A stretch of DNA of 64,000 bases from Lumbricus terrestris (lineage: Eukaryota; Annelida; Clitellata; Crassiclitellata; Lumbricidae): positions 35,980,371 through 36,044,370 of the forward strand of contig OX457037.1 in NCBI GenBank assembly GCA_949752735.1, written 5' to 3'. The translations under genes and the position numbers were made by a program. Positions 1-64,000 of the stretch are shown here, piece by piece (within the stretch, counting starts at the first letter, position 1; every line of letters begins with the position of its first letter). The notes beneath the pieces were generated by a model that worked only from the letters and a program-made list of their open reading frames with translations, ran no database searches and was not told where the DNA came from.

Positions 1-520
1 ACCGGTCTAGACTATCCAGGGGGATGAATCCCCTTTTTTGAAAAAAGCCTATAATTGAAAAACTTGTGCTCTAATCAAAATTTGAAGTGACTCTAATTGT
101 TTTAAGTGTCAATGTTCAGAGAAAGGCAACTCGAATTTATTTAATGACTCAAAGAGTGTTTTTAAGTGTTTTAAAAGTTTTAAGTGCTCTAAAACCAAAG
201 CCAAAAAATTATCTAGTAGGAATAAAAATACCTGTTAGTGTCATTGTTCAAAACATAGCAGATGAAAATTAATTTGCAAAAAAAACACACACGGAAGTGG
301 CTTTTTCGACTTTTCTTCATTTGGGGGATACGATTAATACGGGGGATACTCTATTTTGTGACACCTTCCCTGTTGTCTTCTGTCCAGGCCTTATGTTTCA
401 TCTCTTTGTATGCCATTTTGTGTTTGTGTGAGTGGTTGACCTGAGCTAGAGTTTAAGCAGAAAGCTCAGCTGAAAGTCTATCTGGTTACAAGTGAATTAA
501 TATTTTGATGGACTCCATTA

Positions 521-577
<57 letters not shown>

Positions 578-798
578 TACTCATATCTCGTATAAAATTG
601 TTGTAGGCACATTTCTCTGTTGTCATTCCTTTAGCACAGGAGGAATGTTTAGTTGCATAGATAAATGTCATTAAGGCTACATTTAAGTTAAGAATAAGAA
701 GAAAAGCAGTACTTTGAGCTAGGTAGTCCCGAGGGCCTGCCTTAGGGATGAAGGGCAAAGGACTGCATTTTTGTGGGCTTGCCATATGTGAGTGGGTA
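1..798. other. Non-coding start of window
   Basis: No gene is supported here. The short frames at the left edge are AT-rich and have no recognisable domain. The only clear structure is a trinucleotide repeat near 521-577. Confidence 0.6.
521..577. repeat. (ATG)n microsatellite
   Basis: An uninterrupted ATG trinucleotide repeat of about 19 units. The poly-serine frame read from the minus strand is an artefact of this repeat. Confidence 0.95.
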
Positions 799-806
799 AT
801 TATCAA

Positions 807-1051
807 CAGGGTCGGATACAGAAATTTTCTAAGAGGTGGGTGGGCAAAAGTTTTGGTGATCTTTAACAGAAAAAATCTAATGACCTTTTTTAGTCATCAG
901 TCGTCTGGTCGATGTAATCTCTGCAAGCAACAATAATATATACTATGACCTCTCTAGAGTCTCTAGTTGTCGTATCCTGCTTTTATCTCCCGCTGCATGG
1001 ATTTAATGCTTGTTGGCCATGGCCGGATTGGCCCGCCTGGATCCACCTCTA
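807..1051 (-). mobile_element. hAT-type MITE, family A, copy 1
   Basis: A 245-bp non-autonomous element. Its left end reads CAGGGTCGGATAC and the reverse complement of its right end reads TAGAGGTGGATCC. It is flanked by a perfect 8-bp direct repeat, ATTATCAA (799-806 and 1052-1059), the duplication length of hAT elements. Its reverse complement shares long stretches with the element at 39501-39822, including GGGCCAATCCGGCCATG and ATGCAGCGGGAGA, so the two are one family. There is no coding capacity. Confidence 0.85.
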
Positions 1052-1160
1052 ATTATCAATCTCACTCTCTCACTGTGTGATCTTTCCATGGACGATGTAT
1101 AGTCAATGTGTGGCGTTTCAGCCACAAGACAATGTTCGTTACGAGAAACACCGATCGGCT

Positions 1161-1490
1161 GCCTTGTTAAACTGAGCTGGAAACAAGGCCGGAGCAACGG
1201 TTACGCTCTTAAAGCAGCCAAACCGTGTATTTAGACTCATTTTAGGTAAGGCGTACTTTCCCCTGATAAATAATTCTAGGTCTGTCCTGTAGGTTAAAAT
1301 TATGTACGTATATGCGCTACGGTATATGCGCTAGAAAACAACGTCCGCTAGCGTAATGCCTGTAGAACTAAGCTGGAAGCAGGCGAGAGCGATATCAATG
1401 GTTACACGCTGAAAATAGCCCAATTTACGCTTAAAAACCCCATAGGTAAGATTAGATTTAATTCCATAATTAATGCTAGGTAGGTCCAAT
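1161..1490. repeat. Two diverged ~197-bp tandem units
   Basis: Segments starting near 1161 and 1358 align through GAGCTGGAAACAAGG versus AAGCTGGAAGCAGG, then GGTTACGCTC versus GGTTACACGC, and end in similar CTAGGT words. They look like an old tandem duplication lying just left of the CpG-rich block. Confidence 0.5.
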
Positions 1491-3539
1491 AACTTTAATT
1501 TAGGGCGTAAAGGACGGCGAAGTCGTTTGGGAAGCGATAGAAAGAAACCCGGTGACGATCGGACAAGAACTGGATTTTTGGCGAATTAATAACGGTTTTT
1601 CTATACGGAAGACCGATTGTTGATTTTATGCCAAACCATAGTGTGCAAACAGCGATATTCCGGTGGAATAAAGCCTGCCACACGGTGTTCTGCTATATAT
1701 GTGGAGTAATGGCGATTACTCCATGGTCAATGAGCATCAACTCTGTTCTTCTCATTGATCTCTACGCAGCCCAGACACGTTGAATTGACATTGCTACGTT
1801 GGTTTGTTGGTGTCCAAACGATTCCTGGTGAATTTGAAGAGAAATATTGTGTTTTGAGCGAATCCGCACCCGCGGAGGTTATACGTTACCTGCGGTGACG
1901 ATCGAGCGGCGGCCGACTGGGCATCGCCCCGCTACGACGCACCAGGGAGAGTTGGTGGTGGCTCATCCCGTCTTACTTGTGACTGTCTCCTGGCATTTAG
2001 TGCTGTGTTGAAAATCAGACCCGCTGAGTGCTTGCAGCGTTAAAGAAAGCAGTTTTACCGCACCGTCTGATCGAGGCTCCGGCGTCGTATAGGCCTCGGT
2101 ATCCTATCCGCCACGAGCCCGTCAGCTCACCATACATATTGAACTGATCCGAGGTGTCAAGCAGTTCTCATTGTCCCTGGTGTCTTTTGAAGTATCGACT
2201 TTGTGCGCTAATCCTCGGTGAACCCGGAAAGACAAACGGCTCTTTTACACCGTGAGACAGATTGCCTTGTACGAGTGGCATAGCACTGGAATTGTTACCC
2301 TTGGCGGCCCGCGTCGGTTGATCTGCACGGCCGGCCAAGGCGAGCGCGCAACCGTAGATAAGCGGTAAGGCCTCGTCTGTTGAACTTGAGTCACCTGGAC
2401 CTTCGCAGTTATCAGACCGACGATTCCTCGCTCGTGTCGATTTATCACGTCGGTGTAGAACGCCAGAGAGGTTTTCTGCATATAATATAGCGTATACATT
2501 TCGACCCAGCATCTGCTGCTGAGCGACGGGTCCGGTCTCGTAGGACTCAGCCCCCTACGGACCTCGGCCACGCCCACGCCAGCGAGCGCCTCGCCGCCTG
2601 TGCGGTTAAAATATCCGGGTTAGGGTGAAACCCGCCAAGCTACAGAGACGCTTCGGCTCTACGGTCCGGAGAAGAATACTGGTTACCTTTCTGCCTACGA
2701 TTGGAAAGCGGTGTTGGTGACTGCGGTGAAAGCTTCCACACCGTCTGGCGCATCTCGTTTGGACACCGTCCGCCCCGGACGTGCGTCATCCAGTGACGCG
2801 GGCGCTGCCCGGTCAACCGACGCCTCGTGCGCCAGTGAATATTTCGTCATTCCAGCTTGGTCGTGAACGTGAATTCGGATTCAGTGGTACCTTGAAAGCG
2901 ATAAACCGTGATCGTTTGGTTGTTGATTAGCCTAGGATCGCGCGGTGTATTGAGGGCTCAAAGTTCGTCGCGCCTTCTATTCCCCGCGTGGCCGGCCGCC
3001 AGCAACGAGTCTTTGGGTGCCGCGCATTCCGCCGAAGCAGAATGCGTGGAGCCCATTGCCAGTAAATACATCCAGTGAGTGACATACTGAAGAAGAGTGC
3101 AAAGAAATACCGTGATACCTATATCTTGCCGCCGGCGAGATCTAACGATAAGTTTACCCGTAAGCAGCCGGGTAGAGGCGACAGTAAGTAAGGGTGCAGC
3201 CCCCTTAATTCTGTCAAAGCGTAGTGTACCAGAACGCAGTTCGGTCGAGCAAATGCTCGGCTGACGCGTAATTTACAGTTACCGATTAGATACTAGGGTG
3301 AAGCACGCACTTTCGACTCTTCGGCGAGAGGTCGGTTCAGCTCCCGCAGAGACATCTACTCCAAGTCCTAGTGTCGGTCAGTGGCCTACTCGGTGGAATT
3401 TGACTCTACAGTGGTGAAACCGGCATCAGACCGTGCGCCGCATACGATTTGCCCGTGAAAGTGTCAAGAGAACTGGTCTAGCTCGCCGCGTTTGGGAGTT
3501 AGAGGCATATTTGTGATTTCATCGGCGCCCGCCGAAGAC

Positions 3540-4830
3540 CGAGCGTTCGCCGCGACGAAGCTCGCGCTCACCGGACAGCTTTGCCATTCGTTGTCCGATT
3601 CGTTCAATCTTGGTGTCGGATTGTTCGTCTCATTGAGAGAAACATCTTACCTGTGGAGACCTAGTCAGTGACGGCTACGGTTTCGACGGTAGAGGTGCGC
3701 AAACTTGGTTTCCCGGTCCTACGCGTAACATCGCAGAGACCAGCATCGAAGACCAGCATCGCTAAGCCAGCGACGGCCGGCAATAAAAGTGTCAACGTGA
3801 ATAACTTTGTATCCTGTGGTCCAATCGCTTCGATCTAAGCGACAACCTCGTTCATCTTGACGAGTAGAAGACTTTTCCTGTTGAGAGTTTGGCAGCATCT
3901 GTTACGGTTTCAACGGTATAGTCTGAAGGAAACGCCTCGCGCGTGAAAAGGACTTGCCGACGCGAAGTTTGATTCCCCGGTCTCTCGCGTGGTGCAGCGA
4001 AGACCGGCCGCGTTTTCAGCGCCTTTGCCATCTGTCGTCCGATTCGTTCAATCTTGGTGTCCTATTGTTCGTCTCGACGAGAAGAATACTTTACCTGTGA
4101 AGAGTTAGTCAGTGACGGTTACGGCTTCAACGGTAGAAGCGCGCAAACTTGTTTTCCCCGGCCTTCGCCTAGCGAATACAGGCCAGCAACGCGAGACCGA
4201 GCGACCGCTGAGAGAGGTCGAGGCTTACCGGACAACTTTGTCAATCCTAGTCCGATCTACGTAAACTTGGTGTCAAACTGTTCGTCTGGTCTGTGCGAAC
4301 ATCTTACCTGTTGAGAGTTAACGAGTGTGAGTGAGTGTATAGACGGTATTAACTCGCGAAGAGTTTCTCCCGGTCTTTGGCCGAACGCACGTTTTCCCTC
4401 GCGTACGGCCAGCGGCGCCGCCCTAGCGAGCGACCGCCCCGTACAGGTCTGTGTTGGAGACCCGCGGCTCCATACGCCCGCGACTGTATGAAATTGTAAA
4501 CTTGGCTCTTTCGAATATCTTTACTTTCACCTACTGGTCTTTGCGTCGACCGAGTAGCAGGGTCGTGAGTGTTCGCTTAGCCGTGCCGGCTTGTATTTGT
4601 ACGTGTTGGTTGAAGTCCATTCAAGGCCGAAAGCGTATCGGTCGAGAGAGTGTAACTTTGTTATTTGTGGACCGATCTTTACAAAGTTGGTGTCAGATTG
4701 AACGTCACGCCGAGTTCTATCTGGTATACGTGTCAGTGAGTTACCTGTATCGTGAAAAGGGCTTCGGAAGGCACTTCATAAGCCGTCGCCCGTGTATTTT
4801 CCCTTGTGTACGTATCTTTGCCAGTCTCGA
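3540..4830. repeat. Diverged ~215-bp tandem repeats
   Basis: Units begin near 3580, 3800, 4021, 4233, about 4450 (weak) and 4650. The shared core reads CCGATTCGTTCAATCTTGG, then TTGTTCGTCT, then TTACCTGT and GAGAGTTAGTCAGTGACGG followed by TTCAACGGTAG. Copies 1 and 3 are the closest; the fifth is poor. Such subrepeats are typical of spacers and satellites. No open frame follows the period. Confidence 0.75.
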
Positions 4831-5432
4831 TTCGATCTGGTCCGCGCTGAGCAGATCGACACCAAGACGACCGTGACTGTAACGCCAGTGTGAGAGTATC
4901 CTTGGTGGATTAAACGGTGAAGGCTTGACAAGCTTTACTTCGCCAAAGCTACGGTTTTCCCCGCCCGGTCGAGGAATTCGTAGTCGCAAAGTTAGGGTTA
5001 AACGTAGCTGCCCTAACCGCTCCCTGTAGTTTACGCAGCGTGTCCCGGTTCCATAAGTCATAAGTTAATTTAGTTAAGGAAGTGTGTACCCCTTAGCTAA
5101 TTTTTAAGCCCCCTATACGGGAGCGATGCTGGTCTGTGGACGATAAACGCGAACCAGAAGCGGTACAAAGTCAGAGATCGTTGACGCCTGTTGCGGCGAA
5201 AGAGTCGACAGTCCCGAGTACGAGTGTGCGCCTTCCCTGTGGGATAGCGCGGAGTTGAGAGAGAAACAAGTACGCGAGCGCCTGGCAAGCGCCGTAGTCG
5301 GTTAACTTCGCTGTTGCGCGAATCGTGAAATAGTTTCGCTTCCCAGCGAACTATACGGGTGGTCTCCCTAAAGGCCTGGTACCAGAAAAACATATACGAA
5401 GAATTTGACTGTCCTGTGGCGGACAAAGGACA

Positions 5433-5960
5433 ATGGTAGTGGCACAGTACAGAGTAGGGTTGAATCCCCTAGAGTGGAGTTGGTGTCGCCTTCTATGGCC
5501 GACCTCATGGCAGCGCCAGGTATTACCTGTTGGAAGTGACGGCGCGTCGGGGGCTCGGTGTAGCATGGTGCGAAAGAGAACAGATCATGCGGAGGAGAAG
5601 GCGAAGTTGGCAGTGGCGAAAAGGAGCTCTAAGCGAGGGACCTCTGCCCGAAGAGTGAACCCTGTTTCGAGGATTGGCCATCCTGGAGCTCGGGATGTTA
5701 CCCCCAAGGTGACCGCAGGCGGGGCAGCATCAGGATCCGACGCTACAGAGCTATACACCTTGTTCCGAGCCTCTTTGCCGAGACGTTCTTCTCCGGTGGC
5801 ACAGATGCGAGTAGAGGAGATGACCGATGGGTCAGATTACGAGGCAAGGCACCGTGTTGCCCGCGAGCGGACCGATGAGCGTTACAAATGTACTCATTTG
5901 AGTAGAGTTAACAAGGGTGCAGAATGCAGATGGAGAATTTCTGCCATGACGGGGATTTGA
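5433..5960 (+). CDS. Basic 175-residue ORF, unrecognised
   Basis: This is the longest open frame in the CpG-rich block. From an internal Met (MVRKRTDHAEEKAK) the product is rich in Arg, Lys and Ser, as in N-terminal regions of retrotransposon ORF1 or gag-like proteins, but I see no zinc knuckle, protease or RT motif. The stop codon nearly coincides with the abrupt fall in GC content. It may be a truncated element ORF, or chance, since GC-rich sequence has few stop codons. No function is assigned. Confidence 0.2.
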   Translation: MVVAQYRVGLNPLEWSWCRLLWPTSWQRQVLPVGSDGASGARCSMVRKRTDHAEEKAKLAVAKRSSKRGTSARRVNPVSRIGHPGARDVTPKVTAGGAASGSDATELYTLFRASLPRRSSPVAQMRVEEMTDGSDYEARHRVARERTDERYKCTHLSRVNKGAECRWRISAMTGI

Positions 5961-5965
5961 CCCTC

Positions 5966-7057
5966 AGCCTTTTAGGTAAAAACCGAAGAAAATAAAAAAT
6001 GATAAAAAACGGAAACAGACAATAATTTGCCTTTGCTACATCTGGAACTTCATTTTAAGCTTGAAAACCTTGCTTATGCAATTTTATCTTAATCTGCATA
6101 TAACACAACTTTATTATTAGGCCAAATTAAATTTAAAATTAAATTAATTGGTAAAAGTAAGCCTTACATTAATCTACCACAGTTATTTTTTCTCATAACT
6201 GGAATGGGTTTAATATGAAATTCAGAAAATTAAAGGTATTGAAATCTTTTCAAATTTAAATTGTAAACATAAGTCCACATAAGTTCATGCTGATCGACAT
6301 AACACAATTAAAATCTAATCAGAAGCAAAGACCGTAGTTGTGTACTAATTATATATTGCACATTTGTACTTAAAATTGTTACTTATAAATATTAATTATA
6401 GGCCCAAGAATTTTATATAAAAATAACTTTTACAAATTTCATTTCTTGTATGGACCTACTTATAATACTACATGTAGGCTATTTCTCAAATGATGACTCA
6501 CACAATTACATAATGACACTATAATAGTTAGCTTAATCCTTGAGACAACGGTGAAAACGTATGGAATATCAGACAAAAATTAAATTAAGGAAAATAATAA
6601 TGGATAGTAAATAAATAAATAAAGTTATATAATAAATGAAAAAAAACCGATAAAAAAACCATGCGAAAAATAAAAAACGAAAAAACCACGTTTTTGGGGA
6701 AAGAATAAAAAACGGAAAAAAACGTTTTTTACAACTATGGGCGACGCTGTCCAGTCAACTCTCGCAGAGTGCAGTGACCACTTCATGTTGGAGTAAGACT
6801 CGGAAGATTTCTGTCACGCTTTCAGTTTGTATATTATCTGTACGTTTGGTTGACTGTCACAAATATACCCACACATTAGAATCAACACCGGTACTAATTT
6901 CCTTTTATGGTTTCTTCATCTGCTAATGTTGGCTCTCAATCTCTGCTGCATTGTGAATCGGACCAATGTGTCAATCTTAACAGCAGTTTAAGACTGTAGA
7001 CAATCTATTTACATGCATAATGGTATTGAGGGGAGAAGTGCAATTGATCCTCTAATG
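5966..7057. other. AT-rich non-coding segment
   Basis: This is A-rich sequence with many AAAAAACG words and no credible gene. Its right part (6550-6735) belongs to a dispersed AT-rich family also seen near 35490, 35816 and 63770. Confidence 0.5.
6550..6735 (+). repeat. Dispersed AT-rich repeat, copy 1
   Basis: It starts GGAATATCAGACAAAAATTA, passes through a CAGTAAATAAA-like word (here ATAGTAAATAAATAAA) and ends in a TTTTTTACAA word. The same order of words occurs at 35490-35573, 35816-35950 and, inverted, near 63765-63905. It is probably the end of an uncharacterised element. Confidence 0.55.
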
Positions 7058-7368
7058 CAGTGGTTCCCAACCTTTTTTTTTACTACAGGGCCACTTTTTC
7101 TAAGTTGAAGGACATTAGGGGTCCATAAGGCTAAAATTTAATTAACTAAAGGCATATAAAATTCTTATAATTGATTCAAAATAGTATGTTTGGTGTTATT
7201 TATTGAAGTCAATATAAAATAATTTGTGATAGAAAATAATTATGTGCTCTATCCTGTCCAAATTGTTGATTTTTTCATATATTTTTGTTAATTCTTTGAG
7301 AGATGAAGGCCATTTTTTAGGCTTGGCGGGCCACTTTTGGCCCGCGGGCCACGGGTTGGGAACCGCTG
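7058..7368 (+). mobile_element. hAT-type MITE, family B
   Basis: A 311-bp element. It begins CAGTGGTTCCCAACC and ends GGTTGGGAACCGCTG, near-perfect terminal inverted repeats of the Charlie-like hAT kind. A perfect 8-bp duplication, CTCTAATG, flanks it (7050-7057 and 7369-7376). The interior is AT-rich and non-coding. Confidence 0.93.
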
Positions 7369-7670
7369 CTCTAATGTAATGTGAAAATATAAACAGCCTT
7401 TGGAGGTCCGCTCAGATATGCAGTTAAGGCACACTAGATAATCTTAGTCTGTCTTTTTAAAACTGTTTGTTTAACTGATTATAATCAAACTAAATATCCA
7501 GTGTGGAGAGAGTGTACACAGAATAATATCCAGTGTGGGAGAGTAGCCTATTATACACGAAGTGTTTCAGCTTATCCAAGTTATCTTCCCATTTTGCGTA
7601 GACAGAGTAGAGTCGTAAGTACCAATACCGACTCGACCTTGGACTTAACATTATAAGTACTGCCGTCTTT

Positions 7671-7815
7671 GTTGTCTTAGGAGCAACCGCATCATGTGCG
7701 TTTCTTATGGATGTTGTCTTAGGAGCAACCGCATCATATGCGTTTTCTATGGATGTTGTCTTAGGAGCAACCGCATCATGTGCGTTTCTTATGGATGTTG
7801 TCTTAGGAGCAAACG
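7671..7815 (+). repeat. 42-bp minisatellite, ~3.4 units
   Basis: Units starting at 7671, 7713, 7755 and 7797 share GTTGTCTTAGGAGCAACCGC. Because 42 is a multiple of three, the repeat keeps all frames open and produces repetitive peptides on both strands. The long minus-strand ORF across it is therefore not evidence for a gene. Confidence 0.9.
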
Positions 7816-7979
7816 TTGTTGTTCTCGTCTTGAATTTAATATTCATGTGACAACGAATGATGTGCGAAATTCCACACCGCTCTGACTCGTGCCGGCACCT
7901 CTCGCAGCTCTGATGCTTTGGCTCCTTCTGCGAGCCAGGCCGATGACCAGTTTCCTGTTGAGCTGCTCTTTGGAGAGAA

Positions 7980-8994
7980 TATGTATCTTGGTACATGTAC
8001 TTATTTGTGTGTGCACGCGCATGTGGTGTGTGTTAGTATGTGCATATGGTGTACGTGTGCATGTGAGGCGTGTGAGTGTGCAGTGCTTGTGGTGCGTACC
8101 AAGTATGTCTATCTGTTTGTGTGTGTTGGTGCATGCATGTGTGCATGTAGGTGTGCTGTCTGAACTTTGCTGAGAGCGTTGAGTCAGTAGTGAAGTGAAT
8201 GTATTGAAAATTGAGGCTATTATTGACTACAAAATTTGTAATTGAATGATCTTACAAATTGAACTTCGAGTAATTTATTGAAATAGATTACTGTACAGAG
8301 AACATGAAAGGCTGTTTTAAATATAGTCAGCAGGTTAGTTACTACTTTCTTTCTACAAAAACTGCAATCTGTTTGAATATTGTAATAACAGTTAATTTTG
8401 TCGTCATCTTTGACTCTTCATCAGCATTAATCTTAAATGCAAAATAATATTTTATATAATAAACTAGTTTATAAAAAAAATTAAATTATTAAATTAAATT
8501 AAAAAATTATAAGATAGTTTTATAATTATAATAGTCTACTCAGATGACTTAAGTTGCTAATAATTAACGATTGCATATATATATATACAGTCTGTGATAT
8601 TTTTATATGATTACTTCTATTATAATTTTGAATTATGATTATGGTGAAGTTATTAGATTACATGTAGATTGGCCAGTACTTCGGTAGTAGAATGTTTAAA
8701 ATCATATAGGCAGTCTTTATTTACCGGTATTCTCTCTGAGTCACGAACGGCATAAACCTCGATTTAATCTCTTAGTTGAGAGATTTGCACGGCTTCTTTC
8801 ATTTAGACTTTCCTCTGGACCATCCGTAAATCTAGATTAGACTTCGTTGATCTAATGGAACTCTTCGCAAATGAGTATCTAGCTTCTACGCATCCACCAC
8901 TAAGACATCAACTAAGATCCAAAATTGTGAAGTATTTCTTTATAGTACCGATAATTGTAGTTAGAAATTTGAATAATGCCACCAATCAGTACTT
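7980..8994. other. Non-coding, GT-rich then AT-rich
   Basis: A GT-rich purine-pyrimidine stretch (about 7990-8165) is followed by AT-rich sequence with a short TA run near 8577. No gene is supported. Confidence 0.5.
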
Positions 8995-9330
8995 GTTTCA
9001 ATCAATCAATCAGTCTTTTATTGACTTAACAACAACAGAAATCTCTGGTAAACTTAGAAATGAAACACAACAAAAAGTTCGAGATATTTGCAGATGTCGT
9101 CAACAGGACAACCCAAAAGTGATAGATCTAAGAAAATCCGCTAATTTTTACAGAGCAGTCCCTTTTTCATTCATGTAGGCTAGTTTAATTATAGATGGCT
9201 AAACAAGTTGTTTTGATCGATCTGATTATAAACGTATATGTGATTATAAACGTACACAAACCTAACTGACATTGTTTGGACTAAATCATAGTCAATCATT
9301 GTCAAACAACTGAAGCAACTGCAGATGTTG
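8995..9330 (-). mobile_element. LINE-like 3' end, uninterrupted copy
   Basis: Read on the minus strand, this ends in an (ATTG)n tail, visible on the plus strand as CAATCAATCAATCAG. It aligns with 14925-15400 across more than 300 bp, including the words AACAACAACAGAAATCTC and CTAACTGACATTG. It is the uninterrupted version of the locus that carries a MITE at 14964-15160. The reverse transcriptase itself is not visible. Confidence 0.6.
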
Positions 9331-10705
9331 AAGCTGGATAAAGTTATTTTAAGCCTGAAATAGAACTATCCATGGTGAGTGTATTAAGTTCTTAATAAAA
9401 GTTCCATATTTCCGAAAGTGACCATTATTTGTATATAAATTTAACAACCTCGGAAAATGCTAAAATAATTTGACAACCTAAACTACGGTTCAACCGAATA
9501 CCATTTTTGAACAGAACATTCGTCAATCAGGAAACTTTGCTAAGTTGACTAGAATGGCCATCACTGATCAGGCTCACGCATACACGTAGAACCAAGAAAA
9601 AAACTGGAAAACTTCAGACTAATTGACAGAATATTTATAGATCCCAGAATATTTATAAATACTGCAGTAGGCCTACAGCTGTGTAGAGAATTGAGGATGA
9701 GGAGCGACAATGGGGTAATATGATCAGCCACCGATGTTGGTTGTCTCCGTTGTCTCCTATAGCCATCCAGCATTTCCTCAAAGGGGAAAGATGAGACAGC
9801 GTCCGGAAATCCCTTTGAGCCACCAGACAGGCAGGCTTATTTGCCACCCCCTTTGGCCAGTATAAAGTTGAGACATTCTGTGATTTCCGGTGTCTCTCTT
9901 TAGACTCTTTTCACCGTTAATCCTGTGGTTCCGGGTTCTGGTATATTATGGCAGCCGGTTTTGCAAAGGTCTGCTATCTGAAGCCTGACTGTCCACGGAA
10001 ATTTGCCAAGGCTCCTGGGTTCTTCCAGATAAGAGACTGTCCAAGGTAGCTCAGTCTGTATATTTGTGGAAACCAGCAGAGCTTTTTTTAGCATGTAGTT
10101 GTAAGCTTACGTGAAATATGCAGTTCTAAATGGATTGTTTTGTGTAGTCGAAGAACCTTTTATGTATGTGCAGTGAAAATTGGTAAAAAAGGTCATTGCC
10201 TCTGATTGGGAGTGATTTACCACGAAGGATAGGAATGGAAAGAGGGGTCGTGCATTTCTAAAAATTTCTTTAAAATGCCATGGAAACCGGGTATGGGTAA
10301 CTAACTAATGGATGTGAATCCTAATTGATCAGAAAGTTTTAACTCATTCTAATTGATTAAGTTTTGTGAGATTATGTTAAGAACGAAATAACAACTGTGT
10401 TGCGTCACACTATACTTGATTCAGCCAATGTGTGGGAAAAGAAGATTTCTTAACTTGCCTCCATGATATTGTTATTCCAACAAGGAAACTATGCGAGCTG
10501 AAGTGACTAAGTAACTTTCTGCTATAACTTGATGACATTCTCTGATTAAAATTTGACAAATACATGAAGCTCAACAAAATTATCATGTTGTAATTAATAT
10601 TGCTAATTGATTAGCTGCTAGTTATTCTGATTTGAGTCAATTAGCTACAAGATTTTCCCAATTCTGAACTTTTATATATTGACAGTGTATAATTTGTATA
10701 TATGT
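9331..10705. other. Non-coding interval
   Basis: No gene, RNA or element with clear ends was found. The overlapping short minus-strand frames near 9560-10094 show no domain. Confidence 0.45.
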
Positions 10706-10994
10706 ACACATGCATGTATGTATGTATGTATGTATGTTTGTATGTATGTATGTATGTATGTATGTATGTGTGTGTGTGTGTGTGTATGTATGTACATGTA
10801 TGTACGTGTGTATGTGTGTATGTGAGTATGTATGTATGTATGTATGTTTGTATGTATGTATGTATGTATGTATGTATGTATGTATGTATGTATGTGTGTG
10901 TGTGTATGTATGTACATGTATGTACGTGTGTATGTGTGTATGTGAGTATGTATGTATGTATGTATGTATGTATGTATGTATGTATGTATGTATG

Positions 10995-11025
<31 letters not shown>

Positions 11026-11172
11026 TATGCATGTATGTAATATGCATGTATGTATGTATATATGTACACATGCAGGTATGTATGCATGTATGTACGTATG
11101 TGTGTGTATGTATGTACATGTATGTATGTATGTACATGTGTATGTGTGTATGTGAGTGTGTATGTGAGTATG

Positions 11173-11203
<31 letters not shown>

Positions 11204-11290
11204 TATGCATGTATGTATGGATGTATGTATGTATGTATGTACCGGTATGTATGTACATGTATGCCATTGTATGTTTGAATGAATGCATGC
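10706..11290. repeat. Long (TATG)n microsatellite
   Basis: About 570 bp of TATG tetranucleotides with interspersed TG and TACATG variants and larger duplicated blocks (around 10790 and 10905). All YVCM or YIHT frames here are products of the repeat and not genes. Confidence 0.97.
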
Positions 11291-11804
11291 ATGAACGTTT
11301 GCATGTTTATATAGCGCATTTGAGATCTTCACAAAAGCAGTGAACTGAGGCCATTGAAGCGTTCTATCTATAAATCATTTGGCCGTGAGCTCAACAGATA
11401 ATTCAAATGTTAGGCTTCCTCTGACCAACCATTTGCCCATAAATCAACGTCAAAGACACATTTAGCTTTCAGTCTGTTTTAGAATAGTTACTGTGTAATC
11501 TGGCATGGTACTCAGCAATTTATTAAGTAGAAAAGTTGCTTTCATAGTTGATTGGCATACATTCTATGCAATGCAATGGCAATAATTGTAATAATGTGTG
11601 TATACTCCTGAAGCCGTGAACACAGGCATAGTATGAGACTCGCACGAGGGTTTTGCATCTGGAGAAGTGCAATGCAAGGAGGGCTATCATGTCTGTGTTA
11701 AAGTTTCTTTGAATCAATAAGCATAGAATCTTTTATGCCTCTTCAAGGCGTAGTGTTTGATTAAGTGCTAAAGTGGATTTGTGGATAATAATAATTTGAT
11801 AAAA
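11291..11804. other. Non-coding, LINE-tail trace
   Basis: A TTTATATAGCGCATTT string near 11306 resembles the shared LINE 3' tail found elsewhere in the window. No gene is visible. Confidence 0.4.
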
Positions 11805-12115
11805 ACCAAATATATATATATATATATAATATATAAGCATATTGTTTGTTCAGTTTGTTCAGAAAAAGATTAGAAATATATTTAGATTATAATTATTATG
11901 ACATCTCTGAGTCTCTTGCACTGATAGTATACCTCTGATTGGTGAGCTCTGCAAGAGAAGATATATATATATATATATATATTTATATATGAATTTATAG
12001 ATATATAATGCAATATGGTCTGATGCAATACGTGAATGTTATTATACATATATAAATTATATATATAAATTATATATATATATAATTTGCATACATATAT
12101 ATAAATTATATATAT

Positions 12116-12156
<41 letters not shown>

Positions 12157-12160
12157 CGTA
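11805..12160. repeat. (TA)n-rich tracts
   Basis: Several TA dinucleotide runs with AATTATATATA units (11808-11835, 11960-11990, 12045-12152). The sequence is simple and non-coding. Confidence 0.9.
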
Positions 12161-13588
12161 AACGTAATGGATACTCTTGATGCCTAACTTCTGAATATCA
12201 TCTATGAATCGTCTAACTCCTACATTCCTTCATCTTTTAATGCCTTGCTAAAATCTGCCGGTGATGTCTGGAATAGCAAAATGTATAATGTGGACAGTGG
12301 ACACTCAGGACATCCCCTTAAGAATTATTTTAAATAGTTAAGACACTTTTTCTTATTTGTAGCACATTTTCTTATTAGAACATTTTTATATTACCAGTTG
12401 CTGTTCCTTTCATTTGTACTTGGGCAACCCTGACAGCAGGACAGTATACTCTTAAAGGTTTCTCCCTTTGCTTTTTTTAGTTCAAATATTCACTGAGTCT
12501 GATAAGAGGATGCCCTGTTGTTGTAATCTTACACTGTTATTGTTATGTGAAGCAATAAAAAGTATACAATATAAAGTATTGTAGTTTTCGTGTAGCTGAA
12601 GGCATTGATTCAATAGTTGTCAAGCTTCGCTTGCAATAACTCAAATGTCGATATTGTCACAGTGGGGAATATTGTCACGCTGTGTGACAATGCAACCCGA
12701 AATAAAAATAGGGAATGAAATATAGCTGGAATCGCATGGTCAGTTTGGCAACGGACGACCACCGCCATCAGTGACGTCTCTTTTGTCACTCGTCATATTC
12801 CACCGATTTTCAAATATGGATGTGTCAGTGTGTGTGTGTGTGAAAGTGTGCTGCATTGATTGCATACACCGCAAAGAATAGAGCTGTAGGCATTGCATTG
12901 TTCGCTCAATAAAACGGGCTACTTGCAATTTATCTCTCGTCATGAAATGTATATTAAGGCGTGTGCTGCAAGCCTGCAAACGCGCGACTCGGCTCTGCGT
13001 TGTTGCGCACGTGTGAAAATATTCTAAATTGAAAACTCGATTGTTTTCGCTGCGAAGAATTGTAAATTTATCGTCACTCGTTGCTGTTGACTCGCCAGAG
13101 ATCCTCCGCCAGAAACACGTTGTCACTGACAACGACCCAATTAAAGAATAAATCGATGATGGATTGCAGAGTCCCGTTCACGGATCAAAGGAAGCTGGAC
13201 CAACCGCATGGATGGTTGTCCGTAGCGAACGCGGACTGGAGAAGAAGAAGGAGGAGGAGATGGAGGAGAGGAGGAGGAGGAGGAGATGGAGGCAGGCGAT
13301 GATGTAGATGCTGCACGATTAACTCCTGCTTCTCAGCAGATGGGGGAAGCGGCTGAAATTAGCGTTCGCTGGCTGTGAAAGTCATCAGTGTAGTACTGGT
13401 GACAATCACGTGGTTTATGATGATTGCACAAGTTTAATTAGACTGTCTTCCTTCTTTCGCTTTTGTGGACTCTCAGCGGACATTTTCCTCGTGTTTATTA
13501 TTTTCTGACTTGGGTATTTTTTTAAAGGGCCTTTACTTTGATAGGAGTGGGCTGCGATCGTAATTTTTGGGCAAAAAATTGGAACAGC
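12161..13588. other. Non-coding interval with purine tract
   Basis: No gene is supported. A GGA-rich purine tract lies at about 13239-13302, and the Arg/Gly-rich frame over it is compositional. Confidence 0.45.
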
Positions 13589-13857
13589 CAAGGCCGTAGC
13601 TAGGAGTGTGTTTTGGGTGTTTGAACACCTCCGAAATGGAAAATGTAAAAAATAAAAGAATGCATTTACTAGCACATAGTGTAGAAACCATGAAATAAAA
13701 CCATGAAAATGAAAAGAAGTAGAAATGAAATGAAAAATGTAAAAAAATCGAATGAATTGGTGACATTTCGGCCCCGGATGACTAAGAAAAAGTCGTCAGT
13801 TTTTCGGACGGGAAACTGAAGAAACACCCCCGAAATCAAATCCTGGCTATGGCATTG
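13589..13857 (+). mobile_element. hAT-type MITE, family C, copy 1
   Basis: A 269-bp element starting CAAGGCCGTAGCTAGG and ending CCTGGCTATGGCATTG. It is flanked by GGAACAGC (13581-13588) and GGAGCAGC (13858-13865), an 8-bp duplication with one mismatch. Near its left end is GTTTTGGGTGTTTGAACACC. The copy at 17827-18084 shares both ends. Confidence 0.85.
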
Positions 13858-13994
13858 GGAGCAGCTGAGTCTAACCCCCACCCAGAATGGAAGAATTCTC
13901 TGATCATTATATATGTGTATATATCTCATAGTAGAAATTCTCGTTAAGGCAAGTGATGGCACTGCTGTCTTCTGTTTAATAAGTTTTACTTTAG

Positions 13995-14200
13995 TGTTGC
14001 ACGGTAGTGTAGTGGGTATATTCGTTGCCTTGCAGCCGGAGGATTGCAGGTTCGTATCCACCTCATGCCGCATCGTAGGGACCTTTAGCAAGTCCTTTTT
14101 TCACTCGCAATTGTTCAGCACTTTGGTGTGAAAATTGGTTCAGTGTCTGCACTGTAGTCAGGAGTGCTTTTGAGTATAAATCTTGAAAGGCCCGCCGAGC
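13995..14200 (+). mobile_element. tRNA-derived SINE1, diverged copy
   Basis: An A-box-like GGTAGTGTAGTGG and a B-box-like GGTTCGTATCC are followed by the SINE1 body (TAGGGACC, CTCGCAATTG, CAGTGTC). It is older than the other copies and runs directly into a LINE fragment. Confidence 0.75.
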
Positions 14201-14208
14201 CCACACCG

Positions 14209-14890
14209 CTCTGTATTTCAAGGAATTTGGATTATTAAAGATCGATCAAATTAGGCACTTGCAAATAGGAGAGTTTATGTACCGTTACAACCATGGACTA
14301 AACCACTTGTATTTAACGATTTCTTTAACCTTACCTCTGATCGCCACTCTTATTCAACTAGAAAATTAACTGTTTATGACCTTCCCTACGCACATACTAA
14401 TACTCGTCGATTCTCTATACAATATACTGGCTCCCAATGTTGGAACTCTCTCCCTACACATCTTCATTCCCTACCTAACACAAGATTATTTAAGCATAAA
14501 CTTCGCCTTTATCTACTTAAAAACACTTCCTGATAAGTAATGGTTAAGGTTTCTGCTCAGTGGTTTCGCCAAGCCCTTAGTTAAGTATTTAGTTAAGTCA
14601 TTAGTTAAGAGTTGTTTTTCTCGTTATATACAGAAATGTCGATTGCTTAATATTTTTTCTCTCTCTCCCTCATCATTTTTTTTATCCCTACAATTGAATG
14701 TTCTGTCATGTTTTTCTTTTATATTTTACATGAATTATGGGTGGCCCTATTAGCGGGATTTTCCATCCCTTCTGGGTCTCCCCTTCTTCACCAAATTATG
14801 TTAATGTATTATTCAATGCCATAATTGTATCATGTTTGTTTGTTGTTTTGGTTGAGGAAAAAAAAGGCGCTATAACAAATGAACATACAT
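14209..14890 (+). pseudogene. LINE reverse-transcriptase C-terminus and 3' UTR
   Basis: This is a 5'-truncated non-LTR retrotransposon. At 14306-14533 the frame reads through SDRHSYSTRK, then SQCWNSLPTHLHSLP and RLFKHKLRLYLL, ending in TGA. This is the conserved tail of CR1/L2/RTE-type ORF2 proteins. Just upstream, in another frame, is KEFGLLKIDQ...LQIGEFMYRYNHG, the normal preceding segment, so at least one frameshift separates them. The 3' UTR ends near 14890 in GGCGCTATAACAAATG, which matches the 3' end of SINE1. Confidence 0.85.
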
Positions 14891-14924
14891 GTATGTATAT
14901 ATATTTATATTATAGAATATATAT

Positions 14925-15400
14925 TTCAATCAGTCGTTTATTGACTCAAAACAACAACAGAAACAGTGGTGGCCCCAGGATTTCAGTTTTTTTGGAGGGG
15001 GCTGAATTTTCTGAACAAACTTTCCGTTTTCAGCCGCCAAAATTTCTGATGACCTTTTTCTTTTTTTTAGGCATCGGGCAAAATCTCAAGAAAATTTTCC
15101 ATTTCTGCTGTCAAAATTTCTGACGACTTTTTTTGGGTCCAAATCTTGGACCCGCTACTGAACAGAAATCTCAGGTAAACTCAGAAATGAAACAGAAACA
15201 GAAAGTTCTCGATTAATCTGCAGATATTGTCAACAGAACAACCCTAAAAAATAAGAAAATCCGCTTGTGCTGAGCCGTCCCTCTTCGTTCATGCAGCTAG
15301 AGATGACTAAATTTCTTATGATCAATGTGATTATAAACATACATAAATCTAACTGACATTGTCTGGACTAAGTCATAGTCAGGAAACTGAAAAACAGCTG
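14925..15400 (-). mobile_element. LINE-like 3' end interrupted by a MITE
   Basis: A second copy of the repeat at 8995-9330, in the same orientation, split by the element at 14964-15160. Its sequence resumes after the insertion with AACAGAAATCTCAGGTAAAC. Confidence 0.65.
14964..15160 (+). mobile_element. hAT-type MITE, family D
   Basis: A 197-bp element. It begins CAGTGGTGGCCCCAGGATTT, and the reverse complement of its end reads CAGTAGCGGGTCCAAGATTT. The perfect 8-bp duplication AACAGAAA (14956-14963 and 15161-15168) is confirmed by the related uninterrupted repeat near 9030, which has a single AACAGAAA at the same point. Confidence 0.92.
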
Positions 15401-15755
15401 CAAAAGCAATTATTTTGGAAAAAATACGAAGTTGTAAACAAATTATACCATAATAATAATAGGATATATAATCCTGAGCGAACAACAATCGATCCAGCAT
15501 ATGTTATTGTATTGTTTGTGTTCAGTAAACAATAGATAGTTCTTCAATTTAGCTTTAAATTGAATCACGTGCATTATATTTTTTTAAATCGGGAGTAATA
15601 AAGTTGTAGATGAACCTGAGCACTTAATTGAAAACCATACGCAAAAAAGAGACTAAGAAGCAACTCAGATTCGGAAGTAACTCAAGATTATATTAATTTG
15701 GTATGCCTTAGACGCATTGCTTATGGCAAGTGGCAACCATGAGAGAGAGTGAAGC

Positions 15756-15756
<1 letters not shown>

Positions 15757-15808
<52 letters not shown>

Positions 15809-15823
15809 TAGACAGACAGACAC
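15757..15823. repeat. (ACAG)n microsatellite
   Basis: About 16 ACAG units with one variant. The repetitive Asp/Arg/Gln/Thr frame on the plus strand and the Ser/Leu/Cys frame on the minus strand follow from it. Confidence 0.95.
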
Positions 15824-16845
15824 AGGAGAGAGAGACGGAGAGACAGGGAAAGAGTGAGATGGAGGAAGGGAGGGAGGAGGGAGGGAGGTCTCCCAACACA
15901 ATTGGTAGATACCACTGAATGGGAATAGACACGGATCCCGGATATATAAGATCAACGGAGTAGGCATGCTCTGATTTTAGATGAACCGAAGCTGCACCGT
16001 ACAAGAGAATGGAACAATTTGATTTTGACAGAGGTGAAAATAAACTATAGGTGAATGGGTCTGATTCAGCGGGCGCAAATGAAATGCCAATGCCACTAAA
16101 ATCTGCCGCGTATTCTAATGAGTAGCTTTAGCACCGTGGCAGGAAATCAGTGATTGGAAAGAATGGACATATCTATCATACTTAATTGAACAGATCTTAA
16201 AACTACTGTAGTTTAGTTGGTATGGATAGGACGTTTTTCTTCATTAGAAAACCAACGGTCCATTGCATTATCTAAATGTAGAGATTTGCATAGTTTATTC
16301 TTGCGATTGAAACGAATTTCATGTTTCATTTACCTATTTAAGCAGTTAGTCATGTTCAGAGGGTATTTTGGGATGGTATTTTGTAGCCAGTTAAAAGTAT
16401 TCTAAACAATGTATGTTGGAATGCAACTTCTTTGCTCCACTGATGTTGCACTATCAATTAGTGATTACTACATGTAGTAACCATAAAATCCTACATACAT
16501 GATGATTATGATGATGATGATGATGATGATGATTATAAATTTTATTTCTTTCGTTCAATCTTTTGCTATATTGTTAAATAATAATAATAATAATAATAAT
16601 AATATCAATAATAAATTTAATGATAATTATAATAATGATTCTACTGGTTGCAGAAGGTTTTTTATCCTTTTGCATTTTGAAGCACTTTTTCATTGACCGA
16701 AGAGTATGATTATTGGCTTCAGAATGCCAAAGCACTTCGGATTATTTCTTAGAAGCTGAGGGACTATTTTTACTTTGGGCAATAATAACAATTATTATAT
16801 TTATTATTATTGTTGTTTTTATTCTGTTTTTATAGTTGTTTTGAT
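15824..16845. other. Non-coding with ATG and AAT microsatellites
   Basis: (ATG)n lies at about 16499-16533 and (AAT)n at about 16579-16615. No gene is supported. Confidence 0.5.
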
Positions 16846-16935
16846 ATTCTTTATTGAAGCAATCCGGTTGACAGACCGCAACTGGTTACAGTGTACAGTT
16901 ATGCAATTGAAACGATTCAGAAGAATGCAAATCAT
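16846..16935 (-). mobile_element. Repeat family 3 (3' end), copy 1
   Basis: Inverted relative to the copies at 42560-42778 and 50310-50516. It shares AACCRGTTGCGGTCTGTCAA and a TTGAAYAAAGAATAT-like end, suggesting the 3' end of a SINE or LINE. Confidence 0.65.
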
Positions 16936-17826
16936 GAAATGACATAGATCTTAACTGCTGACTGAATGGACAGCCTGCAGTAAATAGGCCTACAGCAAAC
17001 TTAATTCCGACTTCAAGTCGACTTCTGACATGATAATAAGGATTAGGCCTAAGAACGGCTACATGTTGTTATTGTTTTGCTGCTGCCTCTGCAGCTGTTA
17101 ACTGCTTATTGTTCATCAAGTGATCATTTGTAATAAAAGCAGATGTTTCTGTCTGTTGGTTCTTGCATCTATACATCCTTCCATCCTTCCATCCATCCAT
17201 CCACATTGCATTTGCATTACATTTACACAGTCTGTGTGCCAGTGACTTTGCATTGGCGCACAGTTCATTCATTATTCGGATATGAATTTTCATCCTACGA
17301 AATTTCAGGCAGTTGTCTGTAGTAAGTTTTTAACTAAAGATTGGTATTACCTGCTATGGAAACTCCACCTTTTTCTCTTAATCTCCACAGGTCTTTCACT
17401 CGAAACTGAAAGCATTGCTTTTCATAGATCCAACCCTGATTCGTCCATTTCCCCCAACCTCTCACACCATTTCAACTCTAAACGTCACACCATAGCTGTC
17501 TACATAGCTGTGTGGCAAGTCTTACATGTCTCACGCTTAGATGTTGCCTAGTCTTTACTGTATGTACTGCATTAGTACGGGGGTTGGTTGGTTAATATCC
17601 AGGGGTGTCTGTCATGGAATTATTGTCTGTGAGGTTATTTTTTCGGGGTTATTTTCCGGGGGGGTTTATTGTCTGGGGTTATTGCCCTGATACCCAGATG
17701 ATGGTGTGAGCAACACACTAACACTTCACTATTGTCCCTCGTTGGTTTACTTGGTGGTAGAGGTCGTCAGGTCGATCTGCGAAGGTCAGCCATTTGATGA
17801 ATTAAAATATAAAACTTTTGGAAAGA
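16936..17826. other. Non-coding interval
   Basis: The short frames at 17069-17551 show no domain. TAGGCCTA words occur near 16985 and 17044. Confidence 0.4.
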
Positions 17827-18084
17827 CAAGGCCGTAGCTAGGGGGTGTTTTGGGTGTTTGAACACCCCTGAAATGAAATAATGCTACTATGATATAATGC
17901 ATTTACTAACAAAATCACGATGTAAGGACCAAGGGGGTATCATTTCGAAGCTCTTATTTTTATGTGACATTTTACAACAGATTAAATCATCCTTTAAACT
18001 CCTTAATCTGTTGAATTGGTTGCTTGTCGGCTTGCTCAATGTTGAGTAAACACCTCCCGGAAAAAAGTCCTGGCTACGGCCTTG
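17827..18084 (+). mobile_element. hAT-type MITE, family C, copy 2
   Basis: A 258-bp element starting CAAGGCCGTAGCTAGG and ending CCTGGCTACGGCCTTG. It is flanked by TGGAAAGA (17819-17826) and GGGAAAGA (18085-18092), 7 of 8 bases identical. Its TIRs are better preserved than those of the copy at 13589. Confidence 0.88.
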
Positions 18085-19145
18085 GGGAAAGACATGGATG
18101 ACAACGCTGTCTCAGTGGAAGCTGTCGAGGCTTTTATGTGGAAATGATGGCGTATTAAGGGCGGCTATGCATTCCGGGTTAATTCGCAGTGATTTGAAAA
18201 ATACCAAATCTCTGTTTGTATTATAAGAAACAATCAGATTTGTTGCACTGTGGAACTGCACGCTGTGAAACAGATTACTCATCAAAGTGGACAGTTGTTC
18301 TGAACCAGCATATAGATCTTCTGAGCCACTTAAAAGCTTTGCTATGCTGTTATGCTCTGTAATCCTAGGCACATCCCCACCTTTCAGTAACATAGCCAGG
18401 TCAGTAGGTATGAGCACAAGCTGCGCAACTGTCCGTCTATACCTGTCCTGTCATCCCTTAATTAGATATGGACTCTTCCAGTGACATGAACATCAGTCGT
18501 GAGCTGCACAAGGCTATCTGAATGCTTAAAATCGCATAAAACTTGTGTAGATTACTTTCGAACACGAAATCGATGAGAATGGCTGTCAACACACAGCAGA
18601 ATCATTGAGTGAATTCCAACTTTGAGATGAACTTTAAGACCAATGATTGACTGCAAAACACGGCCACATCATGACTGCCGGACTTGTGCAGGAAATGTCA
18701 GATAGGCTTACATGTATGCTGGTATAAACTAATTAATGATGATTCGTGAAAATTGTGTATCTGCTGCTTTCTTTTCACACTCATCCACATTGTCCCCTTT
18801 GGGCGTATCCCATTATTGTGCAGGTCTGTAAATTTATGGCAGGACTGTAACTGCAAGGGGATGCATAAAAGTGAGGCACACTATTTTCAAATTGGAATAG
18901 GCTTGCTATCCATCAGATACTGTATGAATTCCGAAGAGAATTCAGTTCAATAATGTCCCTTGCGACACATCTGCCACGCAGTTGCATCACTGACGATGAA
19001 CTCATATTCAAAAACACTCAATAGGGGGAAGTTTAAAAACCCCTAGTACTGAACCATCGACTTCCTTTCAAAGGACTGGCTGGACTTATAGTGCTGCGAT
19101 ATATTTATACTAAGATGTCTGCCTTAACACTCGAAGAGTTTTTTA
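18085..19145. other. Non-coding interval left of the palindromic element
   Basis: No recognisable gene. A minus-strand frame at 18112-18417 (101 residues) has mixed composition but no domain I know. Confidence 0.4.
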
Positions 19146-19151
19146 GTGGTG
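19146..19151. other. Target-site duplication, left
   Basis: GTGGTG directly abuts the first base of the palindromic element and recurs at 32675-32680 directly after its last base. Confidence 0.75.
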
Positions 19152-19560
19152 AGTAGTAGGGTTTAGTGGTGGTTCTACTCCACCAATTAAAAACCCATTA
19201 AAAACCCATTAAAAAGCCATTAGTCACGCTCCAATGACGTCATCGGCCACGCCCCCTATTCATTGAAAGGTCATTAACTACTGGTGCAGCAATTAAAAAG
19301 TCATTAAGAAAGCAATTAGCTACTGGTGCAACAATTAAGAAGAGGTGATTAAGATCTCGCTAATGATATGCCCTCGGGTGATGGCTTTTCGACCAGGTGA
19401 TTAAGATCTCGTTAATGACGCAGGTGTTACGCCCTCGACCAGGTGCTTAAGATCTCGTTAATGACTTGCCCTCGGGTAATGGTTTTATTACGCACGATGG
19501 AGTGCGATAACAATCTGTAGGGCGCCGCAGCCCACACGATATAATTACTGAATGTCCAGG
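19152..19560 (+). promoter_or_regulatory. Terminal and subterminal repeats, left
   Basis: The outer ~400 bp are dense in iterated motifs. CATTAAAAACCC-like units repeat three times (19184-19222). CATTAACTACTGGTGCAGCA is followed by a near copy about 43 bp later. AGGTGATTAAGATCTCG with TAATGA occurs at 19342, 19395 and 19441, each followed by GCCCTCG. A small hairpin, GGTGG/CCACC, lies just inside the tip. Arrays like this often bind a transposase; that role is inferred. Confidence 0.6.
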
Positions 19561-20386
19561 CACCTGGCGCCGGTTATAATATATTATACATATTATATAA
19601 TATACACCTTGTATATACATATATAAATAATACATATATAAATAATATATATATATATTATATATATATTATATAATATGTTGTATATTATGTTATATAC
19701 TATGTACATATATTATTATATAATATTTATTTTTATATATATGTGTATTATATATATATGTATATACAAGGCGTATATTAAATAATATGTTATAATATAT
19801 TATATATATATATATATTATATATATATATATATATGTATATATATAAGATATATTATTATATAATATTTATATATATATGTGTATTATATATATGTATA
19901 CACAAGGTGTATATTATATAATATGCTATAATATATTATATACATATACTGTTATAAAATATATATATATATGTATTTTATATATATATGCATATATAAT
20001 ACATATATAATATATATATTATATTTAATATATTATATATATTAGATATATGTTATATATATTAGATATTAAATATTATATAACATATCATATATATATT
20101 ATGCACATATATTATTATATAATATTTATATATGTATATGTGTATTATATATGTATATGTATACACAAGGTGTATATTATATAATATGTTATAATATATT
20201 ATATACATATACTGTTATATAATATATGTATTATATATGCATATATAAGATATATTATACAATATGTTATAATATATTATAAAACATTATATATATATGA
20301 GATATATGTTATATATAATATATATATACATATTATTTATATGTATATACAAGGTGTATATTATATAATATGTTATAATATATTAT
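19560..20386. repeat. AT-rich tandem units, left arm
   Basis: TA-rich sequence with a recurring core, ACAAGGTGTATATTATATAA, at about 19767, 19902, 20165 and 20350, and the same core inverted near 19600. Each unit continues to TATACATATACTGTTA, which gives the empty target of the nested transposon. Confidence 0.85.
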
Positions 20387-20394
20387 ATACATAT

Positions 20395-22811
20395 TAGACT
20401 GGAGCTTATTTTTTTATTTGTGAAATATGATCTTCGTACCCCCTCAGTTTTTTCCTGTATATGAAATAAAAATTCTGGTAAAATATCAGCACAATTGAAC
20501 AATATTTAGGGGTAGCTCAATGATGGTGAAGTTTCTGATACTCCAGAGCTGTGGCAGCCTTTATATTTCGGATACTACCGAAACTGGCGTTTTATTTCTT
20601 AATTAATTCTGATGATAAATAAATAACCAAATCTTATTTGCTAAGTAAATTGAAACATTCTCCAATCATACACTCACTTAGATCACATTGTTTTGCTGAC
20701 AAGACACAATTTCCATGAAAAGGGCATCCGAAAGAGAAGAACAAATGGTTGCCAGGCGACGGCGAATGGAAGAAATTAAACAGTCAGCAGCTTCTACCGC
20801 TGAACTGATTTCATCGGGTTCTGTAGACAGCTCAAAAGAAGATGATGAAAAGATGGAAACAGAGGCCAATGCAAGTGAGGGGCTATTGGAGGTATCCCAT
20901 TTAAGACACCGAACAGAAAGAGGGGACGAAAAACTGTCGTTACTCCAGAACTCGCAGCAGCTCTCGATGGAACCAAAGTGTCAGAACGTAAGGCCGTTTT
21001 TGTAATAGCGGAAACTGCGAAAAGCTTGGGACAGAACATTGATGAACTTGCTTTAAACAGAGACTCAATTCGCCGACATAGAGTAGAACACCGAGCTCAG
21101 AGATCAGTAAATATAAAAACAGAGTTTCAGGGTAGCACTCCACTTGTTGTTCACTGTGACGGCAAGCTGATCCAGGGATCTTACTGGAAAAGAGAAAGTC
21201 GATCGCCTGCCAGTATTGGTTTCAGGGAAAGGACTTCTCAACTACTCACAGTTGCCAAACTTCCATCTGGAACAGGAGAGGCTCAGGCTGCTGCTGTCTT
21301 TGGAGCCATTGAAGACTGGGGCATAGCCGACAGCATTCGAGCTATGTGTTTTGATACGACCAGCTGGTCGGATCGCTGGTGCCTGTGTCCTCCTAGAGAA
21401 GAAGCTTGAGAAGGAGCTCCTGTCACTGGCTTGCAGGCATCACATTATGGAATTGATAATTGGTGCAGTGTTCAAAGTGTGCATAGGGCCCACCACATCT
21501 TCTCCGCAGGTTGCACTCTTCAAACGCTTCCAGGATTATTGGGGACTCATAGACACGGCCAATTATGAAACAGGAATTTCAGCTCATGACGTGGCAGCTC
21601 TAGTAGAAGACATAAAGCAAGACACCATCGATTATGCCAACAAGCAGCTGCAACAGAGTCATCCAAGAAATGATTATAAAGAATTCTTGGAATTTGCAAT
21701 TGTCTTTCTTGGTGCTGCTCCAGCCACAGGAGTGCGATTCATGTCACCCGGAGCAATGCACCATGCCCGATGGATGTCCAAAGTCATTTAAAGTCTCAAA
21801 ATCTGGATGTTCAATGCTCAATTCAAACTGACTCCTGCAGAAGAGAGAGGATTATGGGATGTATGTGTGTCCGCAGTGCGTATCTACCTGAAAGCTTGGA
21901 TCTCCGCACCGCAAGCATCACGTGCTCCTTACAATGACCTGCTGCTGCTGCTGAACTTACTGCTCGAATACTCATCAATCCATTCAGCCATCTCAAAGGC
22001 AACATCGCACAAGTTTTCGAATCACTTGTGGTACATGTCACAGGAACTGGTGAGCCTGGCTTTCTTCGACCGTCGAGTCAGTTCATCAACGAAGAGACTG
22101 ATGGTGAGTGCCATGCAAAATAGAGCAAGCCGAGATAAGGACCATTCCAAGCGAATCACAATTGCTCTGGATTCCTTCAAGAACAAGAACTTGGAAGATT
22201 TTGTCACAGCCCAGTCAATGACACTGATCCAAATGCTGGAACTTCCACACGGATTTCTCGCAGTTGATCCGGACTTGTGGGAAGACAGAGACGACTACAA
22301 GCAGGCTACAGAAACAGTGGAGTCTCTGAAAGTTGTCAATGACCATGCTGAACGTGGAGTGGCGCTCATTCAGGAGTACAGTGGATTATTAACCCGTGAT
22401 GAAACACAGCTGCAGTTCCTGCTGCAAGTTGTCGAGGACCGTCGTAAAATGTACCCCGATAGCAGGAAACAGACTCTGTCCGGGTTGCCATGAAAACAAG
22501 AAAACCATGAGTTTGCTGGACTTTGTGAGACTTATGCTATACAATCTGATGTACTCTGTCAAAGAATTTATGAGCAGTGTGTTTTTGTTCCAAAGTAAAT
22601 ATTGTGTTCAGTTTAAAATAAATACCCGACGTAGTTCGTAGAATTTTCGTCGTTTTCGTAATATCTTAGGGACTTGAGCTACCTCTAAACATACCAATTT
22701 ATTGCTCAAACTTTTTTCACAGTGTTTCTATATAATAAGGAACAGATTTGGGGGGTACGACTTTCAAATATTAAAATTTTAATTTTTTCTTATTTCTTAA
22801 GCTCCACTCTA
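20395..22811 (+). mobile_element. Nested 2.4-kb DNA transposon, left copy
   Basis: Ends are TAGACTGGAGCTTA and, reverse-complemented, TAGAGTGGAGCTTA. Imperfect inverted similarity continues about 150 bp inward through GTACCCCC and GGTAGCTCAA. The 8-bp duplication ATACATAT (20387-20394, 22812-22819) is supported by sister AT repeats, where ATACATATACTGTTATA is uninterrupted. It holds one transposase pseudogene on the plus strand. An 8-bp duplication fits hAT and several related superfamilies; I cannot assign one. Confidence 0.88.
20715..22493 (+). pseudogene. DDE-type transposase-like gene, broken, left copy
   Basis: About 590 codons in three segments. Segment 1 (20715-~20890) is charged. Segment 2 (~20879-21360) contains VVHCDGKL and MCFDTT, likely the first two catalytic Asp. 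Segment 3 (~21360-22493) contains LACRHHI, a CxxH motif seen in many eukaryotic DDE transposases, then NDHAERGVALIQ, whose Glu may be the third acidic residue. Breaks: a frameshift near 20880-20900, another near 21360, and a TAA stop at 21789-21791 in place of a sense codon. The family is widespread among uncharacterised invertebrate proteins. The arrangement is that of a self-mobilising gene that has died. Confidence 0.8.
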
Positions 22812-22819
22812 ATACATAT

Positions 22820-23235
22820 ACTGTTATATAATATATATATATATATATGTATATTATATATATGTATATATAAGGTGTATATTATATAATATGTATAATA
22901 TATTATAAAAAATTATTTGTTATATATATAATATATTAAATAATATATATATATAATATATGCATTATATATAAGATATATTATAATATATAATGACATA
23001 TTATATGACATATCATACATATTTATCATAAATATTGTATCATATATATATATATATTATATATCATTATACATTAAATATTATATATATACGTATTAAC
23101 GAAGACAAATATATATATATATAAAAAATTATATATATTCTATATATAATAATTATATTTCATACATACATTATTTATATATATATACAATACATATTAT
23201 ATATATTGTATATATGTATATATTATATGTGCATT
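22820..23235. repeat. AT-rich repeat right of nested transposon
   Basis: Continuation of the AT block interrupted by the nested element. It resumes with ACTGTTATATAATATATA and includes an AAGGTGTATATTATA core near 22872. Confidence 0.85.
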
Positions 23236-23299
23236 GCCAGCTCATTCCAATGAATCCTGCACTATGGGGCTTTAATAATTGCGGAAAAATCGAACTTTT

Positions 23300-24569
23300 T
23301 AACTTTCAAGCCTCAATTTTACCATTCCATACTTCTGTTCAACCCTCATACTCCCACCCTTCTTCCATTTTCATTCCATGATTCTTACATTATTGTGCAA
23401 TCTCAAACACTGAAACGCTAAGAATTGAGGAAATTTGTGTTATTGTAACTGTGATGGTTCAAACTTACCATTCCATGCTCTTAATTCTTACAAATTTCAA
23501 CATCTCATTCTCACAAGTTCTACAATTCCTTACCTGCTTACTTACTCACTCACAAAATTTCAACACTTCAACAACTTTACACATACACGTTCCTACTCTT
23601 ATTTCTCATTTCTTCACTCCTTCAGTTCTTAACACTTGCATCTTTCAACATCTCAACCATGCAAATTCTACAATTCCTTACCTGCTTACTTACTTACTCA
23701 CAAAATTTCTACACACTAAAGCTTTACACATATACAATTCTACTCTTATTTCTCAAATATTCAATCATTCAATACTTACTTCTTGCTTGTTTCAACATCT
23801 CAATCTCACAAGTTCTACAATTCCTCACATGATTACTTACTAACTCACAAAATTTCTACATGCCAAAGCTTTACACATGCGCAATCATACACATGTTTCT
23901 CATTTCTTCACTTCTTCAGTTCTTAATACTTACATCTTTCAACATCTCAACCATGCAAATTCTACAACTCCTTGCACACTTACTTACTTACTCACAAAAT
24001 TTTTACAAATCAATTGCTTTTCACTCGTACAAGGTTGCACGTATTTCTCATTTCTTCATTCCATCAGTTGTTAATACTTGCATCTTTCATCATTTCAACC
24101 ATACAAACTCTACAATTCCTCACCTGCCTACTTACTTACTCACCAAATTTCTACATGCCGAAGCTTTACACATGCGCAATCCTACACTTGTTTCTCATTT
24201 CTTCACTTCTTCAGTTCTTAATACTTACATCTTTCAACATCTCAACCATACAAATTCTACAATTCCTTGCACACTTACTTACTTACTCACAAAAGTTTTG
24301 CAAATCAATTGCTTTTCACTCGTACAAGCTTGCACGTATTTCTCATTTCTTCAAACCTTCATCTCTTAATTCTTACGCTTTTCAACATCTCAATCACAGC
24401 ATTCTACAATTTCTCAGTTACATACTTACTTACTCACATAATTCATGCATACCAGCAGCTTTACGCATGCACAATCCTACTCTTATTCTCAAAGCTTCAA
24501 TCCTTCAAATCTTACTTCTGTCATTTTCAACTTCTAAATCGCACAATTCTACAATTTCACACACACTTG

Positions 24570-24615
<46 letters not shown>

Positions 24616-24760
24616 CACTTACTTCGTGCATAGAACTCTTCAATTGCAAATTCATGCGTTTGGTTCTCATTTGTTCAATTCTTCAACTATAACTCTTAAT
24701 TCTTACACGTTTCAACTCCACGATTCTGCAATTGCTCAGTTACTTACTTCTTGAAGTATA
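23300..24760 (+). repeat. ~146-bp satellite array, left arm
   Basis: The landmark TTTCAACATCTCAA recurs near 23497, 23645, 23797, 23937, 24092, 24234, 24380 and 24524, a period of 140-155 bp. Each unit also has a TTACTTACTCACAAAATTTC segment and a TTTCTCATTTCTTCA segment. Stop-poor strands give long LLTYLLTK-like frames that are not genes. A (CTTA)n expansion near 24565-24612 is longer here than in the mirror copy. Confidence 0.9.
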
Positions 24761-24887
24761 AAAAATTGTAGAGTAAGATGTTGAACAGACCAAAGCGATA
24801 CAATTTTCCATGATGACAAAATGAAAAATACAAGTAATGTTGTTCGTTTAATGATGGAAAAGTGGTAGAGTGGATGAAGCAAAGGAG

Positions 24888-24987
24888 TAGGAGGAGGAGG
24901 TTGTGGTGGAAGAGGACGATGAGGAGGAGGAGGAGGAGGAGGAGGAGGAGGAGGAAGAAGAAGAGGAGGAGGAGGAGGCGAAGGCTG
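24888..24987 (+). repeat. GAG-rich purine tract
   Basis: An imperfect (GAG)n homopurine run. The poly-Glu, poly-Arg and opposite-strand poly-Ser frames derive from it. The mirror copy lies at about 26855-26957. Confidence 0.95.
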
Positions 24988-24989
24988 AA

Positions 24990-25200
24990 TTATTTTCCAC
25001 TAACATCAATTTTCTTCGCAAAGTTTCTAAGTCCACTCATTTTCGCACACCAAAAGTTTCTAAGTTCCAAAATTTTCTCCATGGTCATAAAAGTTTCCTC
25101 ACAAATTTTCTAAGTCCAAACATTTTCTGTGACGAAAAATTTCTAAGTTCAACAATTTCTTACATGTCCACAAATTTTTATTCCAATGTTATGTATGAGG
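24990..25200 (+). repeat. Short TTTCTAAGTYC repeats
   Basis: AAGTTTCTAAGTCC and AATTTTCTAAGTCC words recur every ~35-40 bp (about 25020, 25055, 25100, 25140), separated by CATTTTC-type words. The peptide repeats in the overlapping frames have no known domain. Mirrored at about 26640-26850. Confidence 0.7.
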
Positions 25201-25231
25201 AGCATTAGGAGAAGGAGCAGAATGAGGATGA

Positions 25232-25428
25232 GAAGAATTTGGGTCTTAGAGATATGTATTCAAAGTTTCTAAGTCAAAACATTTTCTGTCATGAAAATTT
25301 TCTTAGTCAGAAAATTTAAGACGAGCACATGTTTAGCTGAGTCATCAATTTGTGCAGAAAGTATATGTTTGGTTGAATACATGATGAATGTTGGATGGTT
25401 CAGTGATGCGAAGTATAGTACACTTTGA
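25232..25428 (+). repeat. 197-bp direct repeat, copy 1
   Basis: From GAAGAATTTGGGTCTTAG to AGTACACTTTGA. An almost identical copy lies at 25896-26092 (CTTAGTC versus CTAAGTC is one difference). The left part of this copy belongs to the palindrome arm. Confidence 0.93.
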
Positions 25429-25895
25429 TATATATTATATAATATGTTGTATATTATGTTATATACTATGTACATATATTATTATATCATATTTATTTAT
25501 ATATATATATGTGTATTATATATATGTATATACAAGGCGTATATTAAATAATATGTTATAATATATTATATACATATACTGTTATATAATATATATATAT
25601 ATTATGTATATATATGTATATATAAGATATATATTATATAATATGTTATAATATATTATAAAATATTCTATATATATATACATAAGATTTATGTTAAATA
25701 TATATATAATATATTAAATATAATATATATATTATATATATTATAATATATTATATAACATATCATTATATATTATGCACATATATTATTATATAATATT
25801 TATATATATATGTGTATTATATATATATATGTATACACAAGGTGTATATTATATAATATGTTATAATATATTATATACATATACTGTTATAAAAT
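25429..25895. repeat. AT block duplicated from the arm end
   Basis: TATTATATAATATGTTGTATA and the following ACAAGGCGTATATTAAATA sequence repeat the block at about 19660-19800 in the same order. It ends at TATACTGTTATAAAAT. It lies between the two 197-bp direct repeats and has no mirror copy at the matching place in the right arm. Confidence 0.8.
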
Positions 25896-26092
25896 GAAGA
25901 ATTTGGGTCTTAGAGATATGTATTCAAAGTTTCTAAGTCAAAACATTTTCTGTCATGAAAATTTTCTAAGTCAGAAAATTTAAGACGAGCACATGTTTAG
26001 CTGAGTCATCAATTTGTGCAGAAAGTATATGTTTGGTTGAATACATGATGAATGTTGGATGGTTCAGTGATGCGAAGTATAGTACACTTTGA
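25896..26092 (+). repeat. 197-bp direct repeat, copy 2
   Basis: Second copy of 25232-25428, in the unique centre of the element. A short inverted trace of its left end (AAGACCCAAATTCTTCATTT) is found near 26429. Confidence 0.93.
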
Positions 26093-26179
26093 GCTAAATA
26101 CATAGCTTTGCAATCGCATGCTCTGCAACCTCAGCAGAAATTCCTGAGCCTTACAGCTAAAAATATAAGTTCTTCAAAA

Positions 26180-26445
26180 TAAAATTATCAGTCTAGGTGC
26201 GTGCACGCTTGGAACGCCAGTAACGTGCGACAAGTTGGCCCGAGCGGCGTTTGTGACGGCGGCGTTTCCAGCTCAGGTGACGGCGACGGTTCGTGCGGTG
26301 AATCGGATCAAGATCGCACGAATCGCCGCCGTCCCCGACAAGTTGGCCCGAGCGGCGCTTGTGGCGGCGGCGTTTCCTTCTCGGGGACGGCGGCGATTCG
26401 TGCGATCTTGATCCGATTCACCAAAGCTAAGACCCAAATTCTTCA
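26180..26445. repeat. GC-rich central hairpin
   Basis: A GC-rich island in an AT-rich element. Perfect 40-bp inverted repeats at 26297-26336 and 26383-26422 start GGTGAATCGGATCAAGATCG and end in its complement, with a 46-bp loop. A ~41-bp direct repeat starting GACAAGTTGGCCCGAGCGGC occurs at 26229 and, as the loop, at 26337. The hairpin axis (~26360) is displaced from the arm axis (~25913). The 99-residue frame over it is compositional. Confidence 0.9.
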
Positions 26446-27084
26446 TTTTATAACACACATCTTACATATACTTTCTGCACAAATTGATGACACAAATTGA
26501 TGACTCAGCTAAACATGTGCTCGTCTTAAATTTTCTGACTAAGAAAATTTTCATGACAGAAAATGTTTTGACTTAGAAACTTTGAATACATATCTCTAAG
26601 ACCCAAATTCTTCTCATCCTCATTCTGCTCCTCCTAATGCTCCTCATACATAACATTGGAATAAAAATTTGTGGACATGTAAGAAATTGTTGAACTTAGA
26701 AATTTTTCGTCACAGAAAATGTTTGGACTTAGAAAATTTGTGAGGAAACTTTTATGACCATGGAGAAAATTTTGGAACTTAGAAACTTTTGGTGTGCGAA
26801 AATGAGTGGACTTAGAAACTTTGCGAAGAAAAATGATGTTAGTGGAAAATAATTCAGCCTTCGCCTCCTCCTCCTCCTCCTCCTCTTCTTCTTCCTCCTC
26901 CTCCTCCTCCTCCTCCTCCTCCTCATCGTCCTCTTCCACCACAACCTCCTCCTCCTACTCCTTTGCTTCATCCACTCTACCACTTTTCCATCATTAAACG
27001 AACAACATTACTTGTATTTTTCATTTTGTCATCATGGAAAATTGTATCGCTTTGGTCTGTTCAACATCTTACTCTACAATTTTT

Positions 27085-28525
27085 TATACTTCAAGAAGTA
27101 AGTAACTGAGCAATTGCAGAATCGTGGAGTTGAAACGTGTAAGAATTAAGAGTTATAGTTGAAGAATTGAACAAATGAGAACCAAACGCATGAATTTGCA
27201 ATTGAAGAGTTCTATGCACGAAGTAAGTGAGTAAGTAAGTAAGTAAGTAAGTAAGCAAGTGTGTGTGAAATTGTAGAATTGTGCGATTTAGAAGTTGAAA
27301 ATGACAGAAGTAAGATTTGAAGGATTGAAGCTTTGAGAATAAGAGTAGGATTGTGCATGCGTAAAGCTGCTGGTATGCATGAATTATGTGAGTAAGTAAG
27401 TATGTAACTGAGAAATTGTAGAATGCTGTGATTGAGATGTTGAAAAGCGTAAGAATTAAGAGATGAAGGTTTGAAGAAATGAGAAATACGTGCAAGCTTG
27501 TACGAGTGAAAAGCAATTGATTTGCAAAACTTTTGTGAGTAAGTAAGTAAGTGTGCAAGGAATTGTAGAATTTGTATGGTTGAGATGTTGAAAGATGTAA
27601 GTATTAAGAACTGAAGAAGTGAAGAAATGAGAAACAAGTGTAGGATTGCGCATGTGTAAAGCTTCGGCATGTAGAAATTTGGTGAGTAAGTAAGTAGGCA
27701 GGTGAGGAATTGTAGAGTTTGTATGGTTGAAATGATGAAAGATGCAAGTATTAACAACTGATGGAATGAAGAAATGAGAAATACGTGCAACCTTGTACGA
27801 GTGAAAAGCAATTGATTTGTAAAAATTTTGTGAGTAAGTAAGTAAGTGTGCAAGGAGTTGTAGAATTTGCATGGTTGAGATGTTGAAAGATGTAAGTATT
27901 AAGAACTGAAGAAGTGAAGAAATGAGAAACATGTGTATGATTGCGCATGTGTAAAGCTTTGGCATGTAGAAATTTTGTGAGTTAGTAAGTAATCATGTGA
28001 GGAATTGTAGAACTTGTGAGATTGAGATGTTGAAACAAGCAAGAAGTAAGTATTGAATGATTGAATATTTGAGAAATAAGAGTAGAATTGTATATGTGTA
28101 AAGCTTTAGTGTGTAGAAATTTTGTGAGTAAGTAAGTAAGCAGGTAAGGAATTGTAGAATTTGCATGGTTGAGATGTTGAAAGATGCAAGTGTTAAGAAC
28201 TGAAGGAGTGAAGAAATGAGAAATAAGAGTAGGAACGTGTATGTGTAAAGTTGTTGAAGTGTTGAAATTTTGTGAGTGAGTAAGTAAGCAGGTAAGGAAT
28301 TGTAGAACTTGTGAGAATGAGATGTTGAAATTTGTAAGAATTAAGAGCATGGAATGGTAAGTTTGAACCATCACAGTTACAATAACACAAATTTCCTCAA
28401 TTCTTAGCGTTTCAGTGTTTGAGATTGCACAATAATGTAAGAATCATGGAATGAAAATGGAAGAAGGGTGGGAGTATGAGGGTTGAACAGAAGTATGGAA
28501 TGGTAAAATTGAGGCTTGAAAGTTA
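27085..28525 (-). repeat. ~146-bp satellite array, right arm
   Basis: Mirror copy of 23300-24760 with the same unit order. The (TAAG)n run near 27225-27255 is about 20 bp shorter than its partner. Confidence 0.9.
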
Positions 28526-28589
28526 AAAAGTTCGATTTTTCCGCAATTATTAAAGCCCCATAGTGCAGGATTCATTGGAATGAGCTGGC

Positions 28590-29005
28590 AATGCACATAT
28601 AATATATACATATATACAATATATATAATATGTATTGTATATATATATAAATAATGTATGTATGAAATATAATTATTATATATAGAATATATATAATTTT
28701 TTATATATATATATATTTGTCTTCGTTAATACGTATATATATAATATTTAATGTATAATGATATATAATATATATATATATATGATACAATATTTATGAT
28801 AAATATGTATGATATGTCATATAATATGTCATTATATATTATAATATATCTTATATATAATGCATATATTATATATATATATTATTTAATATATTATATA
28901 TATAACAAATAATTTTTTATAATATATTATACATATTATATAATATACACCTTATATATACATATATATAATATACATATATATATATATATATTATATA
29001 ACAGT
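28590..29005. repeat. AT-rich repeat, right arm
   Basis: Mirror copy of 22820-23235, bordering the nested transposon. Confidence 0.85.
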
Positions 29006-29013
29006 ATATGTAT

Positions 29014-31430
29014 TAGAGTGGAGCTTAAGAAATAAGAAAAAATTAAAATTTTAATATTTGAAAGTCGTACCCCCCAAATCTGTTCCTTATTATATAGAAA
29101 CACTGTGAAAAAAGTTTGAGCAATAAATTGGTATGTTTAGAGGTAGCTCAAGTCCCTAAGATATTACGAAAACGACGAAAATTCTACGAACTACGTCGGG
29201 TATTTATTTTAAACTGAACACAATATTTACTTTGGAACAAAAACACACTGCTCATAAATTCTTTGACAGAGTACATCAGATTGTATAGCATAAGTCTCAC
29301 AAAGTCCAGCAAACTCATGGTTTTCTTGTTTTCATGGCAACCCGGACAGAGTCTGTTTCCTGCTATCGGGGTACATTTTACGACGGTCCTCGACAACTTG
29401 CAGCAGGAACTGCAGCTGTGTTTCATCACGGGTTAATAATCCACTGTACTCCTGAATGAGCGCCACTCCACGTTCAGCATGGTCATTGACAACTTTCAGA
29501 GACTCCACTGTTTCTGTAGCCTGCTTGTAGTCGTCTCTGTCTTCCCACAAGTCCGGATCAACTGCGAGAAATCCGTGTGGAAGTTCCAGCATTTGGATCA
29601 GTGTCATTGACTGGGCTGTGACAAAATCTTCCAAGTTCTTGTTCTTGAAGGAATCCAGAGCAATTGTGATTCGCTTGGAATGGTCCTTATCTCGGCTTGC
29701 TCTATTTTGCATGGCACTCACCATCAGTCTCTTCGTTGATGAACTGACTCGACGGTCGAAGAAAGCCAGGCTCACCAGTTCCTGTGACATGTACCACAAG
29801 TGATTCGAAAACTTGTGCGATGTTGCCTTTGAGATGGCTGAATGGATTGATGAGTATTCGAGCAGTAAGTTCAGCAGCAGCAGCAGGTCATTGTAAGGAG
29901 CACGTGATGCTTGCGGTGCGGAGATCCAAGCTTTCAGGTAGATACGCACTGCGGACACACATACATCCCATAATCCTCTCTCTTCTGCAGGAGTCAGTTT
30001 GAATTGAGCATTGAACATCCAGATTTTGAGACTTTAAATGACTTTGGACATCCATCGGGCATGGTGCATTGCTCCGGGTGACATGAATCGCACTCCTGTG
30101 GCTGGAGCAGCACCAAGAAAGACAATTGCAAATTCCAAGAATTCTTTATAATCATTTCTTGGATGACTCTGTTGCAGCTGCTTGTTGGCATAATCGATGG
30201 TGTCTTGCTTTATGTCTTCTACTAGAGCTGCCACGTCATGAGCTGAAATTCCTGTTTCATAATTGGCCGTGTCTATGAGTCCCCAATAATCCTGGAAGCG
30301 TTTGAAGAGTGCAACCTGCGGAGAAGATGTGGTGGGCCCTATGCACACTTTGAACACTGCACCAATTATCAATTCCATAATGTGATGCCTGCAAGCCAGT
30401 GACAGGAGCTCCTTCTCAAGCTTCTTCTCTAGGAGGACACAGGCACCAGCGATCCGACCAGCTGGTCGTATCAAAACACATAGCTCGAATGCTGTCGGCT
30501 ATGCCCCAGTCTTCAATGGCTCCAAAGACAGCAGCAGCCTGAGCCTCTCCTGTTCCAGATGGAAGTTTGGCAACTGTGAGTAGTTGAGAAGTCCTTTCCC
30601 TGAAACCAATACTGGCAGGCGATCGACTTTCTCTTTTCCAGTAAGATCCCTGGATCAGCTTGCCGTCACAGTGAACAACAAGTGGAGTGCTACCCTGAAA
30701 CTCTGTTTTTATATTTACTGATCTCTGAGCTCGGTGTTCTACTCTATGTCGGCGAATTGAGTCTCTGTTTAAAGCAAGTTCATCAATGTTCTGTCCCAAG
30801 CTTTTCGCAGTTTCCGCTATTACAAAAACGGCCTTACGTTCTGACACTTTGGTTCCATCGAGAGCTGCTGCGAGTTCTGGAGTAACGACAGTTTTTCGTC
30901 CCCTCTTTCTGTTCGGTGTCTTAAATGGGATACCTCCAATAGCCCCTCACTTGCATTGGCCTCTGTTTCCATCTTTTCATCATCTTCTTTTGAGCTGTCT
31001 ACAGAACCCGATGAAATCAGTTCAGCGGTAGAAGCTGCTGACTGTTTAATTTCTTCCATTCGCCGTCGCCTGGCAACCATTTGTTCTTCTCTTTCGGATG
31101 CCCTTTTCATGGAAATTGTGTCTTGTCAGCAAAACAATGTGATCTAAGTGAGTGTATGATTGGAGAATGTTTCAATTTACTTAGCAAATAAGATTTGGTT
31201 ATTTATTTATCATCAGAATTAATTAAGAAATAAAACGCCAGTTTCGGTAGTATCCGAAATATAAAGGCTGCCACAGCTCTGGAGTATCAGAAACTTCACC
31301 ATCATTGAGCTACCCCTAAATATTGTTCAATTGTGCTGATATTTTACCAGAATTTTTATTTCATATACAGGAAAAAACTGAGGGGGTACGAAGATCATAT
31401 TTCACAAATAAAAAAATAAGCTCCAGTCTA
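29014..31430 (-). mobile_element. Nested 2.4-kb DNA transposon, right copy
   Basis: Mirror of 20395-22811, beginning TAGAGTGGAGCTTA and ending CTCCAGTCTA, with the duplication ATATGTAT at 29006-29013 and 31431-31438. It did not insert independently: the target site is the exact mirror of the left copy. Confidence 0.88.
29332..31110 (-). pseudogene. DDE-type transposase-like gene, broken, right copy
   Basis: Same gene remains as 20715-22493, on the minus strand. The stop codon lies at 30034-30036, with frameshifts near 30465 and 30930-30945, mirroring those of the left copy exactly. The CDGK, CFDTT, CRHH and NDHAERG motifs are all present. Neither copy can give a full-length protein, and recombination between the copies cannot repair the gene because they share the lesions. 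Confidence 0.8.
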
Positions 31431-31438
31431 ATATGTAT

Positions 31439-32266
31439 ATAATATATTATAACATATTATATAATATACACCTTGTATATACATATAAATAATATGTATA
31501 TATATATTATATATAACATATATCTCATATATATATAATGTTTTATAATATATTATAACATATTGTATAATATATCTTATATATGCATATATAATACATA
31601 TATTATATAACAGTATATGTATATAATATATTATAACATATTATATAATATACACCTTGTGTATACATATACATATATAATACACATATACATATATAAA
31701 TATTATATAATAATATATGTGCATAATATATATATGATATGTTATATAATATTTAATATCTAATATATATAACATATATCTAATATATATAATATATTAA
31801 ATATAATATATATATTATATATGTATTATATATGCATATATATATAAAATACATATATATATATATTTTATAACAGTATATGTATATAATATATTATAGC
31901 ATATTATATAATATACACCTTGTGTATACATATATATAATACACATATATATATATAAATATTATATAATAATATATCTTATATATATACATATATATAT
32001 ATATATATAATATATATATATATAATATATTATAACATATTATTTAATATACGCCTTGTATATACATATATATAATACACATATATATAAAAATAAATAT
32101 TATATAATAATATATGTACATAGTATATAACATAATATACAACATATTATATAATATATATATAATATATATATATATATATTATTTATATATGTATTAT
32201 TTATATATGTATATACAAGGTGTATATTATATAATATGTATAATATATTATAACCGGCGCCAGGTG
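31439..32266. repeat. AT-rich tandem units, right arm
   Basis: Mirror copy of 19560-20386, with small length changes in TA runs near 32160-32230. Confidence 0.85.
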
Positions 32267-32674
32267 CCTGGACATTCAGTAATTATATCGTGTGGGCTGC
32301 GGCGCCCTACAGATTGTTATCGCACTCCATCGTGCGTAATAAAACCATTACCCGAGGGCAAGTCATTAACGAGATCTTAAGCACCTGGTCGAGGGCGTAA
32401 CACCTGCGTCATTAACGAGATCTTAATCACCTGGTCGAAAAGCCATCACCCGAGGGCATATCATTAGCGAGATCTTAATCACCTCTTCTTAATTGTTGCA
32501 CCAGTAGCTAATTGCTTTCTTAATGACTTTTTAATTGCTGCACCAGTAGTTAATGACCTTTCAATGAATAGGGGGCGTGGCCGATGACGTCATTGGAGCG
32601 TGACTAATGGCTTTTTAATGGGTTTTTAATGGGTTTTTAATTGGTGGAGTAGAACCACCACTAACCCTACTACT
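32267..32674 (-). promoter_or_regulatory. Terminal and subterminal repeats, right
   Basis: Mirror of 19152-19560: three TCATTARCGAGATCTTAA motifs and three GGGTTTTTAATG-like motifs, ending CCCTACTACT at the tip. Confidence 0.6.
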
Positions 32675-32680
32675 GTGGTG
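32675..32680. other. Target-site duplication, right
   Basis: GTGGTG directly follows the element and matches 19146-19151. The sequence beyond it is unrelated to the left flank. Confidence 0.75.
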
Positions 32681-32689
32681 CTTTCCAGC

Positions 32690-33190
32690 TCTTATGAATC
32701 ACGTTGAAGTGAAAATAAACCAATATTTTCTTAAGTATGTCGAGTTCATTAAATAATTCAGAGCATTTATATAGCGCATCTCTAAGATATCTGATCAGAG
32801 CTGTTCCCACCCTGACCACCAAAAAGGTAATAGTTGTCAGAGCATTATAAAAAGTGTCGGCAGAGTCCTTGGTTAATAGAACACATATCTGAAGGAAGGC
32901 TATTCCAGGTGGACAGTCCAACCCCTGGAAAGGCATATAGCGTTGCATCTTCCAAATGCATGAAAATGGAACAATGAATTCACCCACCTCGAGAGCTTAG
33001 GCCAACAATGAAGATTTCCGTGACAAGTCAACTCTAGACAGAACTCATGTAGGTAGTAGAGGCGCCCCCCAACTGGCACTGCCAGACGCAGGGTGAAATC
33101 TGAAATTCTTTGTTCATGCTGGGAAATAGAAAGCCATTCAAACATAATCGTAATTGTCATGATCTCCAAAGTTCCAGGATGTCAATCAAA
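32690..33190 (-). pseudogene. LINE 3' fragment with WNSLP motif
   Basis: On the minus strand one frame reads GLSTWNSLPSDMCSIN, the conserved C-terminal WNSLP region of non-LTR reverse transcriptases. Frames around it are shifted. The fragment ends in GCGCTATATAAATGCTC near 32760, the tail shared by other LINE ends in the window. It is 5'-truncated and dead, and unrelated to the adjacent palindrome. Confidence 0.75.
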
Positions 33191-34240
33191 ATGCTGCAAG
33201 GCACAATATCAATCTTTGATTCACCGAACATTTATTTATGTCACAGCACATTGACATGAAAAACAACTAAAAACATAAACTAATGCGAATATTTATTAAA
33301 TTTTGAGGCACTGTCACCAATTAATCCTAGCAGCTATATGTAACCCAGCGCCCCATCACTGCCCCAAGGAAGAAGGGCTGTATCGTTGGAAATGCCAGCC
33401 CCATCTCCCACTCTATAATTAATGTTGGCAGTGCACTCTCCTGATTAATTATTTTCTCCAGGTAATGCTTATACGGTGTTTGATGCTCATTGAATGAGGT
33501 GTTTCGATATATCAGTATAAGTCAATTATCCATATATACATGTAGGTCAGGTCACTTCTGCCGGAAGTGCTCTTGTTGTTGGATCTAGCATGGAGGGTAT
33601 TAATGTTCTAGGTGGTTTAAAAAGACTGTTGATGTATTAAGAAAATTTGGCCGGAATCATAAAACTTCGTAAAGTTAAGCCACATGTGTTGTGTGTTTAC
33701 AATTCGGAGGTAGACTCGACCTGACCCATGGCACAGGCGTGCACGCACGACATATCCTTTCCACTTATAATTACTTAATTGAGGGATTGCTGCTGTGTAT
33801 TGTATTGTATTGTATCTGTAAATTTTGTATATCACCTCTCACAGTGCACACCAATCGGAGGTGCTGTGTGGAGTTTTAATATGTGACATAGCTATTCTCT
33901 CTCCCACAGTCTAGAATCGACCAGCCATATTGTTTATAGAGGATCAGTTGAAGGTAACCCCATCTTGAGTTTTACCACATTTTTATAGGGCTCCTATCAC
34001 CTTTCATGGCTGCTCTCAAACATCATACGACAGATGTTCGATTCAGCAAGTTTTTTTTCTAATGCAACTGTTTGAACAAAATGCTTTCACCACGACGATT
34101 GCTACACGACCACGATAGTAATACTTCACTCTCTCACCAACAGTCGCGTCTGCTGAGAAATTGCGTTTTGATAAGGTTATATTTGGGCAGTAACAGGGTT
34201 AGATTTGGGTTACTGATTGCACACAAATTATTGCAAGAGA
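33191..34240. other. Non-coding interval
   Basis: No gene is supported. A (TGTAT)n run near 33797-33817 also occurs near 37335-37372. Confidence 0.4.
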
Positions 34241-34244
34241 AGTT

Positions 34245-34462
34245 GGCGACAGAAAGGGGAGACCAGAAAGAAGAGACAGAAAGGGGCAACAGAAAGAGTA
34301 GACAGAAAGAGGAGACCAGAATGAGGAGACAGAAAGAGTAGACAGAAAGGGGAGACCAAAAAGAAGAGACAGAAAGGGGCAACAGAAAGGGGAGACCAGA
34401 AAGAGTAGACAGAAAGGGGAGGCCAGAAAATTGAGACAAAAAGGGGAGACAGAAAGGGCATC
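34245..34462 (+). repeat. GA-rich minisatellite
   Basis: Imperfect units of GACAGAAAGGGGA and GACCAGAAAG (roughly 11-13 bp, higher-order ~33 bp). The hydrophobic minus-strand frames (FLSPLSV-like) arise from this repeat. Confidence 0.88.
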
Positions 34463-35230
34463 CAGCCGTGAAATGCGACTACGGCTTAGGTGTTTTTCTT
34501 ATTGATCTGCGCCTGGAGAAGAGAGATTGTTGGATCAGATATGCATGGAAAATAGCTGTTGAAACAATGTGTGCTTTGCAAAAACGTTTCTCCTTAGTGT
34601 ACTATTGCTGATGGAGAGGCAGATAGTCAACGTACCATTACGTTATCTTGCTTGATTTATGGCGTGATATTTTTATGCACTTCCTGCGCAATACTTTACC
34701 GATCCAGAGCAATTGTCTGCTTTGACATTTGGTGATCTGTTTCACAGTTTAAAAAACTGGCTGCTTCTTATGTGAACTGTTTGCATGTTTTTAATCATGT
34801 AATGAACTATGAACCATAGGCACTGACTGTAATTAACACTGTTTGAATAACTGCATGCTCTGCTGAATTAGTTAATGTGACTGTAAACCTTTGTGGTATC
34901 TACGGACTGTAACGGACATACTAATGATCGCTGGTTGGGATCCACCATGTTGACTGTATTACTGTGTATAGGTTGGATCTTGCACTAAAACCATTATAAT
35001 TATATCGTGATCGGCTTTTTCCATGTGAACACTGTTGTGATGGTTAATAAAGAGTTGCCTTTTCTGACGTCATTATGAATTTTACTTTCCAGAAAGCAAA
35101 TCTGTTTCGATTTGTCATCTGGATCATGTTATTATCTGGATGGAGTTTTTTTTACCTGGATCAAGTTGTCATGTCATTTCACGTCGCCATCGCTGCTTTG
35201 TGACGGCTGGCTAAACAAATGGACCCTCAA
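34463..35230. other. Non-coding interval
   Basis: No gene is visible. Single CTGGATCAAG and CTGGATCATG words near 35120-35165 foreshadow the adjacent minisatellite. Confidence 0.4.
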
Positions 35231-35234
35231 TCAA

Positions 35235-35485
35235 GTTGTTACCTAGATCATGTTCTTATCTGGATCATGTTCTTATCTGGATCATGTTCTTGTCTGGATC
35301 ATGTTCTTGTCTGGATCATGTTCTTATCTGGATCATGTTCTTATCTGGATCATGTTCTTGTCTGGATCATGTTCTTGTCTGGATCATGTTCTTGTCTGGA
35401 TCATGTTCTTATCTGGATCATGTTCTTATCTGGATCATGTTCTTGTCTGGATCATGTTCTTGTCTGGATCATGTTCTTATCTGTA
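35235..35485 (+). repeat. 17-bp minisatellite, array 1
   Basis: About 14 units of TCTGGATCATGTTCTTR. Because 17 is not a multiple of three and no frame contains a stop, the same SGSCSCLDHVL-like peptide repeat appears in all three plus frames. It is not a gene. Confidence 0.95.
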
Positions 35486-35489
35486 AACG

Positions 35490-35573
35490 TAAGGAATATC
35501 AGACAAAAAATAAAATCAAGGAAATAATAACAAACAGTAAATAAACAAATGAAGTTTAATAAAAACAAATGAA
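35490..35573 (+). repeat. Dispersed AT-rich repeat, copy 2
   Basis: GGAATATCAGACAAAAAATA through ACAGTAAATAAACAAATGAA. It is followed by a second 17-bp array and then another copy of itself, so the composite unit is duplicated. Confidence 0.8.
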
Positions 35574-35575
35574 TC

Positions 35576-35812
35576 TGGATCATGTTCTTATCTGGATCAT
35601 GTTCTTGTCTGGATCATGTTCTTGTCTGGCTCGTGTTCTTGTCTGGATCATGTTCTTGTCTGGATCATGTTCTTGTCTGGATCATGTTCTTATCTGGCTC
35701 ATGTTGTCTGGATCATGTTCTTGTCTGGCTCGTGTTCTTATCTGGATCATGTTCTTGTCTGGATCATGTTCTTGTCTGGATCATGTTCTTATCTGGATCA
35801 TGTTCTTAACTG
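35576..35812 (+). repeat. 17-bp minisatellite, array 2
   Basis: About 13 units of the array-1 repeat, with variants TCTGGCTCGTGTTCTT and one shortened unit near 35703. Confidence 0.95.
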
Positions 35813-35815
35813 TAG

Positions 35816-35950
35816 ACATAAGGAATATTAGACAAAAAATAAAATCAAGGAAATAATAACAGACAGTAAATAAACAAATGAAGTTTAATAAAAACAAATG
35901 AAGTTACATAAAACAACATGAAAAAATAAAAATAAAAGAACTTTTTACAA
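35816..35950 (+). repeat. Dispersed AT-rich repeat, copy 3
   Basis: Like copy 2 but extended to a CTTTTTACAATTCTGG end, comparable to the TTTTTTACAACTATGG end of the copy at 6550-6735. Confidence 0.75.
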
Positions 35951-36926
35951 TTCTGGGAAAAGGTGTTTTGCTGAGTTGAGCTGAAAGAAGGGGAGAGTGT
36001 TCTAAAAGTATGCAGCTTTGACTTTTTGAAAAATTCTAAATGGGAGATTGATGAAGGAGCAAACACGGATATAAAAGTTTGTTGACTTTTTATGGACAAG
36101 ACTGGCTGAGAAGAGCAATTGAGAGTGCTGTAAAAGTATTTTAAAATAGAATGGAGTTATGCATTCCAAAAATTTCCATCTATTTGGGAAATTTATATGG
36201 CGCCTCTTCAAGAAACCTACCCGGAGGTGCTCGCAGCTCAGCCACAGCCAAAAAGAAAGGGCTTGAGCAAATTGAAGAAGGCATGTAAGTAATGTATTCT
36301 GGGGCAGTTGGTCATGAGGTGATGGCTAGGGCGATTAAGGATGCACGATGTGTGATGGTGTGAAAATTGACAATGATACAGAGAAAGGCGGTTTATTGGT
36401 GTCGTGTTAGTGTGATGAAAAAATGTAGCAGCAGAAGTTTATGAGAAACTGTGAAAGCAGATGTCTTTATTGATGCACATAAAAGAGCCAGTCGAAAATC
36501 ACCAAGTGAGTGCTGCACTCTTCTATAGCTTATATTGCTTAACAAACACAGTCAAGAAATTTCCAAAAAGGATCGACTTATGAGCTGTTAAAAGTCTGTT
36601 TTCTGTTTCTTATGGACCTAGTTTTTAATATAAAGAAAGAAGGAACTCTAGAGCTGTGTACAGATTTAACAAGGTTAGGTGATTGAATGAATGAGTACCC
36701 GCAATACTGAAGATGAAAGGGGGCAGCCAAAATTTTTAATTAGGTATTAGTATGAATAGGGCAATTTTATATTAAATTACGATATTTCCTCGAGAAAAGC
36801 GCTAAACTACAACTAATATCAGGAATGTTTTAATTTAATTTTTAGACTAAACTACACTTGTTTAAAAGCTTAATATTCTAATTTGCAGGTTTTGAAATAA
36901 AAGCAATTCCGCCTAACTTCTAGTTG
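35951..36926. other. Non-coding interval
   Basis: No gene or defined element was found. Confidence 0.4.
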
Positions 36927-37170
36927 GGGGGGCCCGGTAGAGTAGTGGTTAACACGCTGGCCAAGAGTGCGAGAGGTAGTGAGTTCGAGCCCCCGTTGGG
37001 CGGATTTGCTTTGTAGGCTGCCATTGGCGCCGTGTAATTTCAAAGCTGTCTGTTCAGTAACTGTTGGTAGTTAAGTTTAATTAAGATTACTGTATAACTT
37101 GTAAATGTAAAGCGCAGTGCGTCTTGCAGGCGTTTAATTAAAGAAAAAATATTATTATATTATTATTATA
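36927..37170 (+). mobile_element. tRNA-derived SINE2, copy 1
   Basis: The tRNA-like head GGGCCCGGTAGAGTAGTGG leads to TTAACACGCTGGCC (A-box region) and GAGTTCGAGCCCC (B-box region). The 3' part reads AGCGCAGTGCGTCTTGCAGG, then TTTAATTAAAG and an (ATT)n tail. It is unrelated to SINE1 beyond the promoter. A second copy, inverted, lies at 62118-62371. Confidence 0.88.
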
Positions 37171-39136
37171 TGTCTATTCCTCTGTGTGTAAATAGGTATG
37201 TATCAAGCCATTTAGTACACAGTAGTTTCCATCTAATGTGTAACTTCATGGCTGCTTATGTTTCATCCAATTTTTGAAAGTCTAGTGATGATATGCCTAG
37301 CTGCAGGTTTTGTCCGTCTGTTGATCTGCTTGATCCTGTATTGTATTGTTTTGTTTTGTATTGTATTGTATCTATAAATTTGTATAGTGTTGGATGTGTC
37401 CTACACTTCCACAATGCAACATATATAGAGACCTTGGATGCTTTTGCTGTAGGCCTAGTTGGTTCCGTATTCTGGATCCTGTGAAAGGAGCTTCTTTCTA
37501 TAGTTGTCTCTACTTGCTTGAGATTGAACACCTTTGTATGGGATCTTGTTTATTGTCTGGCTGGGAGCATCGGTGATGAATCTTCTGATGGGGCCATAGA
37601 CATAGACTCTGGGGACAGCCGGATAGGGGGCATTGCCCCAGAATTAAGAAGAGAGTCTTTTGAAATGTTAATTACCTCTTCAGAAATAAAGGCAAAGAGC
37701 AAGATCAATCCACACATTCAAAGAACCTTGGGCAAAGAGTTGAAATACTATCAGGAATTCCATAATGAAAACAAATACTTTGATGATTCTTCAATATCTT
37801 CAAGACTTCAATACAAAACAAATTTGCAAGTAAACAAAATGCACTAATTTCATACGTGCTGCACTAAAATCACATACCAGTATGATGTTATCAGTTTTCT
37901 TATTAGGATTGTCCAGACACCCATAACCCCATTATTTTTTAGATAAGTTTATGCCGAACTGAAGAGGCCCTGCATTAATGTGTGCTGCCAAATTACAACA
38001 TTACTAAAATGTTTGAGTTAAGTGATAGAGAGTAAGGCAATAAAATTGAATGCAAGTATACACTCATTTGCTGAACTTTAGGAAGGTGTAATTAGTAAAA
38101 GTAGGCTGATCACTGCACTGCTCTATATTGTTGTGTTTCTCTAGAAATCAGGATTAATTAACGAACATGAAGTTCTGCATTAAAAATCAGTGCTCTGCGC
38201 TGGGCTGTTGAATGTCACTTTGAGAGTTTATAGTTTACATTTGCTGTAGCAAGTTGATTTCCTCATTTTTCTGGATTTATCATCAATACTTGGCCTATCT
38301 TCTTCTTATGCTATTTAGGAAGATGGAACTTGTTGGATTATTTAATTAAATAGCATTTTGGAGTGCTCCTTTGAACTATTGCTGCTGACATTGAAATGTG
38401 GATTCAGCAAGCGAATGTCAATGCGGCAAACATAGACAACTTGTTGGATTATTTCATTCATACATTTTTCACTGAATTATATAGCTCCATTTAAAAGTTA
38501 TCTGCTCACATTTGCATAGCCTGCGTTGATTCTAAGTGGAGTTTGAGATAACAGGGACATTAGTTACACTTCCATCCAACGAAGTGATTTATGAATTAGC
38601 TGTTTTTTTGAGTCAATATGCAACTCGCTCCAAATCGATTCGTCTAGTCCATCACATTTTGTGCCATGAATAGAGGTTTTTCAGAATGGCTTTTCCATTG
38701 CACCCCATTCTGCCTGTTTTAATAAAGCTTTTGGTGTGGCGCAGTCCATTTTTGCACGCTCGGCCAAAGCTGTTTTTTGCTATGTCGTGCTCATGTTCCA
38801 TGTACAGCTGGCACCATAGGCAGAAGTTGGCACCATATGCAGCAGTTGGCACTGTAAACTGCAGTTGGCACCGTAAACAGCAGTGCACTGCATTTGCTGA
38901 ACCTCCTCCATACACATTCCTTACAATGGTATGTTAATAATTGATGCTGGTGTCAACTTCTAGGTCCATATCTTGAGCATCTTTCACAGAGCAGCCATAT
39001 ACATGTATACTGTGTAGTGTGTACACCAGCCTGTCTTCAGCGCTTGCTTACTTCAGCTCGAACTTGGATTTTGCAAAATATTTGCATGTTGTATATAGTT
39101 GTGAATGTATATAATATGTATGTGTTTGTTTGTATG
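37171..39136. other. Non-coding interval with one weak ORF and a minisatellite
   Basis: A plus frame at 37518-37847 encodes an acidic then basic 109-residue product without a known domain; GSIGDESSDGAIDIDSGD is its most protein-like part. I cannot support it as a gene. A ~21-bp repeat of GCAGTTGGCACC-type units lies at about 38807-38886. Confidence 0.35.
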
Positions 39137-39341
39137 TGTACTTGTTATAGCGCCCCTTCAAGCTCTCGCTACTCAGAGGCGCTCCCGAATGCAGAGCGGA
39201 CACTGCATCGGAGTTTCACGCCGAAGCGCTGAGCAATTGTGAGTGAAGAACTTGCCCAAGGTTCTTACGTGGCGAGGTGGATTCGAACCTCGAACCTTCC
39301 GGCTTCAAGGCAACGACGCCACCACTACACCACCGCACCCC
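39137..39341 (-). mobile_element. tRNA-derived SINE1, inverted copy
   Basis: The reverse complement begins GGGGTGCGGTGGTGTAGTGG (A box TGGTGTAGTGG), has the exact B box GGTTCGAATCC, the body word CACTCGCAATTG, and ends GGGGCGCTATAACAAG. It is one of the best preserved copies in the window. Confidence 0.9.
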
Positions 39342-39500
39342 ACATGTGTGTATGTATATATATATATGTATGTGTGAAAACTGTGCATGAGTTTATAATA
39401 TTATGTGCAAATTGTGCATGTATTTGTGTATGTATATATGTGCATGTATATATGTGTGTGTATGCAGGGGCGGATCCAGGCATATATATGTGTGTGTATG

Positions 39501-39822
39501 CAGGGGTGGATCCAGGGAAGGGCCAATCCGGCCATGCCGCCCCCCATTTAAAAAGTGCATGGGACATGGCCGCCATTTGGTTTCAACAAGCCATTAACTC
39601 AATGCAGCGGGAGAGAAAAGCAGGATAGTAGAGAGGCCATTACCCCGACCAGGATGACTGATGACTAAAAAAGGTCATCAACTAATTTGGCGGCTAAAAC
39701 TGTATTTTTTTCTTGGAAATTGGACGAACGACTAAAAAAAGGTCGTCAGATTTTTCGGTGACCAAGGCGAAGCAAGACCGAAAATGTTTGCCCCCCTTCG
39801 AAAATTTCTGTTTCCACCCTTG
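39501..39822 (+). mobile_element. hAT-type MITE, family A, copy 2
   Basis: A 322-bp element beginning CAGGGGTGGATCCAGGG. The reverse complement of its end reads CAAGGGTGGAAAC. The perfect 8-bp duplication TGTGTATG (39493-39500, 39823-39830) lies within TG-rich sequence. A partial extra copy of its tip plus flank (GTATGCAGGGGCGGATCCAGG) is at 39461-39481. It contains two hairpin words, GATGACTAAAAAAGGTCATC and GACGACTAAAAAAAGGTCGTC-like. Same family as 807-1051. Confidence 0.85.
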
Positions 39823-39978
39823 TGTGTATGGGTGTGTAGTGTAGGGCCTAACACATAAGATGGTACTGAGAGAGACAGAGAGAGACAGAGACAAATATTG
39901 AAGCATCCGAGCTTTGTTCCCATTCGCTGCGATCGAACACCCGTAGGCTACTTGTCGGGCGATTCGCGACACTATATT

Positions 39979-40345
39979 ATGTATGTATGTATGTATGTAT
40001 GTATGTATGTATGTATGTATGTATGTATGTATGTATGTATGTATGTATGTATGTATGTATGTATGTATGTATGTATGTATGTATGTATGTATGTATGTAT
40101 GTATGAATGTATGTATGTATGTATGTATGTATGTATGTATGTATGTATGTATGTATGTATGTATGTATGTATGTATGTATGTATGTATGTATGTATGAAT
40201 GAACGTACGTACGTACGTACGTACGTACGTACGTATGTGTGTATGCATGTTTGTATGTATATATGTATGCATGTGTATGTGTGTTTTTATGCATGTATGT
40301 ATGTGTGTATGTATGCATGTGTGTATGTGTGTATGAATGAGAGAT
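39979..40345. repeat. (TATG)n and (ACGT)n microsatellites
   Basis: About 220 bp of nearly pure TATG, an (ACGT)n run at 40203-40236, then degenerate TATG/TGTA. All frames over it are repeat products. Confidence 0.97.
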
Positions 40346-40880
40346 TTTTAGGTCTATGGATGATCAACAAAACAGTTGCTGTAGCCTTAGCTGTGCGGTT
40401 ATAGCCTACGGTATCTGTCTGCCTAATATCAATAAAAAAATGCATGCCAAAAATATAGACAAGCGCCGTACGATAAGCGCAATTTCTCTTTCAGTGATGT
40501 TGATTGTATGGGTTTAGTTCATATCTCACATCGACATCAGTTGTCAGACAACAACACAGGTTGAGAGCCAGTACTGTAGAGACGGTGCTACAACAGGGCA
40601 ATTGCCCGGGTGGTAAAAACCCTTGTCCTGGTAGTTGCCCTGCCAGAATTTTCTCCGCCGAGAATTTGTTTGCGGCAGAAATCGCCTAATGCGCTGGTTT
40701 CCTGTTTGGCTGCCCTGCTTACAATCTCAGAATAGTTTTAGGAGGCAATATATTTTTTTGGTCAAATTGCTCCACCTACTGCAGTACCATCTAAAGATAT
40801 CTCGGAGCACTTGATCATTACTGTCCGATAGGATAGTCGAAGAAGTTGCAATTAACTGAGCTGGAAATATTAAACATATA

Positions 40881-41107
40881 CAGGGTGGGCCAAAAAAGAC
40901 CCCCTAGGTTTTTTGCCAATATCTTGACCAAAAGTAAGAATTAGTAAGTAAGTATAACTTTTGTTCTGTTTGAAATATTTTGTTGAAATCTGGCCATGAT
41001 GTGTAAATATGAATTGTCTATACGCCTGTAAAATTTCATTTGGAAATTCTTACTTTTGGTCAAGATATTGGCAAAAAAACCTGGGGGTCTTTTTTTGGCC
41101 CACCCTG
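40881..41107. mobile_element. Mariner-type MITE with long TIRs
   Basis: A 227-bp element with inverted repeats of about 60 bp starting CAGGGTGGGCCAAAAAA. It is flanked by TA on both sides (40879-40880, 41108-41109), the target of Tc1/mariner elements. The inner TIR reads GCCAATATCTTGACCAAAAG on both strands. It has no transposase and can fold into a long hairpin. Confidence 0.92.
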
Positions 41108-42559
41108 TAGAAAAACTTTTATTGCTATCGCACAGGTTTAGCGGAATTACTTGTTGCCTTTGTGTTGGATGCTTCGGCCCTACTATGCTGCAGCTCTGTT
41201 TATTTGATCTACCACCTTTCATAGAACTCCCTATGTGCAGTGCTTATTCAGCATGCCAATGAGTAAGAAATCAAGCAGCATATCATAAAGTGTGCAAAGA
41301 CACTTAAAGAAGATACCAGCCTATTACCAGGAAAGGATTACCGTATCTGACATTTAATATGTGATGCAGGAAAAGGACATTTCTTTTGATGAGCACTTCA
41401 CTTTTCATACTATATGGAGCATTTATGTGCACGAGTAGATAGTAGACTATGTGGGTCCTTGTGGGACATCTACTTAAAAGCACATTTTTAAGGTCGAAAG
41501 TGTCGTGAATAAGCTGGTGCCCTGCGTTTGACTTACGAGTGGTGCCTTGGAAGTTTGGAGATTACGATTACAAAGTGCGTATCTGATGCAAGTGCATAAC
41601 ACGTTTGTTTCTAATAACGGAGTGAAAACATTGTGTTGTGTTTATTGACTTTTTGGCTGTGGCCATATCAGTGGATCGGTATATCTGGACTGATAAGCGG
41701 AGTCCTTTCAAAAATTCCAGTCACCATCGGTGTCCTGGGATCGCAGAGGGATCAGGAATTTATTGATGAAGATAACCGTGTGTGTCTCGCGTTCATGACT
41801 TCTACAAATGCCGTGAGTTGTGAGTTGTCACTGTCAGTCCAAGACTCGATTTAACATGTCTTTCATAAACGGGTGCGTTGGGCACTGAAGTGTTGTTTTG
41901 GCTGCGGCACGTAACGGGGCATTTTATGTGTTTTGTAACGTTGCAGATATCATGTTCTTCGGACCACTTTATGCTTTGCTATTAACTTCAAACAAGTGGA
42001 AGCAAGAAATATGGACGCAATAGATTGCAGAAGTTGTAGTTTTTCTTGGAAAGTCTGCAGTATATTGTTTGTAGTGACGTATGCTGCAGTTTTGTGTTCA
42101 CAAAAGCATGTTCAGTTTCCTGAATTGCAATCTTCAGTCTATCAATCGATCAATCAATCAAGTTTATTGTACACCATTTCAATTCATGTTTCATTTGAAA
42201 ACAAACTATCCAATTCAAGTGAAAATTGGTAATGTATACTCCAAGGAACCTAAGGTTCCGCAAACAGGGTAGCCCTGGTGCAAGCATATTTCTGTCAACC
42301 TAATCAACACAGTGTCTTATTTAGCTAGTTTTTTAATATCTTCATTTCTCGAACATCGTTATAACATTAGCATAATTTTGGTTTGCATAATTGTAGAAAA
42401 TATACTCTGGTAGAATTTGGCAGCACACATTGTTCATAAACTATAATTCAACAGGCAGTAGCATATATTATAACACATTTATGTGCAAATCTAAACATAA
42501 TTATTATACAGAATTTGAGCTCTGCAACTATTAGTTCAGAATAGACATGACTTTAATCC
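41108..42559. other. Mostly non-coding; contains a candidate exon
   Basis: Apart from the candidate exon at 41672-41812 no gene is visible. A (CAAT)n word near 42147-42160 followed by AGTTTATTG looks like an inverted LINE tail. Confidence 0.4.
41672..41812 (+). CDS. Candidate internal exon, unrecognised gene
   Basis: A 141-bp open segment bounded by CATATCAG and GTGAGTT, good splice-site matches, with phase 0 at both ends (47 codons). The product includes KIPVTIGVLG, SQRDQEFIDEDNRVC and LAFMTSTNA. There is no in-frame ATG near the front, so it is not obviously a first exon. It joins in frame with the candidate exon at 55614-55766. The protein family is not recognised. Alternative: chance ORF in a 5' region. 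Confidence 0.35.
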
Positions 42560-42778
42560 TGTTTTAAACATGTTTTTGAACTGATACATGGTGATGATGC
42601 AAGTGAGTTCGTTCGGCAGTGCATCTCAGAGCACTGCTACATGGTATCGCAGTCCGTCTGTTCTGTTGGTAGTCAAGATTTGTGTTCTTGTGAATTGTTT
42701 CAATTGCATAACTGTACACTGTAACCGGTTGCGGTCTGTCAACGGGACTGTTCAATAAAGAAAATTTGTTATTATTAT
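42560..42778 (+). mobile_element. Repeat family 3, copy 2
   Basis: Ends TACACTGTAACCGGTTGCGG, TCTGTCAACGGGA, TTCAATAAAGAA and an AT tail. The upstream part shares GTCTGTTCTGTTRGTAGT with 50310-50516. There is an AATAAA signal near the end. A SINE or truncated LINE; no RNA polymerase III boxes are clear. Confidence 0.7.
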
Positions 42779-44851
42779 ATCGGATACTTTGTTTCCTGAT
42801 ATTGGTGAGCACGCTGTGTTTATGATATTTCTTGGAGGAGTGTGTTTGATGACCGTGCAATTTGGTATTTATGTAGAGCCAGCAGTCGACACTTTCGGGT
42901 ACTAAACGCATGTGGAACTTGTACATGAATAGTCCTGCCCTGCGTTTTATTTATGCTTTCAATGGATTGTATTCCCAAATTCACATATAAGTTTTTAGAG
43001 TGCACTGTCGGGGGGGAGAGTTGGGGAGTTCGCACTGCATATAACTCGCAGAGCACGTTTCTGCAGTAAAGTTAGACAAGTCAAGCGGTTTCGATGAGTG
43101 GATGGATGCTCATAAAACATTGCAGTATGATAGTATGGATGTAAAACACAATGCTATAATAGGTTCGGATGTATCAGCGTGTGATATAAATATACGAGTG
43201 ATTGTCGAGGTAGGAAGTTTCGTATACGAGAGACTATGCCAATGCTTTTAAGCGTCTTTTTTAGATCTTTCAGTTATATGTACTTTCCAAGACAATTGCT
43301 TGTATATATGTGCCCCAGGTTTTTGGATGAGGCCGCTCTAGTTATACTCTATTTGTCCATGTTGATAGTAAATTGATGGTCATATTTAAGGGCTTTCTGT
43401 CCCTTTTAACAGAACAAGACCCCCAGACGTTAGTTATAAAGTTTCATGAGCAGATCATGGAGTAGCAGTGTTTTATTTCACGTTGTTATCTCCCATCATC
43501 TGTTGGGAGGCTTACTCTATGATCGTATAAAAGCGCAGCACACTATGATAAAATAATTAATATAGCAGTTCTCTATGACCAAAACAGTAGTACACTATTA
43601 GCAAATAAAAAAAATTCAATTCAATTTGTTTTTTGATCCCAAAAAGACACAGTTATGCATTCACAATAAATAAATGCATGCAGTGATTAATTGCAGTTGA
43701 CAATAATGATAGCCTACTGTACAATCATTACTGTACAATCATTACTGTACAATCATTACTGTGCAATCATTATTGTACAGTCATTACTGTACAATCATTA
43801 CGTTGCATGGTAGGGAGTAATAGGCTACCTGAAAGGAGTGATCCTGCTAGAAGGGGCCTAGTTACCAAAAACATATTTATTACTATGGCATAAAATGAAA
43901 ACAGTGATACCCTAGAATACAAAATGAAATTGATCTAGTTGCATTTGTGTGTACAAAGTTGCCCAGTTTTAAACATAGTTCGTCATGATTAGATTAAAAT
44001 AGGACAGGATACGACAAGGCTTGGTTGAGCAACATTGAATTGCATTGCCCATTTTTAATATACTTGCTCAACGTACTTGAATGGCGATGAATGGATGTTT
44101 TTAGAGAAACTCATATTATACTAACTCACTTGCTGTCCCATCCTATCCTGTCCAAGTATCAAGATTACATCCTGTTGTGGTCCATCGTAATCTTTTCCCC
44201 ACATCTCATAAAATTGTGTTTGTGACAAATGACCTCCAGTTGTGTGATCCTGTCATAGCTACCATATCTCGTCTTCAAATCAGTGTGTCATGTCAGTCCC
44301 TGTCCAAACCTACCGCTGCTTCAAGCCAATGTGTGTTGTTGTTCATTAATTATCATTCTTTATCTCTAGCATGCATTTTTAAAACTTCCCGTTCTTATCT
44401 AATTTTCTCTTTGTCGATTATTTGGACCGGGCGTAGAAATGTGGGTCGGTCGTATTATTCCGGAAACCGACTTCATTGTATGGGTCTCATCGGGTTTCAT
44501 TCTCAGCTGAAATCCCATCTGATTTCCGTCAGCTAATAGCATGGAAAAAAAGAGCTGAATGAAGACAAAAGGCCGTTGCTGCAGCTGCAGCTGGTTGCAC
44601 AGCATCCTTATATCCTCATCCTGTTGTAAAAGCTGCTAGTGTGTGTTTAGCTGCTAAAACGGCTCAGAATAATTATATTGCAGAGCATCAGAGCTTATCA
44701 CTATATAGACTGGTTAACTGTTCTTTAAAGCCGCTTTTATAAGTTCCACAGATTTTGTAGAAATAATTGCAGTGCTCTTATTTAAAAATTTTGCGATTGG
44801 AAGAAGAAGACGAAGTTGACATTGGACACCTACGAGCATATGGCTCATGGT
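42779..44851. other. Non-coding interval with a 14-bp minisatellite
   Basis: No gene is supported. The plus frame at 44177-44536 has no known domain. Minisatellite at 43717-43801; the sequence just before 44852 resembles an RTE-type LINE 3' end. Confidence 0.4.
43717..43801 (+). repeat. 14-bp minisatellite
   Basis: Six units of CTGTACAATCATTA with minor changes (GTGCAATC, TTGTACAGTC). Each unit contains the small palindrome TGTACA. Confidence 0.93.
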
Positions 44852-44853
44852 GA

Positions 44854-44884
<31 letters not shown>
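44780..44884 (+). mobile_element. RTE-like LINE 3' tail
   Basis: GAAGAAGAAGACGAAG leads through CATATGGCTCATGGTGA to an (ATG)n tail at 44852-44884. TGATGATG tails are characteristic of RTE-type LINEs, and the fragment at 52805-53665 ends similarly. No RT is left here. Confidence 0.5.
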
Positions 44885-44885
<1 letters not shown>

Positions 44886-46673
44886 TTTAAAAATGGATAC
44901 TTTTAAAACTTTATGTGAATTTTAACTTATTTTCATAAAGATTTGCAATCATGTGATTAGTATCTTTGCTATGATGACTGTGCTACGGATGACGGTTGTG
45001 GTTATGATGATGATGGCAATGACATCGATCAACATTGAGGATGAGATGATATCAAATTGCATTTGTAATTGCATTTGTCAATTACGCAGTGCAGCAATTT
45101 GTGCTCTACACTGGAGGTTCTAAAACCTTATTTTTATTTTACCCCCAAGTAATAAAATCGAATGATGGCGTACCCCCAGGCCCCAGCAAAGTCAGATAAG
45201 AAACAAAATGCCATTGTGAAGTCCCCCTTGCAGTGACAACTGAAAGTCCATTTAATTATTGTTGACGTCGTTTATTAGAGTCCTATATAGGGAGCAAACT
45301 TTTTTTGTTAAAGTTCATTTGTCCCAGATCTCCAGATGTTTATGACAATTCATTCTAAATAGGTCGATATAGACTTCTGAGAGACACAAGAGGCATCATG
45401 CATATATTTCTTCACTATAAGAGATGATTGTTTCTTTATTTTCCAGCAAAAATCTAGTCTAGAAACAGGCTCAGATAATTACCCATCTGGTTTCTTACAG
45501 GACTCGATCATGTTTGTTTATCAGTTCATGGTTGAAACTGTATCCAAAGTTTATGCACTCCCAGTTTAGGTGCCATACTGCTTAGCAAAAAATTAATTGA
45601 CCTGTGTTACTGTATGTCCAGCAAAGGTTGCCCAGTCACTTTAGTCAGAGTCGTATGGTCTTGAGACAAAGTCTTGCTCTTGAGACCGAGTCTTAGTCTT
45701 GAGACTCAGTCTTGGCCCTCAGACCGAGTATTGGTCTTGAGACTCAGTCTTGGTCTTGAGACGTCTGGAAATAGGTTTTTTATGCTTCCAGCTTGGAAGT
45801 TATTGTCTTGGTGTCAGTCTTGGTCTCACGGTCATTTTTTGACTTTTTTGAAACTGTCCTGAAGTGAAGTCTTGCATATATGTGCACATTGTAATGGAAA
45901 AAACAAGTTTGAGATTCTCTCTCCCCTTTTTGAGAAAACATTCGCATACCTTCAACTTTAGTCGGTTCTTGGCAGCCTCTTGTAGAGTTTCACTTAGTCA
46001 ACTTTTTATGTGTCCTAATTGTGCATGTCTAGGCGATGCCACGCTTGAGAATTTCATTATTTATTAAATGTAACGGCATATAGTATGCTCCATGAGCAAT
46101 CGTGTAAGTCGATCAAGTTGGTCGTAACGCAGCCAAGACAAATTGTTAACAAATTGTTTTTTCGATCGACTGGCAAGTGAAGTCTTAAGATATCATTCAA
46201 AATTTATAAAACGCCGTTTCAAGATTTCCACTCGGAAGCTCTGCCTGCACTAATCTAAATGATGTTGAAGTCAACATAACCAAACAGACTGTAGTCGAAA
46301 ACAAAATACAGATTGAGTAACAGAAATTTTACGAGAGTCACCAGAGACAAGCTCCTGCAAAACATGGAGAACCCAGCCAACGGATTCTCATCAAAGCTGA
46401 TGGTTGGAATCCTGTGGTTCCAGTAGTATCACAGAAGAGGAAAAGAACCAAGGATATGTCTCATTGATCGTTGTTTCCTTAACTTGCAACTATTAGCTTA
46501 CGACCAAGCCTTTGGTCTCAAGGCCAAGACTTCAAATGTCAGGACCTAGACCACAGCTTCTAAAAACGAATTCAAGTGCACATGAGACCAAGACAAAGAG
46601 GCTAAACCACTAAGGACAAATAGGACTGCATAATTTAATCCTTTCTTAGCTTTTAGAATATGGGATGTAGTTT
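44885..46673. other. Non-coding interval with a TCTTGAGAC minisatellite
   Basis: No gene is supported. At about 45655-45765 degenerate ~17-18-bp units of GGTCTTGAGACTCAGTC are repeated six or seven times, and diverged GACCAAGAC words recur near 46500-46600. Confidence 0.45.
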
Positions 46674-46681
46674 CTGTAGGC

Positions 46682-47945
46682 CAGTGATTTTCAACCGGGG
46701 TTCCGCGGAACCCAAGGGTTCCGCGGGCGTTGGCCAGAGGTTCCGCGGCAGTTTGATAGAAATTTTTAATTCGATAACTGAAATCACAAAAATATTAACA
46801 ATGAATAGATTCTTTCCCAGTCTTCAGTCATTTGTGCTTAAAATAACATTAAAACGTAAATGTAGGCCTATTGTTGTTCTCTACAATTATGTCGTTCATT
46901 AGGCCTACTAGTTATTCGGAAGGCACGTTTATCACATGGGAATCTCGGTTGTAGGGGTTTATAATTATATTGCTTTGGTTTCTAACTGTCAAGTCGGACA
47001 AACAAAGCACTTTCATAATAATTATTGGCTTTAAACTATATTTGGATGCTCAGTATCTGTTCTGAATGAACAGAATGTGCTGAGGCCAACGACTTGTTTT
47101 TAAAGCTTATTCTTCTTTTGATCAGTTCATTTTGAAAAGCCGACGGTTAAATTTTAACCCGGAAGTAGCGGATTTTCGAAGTTTTGCTGAGCTTATGCAT
47201 AGGTCTAATAGCTATCTGTGGAATCCTTAACCGACAGGCCCAGACTAAGACCAGGACCCTACACTCGCTATTTGCTTCTCGGAAAACCACACTAAATGTG
47301 TGAAACAAGTATGAGATGTGTGCTTATTGTGACAGATCACTTTTTCAAGTGCAGAGACGTTGCCAGCAAACGAAGCTGAAACTCCCCAAATAAGCTGAAA
47401 CCCCTCGGCCCCACTATAACCTCGTGTCACTCATAAAAGTTGAGCCCCAAACGATTCTTTAATGTGGAATATGAATCTTTATGCGTCTGCCAATGTGTCT
47501 CTCTACGATGCACCAAGTCTTAAACCAAGCACAAATTTGAAGTGAACTTGAAAAAGGATTCTTTAACACATTTTGTCCATAAAACTGATCAAGAATAGAA
47601 CGTAATTTTCATGTTTCAATATTCTATTCATCTGTCAGAAGGATGGGTAGTTGTTGCCGAAATAGAACAGAAATGCAGTTGTTCTCTGAGTCTTTTGTGC
47701 ACGGGACCAACACTTCTAGAATTCTAAAGCACGTATTTACAATGTGATACTATGGACTGCACCAGAAGTGCAAATAACGTACATTTAATCTAAATATTAC
47801 ATACATGTAATTTACAAGTTACAACTGTAGGCTAAGTATTTGCTAGGTGATTCTTGAAATACTGGACGGGTGAAACGCGCAGGGTTCCGCGGGCAAATAG
47901 TGCTTTGAGAAAGGTTCCGCCACTAGAAAAGGTTGAAAACCACTG
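46682..47945 (+). mobile_element. 1.26-kb non-autonomous hAT-type element
   Basis: Starts CAGTGATTTTCAACCGGGG, and the reverse complement of the end is CAGTGGTTTTCAACCTTTTC. Perfect 8-bp duplication CTGTAGGC (46674-46681, 47946-47953). GGTTCCGCGG recurs four times near the left end and once near the right end, likely as subterminal transposase sites. The interior is unique, with no transposase ORF. Longer than a typical MITE, it is probably an internal-deletion or capture derivative. Confidence 0.93.
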
Positions 47946-47953
47946 CTGTAGGC

Positions 47954-48633
47954 CCTCATTTTATCAGAGAAATTGTTTGTGCAGTGTACATTATTATATG
48001 CATAAAACATATATATATTGTATATAGCTGTGAGTGCATATATTATTGATCAGATATGATATCTTGTTTACTTGTGGATGCAGCACAATAGCTTCGGTAG
48101 TTGGAAAAGTCATATATTCTATGAGGTAGTGTTTTAATGAAAGAATAATTATAAATTTATTGCGCAAATAACACTGTCAACAGCTTACATTTATTGGTGA
48201 CGAAATTAGTTATTTTTGACAAATCATACTCTGTTGAATAAGAATATTAAGACTGTAAAACTGATAGGTCAAGTTTACATGATATATTGAGATCACTTAA
48301 TTAGAGGAATTTTTTATGAATATTGGTGTATTTTTGTGAAATGTTGTTCTGGCAAAGGCTCTGTTATTACTTTGAGCTGAATCAGTATGCGTAGTGACTT
48401 GGCCTCTTCCTATGCTGCAAATTAGTCAGAGACAAAGTTTTTGAGTGATGCTTGTAAGTTTTCCATGTCCATGCTTTCTTACAGGCAAAGCTGGCCACAG
48501 TTATGACACAAGATCTGTCATTTGGATGGGCTTAAACAAATTCAGAATTTTCTATGACTGGTTTATGCCAACCCATTTATACTGTCTTTCAAATAAAGGA
48601 GTTAATTTTTGTTTTAGTCAATCATATGTGTGA
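47954..48633. other. Non-coding interval
   Basis: No gene or element with defined ends. Confidence 0.4.
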
Positions 48634-48840
48634 GGTGTGGTGGTGTAGGGGTATGTTAAGTACCTTGGAGCTGGAAGGTTGCGGGTTCAAATCCATCTCT
48701 AGCCACCGCGTAGGGACCTTGAGCAAGTCCTTCACTCGCAATTGCTTGTGTGCTTCGACGTGAAACTCCGATTCAGTGTCCGCGCTGCATTCATGAGCGC
48801 TTCGTAATGAGAATCTTGAAGGGCGCTATAATAATTGCTC
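48634..48840 (+). mobile_element. tRNA-derived SINE1 copy
   Basis: A box GGTGGTGTAGGGG, B box GGGTTCAAATCC, then TAGGGACCTTGAGCAAGTCC, CACTCGCAATTGC, CAGTGTCCGCGCTG and tail GGGCGCTATAATAATTGC. Confidence 0.88.
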
Positions 48841-50309
48841 ATACATTCATACTATATGTTTTCAATGATGCATGCTCTGCTGTAAACTAGTTAATGGAGC
48901 TGCTTGATGGAGTTGCAATCGCCTGAAAAATTAGGTTCAAGCACTCTTCTTTTCTAGTGTAGATAGTCAGCGATCTTGTCTAGACTCATAATCATAATCG
49001 CAGAAATTTAACTGTTTTCGAGCGGACGCAAAATTGATGGAGCACTTCGGCGAAGATATAAACTCGGTGATATCGATCGATGGCGGTTATGACTAGGTTG
49101 CAGATGAGGAGAATATATACACCAGACGATAGTTTGTCATCTTCCTATTGTCGCAACTCGCAAGCCCTGGAATGATGGTCTATCTATATTTAACTATAGC
49201 TGTGATATTATGTAACAAAGTGAGTTTACGATAATTATGCCAGTACTACTATTTGAAACTGGCATGACTCAGTATGATTACAGCGTGTCATGATATGGAT
49301 GGACGATTAGAAGTTATTACCGGAGTTGAATTTAACTGTTTGGCAGCGATGCAAGGTGACCACCTGTTCTAATGCTTATTTGACCAGCACCACCTGTCGA
49401 ATGGAAGGCTGAGAACATCTTTTATGAATGCAACAGGAATCAATACTGTATCCATGCATACTCTTTCCGCTGGAGTGTTGTCATTCACTTTAAAAAACCT
49501 ACCATTTCTTTGAAGGATAATAGTTTGTGTGATATAGGTAGATTTAGCAGCGAAGATGTGATGAGTACACTCTGGTATTCTGGATCTTAGAGACAAGGTA
49601 TGGTGTCAATTGGTAATGAAAGAAAATTGTCGAAAAATCTGTTGCTAAAAATAGGATTTCATATACTTGTCTAAGGAGTATCTAGTCCTTAGTTTTTGTT
49701 AACGAAAGCCACCACAAAAACATTGGTTAACGAAAATGCAAGGCTATAATTGACTGAAACTAAAATTGAAATTAAAACTAAAGAAAAACGATTACGAATT
49801 GAAAATTGAAATTTACAAGACCTGCTAAAATGATAACTGCAACTGAAAGTCTAAGCTAATGTTAAAGAAAACATGTAAATGCCAGTAAAACCTAAATGAA
49901 AACACGCAACAAAAACTCACTTGCAATAATTACTGTTTTCATTTTGTTGGCACAGTTCATTTGCTGGTCGTTTTGGAGTGTTTTGAATGAAAGGCTTATC
50001 TCCCAATTGAATTGAACTTAGTAGAAGTCTTTGTTAAATTTAAATTATTATGCTAGTAGGTGTCTAAAAAACTGGACTGGAACAAACGAAGAAATTGGCT
50101 TTGCTGACTTCTTGTATTGGTGGAAATTTGAACCTGAGTCCCAATGTCTAGTTCTAATTGCTTTTAAATTTAGAATCTAAAGGAATTAAGTTAAATCAAA
50201 GTTAAGTTAATTCATGTTAGATTGTCCACTGCCTCTGGAATTTGCATACTTCACAAAGCTATGTCCTACTTTAAATGGATTCTAGGTGTCGACCCATAAA
50301 AGAGTGAAT
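48841..50309. other. Non-coding interval
   Basis: Nothing recognisable. The A-rich stretch at 49680-49920 has many ACTAAAATTGAAA-like words. Confidence 0.4.
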
Positions 50310-50516
50310 GTCCTGCCATAATTCTGCTGTCTTGTTACACTGTACACTGTGTAACATCTTGGCGACTTATTGCAGGCTGTCTGTTCTGTTAGTAGTTAAG
50401 ATTTATGTCTTCTGTCATATATGCGTTCTTGTGAATTATTGTTTCAATCGCGTAATTTTACACTGTAACCGGTTGCGGTCTGTCAACCGGATGGTTCAAT
50501 CAAGAATATTATTATG
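50310..50516 (+). mobile_element. Repeat family 3, copy 3
   Basis: Shares CTGTTCTGTTAGTAGTTAAG, CACTGTAACCGGTTGCGG and CTGTCAACCGGATGGTTCAA with 42560-42778 and ends in an ATATTATTAT tail. Confidence 0.7.
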
Positions 50517-51465
50517 CGGTTAGCCGAGGTAGCGAGATAGCTTTGGCAATGAAAGTGCATTTGTCCCGTTTTTTAATGCGACAGAGGCATGTGTGCAGAC
50601 ACTTTTGCTTGTCTTCTCATGGTGATTGTGTAACAGAGGTTTACGGTGAGCCCAGTGTGCGACAACTTCACAGTCCTGAGTGTCTTCTATGATGTGATAT
50701 TTCCTATCTTTGTGTCTCTTGTGAGGTGATGATCCTCTTATGTAATGGATCCCGGAGATTTTGATTTTTTCTCCCTATTCGTGGCACTGGGGATCGATTT
50801 CCAGACTTTACGATTTTGTTTATCAGTGATTCATAGTGAAGATGGCTTTCCGTCGTGTGGCTAGAATTCTGTCCCAGATGCCTGCCAGAGTTCGATTGTA
50901 TGGTCTATATTTCAGAGCCAGCGACTATTTTTGGTGCAGCTATAAGATGACAACCACAGAATGCTGGCACCCACCTCACATAATATTAACCTTTTTGGCA
51001 CTAGAATCATTTGGCAGGCATATATGTCTGACTTTGAATCGTCAACTATGTCTTGGAACTATGTTGGAGTTATCACATTTCACGTTTATGCCAACACAAA
51101 GGCATCGTTTTTAATGTTATAGTGCAGTGCTGTTGTAACTTAGCAGCAGACAGCATGTGCAACATATTAGTGAGTAGCAGAATAATTTTAGTAGCATATT
51201 AGCATGCGAGTAAAAAGCGTATAAGCAATTAAGCATGTTACTTAAAAAATAGCTTTTGCAATTGTGCCATGTTGCAACAGTCGTAGCATATAAACTGATA
51301 GGAAGGAAAGGTTTGTTGTTTGTAACAGCAGTAGACAACAAAGCTATTTAGTTTGTGTTGTAGTTTATGTTCTAAAGTACTTATTTTAATAAACAATCTG
51401 GCAAGATAGCAGTTTTTTCTATTCCTCATGTTGTTGTATCTGTGCATTTGCATCTGTGCATTTGT
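50517..51465. other. Non-coding interval
   Basis: A 92-codon frame at 50836-51114 starts with MAFRRVARILSQMPARVRLYG after an in-frame Met-Lys-Met context, but no splice site or homologous domain supports it. Confidence 0.35.
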
Positions 51466-51745
51466 GGGGTGCGGTGGGGTAGTTGGTATGTTCTGAAACT
51501 GAAAGGCTTCTACTCCGAATGAACGAATGAATGAATGAATGTTCATTGCCTTGCAGCCGAAGGGTTGTAGGTTCGAATCCACCTCAAGCCGCCACGTAGG
51601 GACCTTGAGCAAGTTCTTCACTCGCAATTGCTCAAGCATTTCGGCATGAAACTTCGATTCAGTTTCCGCGCTGTAGTCGGGAGCGCTTCTGAATAACAAT
51701 CTTGAAGGGGCGCTATCATAAGTGCACATACATACATACATACAT
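51466..51745 (+). mobile_element. tRNA-derived SINE1 copy with internal insertion
   Basis: Begins GGGGTGCGGTGGGGTAG and has the exact B box GGTTCGAATCC. Between the A and B boxes there is an extra ~55-bp segment with (GAAT)n units (about 51515-51545). The tail reads GGGGCGCTATCATAAGTGC followed by (ATAC)n. The stretched A-B distance probably disables its promoter. Confidence 0.88.
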
Positions 51746-51769
51746 TTGGTCATTTATTGTCACACATTT

Positions 51770-52110
51770 ACAGTCACTTCGTTCGTATTTTCTATGTCGT
51801 TAATGATGAAACGTTTTCCCATTCCACACATGATACCCAGGCCTGCCGTTGTTCTCTTTGCTCCTCTGCACAGGGCGAGCTTCTGTTCCCCTATGCGCAT
51901 ACTTCTACCAGACAGTGACACACTTTCTCTGTTGCTGGGAAATGCTGGCCCTGTGTTCTGGAATGGGCTACCTCCTCCATACCTACGCCTGCTGCCAGGA
52001 ATCACCTCTGATACGTTTTATCACAATCTTCAGATTGTCCTCTTTAGACGAGGTTGGTTCGAGAGCGCTCCTGAGTAGTAATTTTGAGGGCGCTATGTAA
52101 ATCCTCATAA
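51770..52110 (+). pseudogene. LINE 3' fragment, CR1/L2-like
   Basis: The frame ending at 52078 reads NAGPVFWNGLPPPYLRLLPG, then ITSDTFYHNLQIVLFRR, and stops; this is the C-terminal WNGLP region of LINE ORF2. The tail is GGGCGCTATGTAAATCC plus (TGAA)n. A frameshift upstream separates it from the preceding segment. Confidence 0.85.
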
Positions 52111-52182
52111 TGAATGAATGAATATGAATGAGTGAATGAATGAATGAATACGAATGAATGATTGAATATGAATGACTGACCC

Positions 52183-52400
52183 AGTTGTCTGAAATGGGCT
52201 CCCACACGAGCTATGTCTATTTCCTGGGGTTATTACTGAAACATTTTATATTAAACTCAAAGCTGTCCTTTTTTGCCGTGCTAGAGTCGGGAGCGCTTCT
52301 GAGTAGTCCCCTTGAAGAAGCGCTATATAAATTCTTGAATGAATGAATGAATGAGTGAATGAATGAGTGAGCGAGTGAATGAATGAATAAATGAATGAAC
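52183..52400 (+). pseudogene. LINE 3' fragment, same family as 57228-57809
   Basis: Reads NGLPHELCLFPGVITETFYI, then KLKAVLFCRARVGSASE and stop. The Trp codon of WNGLP is replaced by TGA. The tail is GAAGCGCTATATAAATTC plus (GAAT)n. The protein closely matches the fragment on the opposite strand at 57.2-57.8 kb. Confidence 0.88.
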
Positions 52401-52804
52401 CTCACGTTAAAGATGCCTATCTATTAAATAAATCTGTATGTGCGCAACTTGAGATAGCTGGAAAACGTTTAGTGTGAGTTTTTTTTGGAAGAGAAGTAGT
52501 TTGTACTTGCAATTGAAAACGATTCATGATGGACGTTCAAGTGCACCCAAAAGTGCAATTCGTATGCATTATACATACTACGTGCCTGTGTTTAGTGTTC
52601 TTTGCTTGCATTTTCTATTAGTTCTTTGAGTGCTATTTTATTGAACGGCCGCCAGTTGTGATAATGTGACATTAAGTCTTTTTGATTTGCGCAAAACCTG
52701 CAGGTGGTTACCGCCTATTGTTTCACATGTATGTATGTTTACTTTGTTCATATTGTGTACCTTCCATGTTGTAATGATGGAATGTAGTTAATAGCTGCTT
52801 GTTC
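52401..52804. other. Non-coding interval
   Basis: No gene is supported between two LINE fragments. Confidence 0.4.
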
Positions 52805-53665
52805 ATCACCATCATCATCAGGGTTCATATATCCACTGTCCACTGGATTGTTAAATGACTTTTCTCCAGAGTTCCTGCTCTTGTGCTGCTGTTTTCAAAC
52901 TTTGAAGATCTTGTTTACACCAGTCCCTAATGTCATCGATCCAGTCTCGGTTCGGTCTTCCCTCCGCCCTTTCCCATCCATAGTTTCCAACATCACTGTT
53001 TTTATTTTTATTTTTCCGCTATCATCCATTCTGCATTAATATATATGTCCAAATATGAGCCCAATTTTTGTCTTATCGCTGTTTGCAATAGGTCTTCCTT
53101 TGTAGGCTATTTAGTCTGTTTGGTACCTCCAGATTTGTCACTTTCATCATTGTCCAATTCAAGTGTAGAATCGTCATGTAGCATTGCATTTCAAATGCGT
53201 GTTTCGCAGGCATAAAGGACTGTTCTAAACACGCATGTTATTCAGATGCTTGATTTGGTTATGTAACTGATTTGTTTAGTCTTCCCACTCTTCCATATCA
53301 TCCATATGTAATTTGATCCCGTCATGACTTCCTTTGTCTTTGCTATTCTTGCCTTTATTTCCTTTGTGCAATCATTATTCCATGTCAGCAGACTGCCTAA
53401 GGATACAAATTCCATTACATTTTTAATTACCTTATCTTGCAGTTTATTTCCTTTTCTATTGTTTCTTCACCAGATACCATTGTTTTTGCTTTGCCCACGT
53501 TTATTTTTAATCCAGCACGTTTAGCAGATGTGTGTAGCTCGCAGACATTTTTCTGCGACCTCTCACAGTTGTAGGGTCTACTCTTACAAGTCAATATCAT
53601 CTGCAAATCGTAAATTGTTAATCTGTTCTCCCTGCACCCAAATTCCTGTTCCATTTATCTTGTTT
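52805..53665 (-). pseudogene. RTE-like LINE ORF2 fragment
   Basis: On the minus strand, from 53665 downward: a decayed palm region, then ELHTSAKRAGLKINVGKAKT and SGEETIEKEINCKI, then VFRTVLYACETRI near 53215, and finally DGKGRRGRPNRDWIDDIRDW with CKQDLQSLKTAAQ near 52975-52870. The order matches the end of RTE-type reverse transcriptases. It is broken by frameshifts and stops and ends in a TGATGATGATGG tail near 52808. Its type differs from the other LINE fragments here. Confidence 0.85.
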
Positions 53666-55613
53666 TTTATTTGAAAGTTGAGTTCCTGCTGGGCTTGGAG
53701 CAGCTTGGTTTTGGTTAGTAGCTGTAGATAGGTTGAGTTTAAAGTAATATACAAATAAGCTTACTAATTCAATTGCTGTGGCACACAATTATTGATGAGA
53801 CTATGCTAATGCAATGTTCTCTGAAAATTTCTACAGATGATTGCACTACATAGATCTATTGATAGAGAAGCTAGAGCATGTCTAGACACAGTGAATGGTG
53901 CTCTATATCACTCCATGTTGGAAAGGTAATTTTCACAAGGATATTGCTTAAAGAAATACAAGTAAAATACTGCCAATCTGCCATTCATTATCAGCTATAT
54001 GGCTGTAATAATTGTGAGAACGACAGACAACCGGTCGGCCGTACAGACAGACAGACAGACAGGCAGGGACATACAGCAAACCTGCCAAGCGTACGCTACG
54101 CTAGTGCCGCCATGTTTGAATCTAAATTTGGCAATAGATATCGTTTGTGTCGATGAGAGAGAGACGATAGCCGTGTGTGCCGTGAATTTGTAGTTGCGAA
54201 AATCATTTCGTTCATATTATTGTTTCGAGCACATTTATAACTGGAAGACAGCCGATCGTCCGGCCTGTCCGCTTTGATCCATAATCGCATAAACTTCGCG
54301 GATGGTTTCAAGTTAATACGCAGTCGGCCGCTCTCCTCCCCTCCCACCCTCCTCCACCGTTCACAACAGCGAATTTGCAGTGCAAGAGCGTACCGCGATT
54401 TGCATGGTAAAATCATTTTCAGCAAACTCGAATAATTGCGGACTGAAGGATTAAAACTTTCAATGGTTCTATTGGCCTAGTATGTGACAGTTGATGCACA
54501 TGATGTAGGCTACTAGGTCATTGGAGAGTGACCGTGATTCCCATTGGTTAAGCTGCTAATTGTTTCTAACTATTATGCCTAGTTTAATTTTAACTGTTAC
54601 TTCTGTATGTGTTTTATTATTTTATTGTGCTGCTGGGCTGTGACAATGTAACCTATACCTGGATCATCGGCCTATAGTACTGTATGGTGCAAAATTATGT
54701 TCGGTGCAACTTGCAACTCACATGAAAGTGTTCTAAATGAAGCATTACAGCCTATTTACAGGCTAAGTTGCAGCGGTTCCAACATGTCTTCTGAACCATT
54801 TCTGTCATCTAGCTATAAATGTAGGCCTAGCCTACATGTCCTTGCTGCTCCTTTATCAGTAGAAATTATTTCCTGATGAATTTTTAAACTTGATTACCTG
54901 TCTGCTAAAGTTGTAAATTCCGTTGTTCAGGGCTTTTTTAACGTGCAGTTGTACACAAAATTCCTTAAAAAACAGCCCTGCTGTCGTTCATTGCTTTGTA
55001 TGTAGGAATCGAGTTTTTGTTGAAGTCCAATGACGACGTAGGCTACTTGGCTTCTTGCAGCAGTTGGACATTAAAGTGCATTTTTGCCTTTCTTTATGCA
55101 ACTGTTCTAGCTTATCTGACATTGACAATACACTGAATTTGCACCTGTGGAATTGGTTCCTAACATCATGGCCTCAACGCCGGTCAAAAAGCTGGTTTAC
55201 ACAACGAAGCTTCTGTTCGATGCTAAATAGTAGCTGGTTTTCGCATTAATGTTGTTGAGGCTGTTTTGTGGTTGCTATTGTTATTGTTCTTATTGTTATT
55301 ATTCATGTTATTGTTACTATTATTGTTCATATTGTTTTTGTTATCATTGCTATTGATTTTTTCATTATTGCAGCTACTACTACCTACTACCACTATTTCA
55401 TCTACTACTGCTGCTGCTGCTGCTGAACTGCTACTACTGTACTGCTACTATTGCTATTACTACTACTAAACAATTGCCCTTGATTAAAGAGGTCGACTAT
55501 CTGATACCACATGATGATTTTGATCTTGTGCTGGTTCATATCTATTTGGCATTTTGGCTTTCCTGTGTTACAATTGAGCTGAAATTGAGACTGGTCTGTT
55601 TTTACTTTTACAG
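53666..55613. other. Non-coding, probable intron sequence
   Basis: Contains a short (ACAG)n run near 54044-54062, T-rich TTATTG runs at 55270-55370 and (TAC)n at about 55376-55470. No gene is visible until the candidate exon at 55614. Confidence 0.45.
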
Positions 55614-55766
55614 GGTCGTGTGGTGATTAGGGATGGCGACGTTGGCTACAGCAAGATCAAGGTCAAAGTTCTGAAAGAGGGCGCCACTGAGGATAAACTT
55701 GGATCAGTTGCTTGGAGTCATTCTTTCTACAACGCAGGTCACGGTCTGATCTTAGTGCTGAACCTT
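55614..55766 (+). CDS. Candidate internal exon, unrecognised gene
   Basis: A 153-bp open segment between a strong acceptor (CTTTTACAG after a T-rich tract) and a strong donor (GTGAGTGAG). It is phase 0 at both ends, 51 codons. The product includes GRVVIRDGDVGYSKIKVKVL, KEGATEDKLGSVAWSHSF and YNAGHGLILVLNL, an alternating polar/hydrophobic pattern typical of a beta-rich extracellular domain. Composition differs from the repeats around it. The exon could follow the one at 41672-41812. No further exons were found with confidence, as expected for long introns. The family is not recognised. Confidence 0.6.
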
Positions 55767-56929
55767 GTGAGTGAGCAAATCTGTCTACGCCATTTGTAAC
55801 ATAATAAATAGTTCCTCTTTTAAAAACATAATTCTCGTATATGCTACATAATAACGCTGCTTAAAGGAAACTGATATGACTTCGCAAGTTTACGATTTGA
55901 AATGCAATTGCAGAGCTACTCAACGTTTGGCGTGAGTATCATGGATCTGGGAAATTAAATTACTATAACTTAATACTATAACTTTATTTTTACTCTTAGT
56001 GTCAGTCATGAAGAAAACAAACCCTGGATAGTGGTGCAGTGTGGCGAATATTCAATGCATTTGGCGCTGTGATAGTATAATAATAACTTAGCAAAGTTGT
56101 GGAATATTGCCAGAGGTCTAAGTGGGCAGTAAGAGGAGCCAGTATCATGAATTCCTCTTTCCTAACCAGCTTCACTGACTGCCTGCCTCCTCTCCTCCCT
56201 CCTTCACTGCTCTTCTCTTCCTACCCACCCACCCCCACCCCGCTTCTCTTGAAGTGGGCGGGATCCAGAGTCCGCACGTGGATTATTTTAGACTCCTGCT
56301 GTAATCGAGTTTCGGGTGGATTTCAATGAGATTTCCATGTTGGTGAAAACTACACCATCAACTCATTATGTTTTGGGTTTTATTTTCCATAAAATTTTGT
56401 GTGCGAAATGCAGGAAATTAATGATTATAACGAATGTAGTAGTGTTATATGTTATATGGTGTAGTAGTGCTATCAGGGCTTAAAGTGTGCCTGGACGGTT
56501 ATGGGCGGCGTTCATGCACTTGTTTTAAAATCTGAATGCCGTCCAGCCACTTGTTGGCGAGCACAGACTAGAAAGGTAAGGGGCATCCAGGCACTTCTTT
56601 TGGGGAGGTAAGGGACGTCCAGGCACTTAATTTTCCACACGTTAGGCACTGAGTGCAATATAAATTCATGTGATTGATTGATTGTTTGATGAGTAGTTTT
56701 TAATACTGTTTACTAATGCAAATCAAATACACCAACACTTTAATACACTCTGATTTTTCTATAACGCTCTGCCCACCAGGTTTATTCATACCTGCTATTG
56801 GCAGCATATGATCAGAATTGAGTAATGTAATTTGTTTAATCCAACTGTGCTTAGTCATTACAAATACAATGAAGTAAATTGTAATTGTAAGACAATGTGA
56901 GTAAGAACGATGTCATGTATTGCCTCTGT
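55767..56929. other. Non-coding, probable intron sequence
   Basis: C-rich CCTCCTCTCC runs lie near 56185-56245. Near 56475-56640 are inverted and direct GTGCCTGGA / CCAGGCACTT words, possibly a decayed MITE. No gene is visible. Confidence 0.4.
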
Positions 56930-57003
56930 ATTCGCCTCTGAGTAGGTACCTTGAAGGGGCGCTATATAAATTCTGATTGATTGATTGATTGATTGATTGA
57001 TTG
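56930..57003 (+). mobile_element. LINE/SINE 3' tail remnant
   Basis: CTCTGAGTAGGTACCTTGAA, then GGGGCGCTATATAAATTC and (TGAT)n. It carries the shared tail but no body. Confidence 0.7.
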
Positions 57004-57164
57004 CATGATGCGTGAATGTTTCAATTCATGGGGGTGGATTAAGAGCCTATTGCAAAAACAGATCAGTACACCACTATATGACTAGGTGCAATTTGACTTG
57101 CATCTCGGCAATACTGATAAAGCCTTTGTGCCATACAATATTAAATTTCTCATCTGGAGGAGTA

Positions 57165-57812
57165 TCCATATTCATTCATTCATATTCATATTCATTCAAG
57201 AATTTATATAGCGCTTCTTCAAGGGGACTACTCAGAAGCGCTCCCGACTCTAGCACGGCAAAAAAGGACAGTTTTGAGTTTAATAAAAAATGTTTCAGTA
57301 ATAACCCCAGCAAGTAGACGTAGCTCCTGTGGGAGCCCATTCCAGACAACTGGGCCGATCACAGAAAATGCTCTATGCTGCATCGTTGCAGTTCGTGCAA
57401 AAGGGACCAATAGCAATCCCTTCTGTGCAGAACGGAGGGCCTGTCGAAGGGGGCGGTGGTCTTGGGTACTAGTGGAGCAACAAAGCTCTTGCAAGTAGTG
57501 TGGGGCAATTCCAAGCTGGCATTGCCTAACTAGGGCAGCAATCCTAAATTCAATGCGCTGCCGAGTAGGAAGCCAGTGTAATGTCTCCAGCATATAGCTG
57601 GACACATGATCAAATTTAGGGATATGTCCAATTAAACGTGCTGCAGAGCATATGACTCTGTTTAAGCACATTATTCGATTGGATGGGAGGCCAGAGTAGA
57701 GTGACGAGCAATAGTCAAGACGTATGCTTTCATATGCTTTCAGCCGGCCAGGAGAGTTGCAGTATAGCATACCTTTTGACGCCGTAACACTTTGAGCACT
57801 GAATATCATAAC
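57165..57812 (-). pseudogene. LINE reverse-transcriptase C-terminal fragment, CR1/L2-like
   Basis: On the minus strand 57228-57809 is open for 193 codons. It reads RLDYCSSLYSGLPSNRI, then HWLPTRQRIEFRIAALVRQC, GIAPHYLQEL, then GPVVWNGLPQELR and a stop. These are conserved segments of the reverse-transcriptase thumb and C-terminal region of CR1/L2-like LINEs. It is 5'-truncated, lacking the endonuclease and RT palm. The 3' end has GCGCTATATAAATTC and a (GAATAT)n tail at 57165-57195. Being open, it is relatively young. Confidence 0.92.
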
Positions 57813-57913
57813 GCATTTATTTTGCCAGACTTAAATGATATGGCTCGTTTTTATACATACCGGTAATGATGAAGGTTTACTACCAACGGCATTCATATTT
57901 GTTTGTTTGTATG

Positions 57914-58127
57914 CGCACTTGTTATAGCGTCTCTTCCAGCCCTCATCCGCTAATCAGAGGCGCTCCCGACTACAGCGCGGACACTGCATCGGAGTTTCGT
58001 GCCGAAGCACTGAGCAATTGCGAGTGAAGGACTTGCCCAAGGTCCCTATGCGGTGACTTGAGGTAGATTTGAACCTCGAACCTTCCGGCTTCAAGGCAAC
58101 GCTGTCACCACTACACCACCGCACCCC
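57914..58127 (-). mobile_element. tRNA-derived SINE1, inverted copy
   Basis: The reverse complement begins GGGGTGCGGTGGTGTAGTGG, contains GGTTCAAATCTACC (B box slightly changed) and CACTCGCAATTGCTCAGTGC, and ends GACGCTATAACAAGTGCGC. Confidence 0.9.
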
Positions 58128-59897
58128 AAATGCTTAAGTATACCTGATGGCAACTTCATCAACTGATGTTATTAATCAAATTCTTCATGGATCGATCAGC
58201 ATCTGCCTCAAGTGCTGGTTGCTGTACCATTCTAAATTTCAAGGGAACACACTCCACTGATCAGCGTCCGACAAAACACACTTTTATTACGTTGCGCGAT
58301 GTGCAGTGACTACATGACCGTACTTGATGTTCCGTTCTATTGCCTTGCGTCGCATAAAACTCATCGAATCGCAATTTAAACGCTGCATTCACTGCTATTC
58401 TGGTAAGATTCTCCAGTCTTATGATTTCCCCGCTCTGCTTCACTGGTCGTCTGCACCTAACTTTGGCATTTTCATTTCGTTGTTTTATTCGGTTGTCTTA
58501 ATGTTTCTAATCGCCGCATTGCGTTTGTTTTGGGGCTGTTGTAACTGCTGGTCCCGTTGCATTTTCTTGGACTCGTTCGAAACAGTCGCTGTGCATTTGT
58601 TTGAAGTTTTTGATTGATCTTGTTTGATCAGATCGGGATCTTTCTGCTTCGGTGACATGTTTCTGTAAAACATTTTCGGAGCTACACATGGTGCCATTGT
58701 CGCTTTTGCCAGTTCTGTGTCCTTTGCCTTTGTGTTATTTGAGATGTAGACTTAATCAAATGCTGGCAGCATATCAGTCTTCTTCTTTCCGGTCAGTCAG
58801 CGAACTGGAGTTGAGCCAGCCAGCCAGACTGTGACTTGGCCAGCCAGTCAGGCGAACAATTGACCGCCCACCCACCCAGTATCGGGTCAATTGAATGCTT
58901 ACGTCTGTACATATTTTCCTACGAACACTTTAAAAATATCGCTGTTACTGCGGGGCCGATTTTTTTTGGTCGAATGGCCGGGTGATTGAACTGTGGCGCC
59001 TTATCAGTCTAATCTGCCGGATTTTCTGGCATCGCGGCTCTGCATGCACAGTCGAATGTGGTCGCATTCTAAAATCATTACCTTGTGGTGGATCGATTCG
59101 GTGAAGATCTGCGAGAGACAGGGTACCAGTAGGGTAGTCGAGCATTCGGAAATGTGATGAGATTTGAATTTGAATGTGGCTGGTCACATCCAGATTCAGA
59201 TCTCATATAATTAGTCAAACATTCGAACGGTTCTTCAGCAGTTTGTCCTTTGTTTACCAACGCTGCCTGATGATGCGTGTGACTTGAACTTTGGTTTGTG
59301 CCATGGATCGCCACTCGATTTGCTTTCATTTTGGTCTGTAAAGTAGTAAAGTGTGTAAAGCCTGAGATGGAGGCAGCTGCTATATATATTTTTTCTTAAC
59401 ATTCTTGTGGTTCTGGAGTTGCTAGTACTTAGTGCTATTAGCTTTGTACCCTGGTGATGATTTAACTGTGCACGTGACTCTGTCCACTATGCTATCATTT
59501 GGAAATCGTGTTGAATCTGAGCAAAACTGTATTATTTGTCTTTCAAGATCCTATTGCCAACTCACTCATTCAACATACAATGTAGCTGGCCTGTTTCGTA
59601 TAGGGTGTGCTTGGTTTTTTTATCCAACGAATGTAGTTTGAATATACTGAATCGAGACTAAAATAGCAGCTTGAAGTACTTTTTCTGCATGTCTTTCGTC
59701 ATCTTTCTCTCGTCTGAAAACCTGCCGTTTCTCTCGAGATTGCACATGCTGGGAGTGCTTCTGATACAATACCATGACAATACGGTTTTATAATGTAATT
59801 TTTTCAAAACAGCGCAATTTGGTAACAGCATCAGCCTTTCCAATGACATATTTTAGCTGCTGAAAGATGTTACTGGAAAGGCATGCATTGTTCTAGT
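58128..59897. other. Non-coding interval
   Basis: No gene is supported. The overlapping frames at 58324-58697 on both strands show no domain. CAGCCAGCCAG words occur near 58810-58845. Confidence 0.4.
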
Positions 59898-60066
59898 CCA
59901 TATACAGGACCAATATATTCATCCATTGATCCCATATAGCAGGACCAATTAATTTATTCGAGGTCCCATATGCAGGACCAGTTGATTCATCCATGGATCT
60001 TATATGCAGGACCGATTGATTTATCCGTGGTCCCATATGCAGGACCAGTTGATTCATCCATACTTG
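59898..60066 (+). repeat. ~34-bp minisatellite
   Basis: Five units built from ATGCAGGACCAGTTGATTCA and TCCATGGATC, with diverged edges. The long minus-strand frame across it is repeat-derived. Confidence 0.88.
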
Positions 60067-62117
60067 CCATGTGCACTGAATGACATTGCCATCAAAAATG
60101 GATGCTTGCAGCCGAAGAGTATTTTTGTAGGAGAGTCTATGCTGTTTAAAGTTGTTGTGCTGTATGACATCGTAATGGTCAAGGTCATCTTCGATCCACA
60201 GACTCTGCAATGTTTTTCCAGTTCACATTTTGTGATGGATTCACAATGGCAAGGATCCAGGTCAGAGGTTTCGTATAACAGGCCTGTGGACCACAAGGTC
60301 TTTTTATGCGGCTTGTGACCTTCTTAAGAATTCCTTGATTTAAAAAAAATTTGTGAAATGATAGGCAAATTTTTGCTTTAGTATTTTTATGACAGTTCTA
60401 ATGTTTTGTGAATGCTAGCAAAAATTTTATGACAGGAAGAGAGTTTTTAAAGGAGTGAACTTGTCTGCAAATTCTTTTTACAATAATTCCCAGCAGGGTT
60501 ATAGGTTTCGCAGACGATGTGCTAACACAATTAATCACATCGCACAAAGCTTTCAAGTATTTTTAATTGCTCTTGATGAGAGCATATGCATCAAACACCG
60601 CACAGTGTGCTGTACTTTAATACTAGAGGCATGGATAGCGACTTGAATATATTTGAAGAATTGCTTGATTTGATGCCATTGTATGGTATGACCATTGACC
60701 ACAGGGTAATTAAATTCCCAAAGACATTGACTGAATTATTCAAAGTGAGTCTGTACATATAACTTGCAACTTTCAGAAAGTTCTACAAAATTAGCTTTGA
60801 GTAAACAGCTGCTTGTTATATCTTCATTTCTGCTTACTTTGTACCACTGAATGATATTGCGCCGTTAACTTATGAGGCCCATGAACGTGCATACGGGTGT
60901 TTTTGGTCATTGGGGCAATTTGATTTCAAGACTCCGATCTAGTTTTTTTTTTTAAATGCGATTTCTTTTACAAACAGCTTTGGTTTAGCGTGTGTGGGGA
61001 TCCTTTCTGTTTACGTGATTGCACTAAATTTTCGTGACAGTCTCTTTTACTTTGGGTAAGTATTGCTGCACAGAGAAACTGGCATTTGTCTATGAAGAGC
61101 CTTGTGACTACAAACCGAAGATTCCGATTGAAAACAAATGCAGCCAGCTAAACGTTGTGTCAGATTTTCATCTCCTTGCGTACAGAAAACGAGTAGAAGA
61201 GAGCTCCGCATTTTCAGCGTTGAAGGATTTTCCGGCCGATGACGATGGCGTCATTTGATAAATGATGTATTCCGCAGCTTTCGCGTTGGTGTGGAATTGG
61301 ACTGTCCCCTGTGACCACTGACTCCTTTGATTAGCCATTCGTACATCCTCTCTCGTGGTCTTCCTGCATCACTGACCGGATGCTGGTGCTCTTTGCCATT
61401 ACCTTGCTACCAGAACTTGGCTGTCGGAGTTGGAGTCCTGTCAAAGAAGTTCAGATTTATAATGGATGAGTTTGAGGAATCGTTTCACATTGACAGCTGA
61501 AGGCTGCGGGTTGCGTTGGAGCTGGTGGTTGGTTCATCGGAGGAAAACTCATTATTATTGTTGTCGTCGAGGGAAGAGTGGGAAAAACTTTCAGGAAGCC
61601 GGGCTGGCAACCGTCTTAAGAATTCATGGCGGTTTTTAATGGATTCTCAAAGCCTCTTGCATATCCAAGTAGAATGGATTTCTTGATGCGGCTGCGTGAA
61701 GTGCAGACCTTGCGCTGAGTGTGAACGCTTTCATTTGGTTTTGTTGTTTCGCGGAATCGATGATCGTATGTTGTTCTGCCATGTGGTTAATTGATCTTAT
61801 TTGTTGCAGTGTAAAATTCGGTGACCTTATTTCCTACTCAGCGGATTACTTATTAATTTGGTGTCACTTGAGATTGATGCTCTTGTTGTATTCTTAGATC
61901 TTTGATGGTGTATTCTTAGATCCTTGATGGTGTACTGTTGTAGATTGATGAACTTTCAGTGCAGCTTAGATCCATGATCTTACTTGGTGATTATGTTGAT
62001 CGTCGACTTATACTTGGTGCTCCGTAGATCAATCTTGATTTTGACACTTAGCAGCACTACCAGTGAACTCTGAAATTTGAGTCATTGTATTAATGCTGTA
62101 GTTGATTAAACTTTGGA
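60067..62117. other. Mostly non-coding; weak candidate exon
   Basis: Apart from the frame at 61082-61258 no coding signal is seen. Duplicated CTTAGATC and TTGATGGTGTA words lie near 61900-61975. Confidence 0.4.
61082..61258 (+). CDS. Weak candidate terminal exon
   Basis: After TTGCTGCACAG an open frame reads KLAFVYEEPCDYKPKIPI, ENKCSQLNVVSDF, and ends in an acidic KDFPADDDGVI and TGA. The composition is protein-like and differs from the local repeats, but the acceptor lacks a good pyrimidine tract and its phase (1) does not join directly to the exon at 55614. It may be chance. Confidence 0.2.
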   Translation, partial: AFVYEEPCDYKPKIPIENKCSQLNVVSDFHLLAYRKRVEESSAFSALKDFPADDDGVI

Positions 62118-62119
62118 AT

Positions 62120-62155
<36 letters not shown>

Positions 62156-62371
62156 TTTTTTCTTTAATTAAACGCCTGCAAGACGCACTGCGCTTTACAT
62201 TTACAAGTTATGCAGTAATCTTAATTAAACTAAACTACTAACTGAACAGACAGCTTTGCAATTACACGGCGCTAATAGCAGCCTACAAAGCAAATCCGCC
62301 CAACGGGGGCTCGAACTCACTACCTCTCGCACTCTTGGCCAGCGTGTTAACCACTACTCTACCGGGCCCCC
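62118..62371 (-). mobile_element. tRNA-derived SINE2, inverted copy
   Basis: Reverse complement of the 36927-37170 family: GGGCCCGGTAGAGTAGTGG, GAGTTCGAGCCCC, AGCGCAGTGCGTCTTGCAGG, then an (ATT)n tail at 62122-62152. Immediately beyond its head the string CCCCCGGTAGAGTAGTATTGG repeats the head in the other direction, a small head-to-head duplication. Confidence 0.88.
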
Positions 62372-64000
62372 GGTAGAGTAGTATTGGTATTACCAATTAC
62401 CTGCAATGTCTTCAGTGCAGCCTATCTCTGAGAACAGCACCTTCTCCTCGAAGACAAGCACTTTGTTTACGTCTTATGTTGGACTGATTTTTTCTGCAGT
62501 AATGTGGATGGTATTGAAACAGAGAGATGACATACAGAAGTGTGTGATCTTTGTTACAGATTCAGCCAACTGGTCTATTTCTTGCTTTTTAAGTGAAAAT
62601 TCATCATTTTAATAGGTTAATTCTCAGATTTCTGATATCTAACAGCTCTCATCATTTTATTTACCAATGTATAAGTTTCTGTTTCTCAGTCATGCTGGAG
62701 TTTATGCAGTCTGACAGTAGTGTATATACAGTAAATATATATATATATATTATATATACACAATAGGCTATACATATATATGTGTATATATAGTTATATA
62801 TACATTATACAATACCGTTTATTCAGTAAATGTTTAAGTAAAAAAGTGTCGAGCAAAGACTAATATGCATGGCACTCTTTAGAGTTCTGTTGTGCTGGTG
62901 AGTTACACTGAACTCTTTGCTTTAATTTTTTCTTTTTCTTTTAAAGCCTAGAGTGATGACTTCGTGTTTTTCATTGTTTGTTAAAGCTGTGACCTCTCTG
63001 GTAACCTCGCTGAGAGCTAGCCGTCTTTAACTTTGTTTTATTGACTATTCTTGTCGATCTTTTGTGCAATTCATCAATGTCGAGTCTTTTGTTATTCCTT
63101 TCAATTTTTCAAAGATACTGTTGACGCTGTTTGCTTTTACTGTATTCCCTCTCCTCCTTTGTTGACCTCCTAGCCGAACCTCTTTCCAAGAAGCGTGGTT
63201 AAAAAGTCTCTCTTGCATCATCTAAGCAACTTGATGGTATCATTCCCATACTTTTGATGGTGTTGTTGAGCTGAACCCTGTTCAATCGCTTCAAAAAGTA
63301 TAAGCCATCTAAGCTTTGCCTTTAGCCATTCCGCCCGATGATGATGATGCTCATGGCATCCTTATATCATGGGCATTTTGCAGCATAAATATGTTCATTA
63401 GTACTTGGATTCTAAAGCCAGATTCTCCTATCTCTCTTAACATAAGAAAACTCATCATCCTCATCCTGCCTCTGACCCCTTGGGAAGACCCTAAAAGAGT
63501 TAATTTCAATGGAAAACACCATGCACTCACACCCTCTCACCATCTATCCATCTGGCCGATGCTTCGATCAAAATTTCTGGTGACAAGATAACAGATCTTC
63601 TTTGGCACTCTACATTGTACTGTGAAATGGTTTTCTTATGAATACCACAAATCCATTCTCAATTCCATTGCTTCATTTTTGGTTGAAAATTAATTGTTTT
63701 TTCTTATCTGCTCATAAATTCCAATTCCCCTTCTTTAAAAATCATAATTATTAAAGACATTTCTTTTTTATGAAAAATACGGTTTATCTTTTTGTTCGTC
63801 TCATTTTTTCGTATTTTTTATTTTTGCATGTGACCTAATTTATTTCTTTACTTACTGTCTGTAATTATTTTCTATAGTTTTATTTTTGTCTGATATTCGT
63901 TGCATTGTCTCCATAATACTTTCAAGAATCCAGCCAATTTAGATTCCTATTTAACCGCTTTATTAGTGTCATAATTTGATAAATAAATGGCATGGTGCAA
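62372..64000. other. Non-coding end of window
   Basis: TA-rich runs lie at about 62736-62812. Frames at 62406-62612 and 63316-63591 have no known domain. Confidence 0.4.
63765..63905 (-). repeat. Dispersed AT-rich repeat, copy 4 (inverted)
   Basis: The reverse complement contains GAATATCAGACAAAAATAAA, CAGACAGTAAGTAAAGAAAT and ACGAAAAAATGAG-like words, in the order seen at 6550-6735 and 35816-35950. Confidence 0.6.

Follow-up and report, generated by a model that had tools for sequence, protein, structure and literature searches.

A near-perfect palindrome of 13,523 bp (i.e. 19152-32674) is present in the window, a 64,000-nucleotide stretch of the Lumbricus terrestris assembly (1.06-Gb genome), and is mobile as one unit. 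Movement as a single piece follows from ends held in common with other elements, from 6-bp target-site duplications and, for one family member, from paralogues of the empty site. The palindrome is probably a non-coding satellite transposon of a Polinton-derived family whose coding members carry a DNA polymerase as the only long gene recognised (i.e. pol-only elements), and it would be copied by that polymerase, integrated in trans and perhaps made symmetrical by folding back.

Structure of the palindrome

The original prediction of near-identical inverted arms of ~6.2 kb was borne out by an alignment of 19152-25368 to the reverse complement of 32674-26464, which extended over 6,239 columns at 99.15% identity with 3 mismatches and 9 gap openings. 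The arms differ by substitutions at 25009 and at two places in the GGA array, and by indels: a single base at a distance of 10 bases from the end, length changes in the AT, ACTT and GGA microsatellites and, near the centre, one indel of 3 bases and one of 13. Both AGTAGTAGGG and CCCTACTACT occurred once in the window, precisely at the arm ends where the palindrome had been predicted to stop. GTGGTG adjoins both ends of the element and the sequences outside differ, also as predicted; identity of two random 6-mers from the window was observed in 125 of 200,000 draws. The predicted extent, 19146-32680 or C2:35999516-36013050 in genome coordinates, covers the element plus both target duplications. 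This unit was described as nearly all inverted repeat, but its middle ~1.1 kb is asymmetric. The central motif lies 787 bp farther from the left end than from the right, a difference read as loss on the right side of the centre. The window produced no match to Rfam and, at E 1e-3, none to Polinton integrase, ATPase, protease, capsid or pPolB.

Table 1. Coordinates of the palindrome and its parts in the window
Feature	Position	Strand	Remarks
Left target-site duplication	19146..19151	.	GTGGTG; sequence
Left arm	19152..25368	+	99.15% to right arm, 3 mismatches
Terminal ~420 bp	19152..19572	+	AGTAGTAGGG...; 11-bp minisatellite; common to pol-only elements
AT-rich repeat array, outer part	19575..20394	.	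split by hAT-like insert, continues 22825-23228
Nested hAT-like transposon	20395..22811	+	2,417 bp; transposase-like reading frame broken
147-bp tandem array	23479..24583	+	mirror 27242-28346
Arm unit (interior probe)	24985..25425	+	partly mirrored in right arm
Target site of hAT-like insert	25548..25599	.	unoccupied exact 52-bp copy in central region
Second copy of 197-bp unit	25896..26092	+	99.5% to 25232-25428
Central hairpin	26205..26420	.	GC-rich, imperfect; core motif 26297-26316; right side rearranged
Right arm	26464..32674	-	same arm-vs-arm alignment
Mirror of nested hAT-like transposon	29014..31430	-	100% identical
Mirror AT-rich array	31431..32252	.	other part 28597-29000
Mirror of terminal ~420 bp	32254..32674	-	
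Right target-site duplication	32675..32680	.	GTGGTG; sequence

The two nested inserts (2 x 2,417 bp) account for about 36% of the palindrome. Hallmarks of hAT elements are an 8-bp duplication and TAGNG-type ends, and both were found for the nested insert, which has inverted TAGA(C/G)TGGAGCTTA ends and the duplication ATACATAT. The four pieces of its broken frame matched no hAT or other transposase family in Pfam; one sub-threshold match to FTO_CTD was recorded.

Elements with the same ends

The original prediction of a giant fold-back element moving as one piece, to be checked by other copies with the same ends, 6-bp duplications and empty sites, was supported on these points, in the case of empty sites through one family member. 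A search of the same genome with the AGTAGTAGGG ends gave at least 51 matches (40 of 208 candidates scored), and 43 + 41 such ends were counted as against 2 + 5 for a control, with 32 inverted pairs. The 6-bp duplication was perfect in all 19 family copies for which both ends were fetched and read, a count that leaves out C1_58, C31, C4_71.9, C9_14.1 and C5_15.27. One family member sits in a LINE whose frame is restored by a single CCGGAT, and of 24 matches for this insertion, 10 were paralogues (at least 81%) whose alignments run through the unoccupied site.

Two classes of element have AGTAGTAGGG ends, namely the pol-only elements and non-coding palindromes of up to 14.4 kb. The terminal ~420 bp of the window palindrome was 91-97% identical to 12 of 16 other copies and 83-87% identical to the remaining 4 (286-456 bases aligned). 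Similarity between palindromes and pol-only elements is limited to ~0.4-0.6 kb plus AT arrays and one nested repeat, and the palindromes fall into at least two subfamilies that are 72-81% alike in aligned interior parts. Mirrored pairs of the interior-probe unit were also present in copies C14, C12, C4_27.9 and C17, and 76 bases around the core of the central hairpin were identical to C14. Related palindromes at separate loci thus have a common interior and centre, indicating that the palindrome is inherited and speaking against a new origin at each locus. Palindrome cores were additionally observed at loci with no recorded AGTAGTAGGG end. The exact pattern of the terminal inverted repeat was absent from viral contigs, and its minisatellite pattern from prokaryote genomes.

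The pol-only elements are 9.3-13.4 kb in length with inverted ends of about 0.4 kb. The original prediction foresaw neither these elements nor the hAT-like transposon nested in the arms, nor that the arms become equal again. Their 1,115-aa ORF matches the phrog_1907 DNA polymerase (E 1.9e-15) and shows 39% identity, over nearly its full length, to the polymerase encoded by a complete Polinton from the same genome. Neither this protein nor its first relative reached a Pfam DNA polymerase model; PF03175 was matched by 8 of 22 relatives. Judged by these similarities, the product is a Polinton-type family-B DNA polymerase. The gene is under purifying selection, with a dN/dS of 0.08-0.17 in 17 diverged pairs from 7 copies (1,008 codons; C5_23.0, which has a stop, and broken copies were left out). 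Searches of other fetched loci (i.e. L009-L047, leaving out L001-L008) produced no match at E 1e-3 to Polinton integrase, ATPase, capsid or protease; no integrase or virion genes were found among nine small frames of the pol-only elements, and none of 126 scored integrases lay inside the 35 listed elements. Among the same-ended pairs read, which exclude the 31.6-kb pair at C4:16873611-16905216, those of 16.8 and 22.5 kb were considered as integrase-bearing and rejected, as both contain a broken polymerase gene and inserted DNA. A search of viral contigs for a relative of the polymerase gave 14 stretches fitting the pattern, with 0 confirmed, and a sequence search of the PDB gave weak matches only, mostly to zinc fingers.

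A 6-bp target duplication is typical of the Polinton/Maverick family, and many intact Polintons are present in the same genome. A local Polinton with an integrase starts with AGTAG and has the 6-bp duplication CACGGG. The original prediction had raised the possibility of an integrase-bearing Maverick-type element with the termini of the palindrome, and this held for AGTAG and the duplication length but not for the remaining inverted repeat: AGTAGATAG and AGTAGTAGG, compared between the palindrome and the local Polinton, agree over 5 bases only, and no similarity beyond chance was detected between the two inverted repeats. No element combining AGTAGTAGGG ends with an integrase was found, and so supply of this enzyme in trans would rest on the 5-base end match, the duplication length and the abundance of Polintons. 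The Polinton gene set is given as pPolB, RVE integrase, ATPase and protease (PMC4028283).

Arm symmetry and its explanation

Within single copies, the 430-bp ends differed by 0-2 substitutions in all 9 palindromic copies compared and by 7-43 in all 8 pol-class copies (one broken). In three pol-only copies the two ends were inherited as separate lineages, left apart from right, and elements of this class show no equalisation of their ends. Three comparisons of related palindromes gave 113, 27 and 177 mirrored differences against 6, 3 and 7 one-arm differences; the totals are 317 and 16, counts that are partly dependent because C15 enters two of the comparisons. Gapped columns were excluded throughout, and one set of counts also skipped strongly AT-rich columns. 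No asymmetry common to related palindromes was found within the arms. At the centre, C184 and C15 have three common stem substitutions, at distances of 46, 38 and 35 bases to the axis, and the remainder of their common asymmetries lies in the unpaired loop and includes a length difference there; private asymmetries were also observed at palindrome centres. Arms have been re-equalised in each lineage compared, with inheritance of a few central-hairpin asymmetries. The argument from the centre is small and comprises three stem substitutions per subfamily plus the unpaired loop. Some copies depart from symmetry: C1_20.6 has a Helitron-like insert in one arm and arms otherwise about 99% identical, C12 and C17 have arms of unequal length with mirrored interiors, the motif is off-centre in C11_19.86 and the arms of C4_49.4 are merely 96% alike over 1.5 kb. 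The one-armed insert, unequal arms and off-centre motif indicate that equalisation is not continuous.

These patterns could be produced during replication. The polymerase of the pol-only element would replicate from the palindrome ends, with protein priming as suggested by its family, and a Polinton integrase acting in trans would insert the linear product, a source proposed because the genome has many intact Polintons and neither class of same-ended element was found to contain an integrase. During replication, a 3' end may snap back at the central GC-rich hairpin and copy the whole arm outward to its end, so that any mutation or nested transposon which that arm contains is passed on to the other half. 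Such copying may have mirrored the hAT-like insert. No replication intermediate was seen. We put forward more tentatively, as a possibility short of an even chance, a system of three tiers in which intact Polintons give the integrase, pol-only transposons give the polymerase and palindromes exploit both. One arm would then be the genetic unit and the second would be rebuilt from it in each cycle by fold-back synthesis primed at the conserved central hairpin, with symmetry proof-read and nested transposons doubled.

The strong rival for the behaviour of the arms, which we consider a real possibility though not the probable one, retains the mobile family and attributes equalisation to gene conversion in place after integration, with no role for replication. 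Ordinary gene conversion acts between the arms of other chromosomal palindromes, and this process too would be expected to leave differences and nested elements mirrored. Also in its favour, the exact hAT junction was found nowhere else in the assembly, so that a one-armed donor copy is not seen. Conversion in place is less easily reconciled with the stem asymmetries common to C184 and C15, which persist no more than 46 bases from the centre whilst 113 differences farther out are mirrored, although conversion might simply fail to reach so close to the axis. The persistence of a one-armed Helitron-like insert and of one-armed length differences in arms otherwise alike or mirrored also counts against it.

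Other readings concern the mode of movement or the reality of the structure. A cut-and-paste foldback transposon, moved by an unknown transposase that makes 6-bp duplications and with ends captured by the pol-only elements, would explain the long arms, tandem arrays and non-coding nature, an anatomy already known, and such structures are reported to arise, perhaps repeatedly, through transposase loss and elongation of terminal inverted repeats (PMC4079207). The same study places most foldbacks in Mutator and gives duplications of 8-10 bp for Tetris as against 6 bp here. This reading is further weakened by same-ended elements having a DNA polymerase under selection as their sole recognised long gene, and by the agreement of the AGTAG end and 6-bp duplication with a Polinton of the same genome; we regard it as improbable. 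Palindromes are a familiar failure of some sequencing methods, and an inverted read chimera or collapsed arms might be suspected, but the unlike flanks, the adjoining target duplication and the palindromes at independent loci, which have separate duplications as well as private asymmetries and inserts in one arm, make an artefact very improbable. The presence of a transposase-like frame in both arms led to consideration of the hAT-like gene as the palindrome's own transposase, moving the whole unit. This candidate was ruled out by the 8-bp duplication and exact empty site within the element, which identify a nested insert with its own inverted ends and a broken frame; the insert also had no match in other fetched family loci. 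The broken hAT-like gene is not the motor of the palindrome; movement of the unit by this gene is already contradicted by the nested structure and of negligible probability.

A polymerase-dependent palindromic satellite would provide an example from an animal genome in which sequence may reveal the result of replicative transposition, through the contrast between distinct ends inherited separately in pol-only elements and arms reset in palindromes. The findings suggest that a Polinton is reducible to little beyond its polymerase whilst still spreading, and that elements of this kind are in turn open to parasitism. Recent giant palindromes are also relevant to genome stability and assembly.

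Comparison with known systems

Foldback elements (i.e. FB, Galileo and Tetris) resemble the palindrome in their very long inverted arms, internal tandem arrays and non-coding nature and, according to the Tetris study, in probable mobilisation in trans with ends common to other elements (PMC4079207). The palindrome differs in being near-complete, in its 6-bp duplication, inherited centre and arms equalised along the lineage, and in having a partner that encodes a polymerase and no recognised transposase. With Polintons/Mavericks, the palindrome has in common the 6-bp duplication and the AGTAG end (of one Polinton of the same genome), and its pol-only partner has the 39%-identical polymerase; unlike them, the palindrome lacks genes of its own and no integrase, ATPase, protease or capsid was detected in the partner. 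In the open-licence literature, palindromic, foldback or non-autonomous Polintons did not appear by title or abstract start among the matches listed (best 20 of 72 and best 15 of 59), and the matches listed for palindromic defective protein-primed genomes included nothing direct.

Palindromic defective genomes of protein-primed linear replicons, such as adenovirus-type DI DNA and linear plasmids, are by-products of replication. They similarly have one end inverted and duplicated, the same origin at both termini and a dependence on a helper, whereas the palindromes are integrated in chromosomes as an established family of two or more subfamilies. Satellites of the virophage/transpoviron type are helper-dependent and exploit the machinery of another mobile element; the palindrome would have a like dependence but in two tiers, with a pol-only element and then a gene-less palindrome, both resident in the genome of an animal. 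The anatomy matches that of a foldback element, and the partner and the behaviour of the arms look new.

Same-ended elements across the genome

Searches were made in one assembly (1.06-Gb genome, 331 contigs), for which the search counts are lower bounds. The original prediction of other copies with the same ends held, as the outer 400 bp of the window palindrome gave at least 51 matches (best 40 of 208 candidates scored), mostly in inverted pairs. A pattern for the family ends matched 43 times forward and 41 times in reverse as compared to 2 and 5 for a reversed control, and 64 of the 84 matches formed 32 pairs within 40 kb. These pairs and three more from the outer-400-bp search constituted 35 elements, six of them unread. 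Fifteen of the 35 matched a 1,115-aa Polinton-type polymerase over all or nearly all of its length, among 41 scored matches (the best of 1,632 genome candidates; 34/41 stop-free), and two further elements contained a broken polymerase. Long inverted arms were observed directly in nine elements, reaching the centre in C14, C184 and C15 (C-names denote copies by contig number), broken by one-sided changes in the window, C10, C6_20.9 and C1_20.6, and matching over shorter lengths in C11_19.86 (1.1 kb) and C4_49.4 (1.5 kb, 96%). C4_27.9, C12 and C17 were judged palindromic through mirrored interior matches.

As noted for the window, GTGGTG adjoined both outer ends of the palindrome and the flanks were unlike each other. 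The 6-bp duplication was identical on both sides in all 19 copies with both ends read (16/16 in one set, the window, C2_79.7 and C17_4.67). The palindromic C17 copy interrupted a frame that we take to be a LINE reverse transcriptase. Rejoining its flanks with a single CCGGAT restored this frame, and 10 of 24 genome matches to the rejoined flanks were related LINE copies (81% or more) unbroken across the site; two were the interrupted locus itself and 12 were weaker.

A centre probe gave 72 genome candidates (best 40 scored), and many of these loci had no AGTAGTAGGG end on record, so that the end pattern probably understates the size of the palindromic family. Palindrome cores at three such loci, mostly 83-85% similar to the window interior, may use other ends. 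A same-ended pair 31.6 kb apart on contig 4, with its interior unread, could be either a family member carrying an integrase or a copy that has taken up large inserts.

Coordinates of features in the window and at other loci
Feature	Location	Remark
Window palindrome, left arm	19152-25368	
Window palindrome, right arm	26464-32674	
hAT-like insert (2,417 bp)	20395-22811	Mirror copy 29014-31430
Predicted empty target of insert (52 bp)	25548	Letter-perfect
GC-rich block	1900-5960	
Presumed LINE-like reverse-transcriptase fragments	14255-14530; 57231-57830	
Complete Polinton (16.2 kb)	C1:58.06-58.08 Mb	L028:2072-10000 + L048:1-8276
PC4 (transcription coactivator p15) gene	L042:1019-1516	Within pol-only copy C5_15.27
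Mab-21/nucleotidyltransferase-like frame (645 aa)	L038:7615-9549	Adjoins palindrome-type copy on C31
Palindrome cores without recorded AGTAGTAGGG end	C13:9346266-9348682; C15:26665127-26666051; C2:66747524-66748709	
Same-ended pair	C4:16873611-16905216	

The window palindrome and nested inserts

The noted near-identity of the reverse-complement arms was confirmed (99.15% over 6,239 aligned columns), with three mismatches and a remainder of mostly microsatellite indels. AGTAGTAGGG and CCCTACTACT each occurred once in the window, at the palindrome ends. Each arm contained terminal repeats, an AT-rich array, a 147-bp tandem array and the 2,417-bp insert. The centre was asymmetric: the central motif lay 7,145 bp from the palindrome's left end and 6,358 bp from its right end, which was read as loss on the right side. 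The central hairpin strand folded at -107.6 kcal/mol, a value that is no evidence by itself because any palindrome would fold so.

The window insert is hAT-like as judged by its end motif and duplication; its inverted ends were TAGA(C/G)TGGAGCTTA and the 8-bp duplication was ATACATAT. Its two window copies were identical. The reading frame was broken, and pieces of it did not match hAT families in Pfam. The exact insert junction occurred in the assembly only at the two mirrored window sites, with four further sites at one mismatch, and no match to the insert was observed at the other family loci read. C10 also had a two-armed insert, a LINE (reverse transcriptase E 6.9e-37). An insert of about 1.9 kb in C1_20.6, which we take to be Helitron-like (TC...CTAG between A and T), was present in one arm only, the other arm having an empty site. 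Arm-to-arm differences in probe distance were 4.7 kb in C12 and 1.6 kb in C17, and the central motif of C11_19.86 was far off centre. In the simplest order, one-armed changes post-date integration and two-armed changes pre-date the last arm copying.

Elsewhere in the window, the GC-rich block was without an Rfam match. A 600-bp probe from this block gave 366 genome candidates (best 40 scored) with several same-orientation pairs 12.6-13.1 kb apart, so that the block resembles the long terminal direct repeat of an element of ~13 kb. The small contig C31 appears to duplicate part of C4.

Inheritance and equality of the arms

Sequence comparisons indicate that the palindromes are inherited and their arms re-equalised. 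The interiors of the window and C14 were 97-99% alike; a second subfamily (C184, C15 and C1_20.6) was 72-81% similar to the first where the two could be aligned. C184 and C15 had a common centre, as did the window and C14, and the centres of C1_20.6 and C11_19.86 differed on one side. When the outermost 430 bp of each end were compared, left and right differed by 0-2 substitutions in 9/9 palindromic copies as compared to 7-43 in 8/8 pol-class copies. In three pol-only copies (i.e. with polymerase), left ends clustered with left and right with right, indicating that transposition alone does not equalise ends. Mirrored as compared to one-armed differences were 113 and 6 for C184/C15 (3,994 columns), 27 and 3 for window/C14 (3,080 columns) and 177 and 7 for C1_20.6/C15 (3,795 columns), and no arm asymmetry common to related copies was observed in these site-by-site comparisons. 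At the C184/C15 centre there were 32 shared asymmetric columns, with each site counted twice and most in the unpaired loop; a recount of the stem gave three shared substitutions, 46, 38 and 35 bases from the axis. Within 75 bases of the axis, C184 had one private stem substitution and C15 had three. The window and C14 shared 76 identical bases around the core, including three of C14's asymmetric substitution pairs.

The arm pattern fits fold-back synthesis, in which a 3' end inside the central hairpin would pair back and copy one arm outward to the arm end; such copying would mirror all sequence outside the hairpin and leave hairpin mismatches in place. The main rival, equalisation by in-place conversion between the arms, is also plausible but would less easily explain either the one-armed inserts kept in otherwise equal arms or the survival of a few stem mismatches.

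The polymerase class and Polintons

The pol-only polymerase matched phrog_1907 and, over almost its full length, shared 39% identity with the polymerase encoded by a complete Polinton nearby. It was itself below threshold against Pfam polymerase models; PF03175 was matched by 8/22 polymerase relatives, whose (nearly) invariant aligned residues we take to include family-B motifs. The seven stop-free copies gave dN/dS values of 0.08-0.17 in 17 pairs of diverged copies; in four pairs of very close copies the range was 0.17-0.52. The integrase, ATPase, capsid and protease of that Polinton gave no match in the window or the other loci read (within L009-L047), and integrase was absent by Pfam from nine small pol-class frames (eight of one copy's 32 non-pol frames and one from a second copy). 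One pol-only copy contained a PC4 gene and eight other pol-class copies had C-terminal PC4 fragments near one inverted repeat, which suggests that this class is what is left of a larger element.

The complete C1 Polinton started with AGTAGATAG and had CACGGG on each flank. Its inverted repeats, about 340 bp long and 99.7% alike, were not similar to that of the window palindrome. It encoded an A32-type ATPase, a double-jelly-roll protein and an integrase (rve E 6.7e-7, chromo 8e-4, both under Pfam curated cut-offs). This genome is very Polinton-rich: a permissive initial search with the integrase gave 3,754 candidates, and 119 of the best 126 scored were stop-free. None of these 126 lay within the 35 same-ended elements; a supply of Polinton integrase to them in trans is plausible.
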